NCBI GenBank assembly: GCA_003557545.1 | Contig: PWOD01000176.1 | Location: 1-10,236 of the forward strand | Reading direction: 5' to 3' | Length of the DNA stretch: 10,236 nt | Origin: a bacterium | Lineage (GTDB): Bacteria > T1Sed10-126 | Part shown: piece by piece, positions 1 through 10,236 of the stretch | Layout of the letters: every line of letters starts with the position of its first letter | Numbering within the stretch: position 1 is the first letter of the stretch | Position numbers and translations under genes: made by a program | Notes under the pieces: model-generated | Databases searched by the model: none | What the model was told of the DNA's origin: nothing | What the model saw: the letters and a program-made list of their open reading frames with translations, nothing else

Positions 1-1643
1 CCCTGGAGCTGCCGGCGATCCCCTATCTGCTGCCTGATGGCTATCTCTATACGGTGATGGAAGGAACACAGCTGGAGATTCTTCAGGCGGTGTTGATGAT
101 TGGCCTGTTAATTCTTGGGGTTGAGATTCTTGCTGAGTTTGGCAATAAAGCAACGATGAAAGTGCTGGCCCTGGTGGTTACCAGGGATATTCGACAGGAG
201 CTATATGATGATATTCTCGATCGGCCGTTGAGTTTTTTTGAAACCCGTAACGTGGGTGATTTGATCAGCCGTGTATCCTCCGATATTGACCGGCTGAAAT
301 CTGCCATTAACAGTTCTATCAGACAGCTCGGCCAGTCCCCCATGGAGATCTTGTTTGTTGTTGCTGTGGCGGTTTATGCCGCTCCGGTCCTGGCACCGGC
401 TTTTGTCGTCATTCCTCTGGTTGCGCTGGTTGTGGCCGTGGCGGGGAAAAAAATTAAGAAATACAGCCGCCAGTCACAGGATGTTCTGGGGCAGATGGTG
501 AGCTTGATGCAGGAACGGTTTTCCGGGATCAAACTGATAAAATCTCTTGGATCAGAAACTCAGGAAAAACAGTATTTCAGCCGGAAAAATGAACGATTTT
601 ACCGCAAACGCCGTCGTAAAGTTCTAGCTGATAAACTGCTAAAATCGCTGCTTCACCTGATGATTTATCTGTTTGGTGTGGCTGTCTTATATCTTGGAGG
701 GCTGATGGTCTTTGTCTGGGAAATATTAACTCCCCAGGGGCTGATTGTCTTTGCCCTGTCCCTCTTCTGGGTCTACAAACCCCTCCGCAAGGTGGCTGGC
801 GTCTATACTGAGCTGCAGGCGGCCCGGGGAGCCGCCGAACGTATTGAGGTAGTCTTTGCTGAGTCGCGCCGTGAGTATTCATTGATGACGTCAGGTGACC
901 GGGTGCTGGAGTTTACCCGGAGGATCGAGTTTTCCGATGTTAGTTTCAGCTACCCCGCGACCGATGAACCGGTATTAGCCGGGATAGATTTATCGATCGC
1001 CCGGGGGGAAAGAATCGCCTTTGTCGGGGCCAGCGGCGCCGGCAAATCAACCATGATTGATCTATTGATGCGGTTTTATGATCCGACCGACGGGAAGATT
1101 TTACTGGACGGGATTGAACTGAAGCAGTTTAACATTCAACAATTTAGAAGAATCTTTGGTCTCGTTACCCAGTCTCCGATTCTGTTTAATGATACGATCA
1201 AACAGAATATTATTTATGGTCGTTCGGACATCTCTGAAGCAGCCGTTGAACAGGCGGCCCGCCAGGCCGAAGCCCTCGATTTTATTAACAACTTACCGGA
1301 ACAGTTTGAAACGATTGTTGGTGAGCGTGGAGTCCGCTTATCCGGCGGCCAGTGTCAGCGCATAACCCTGGCCCGGGCGCTGGCCGGCCAACCCGATATC
1401 CTGGTGCTGGATGAGGCTACTTCCGATGTTGACAGCCGTTCCGAAGCGGCGATTTTACGGGCCTTACGCAACCTGCCGTCGGAGCTTACACTGGTTACCA
1501 TATCGCATGCTCTGGCTACGGTAAAAGATGTTGACAGGATAGTTGTGCTGGCAGATAAGGGTATCGAAGCGGTGGGTAATCATCAGCAGCTGCTGGACAT
1601 TTCTCCTACCTATCGCTATCTGCACAATGTTCAACAACTGTAG
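1..1643 (+). CDS. msbA: MsbA-like lipid A export ABC transporter (5' partial)
   Basis: Half-transporter with fused membrane and ATPase domains, expected to flip lipid A-core across the inner membrane as a homodimer. The frame (codons from base 3) is open to the window edge, so the N-terminus with TM1 is missing. GTG54 and ATG57 are internal: the residues before them (LPDGYLY) fit the loop after TM1. About five hydrophobic segments are visible (bases ~80-155, 340-445, 645-790), with the coupling motif SFFETRNVGDLISR between them. The ATPase domain is complete: Walker A GASGAGKST at 1026-1052, Q-loop near 1168, signature LSGGQ at 1338-1352, Walker B ILVLDEA at 1398-1418 and H-loop His at 1506. 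The family assignment is secure. The lipid A substrate is inferred from the adjacent Kdo and core genes; another lipid or drug exporter remains possible. Confidence 0.87.
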   Translation, partial: LELPAIPYLLPDGYLYTVMEGTQLEILQAVLMIGLLILGVEILAEFGNKATMKVLALVVTRDIRQELYDDILDRPLSFFETRNVGDLISRVSSDIDRLKSAINSSIRQLGQSPMEILFVVAVAVYAAPVLAPAFVVIPLVALVVAVAGKKIKKYSRQSQDVLGQMVSLMQERFSGIKLIKSLGSETQEKQYFSRKNERFYRKRRRKVLADKLLKSLLHLMIYLFGVAVLYLGGLMVFVWEILTPQGLIVFALSLFWVYKPLRKVAGVYTELQAARGAAERIEVVFAESRREYSLMTSGDRVLEFTRRIEFSDVSFSYPATDEPVLAGIDLSIARGERIAFVGASGAGKSTMIDLLMRFYDPTDGKILLDGIELKQFNIQQFRRIFGLVTQSPILFNDTIKQNIIYGRSDISEAAVEQAARQAEALDFINNLPEQFETIVGERGVRLSGGQCQRITLARALAGQPDILVLDEATSDVDSRSEAAILRALRNLPSELTLVTISHALATVKDVDRIVVLADKGIEAVGNHQQLLDISPTYRYLHNVQQL

Positions 1644-1668
1644 GATTATCTGGTAGGTTAGTCGCCCC
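1644..1668. other. Convergent gap between msbA and kdsD
   Basis: Only 25 bases separate the stop codons of the two convergent genes. I see no GC-rich hairpin with a T tract on either strand, so any terminator must lie inside coding sequence or be factor-dependent. Confidence 0.5.
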
Positions 1669-2664
1669 TCAGGTTATTCCTTCACGAAACAGGTCATGCA
1701 TGTGGAGCACGCCGGTCGGTCGGTGCTGTTGATCAACAATAAACAATACCGTTATTTCATTTTTTTCCATCAACTGCAGGGCTTCCGCCGCTCCCCTATC
1801 CCGGGCGATCGTCAGGGGATCAGGGGTCATTACGTCGGTTAACCGGTTGTTAAAAAATGCTTCACTGGTCTCCAGAATCCGCCGTAGATCACCGTCAGTC
1901 AGACAACCTATCAGTTTGCCCTTACTGTTGGTTATCGCCGTAATTCCCAGCCGTTTTTCAGTCATTTCAAATAAAGCTTCCTTCATCGTCGCACTCTGTT
2001 CAACCAGGGGGATATCATCGCCGCTATGCATCAGGTCCTGGACCTCCAGCAGCAGCTGTTTCCCCAGCGTTCCACCCGGATGAAATCGGGCAAAATCTTC
2101 CGGGGCAAAGTCCCGTTGATCGACCACGGTCATCGCCAGGGCATCTCCCAGGGCCAGGGTGGCGGTTGAGCTGGCAGTCGGTGCCAGGGCCAGGGGCCCG
2201 GCCTCCCGATCAACTGAAATATCAAGCACAACCCGGGCCGATTGACCCAGTATACTCTGGGGATTACCGGTCATGGCGATCAGTTCCGGGCCAATTCTCC
2301 GCAGGGGTCTCAGCAGTGATTTTACCTCTTCTGTCTCACCGCTGTAGGAAATGGCTAAGACGATATCTTCCGGACAGATCATCCCCAGGTCACCATGCAG
2401 CCCTTCAGCCGCATGCATAAAGAAGGCCGGAGTACCTGTGCTGGCAAAGGTGGCGACCAGTTTTCGTCCGATCGCTCCCGATTTACCCATACCGGTGATG
2501 ACCAGCCGGCCTGTGAGATTTCTCACCATTTCGACTGCTTCACAGAACGGTTCACCCAGCCGGGGAATCAGGCTGATGATTGCCTCCGCCTCCAGTTTCA
2601 GGGTTCTCTCGGCCCGTTTAAGCAGCTCTTTCTGTGCTGGTAAAGGGGGTTGATTGCTGTACAT
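1669..2664 (-). CDS. kdsD: D-arabinose-5-phosphate isomerase (KdsD/KpsF/GutQ family)
   Basis: Cytoplasmic enzyme interconverting ribulose-5-phosphate and arabinose-5-phosphate, the first step of Kdo synthesis. The 331 residues are close to the family length (~325). A SIS domain spans residues ~48-180, with GMGKSG at 58-63, HAAEGLHGDLG at 84-94 and SYSGETEE at 106-113. The FHPGGTLGK motif is at 194-202. Two CBS domains follow (~209-270 and ~277-329). Lys61, Glu113, Glu154 and His195 match the four active-site residues reported for E. coli KdsD (59/111/152/193) with a constant offset of two. The ATG start is backed by AAGGAGG seven bases upstream. The gene lies 12 bases after kdsA, so the two are almost certainly co-transcribed, which favours KdsD over the sugar-alcohol paralogue GutQ. 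The CBS pair may sense a nucleotide or pathway ligand (inference). Confidence 0.95.
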   Translation of the reverse strand: MYSNQPPLPAQKELLKRAERTLKLEAEAIISLIPRLGEPFCEAVEMVRNLTGRLVITGMGKSGAIGRKLVATFASTGTPAFFMHAAEGLHGDLGMICPEDIVLAISYSGETEEVKSLLRPLRRIGPELIAMTGNPQSILGQSARVVLDISVDREAGPLALAPTASSTATLALGDALAMTVVDQRDFAPEDFARFHPGGTLGKQLLLEVQDLMHSGDDIPLVEQSATMKEALFEMTEKRLGITAITNSKGKLIGCLTDGDLRRILETSEAFFNNRLTDVMTPDPLTIARDRGAAEALQLMEKNEITVLFIVDQQHRPTGVLHMHDLFREGIT

Positions 2665-2671
2665 TTCAGGG

Positions 2672-2678
2672 CCTCCTT
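2672..2678 (-). promoter_or_regulatory. Ribosome binding site of kdsD
   Basis: AAGGAGG on the - strand, seven bases before the ATG. It overlaps the kdsA stop codon (TAA, 2677-2679), an arrangement that allows translational coupling of kdsA and kdsD. Confidence 0.8.
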
Positions 2679-3546
2679 AAGAACCCGGTCTGAATTCGTC
2701 AGCCGGGTAATTAGACTGCTTTTTTTTGCGGTAGTTTCTGGTCAGCTGATGCAGCTCAACAAGGCTTTTAATAATCGGTTCGAGCTGTTTTAATGGCAGC
2801 ATATTATCGGCATCGCAGCGGGCGGTCTCCGGCTGTGGATGAATCTCCATAAAAATTCCATCGATTCCTGTGGCCACGGCGGCCCTGGCCAGGGGAAAGA
2901 TGAACTGGCGCTGCCCACCGCTGGACCCGTCCTTGCCTCCCGGCAGCTGGACGCTGTGGGTGGCGTCATAGACCACTGCCGCACCGGTTTCACGCATCTG
3001 GACGAGATTTCGCATATCAACTACCCAGCGGTTGTAGCCGAAAAAACTCCCCCGCTCGGTAACCATCAGTTGAGAGTGGTGAGCTGTCTGTCGGAGTTTC
3101 TCCACCGAATGTTTGAGCGAGTCCGGGTCAAGAAACTGCCCCTTTTTCAGATTTACAGGCAGGCCGGTCCGGGCCGCCGCTACCAGCAGATCAGTCTGCC
3201 GGCAGAGAAAGGCTGGAATTTGTAGAAAATCCACAACCTCTGCAACCGGCTCCGCCTGCTGCGGGAGATGGATATCGGTTATCAGGGGCAGCTTGTATCT
3301 CTGTTTGATCCGGGACAGGATCTTCAAACCCCGTTTGAGCCCCGGTCCCCGGTAGGAATCGAGCGAAGTCCGGTTGGCCTTGTCGAATGAGCTTTTGTAG
3401 ATCAGCGGCAGCTGGTATTTTTCCGCCAGCCGGCTGAGTTCCTCGGCTGTTTTAAACATGATCTCCTCGGTTTCAATTACACAGGGTCCGAGTATAAAGA
3501 AGAGCTGCTCAGAGTTGAAATATTTGTCAAGCTGTGAACTGTTCAA
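2677..3546 (-). CDS. kdsA: 3-deoxy-8-phosphooctulonate synthase, metal-dependent type
   Basis: Condenses phosphoenolpyruvate with arabinose-5-phosphate to Kdo-8-phosphate in the cytoplasm. The 289 residues match the family. Visible motifs are GPCVIE (20-25), KSSFDKANR (51-59), SYRGPGL (64-70), TDIHLP (90-95), PAFLCRQTDLL (111-121) and FMEIHPQPE (232-240). Cys22, His197, Glu234 and Asp245 correspond to the metal ligands of Aquifex KdsA (Cys11, His185, Glu222, Asp233) with an almost constant offset. The enzyme should therefore be metal-dependent, unlike the E. coli type, which has Asn at the Cys position. The start is TTG, chosen because AGGTGA sits six bases before it and no better start lies nearby. 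The C-terminus has a lysine-rich extension (~272-289). It is first in a pair with kdsD. Confidence 0.95.
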   Translation of the reverse strand: MNSSQLDKYFNSEQLFFILGPCVIETEEIMFKTAEELSRLAEKYQLPLIYKSSFDKANRTSLDSYRGPGLKRGLKILSRIKQRYKLPLITDIHLPQQAEPVAEVVDFLQIPAFLCRQTDLLVAAARTGLPVNLKKGQFLDPDSLKHSVEKLRQTAHHSQLMVTERGSFFGYNRWVVDMRNLVQMRETGAAVVYDATHSVQLPGGKDGSSGGQRQFIFPLARAAVATGIDGIFMEIHPQPETARCDADNMLPLKQLEPIIKSLVELHQLTRNYRKKKQSNYPADEFRPGS

Positions 3547-3552
3547 AAGTTA

Positions 3553-3558
3553 TCACCT
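3553..3558 (-). promoter_or_regulatory. Ribosome binding site supporting the TTG start of kdsA
   Basis: AGGTGA on the - strand matches the 3' half of the consensus AAGGAGGTGA, with a six-base spacer to the TTG at 3544-3546. It decides the start of kdsA. Confidence 0.65.
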
Positions 3559-3588
3559 GAAATAGGAAGTTATAAATATCCAACCAGA

Positions 3589-3611
3589 TCTCCCGGGTAA
3601 CTGTCGGGAGA
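3589..3611. repeat. Inverted repeat in the kdsA leader
   Basis: TCTCCCG (3589-3595) pairs with CGGGAGA (3605-3611) around a nine-base loop. It lies between the predicted - strand promoter and the kdsA ribosome site, so it would form a 7-bp hairpin in the kdsA 5' UTR or act as an operator. No T tract follows on the - strand, so it does not look like an intrinsic terminator. Confidence 0.4.
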
Positions 3612-3613
3612 GA

Positions 3614-3641
3614 TTAAAACTTACTGGATTTATTATATAAT
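3614..3641 (+). promoter_or_regulatory. Putative sigma-70 promoter of kdsC
   Basis: A perfect TATAAT lies at 3636-3641, with TTAAAA (4 of 6 to TTGACA) at 3614-3619 and a 16-base spacer. The predicted transcript starts near 3648, about 90 bases before kdsC. The call rests on consensus matching only. Confidence 0.5.
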
Positions 3642-3661
3642 GAACAGTAGCAATTTGGTAA
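3632..3661 (-). promoter_or_regulatory. Putative sigma-70 promoter of kdsA-kdsD
   Basis: On the - strand a perfect TATAAT lies at 3637-3632, with TTACCA (4 of 6) at 3661-3656 and an 18-base spacer. It shares most of its -10 box with the opposite promoter because ATTATATAAT (3632-3641) is a perfect palindrome. The two promoters probably cannot be occupied at the same time (inference). Confidence 0.45.
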
Positions 3662-3727
3662 GCGGACCGAGGGGGAAAGGATTTTTTTAACTGTGACTGA
3701 GCTGGAACCAGAATTTTCTTCGGTTAT

Positions 3728-3734
3728 AGAGGAG
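3728..3734 (+). promoter_or_regulatory. Ribosome binding site of kdsC
   Basis: AGAGGAG ends one base before the in-frame GTG (3736), four bases before ATG (3739) and ten before a second in-frame ATG (3745). The GTG is too close. ATG 3739 is preferred, and ATG 3745 is possible. Confidence 0.55.
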
Positions 3735-3738
3735 CGTG

Positions 3739-4275
3739 ATGAGGATGGTTGCCCAAAAAAATAAGCTGGAACCGGCGGCCCGGCGGATTAAGCTGTTTTT
3801 GTTGGATGTTGATGGTGTGATGACGGATGGTGGTATCTATCTTTATCGGGGCGGCGAAGCTAAAAAGTTCAATGTACATGACGGGCTGGGAATTAGTCTG
3901 TTAAAAAGGGCCGGCATTTCGGTGGGAATAATTACCGGAAGGGTTTCGGAAGCGGTGCGTAAACGGGCGGAGGAGCTGAAACTTGATCCGGTCTACCAGG
4001 GCTATGGAGATAAGTTGCCGGCCCTGGAAAAGATTCTCAAGGATTATACGGCCGAGGAGCTGGCCTACACCGGCGATGATCTGCTGGATATTCCGGTCTT
4101 GAAACGGGTAGGCTTAAGTTTCGCCCCGGCCAACGCCCGGCCGGAAGTTCAGAAAATTGTTGATTATTGCAGCACTAGTAGCGGCGGAGCCGGTGCCATC
4201 CGTGATATTGCTGATTGGTTATTAAAGATGCGTGGGGTTAAACAGGAGATTTTCGGAAAATATATCGATTTGTAG
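3739..4275 (+). CDS. kdsC: 3-deoxy-D-manno-octulosonate 8-phosphate phosphatase (KdsC)
   Basis: Small HAD-superfamily phosphatase that hydrolyses Kdo-8-phosphate to Kdo and phosphate; KdsC proteins act as cytoplasmic tetramers. Length 178 residues, typical of the capless C0 type. All four HAD motifs are present (numbering from ATG 3739): DVDGVMTDGG with nucleophile Asp23 and acid Asp25, ITGR with Thr66, Lys92 in YGDKLPALEK, and TGDDLLDIPVL with Asp113-Asp114. KFNVHDGLG (~43-51) is also characteristic of KdsC. The gene is divergent from kdsA and is followed 37 bases later by the kinase-heptosyltransferase gene, probably in one transcript. Starts at 3736 (GTG) and 3745 (ATG) are the alternatives. 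It completes the conversion from ribulose-5-phosphate to Kdo in this window; kdsB, needed to activate Kdo, is not here. Confidence 0.94.
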   Translation: MRMVAQKNKLEPAARRIKLFLLDVDGVMTDGGIYLYRGGEAKKFNVHDGLGISLLKRAGISVGIITGRVSEAVRKRAEELKLDPVYQGYGDKLPALEKILKDYTAEELAYTGDDLLDIPVLKRVGLSFAPANARPEVQKIVDYCSTSSGGAGAIRDIADWLLKMRGVKQEIFGKYIDL

Positions 4276-4288
4276 CGGTCCGTCCGCT
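4274..4288 (+). repeat. Small hairpin at the kdsC stop codon
   Basis: AGCGG (4274-4278) pairs with CCGCT (4284-4288) around a five-base loop, beginning inside the kdsC TAG. No T run follows, so it is not a convincing terminator. It could affect mRNA processing between the two genes. Confidence 0.3.
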
Positions 4289-4297
4289 GATTGAACC

Positions 4298-4303
4298 AAG
4301 GAG
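4298..4303 (+). promoter_or_regulatory. Ribosome binding site of the kinase-heptosyltransferase gene
   Basis: AAGGAG is followed by a nine-base spacer and then the GTG start at 4313. It supports the GTG as the true start of the long fusion gene. Confidence 0.7.
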
Positions 4304-4312
4304 CTGGTAGCT

Positions 4313-6157
4313 GTGTACAAGGAAGATCTTAACTGGCTGTTATCCCGGGGATTTGAGCGGCTGGAAATCGAAGGCTGGCAGCTGGTTGTTGACAGACAGT
4401 GGTTGGAACCGATAGTTGGTGAGTTTGGTAAACTGGTCGGGACCGGCTGTCTTAAAGGTGGCCGGGGAAGTCGCCACTGTGCTGTAAAAATCTCTAATAT
4501 TGGACCTCTTTTTTTGAAACAGTACCATCATGGCGGACTGCTTGCTCAACCAGGAGATACCGGTTATGAGTCTCCCCGCCGGTTTCTGGCTGAGCTGCGT
4601 GCCAACCGGGAACTGTTCGATCAAACCGGTCAGACCCCCCGCCCGGGCGGGGTTTTCTGGCGTCGCACCGGTGACAGGTTTTCCGGTTACTTTTTCTCCA
4701 AATATATTGAGTCACGGCCCTTTTCGGAGCTTCTCAGGGGGGAGTATGACGGCGGGGAAAAAATGCTTAAAGAGGCCGGTAGGTTACTGGCAAAAATTCA
4801 CCAGGTTGGGGTTGATCCGGGGGATTTTCACGTGGGTAATCTTCTTGTTACCGGAGCGGGGAAGCTGCTGGCGGTTGATTTTGATCCGGTTAAGTTTGTC
4901 ACCCCCGCCCGGCTGGTAAGAGCTCTGCGAATAGAAAGATTTAACCGCTCCCTTGCTAAAAATGGTTTTGTTAATGAGCGGCAGCAGAGTTTTGTTGCCG
5001 GGTACTGTGAGCTATTCGATTCCCGCCGGATGCAGCTGTTCAGGCTGTTTCAAAAGCCGTTCAGGGGAGTTAAAAATAGTTTCAGTGATTTTTTCTACCT
5101 GGCTAAACGGCATTCGGTCCGACAGATCGACCGAGAGAAAATTCTATTGCGGGCGCCTAACTGGGTGGGGGATGCGGTTATGTCACTGCCGGTTGTCCAG
5201 AGTCTGGCAGGGATTGATTCCCGGGGACGGATAGATGTTGTCTGCCGGGAGACTGTTGCTGCTGTTTATCAAAGCTCTCCGGCCGTGGGAAAGGTCTGGC
5301 GGCTGCCGGAGAAAACTTTTGGTCTGCCCTCAGCCGTCTCCCGCGAGGAGTATTCAGCCCTGGTGGTGCTGCCTAAATCATGGAGAACCGCTATTCAGGG
5401 CTGGAAGTCCGGGATTCCCCGCCGGTTTGGGCTGGCTACCCGGGGTCGTGGCTGGTTTTTTACCGATCGAGCTCGCTTGAATCGGCTCCACCGGGAGATT
5501 CATCATACACGGGTTTTTTATCATGCCTGTGGTGAACTGTTATCAGAACCCGGTCGACTTCCCCTGCCCCGGCTTGAGCTGTCCGCTCAATATCCGCCTG
5601 ATAAACTAACTACCCGGGTTGAGGGAGATTATATGGTGATTCATTGTGGTTCGGCCTATGGCCCCGCTAAACGCTGGCCGGTCCCTGGATTCCGTAATTT
5701 TTTACGCTTATTATTGGATGAGTATGAGTTTTCGGTGGTTGGTGTGGGTGTGGCAGCGGAGCGGGAGTTGACAGCTCAAATATTGCAGGTGGTAGCTCCC
5801 GATAAACGTTGTAATCTGGCCGGGGAGACGACTCTTCAGGAATGTATGGAGATTATCGCCGGTTCCCGGTTGACCGTGGCTAACGATTCCGGGTTGATGC
5901 ATCTATCAGCTGGCCTGGGCAGTCCTACAGTGGGAATTTTCGGTTCGACCTCACCGGAGTTGACCAGCCCGCTGGGTGAGCAGACCCGGATAATTTATGC
6001 GGATGTTGAGTGTAGCCCCTGCTTTAAAAGAGTCTGTCCGCTTCCCCGCCAGAGTTATCGCTGTTTGAAACAGATAACTCCGGAGAAAGTACTGCGAATT
6101 AGTAGAGAGTTACTGGAATTTGACCCGGACGAAGCAGAGAATCTTAATCAGTTATAA
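4313..6157 (+). CDS. waaF: Fusion of Kdo/heptose-kinase-like domain and LPS heptosyltransferase II
   Basis: A 614-residue protein with two enzymatic halves, expected at the cytoplasmic face of the inner membrane. Residues ~1-245 resemble the KdkA/WaaP/InaA LPS kinase family: glycine-rich GRGS (50-53), FLKQYHHGG with likely ATP-binding Lys69, helix Glu95 or Glu100, catalytic loop GDFHVGNLL with Asp171 and Asn176, and metal-site VDFD (188-191). Residues ~275-600 are a GT9 heptosyltransferase: LLRAPNWVGDAVMSLPVV (278-295) with likely base Asp287, GPAKRWP (450-456), NLAGETTLQE (501-510), VANDSGLMHLSAG (522-534) and GIFGSTSP (541-548). Cys567, 570, 575 and 584 recall the cysteine cluster of WaaF-type enzymes. 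A WaaF standing alone is about 340-350 residues, so the N-terminal kinase is an addition. The kinase could act on Kdo or on heptose I; which one is unresolved. Confidence 0.88.
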   Translation: MYKEDLNWLLSRGFERLEIEGWQLVVDRQWLEPIVGEFGKLVGTGCLKGGRGSRHCAVKISNIGPLFLKQYHHGGLLAQPGDTGYESPRRFLAELRANRELFDQTGQTPRPGGVFWRRTGDRFSGYFFSKYIESRPFSELLRGEYDGGEKMLKEAGRLLAKIHQVGVDPGDFHVGNLLVTGAGKLLAVDFDPVKFVTPARLVRALRIERFNRSLAKNGFVNERQQSFVAGYCELFDSRRMQLFRLFQKPFRGVKNSFSDFFYLAKRHSVRQIDREKILLRAPNWVGDAVMSLPVVQSLAGIDSRGRIDVVCRETVAAVYQSSPAVGKVWRLPEKTFGLPSAVSREEYSALVVLPKSWRTAIQGWKSGIPRRFGLATRGRGWFFTDRARLNRLHREIHHTRVFYHACGELLSEPGRLPLPRLELSAQYPPDKLTTRVEGDYMVIHCGSAYGPAKRWPVPGFRNFLRLLLDEYEFSVVGVGVAAERELTAQILQVVAPDKRCNLAGETTLQECMEIIAGSRLTVANDSGLMHLSAGLGSPTVGIFGSTSPELTSPLGEQTRIIYADVECSPCFKRVCPLPRQSYRCLKQITPEKVLRISRELLEFDPDEAENLNQL

Positions 6158-6263
6158 AAATCCGATTAATAGGAAATTAAGTAATAATCCAGACCCATGG
6201 CCATAGACGCAGGTTCATCTCTGCCGTTATTTCTGGTTGGAACTATTTGCTAGAAAAATTACT
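6158..6263. other. Convergent gap after the fusion gene
   Basis: These 106 bases separate two convergent stop codons. The only structure seen is an imperfect hairpin at 6207-6227 (ACGCAG against CTGCCGT with one bulged base) followed by a short T-containing stretch. It is too weak to call a terminator with confidence. Confidence 0.3.
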
Positions 6264-7214
6264 CTAATTGCCGCCCAGGTTATACCTGAAGGCAAGCCGG
6301 TGCAGGTCGCCAAAATCACCAAACGGGATGTAGGCGTAATCAAAGTCCATCCGTTCGTCAATTGTGATCCCTAATCCGGCGGTTAGACCGTTATCAACGT
6401 CATCGATCGTTCCGTCATATCCGCCTCGCAGGGCAAAGGTATCAGTTGCCTGCCATTCCAGTCCCCAGAGAAAGCCCAGCTCTTCGCTGTGAAACTGGTA
6501 ATCAAAATCGAAATGAGTCAGCATATTGACCCCGAGGTCGTGCTCCAGGTCGTAGGATATCCCAAAGCGGGTAAGCAGCGGTAGATCTTCGCTTTCGCTG
6601 TCAAACTTTGGTTGAGTTCCCAGGTTGGCCACCATGATTCCAGCGGATAGAGGCAGTTCGGGATTTTGTGAATGCCATTGTAAACCGGCATCAAGAGCAA
6701 AAGCGTTGGCTGATTCACCATCGATTTCAAGATGGATAATCTTGGCGGCAGCTCCCCAGGACCAGTTTCCCCGGTTTTCGGCAAAACCCAGGCTGGCCAC
6801 CATGTCAAAATCACTGAAACGTCCGGTCTGCTGCAGCTGTCCTCCTACCAGTTCGATTCGTTCTACCGAACCATAGTCTAAGTAGCGCAGCCCGCCGGCT
6901 ATCCGGTGATCGGGTGAAAGACCGTGGATATAATCGACATTACCGTAGGAAATATCCTCCACCAGCTGCTGGTAGGTAAGCTCCAGATCACGATCGGTGG
7001 CAAAGGCCAGGCCGGCCGGATTATAATGGAGTGCCGCAGGTCCGGCTATTGAAGCCACTCCGGCCCCGCCCATGGCAGAGTTGGCTGCGCCGGGGGCGAT
7101 TCTCAAGACCTCGGCGGAAGTTTGTCCACCATCGCCGGCCAGTACTGGCAGCTGGTAACCGGCAATCAGGCCGATCATCGCGGCTACTAACATAAGTTTA
7201 AAAAATAGTTTCAT
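6264..7214 (-). CDS. PorV/PorQ-family outer-membrane beta-barrel protein
   Basis: A 316-residue exported protein. Residues 1-26 form a signal peptide: MKLFFK, then a hydrophobic core, with likely cleavage after PVLA and before GDGG. The mature N-terminus has the family hallmark: LRIAPGAANSAMGGAGVAS followed by ALHYNPAGLA (~37-70), the FadL-like hatch of PorV/PorQ and UPF0164 proteins. The rest is alternating amphipathic strands with many aromatic and glycine residues, ending in HRLAFRYNLGGN, as expected for a ~14-stranded barrel. An in-frame TTG at 7238 would extend it by eight residues, but AAGGAG (7226-7231) lies inside that extension and 10-11 bases before ATG 7214, so ATG is chosen. In Bacteroidota, PorV carries type IX cargo to the attachment complex. 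Here the gene follows a putative cargo by 47 bases. The exact role is inferred. Confidence 0.8.
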   Translation of the reverse strand: MKLFFKLMLVAAMIGLIAGYQLPVLAGDGGQTSAEVLRIAPGAANSAMGGAGVASIAGPAALHYNPAGLAFATDRDLELTYQQLVEDISYGNVDYIHGLSPDHRIAGGLRYLDYGSVERIELVGGQLQQTGRFSDFDMVASLGFAENRGNWSWGAAAKIIHLEIDGESANAFALDAGLQWHSQNPELPLSAGIMVANLGTQPKFDSESEDLPLLTRFGISYDLEHDLGVNMLTHFDFDYQFHSEELGFLWGLEWQATDTFALRGGYDGTIDDVDNGLTAGLGITIDERMDFDYAYIPFGDFGDLHRLAFRYNLGGN

Positions 7215-7225
7215 TGTAATCTTAG

Positions 7226-7231
7226 CTCCTT
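7226..7231 (-). promoter_or_regulatory. Ribosome binding site of the barrel-protein gene
   Basis: AAGGAG on the - strand, 11 bases before ATG 7214. It rules out the upstream TTG as the main start. Confidence 0.6.
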
Positions 7232-7252
7232 TATACAAGAGGTAATCAACCT

Positions 7253-7276
7253 ATTATCGTATTATCGTATTATAGC
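7253..7276. repeat. Tandem octamer repeat across the stop of the surface-protein gene
   Basis: ATTATCGT occurs at 7253-7260 and 7261-7268, followed by the degenerate copy ATTATAGC at 7269-7276. On the - strand it encodes the last residues Ile-Ile-Arg, the TAA stop and the start of the gap to the next gene. Confidence 0.6.
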
Positions 7277-7531
7277 AATTCTACCGGTTTCAACATCACC
7301 TGTCGAGCTTTCTTTCAGGCGATAAATATAATGTCCACTGCGCACCCGGTTTCCAGAATTATTCCGCACGTCCCAGACGTAGGGATCGTCGGTGGTTCGG
7401 GCGTCAAAGATCCGTTCGCCGGTGATGGTGAACAGTTCGATTTCAAAGGGTCCGTCGTTGAATGAGTTGAATTCGAAACGGATTGTCCCGTCGTCGGAAC
7501 GGAAGGGAACCGGCCCGACCTGGGTGAAGCG
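7262..7531 (-). other. FlgD-like / type-IX-like C-terminal domain
   Basis: The final ~89 residues contain VGPVPFRSDDGTIRFEF, IELFTITGERIF, YVWDVRNNSGNRVRSGHYIY and a GRIAIIR end. This is the pattern of FlgD Ig-like and type A sorting domains, which serve as secretion and attachment signals in type IX substrates. The similarity is recognised by eye; sorting function is inferred. Confidence 0.7.
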
Positions 7532-10236
7532 TAAACCCCGGCCACCTTCGATAAACTTGGCGGTGACTGTTTTGTCGGTCACCATGGGCAGCTGGTCCCG
7601 GGATCTTGTGCTGTTAAACTGATAGTCACTGCTCCATTCGCTAAATGACCAGCCTGAGCCCGGACGGGCCCGCAATTGTGCCGGATCGCCAGCCGGGAGT
7701 TCTACCGGGGCTGTGTAGGTCCGGTTGTTCACCATGACCTCCCCCTCACCGATTAGATTAATTGTTAAAAGCCGGCTGGTCTGGTCAAACTGAGCGGTCA
7801 ATCTTTGTTGATAGTTGACCACCAGCTCCTCGCTGGTTGCGCTGCTGGTCAGGGCCTCAGACCAGCTGCCAAACCCCCAGAATTCTGCCGGTACCGCTTC
7901 GACTGAGATCGTTTCGCCGGCGGGAACCCATAGTTCCCCGGACACTGGCTCTTCGTTAAGCAGCACAGTTCCGTTCCCCTCGATATTGATTGTTAATGGT
8001 ATCTGCTGGGCGGGTATCATCCAGCTTGTCGGGTCAGAGGTTGATAGGTATGGATAACCGTTGTTTTCGTCGAAGGCGGTCCGGTTGATTGTCCAGCCCG
8101 CAGCGATAAAGGTTTCAATATTCTGCATATCACTGGTGGGCAGTGGGTAACCGCCGTCACTCTGATCTGTTTGACTGGCTTCGACATCCCAAAAACTGTT
8201 CTGCACTGCGGCTTCCCAGCCCCGGCTGCCAATCAATCCGCCAACTGAGTACAGGCCGGAAAGTTCGGCGGCGGCAAAGGAGTTTTCAAGGCTGCCGGCC
8301 AGCAGCTCTCCGACCACTCCTCCCACTTCAAAGGTTCCGTCAATCTTTCCAACAGCATAGCTATTTTTAATTGTGGATTCACGGGATTTACCGACTACCC
8401 CCCCTACTCTCGTATTACCATCAAGATCAATCTGGGAGCTGATAGCGGCAACTGCCCCCAGATAAAGCTCCCCGGTCAGACCACCGACATTATTGTTCCC
8501 GGTCAGGGAACCTTTAACTGAATTATGGGATAGGTTGGCATGGCGTGTATAGCCGGCCAGTAAAGCTGTGTTGTCCCGGCCGGTCACAGTCGCTGCTTTC
8601 AGGTGAAGATTTGAGATCTCCGCCGCTGCTCCATCAGGATCACCGGTTACTACCCCGAACAGACCAACATCATCCGAGGAGGGTCGATCTATTTGCAGAT
8701 CGTAAACTGTTCTGTCATTACCCTGGAAAACTCCTGAAAAGGGATTTTCTGTGCTGCCCAGGGGCTGCCATCCGTCCGGGGTGTCGACAAGATTGCTGTA
8801 GCCTGCTGTTTGTGAAGATAGATTGTTTTCCAGGCTGTAATGGGCATATGGTGCCCGCTCTATTTCAGTTAGTTGATACCAGTCGGTAATTCTGTAGGGA
8901 TGTTCTGGGCTGCCCAGACCACCGTCAAAATTCAATACGGTAATCGTTCGGGTTTCACTGAAATCTCCACTGGTAACGGTCAGTTCGGCACCGTCGTCTA
9001 ACAGTTCGGTCCGGTATTCAAAAGGAACCTGCTGCCAGCGGCCGGGATCGACCCGAATTGAGTTGGTGTCCACCACCTGGTCATTAACTCTGAGTTCGAC
9101 CGTCTGTCGGTAGCTATGGTCGTCTATATTGGTAAATCGTCCATAAACTCTGATCTTTTCGCCGGCGGCTGTGGCAAACCGGCTGGGTTCATCAATGATC
9201 TCCACATCAAACCGTGGGGAGCGCAGTAGCGACAGTCCATGGAAACGGGGAGTTGTCTGGTAGTCGGAGGTTTGAAGGTCGATCCGCACCTGGTAGGTGG
9301 TGTGAAAATCTTCCCAGCCAATCTCTACGTTCGACTGGCCGGTCAACTGAATCTGATTACTATGTTCTTCCGCCGGAGTCCCGGGACTTCCGATTACGGT
9401 GACCCAGATCTGTTCTCCGTTTAGCTGATAATCGATACTATCCAGCATCGCCCGGGTGGAGAGCATCTGCCGTTTATCAGAAAGTAGGAAGCCCTGGTTT
9501 GAACGGCGGGTCACATTAACTTTTAATTCGTGTAAATAGGGGGTTACCTCGGTATTCGCCGTGGCGAAATCCTGGAGAATCCAGAGATATTTACCGGTCA
9601 GGTCATCCCCGGTTGAGATATTCGGAACTGACTGCCCATTCTGGGCAATCATCCAGTCACTGTCATGGGGTGGTGTGTCCGGATTGTCTGACACCGCGGT
9701 TCTAAAAGTTATCTGGGTTCCGGCCGGTTCAGTCGCCGTCCACTCGATAGTTGGAATAACCTCAACCTCGGGAATATCCAGCAGGTGGGGGTTGTCAATT
9801 CGCCGGCTTTCTACCTTGTCAAGCACCTCAATTATCACCTGTCCATGGCCGTGATTGATCCCACTTTCAGTTAGCCCATCGTTAACCCCGTCGGTATAGG
9901 AAGATCCGCCTCCCCCGGCGTCGGCCCGGTTAGTTGTAGAGTTACGGGCCCCCATCTGGCCGAACCGTCCGCCCCCATCTCCCCCTCGGACGTTGGTGCT
10001 AGTCGTTTGAGCAGAAGTAGAGTTTGTATTGCCGCCGCGTCCACCAACACCAAACTGGCCATCCAGTTCACTGTTATCATTGGTGCAGAAGCCACCTTCT
10101 CCTCCTTCGTTGGGCATACCGCCCAGTCCTCCCCACTGGGTCATATTCCCGGCAGAACCACCGCCACCACCATACCAGCCCCCTCCGCCGGCACCGCCTC
10201 CGCCGTCACGCCGTGAAAGGGATCCGTTACCGGCTC
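7262..10236 (-). CDS. Large modular secreted surface protein (5' partial)
   Basis: The frame is open through the right edge (first full codon at 10234), so at least 990 residues are present and the N-terminus is missing. ATG 10144 lies inside the glycine-rich domain and is not the start. Domain order (residue 1 = ATG 10144): glycine-rich ALK-like domain, to ~107; two related beta-sandwich modules (~130-213 and ~230-308) each ending Y..(20)..TPxxHxL; a CARDB-like Ig module (~317-404); a GLUG beta-helix region with the usual lead-in GGLGSPEHPYRI (~408-655); two InlB-like B repeats (~715-787, 791-866); and a FlgD-like C-terminal domain (~872-960). No catalytic motif was seen, so an adhesin, matrix or surface-layer role is inferred. 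It is followed by the PorV-like gene, probably in the same transcript. Confidence 0.8.
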   Translation of the reverse strand, partial: AGNGSLSRRDGGGGAGGGGWYGGGGGSAGNMTQWGGLGGMPNEGGEGGFCTNDNSELDGQFGVGGRGGNTNSTSAQTTSTNVRGGDGGGRFGQMGARNSTTNRADAGGGGSSYTDGVNDGLTESGINHGHGQVIIEVLDKVESRRIDNPHLLDIPEVEVIPTIEWTATEPAGTQITFRTAVSDNPDTPPHDSDWMIAQNGQSVPNISTGDDLTGKYLWILQDFATANTEVTPYLHELKVNVTRRSNQGFLLSDKRQMLSTRAMLDSIDYQLNGEQIWVTVIGSPGTPAEEHSNQIQLTGQSNVEIGWEDFHTTYQVRIDLQTSDYQTTPRFHGLSLLRSPRFDVEIIDEPSRFATAAGEKIRVYGRFTNIDDHSYRQTVELRVNDQVVDTNSIRVDPGRWQQVPFEYRTELLDDGAELTVTSGDFSETRTITVLNFDGGLGSPEHPYRITDWYQLTEIERAPYAHYSLENNLSSQTAGYSNLVDTPDGWQPLGSTENPFSGVFQGNDRTVYDLQIDRPSSDDVGLFGVVTGDPDGAAAEISNLHLKAATVTGRDNTALLAGYTRHANLSHNSVKGSLTGNNNVGGLTGELYLGAVAAISSQIDLDGNTRVGGVVGKSRESTIKNSYAVGKIDGTFEVGGVVGELLAGSLENSFAAAELSGLYSVGGLIGSRGWEAAVQNSFWDVEASQTDQSDGGYPLPTSDMQNIETFIAAGWTINRTAFDENNGYPYLSTSDPTSWMIPAQQIPLTINIEGNGTVLLNEEPVSGELWVPAGETISVEAVPAEFWGFGSWSEALTSSATSEELVVNYQQRLTAQFDQTSRLLTINLIGEGEVMVNNRTYTAPVELPAGDPAQLRARPGSGWSFSEWSSDYQFNSTRSRDQLPMVTDKTVTAKFIEGGRGLRFTQVGPVPFRSDDGTIRFEFNSFNDGPFEIELFTITGERIFDARTTDDPYVWDVRNNSGNRVRSGHYIYRLKESSTGDVETGRIAIIR
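7547..8002 (-). repeat. Two InlB-like B repeats
   Basis: Two ~75-residue modules share the order xLTINxxGxGxVxxN, a PAGxxxxxxAxP segment, a WxFxxWS core and an ending VTAxF. The first begins PLTINIEGNGTVLLN and the second RLLTINLIGEGEVMVN. This is the divergent InlB B-repeat fold common in bacterial surface proteins. Confidence 0.75.
8180..8677 (-). repeat. GLUG-type repeats with a 27-residue period
   Basis: VGGLTGE, VGGVVGK, VGGVVGE and VGGLIGS begin at residues 553, 580, 607 and 634, an exact 27-residue (81-base) period. Diverged copies VGLFGVV (493) and ALLAGY (527) precede them. Between copies lie NSYAVGKIDG and NSFAAAELSG, the canonical GLUG linker. The region is expected to form a right-handed beta-helix. 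Confidence 0.8.
9824..10236 (-). other. Glycine-rich ALK-like domain (partial)
   Basis: About 137 residues dominated by Gly, Asn, Ser and Thr, with GGGGAGGGGWYGGGGG near the edge, spaced GG pairs, and the ending ADAGGGGSSYTDGV, then GINHGHGQVIIEVL. The GGGGSSY plus GxGxVxI ending is typical of the glycine-rich domain shared with animal ALK/LTK receptors and of bacterial surface proteins. Only one Cys (residue 20) is visible. Confidence 0.6.

Follow-up and report, generated by a model that had tools for sequence, protein, structure and literature searches.

A KdkA-like kinase domain and a WaaF-type heptosyltransferase domain encoded by one open reading frame in a soda-lake bacterium

Does the gene at positions 4313..6157 (+ strand) of a contig from the bacterial phylum T1Sed10-126 encode one protein that joins a kinase of the lipopolysaccharide (LPS) core to a heptosyltransferase, and, if so, on which sugars would the two halves act and are their activities coupled? 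T1Sed10-126 is listed as a phylum with two genomes, 2.15-2.2 Mb in size, from the sediment of hypersaline soda lakes, for which the name 'Candidatus Busufiota' is used (PMC11382960). Other T1Sed10-126 bins are mentioned in the literature, among them W1.7 of the Bochnia salt mine (PMC10104926). The window analyzed here, 10,236 nucleotides long, is the entire contig C73 (10.2 kb) of a 2.15 Mb draft genome (G000; 239 contigs, 91.9% complete), and the comparison genome (MAG T1Sed10_126, G001), which belongs to a sister genus, is the single other genome of the phylum that was compared. We consider it probable that the gene is a genuine lineage-specific fusion of a KdkA-like kinase and WaaF, resulting in a bifunctional inner-core enzyme in which a helix of the kinase has become the linker.

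The gene, its frame and its neighbours

The frame begins with a GTG codon at 4313, located 9 nt downstream of the Shine-Dalgarno-like sequence AAGGAG (4298..4303, +), and continues without internal stops until the stop codon that ends at 6157, thus encoding 614 amino acids. The first-pass annotation of this DNA had described an uninterrupted frame across both domains and a good ribosome site, and both descriptions hold. This length is not due to chance, since 200 shuffles of the window gave no stop-free frame longer than 283 aa. Promoter and terminator scans gave results at chance level only.

Could the long frame nevertheless be an artefact, created by a chimeric contig or by a sequencing error that removed a stop codon between two genes? 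The host genome is a draft of which the window is one complete contig, and the sole relative compared has two genes, as this explanation would predict. However, a lone lost stop would leave behind the start codon and ribosome site of waaF, and no in-frame ATG, GTG or TTG was found at the junction, between codons 240 and 279. As codons 241-278 are devoid of start codons, a state that one sequencing error would not produce, the frameshift or lost-stop reading was set aside, and WaaF could hardly be made alone. GC and GC3 are similar in the two halves and the neighbouring genes, and composition is even across the junction. Furthermore, an msbA gene, which lies downstream of waaF in the sister genome, is found at the opposite end of the same contig, fitting a rearranged locus, and no standalone copy of waaF or of the kinase gene was found elsewhere in the bin. 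Taken with these points, an artefact appears very improbable.

The gene lies among genes for Kdo synthesis. The Kdo-8-phosphate phosphatase gene kdsC (3736..4275, +) ends 37 nt upstream and is 68% identical to its counterpart in the sister genome, while on the opposite strand kdsA (Kdo-8-phosphate synthase; 2677..3546, -; 63% identical) and kdsD (arabinose-5-phosphate isomerase with SIS and CBS domains; 1669..2664, -; 74% identical) are found. The msbA-type ABC transporter gene (3..1643, +), the 5' end of which is cut by the contig end, is 71% identical to the gene adjoining waaF in the sister genome. Because the window carries kdsA, kdsC and kdsD and the host genome also carries waaA, the host very probably makes Kdo. 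It probably also makes ADP-heptose, since an HldE-like heptose kinase, homologous to the kinase domain of HldE, is present in the genome (330 bits, cut-off 345).

The remainder of the window encodes a PorV-like outer-membrane protein (6264-7238, -) and a glycine-rich InlB-repeat/GLUG protein (7262-10234, -) ending in a weak CHU_C (type IX secretion) tail. On another locus of the host genome (L088), subtilisin-like proteases are followed by tails of a similar kind, which suggests that a type IX secretion system exists in this phylum.

The two domains and their probable acceptors

Judged by its sequence, the C-terminal half (about aa 269-614; 5117..6154, +) is a WaaF-type heptosyltransferase of family GT9. 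Residues 276-601 cover positions 1-338 of the 339 of TIGR02195 (LPS heptosyltransferase II; 1.4e-55), scoring 188.8 bits against an equivalog cut-off of 134.6, and the domain also matches PF01075 (1e-33) and the solved E. coli WaaF structure 1psw (1e-27). The catalytic Asp (D287) and the donor-binding Lys (K453) and Asp (D525) of the GT9 fold align with the 1psw motifs WVGD, GPAKRWP and NDSGLMH. The profile search thereby confirmed the earlier assignment of this half to GT9 and WaaF. The active-site residues that had been named for the protein (K69, D171, N176, D189, D191, D287, K453 and D525) were all found at those positions.

The N-terminal half (aa 1-265; 4313..5107, +) is predicted to be a KdkA-like kinase of the Kdo/WaaP superfamily, with the catalytic set K69, E94, D171, N176 and D189. 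Residues 1-272 match the KdkA model NF002475 (E 7.6e-13) with a score of 48 bits, far below the curated cut-off of 142 bits and the 309 bits of a known true KdkA (locus L066). The gathering score of the Pfam Kdo family (PF06293), 21.3, is just equalled by the kinase domain alone (21.3) and missed by the whole protein (19.6); support from the profile and from the fold is stronger. Both low scores count against our preferred reading. In an alignment of 31 kinases D189 never varies, and at least 90% of the sequences keep D171 and N176. The AlphaFold model of this half is confident (pLDDT 89.5) and finds its best structural matches in PRPK/Bud32 (Z 16-17.5) and WaaP (6dfl; Z 16.3 over 221 residues), the latter giving the longest alignment in the best 16 matches. 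In a tree of 32 kinases, which has long branches and is thus rough in its details, the fused kinase and its sister-genus orthologue are joined at full support within a 17-row clade (support 99/97) that includes the true KdkA and leaves out E. coli WaaP and WaaY. The proposal that this half is an LPS-core kinase is thus upheld by profile, predicted fold and tree. As to the choice between a Kdo kinase (KdkA) and a heptose kinase (WaaP), which had been left undecided, alignment and tree place it on the KdkA side of the superfamily rather than on the WaaP side, although its divergence leaves it below the KdkA cut-off.

A genuine fusion could also contain a kinase that phosphorylates heptose I or II in the manner of WaaP or WaaY, in which case the two domains would act on adjacent sugars of the same acceptor, one of them (WaaF or the kinase) providing the substrate of the other, and a coupling of the two activities would become more plausible. 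The identity of the partner favours this, as heptose kinases naturally use the product of WaaF as their substrate, and so does the match of the model to the WaaP structure. In addition, the host genome carries at least three further kinases of the Kdo/WaaP superfamily, one on L044/L088 (C104; 307-1110, -) and two on L089 (C100; 2512-3255 and 1567-2385, both -), so that the fused kinase need not be the Kdo kinase and the Kdo step could fall to one of the others; this, too, weighs against our preferred reading. On the other hand, the WaaP heptose I kinase model NF011703 gave no match to the fusion protein with an E limit of 1, the WaaY model NF007684 gave E 0.08 only, far from the value obtained with KdkA, the tree places the kinase with KdkA, and the motif K-x-Y-x-x-G-G-L, common to the fused kinase and the true KdkA, is absent from E. 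coli WaaP. The kinase gene moreover keeps its position after kdsC in both genera. We therefore regard a heptose kinase as unlikely. One of the further superfamily kinase genes of the host genome named above is convergent with a heptosyltransferase I gene cut at a contig edge.

It is still less likely, in our view, that one domain of a genuine fusion has come to use a different sugar or acceptor (for instance another ADP-sugar or another core sugar) or merely serves as a scaffold. Both halves are divergent from characterized enzymes, and the HldE-like protein falls just below its cut-off, as such a drift would allow; against it, every catalytic residue tested is kept in both halves and the WaaF half passes its equivalog cut-off.

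Origin, linker and rarity of the probable fusion

In the sister genome the two proteins are encoded by separate genes on different contigs. The kinase gene (contig PWHN01000093; 265 aa) follows kdsC and is divergent from kdsA-kdsD, the same layout as in the window, while waaF (342 aa) lies ahead of msbA. BLAST aligns residues 4-265 of the fusion with residues 5-263 of the 265 of the kinase (42% identical), and residues 269-600 with residues 11-340 of WaaF (55% identical). By these alignments the fusion consists of two complete proteins joined end to end, with about three residues unmatched between them. The inner-core genes that occupy two places in the sister genome are now together, since the window also carries msbA, kdsD, kdsA and kdsC next to the fused kinase and waaF. 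With an E limit of 0.001 the fusion protein matched no other site of the host genome, and no second copy of either half was found; the other two GT9 genes of that genome are different ones. In each of the two genomes of the phylum an argS-like gene is immediately followed by the gene of a third GT9 protein (L042, 3-1091, -; L043, 1105-2601, +; 46% identical).

The junction coincides with the kinase's C-terminal helix (about aa 241-268; 5033..5116, +), which sequence and model suggest to be amphipathic. No stretch of the fusion protein has a higher hydrophobic moment than residues 243-260, which share the top value, and in both genera many residues of the kinase tail are basic or aromatic. We infer that the tail was a membrane-surface helix that the fusion turned into an inter-domain linker. 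The model of the whole protein contains two confident domains and leaves their relative placement loose (pTM 0.64), with residues 245-271 of the linker at a pLDDT of about 40, a point against our preferred reading. A basic-aromatic C-terminal stretch, possibly membrane-binding, is also common to other kinases (L034, 7599-8453; L058, 1495-2361; L065, 1111-2190; L033, 8007-8804), examples of such tails being WRLKWRLSDLL, WRIKWKFSDIL and WWTKNRISDLI.

The fusion was seen in one genome only, which further counts against the proposed explanation. Our survey covered about 780 genomes, 386 spread over the domain and 398 from the phylum of the true-KdkA genome, and examined long frames with the strongest kinase matches, among the matches listed; within this scope no second kinase-GT9 fusion was found, and weaker long-frame matches resemble ordinary protein kinases. 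Further kinase-GT9 fusions may exist beyond the matches listed. The long kinase frames considered as candidates (L055/L081, L082, L083, L084, L087, L131, L132 and L141-L146) lack a GT9 half, many of them being tandem kinases or owing their extra length merely to open upstream sequence, and two long GT9 frames, L006 and L035, were rejected as they have no kinase joined. Proteins of 510-840 aa with two Kdo/WaaP-superfamily kinases in tandem (L055, L083, L084, L087, L131 and L132) occur in several unrelated genomes. A scan of genome contigs returned only the sister-genus kinase and two Nitrospirae kinases, each a separate gene, and the plasmid collection contained WaaF halves only and no fusion. 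Adjacency of the two gene types is frequent: among the matches listed, 63 distinct frames carry a kinase, and 19 of these overlap a GT9 frame on the same strand or have one at most 100 nt away, as in the GT9-kinase-GT9 arrangement of G037, and several such neighbours are WaaF-like. The two functions are therefore often linked.

A possible bifunctional enzyme and related systems

The explanation we favour is that a complete KdkA-like kinase gene located 3' of kdsC and a complete waaF became one gene, the end of the former meeting the start of the latter. The product would be one cytoplasmic enzyme, probably bound to the membrane surface, with two separate active sites. Its N-terminal domain would carry out the ATP-dependent phosphorylation of an inner-core hydroxyl, most likely on the Kdo of Kdo-lipid A, and its C-terminal domain would transfer heptose from ADP-heptose to heptose I. 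The amphipathic linker helix would probably hold both domains at the inner membrane, near the growing LPS.

Pasteurella KdkA phosphorylates Kdo I at position 4 and competes with the second Kdo; the Haemophilus phosphate likewise takes the place of the second Kdo (PMC5577588, PMC3078933). If the fused kinase acts on Kdo as in Pasteurella, the order of action would be kinase, WaaC and WaaF, so that a separate enzyme would work between the two fused activities and simple substrate channelling is not implied. The suggestion of the first-pass annotation that the fusion couples phosphorylation with heptosylation and shows their order is thus unsupported: the order of domains says nothing on the order of reactions, heptosyltransferase I (WaaC) must intervene if the kinase uses Kdo, and the sister genus encodes the proteins separately. 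It seems doubtful that the enzyme, with its linker helix keeping it at the membrane, physically couples its kinase step to the addition of heptose II on a single lipid A-core acceptor; were this the case, phosphate content and core extension would be set together.

Fusions point to enzymes of the same path, and here a KdkA-like kinase is tied to heptose addition in a phylum known, in this analysis, solely from assembled environmental genomes. The locus suggests that the LPS core of this lineage contains Kdo and probably heptose and is phosphorylated, and it offers a single small protein that would allow core phosphorylation and heptosylation to be assayed jointly. Since the two enzyme families are already well known and the sister genus manages without the fusion, the biological effect may be small.

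The open literature searched yielded no description of a fusion between a KdkA-like kinase and WaaF, most subscription papers lying outside the search. The closest system in organization is ORF6 of Klebsiella O7, in which a methyltransferase-kinase is joined to two GT2 modules (PMC11231755). There, too, one polypeptide combines a kinase of LPS assembly with glycosyltransferases, but it functions in O-antigen assembly and uses unrelated kinase and glycosyltransferase families; WbdD, a kinase-methyltransferase of O-antigen assembly, is named beside it as a related case, its domains also being unrelated. With the Kdo kinase KdkA of Haemophilus and Pasteurella the fused kinase shares its clade, the KxYxxGGL motif, the catalytic residues and the Kdo-synthesis gene neighbours, differing by its low score and its attachment to a glycosyltransferase. 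The GT9 half resembles ADP-heptose:LPS heptosyltransferase II (WaaF/RfaF) over its full length and in its catalytic Asp/Lys/Asp motifs, but sits behind a kinase and has no start codon of its own. The T1Sed10_126 orthologues correspond to both halves over their whole length, with the kinase gene in the same place, and differ in being two genes. The parts thus appear to be known enzymes in a new arrangement, a member of the WaaF family and a KdkA-like kinase that the cut-off leaves outside NF002475.
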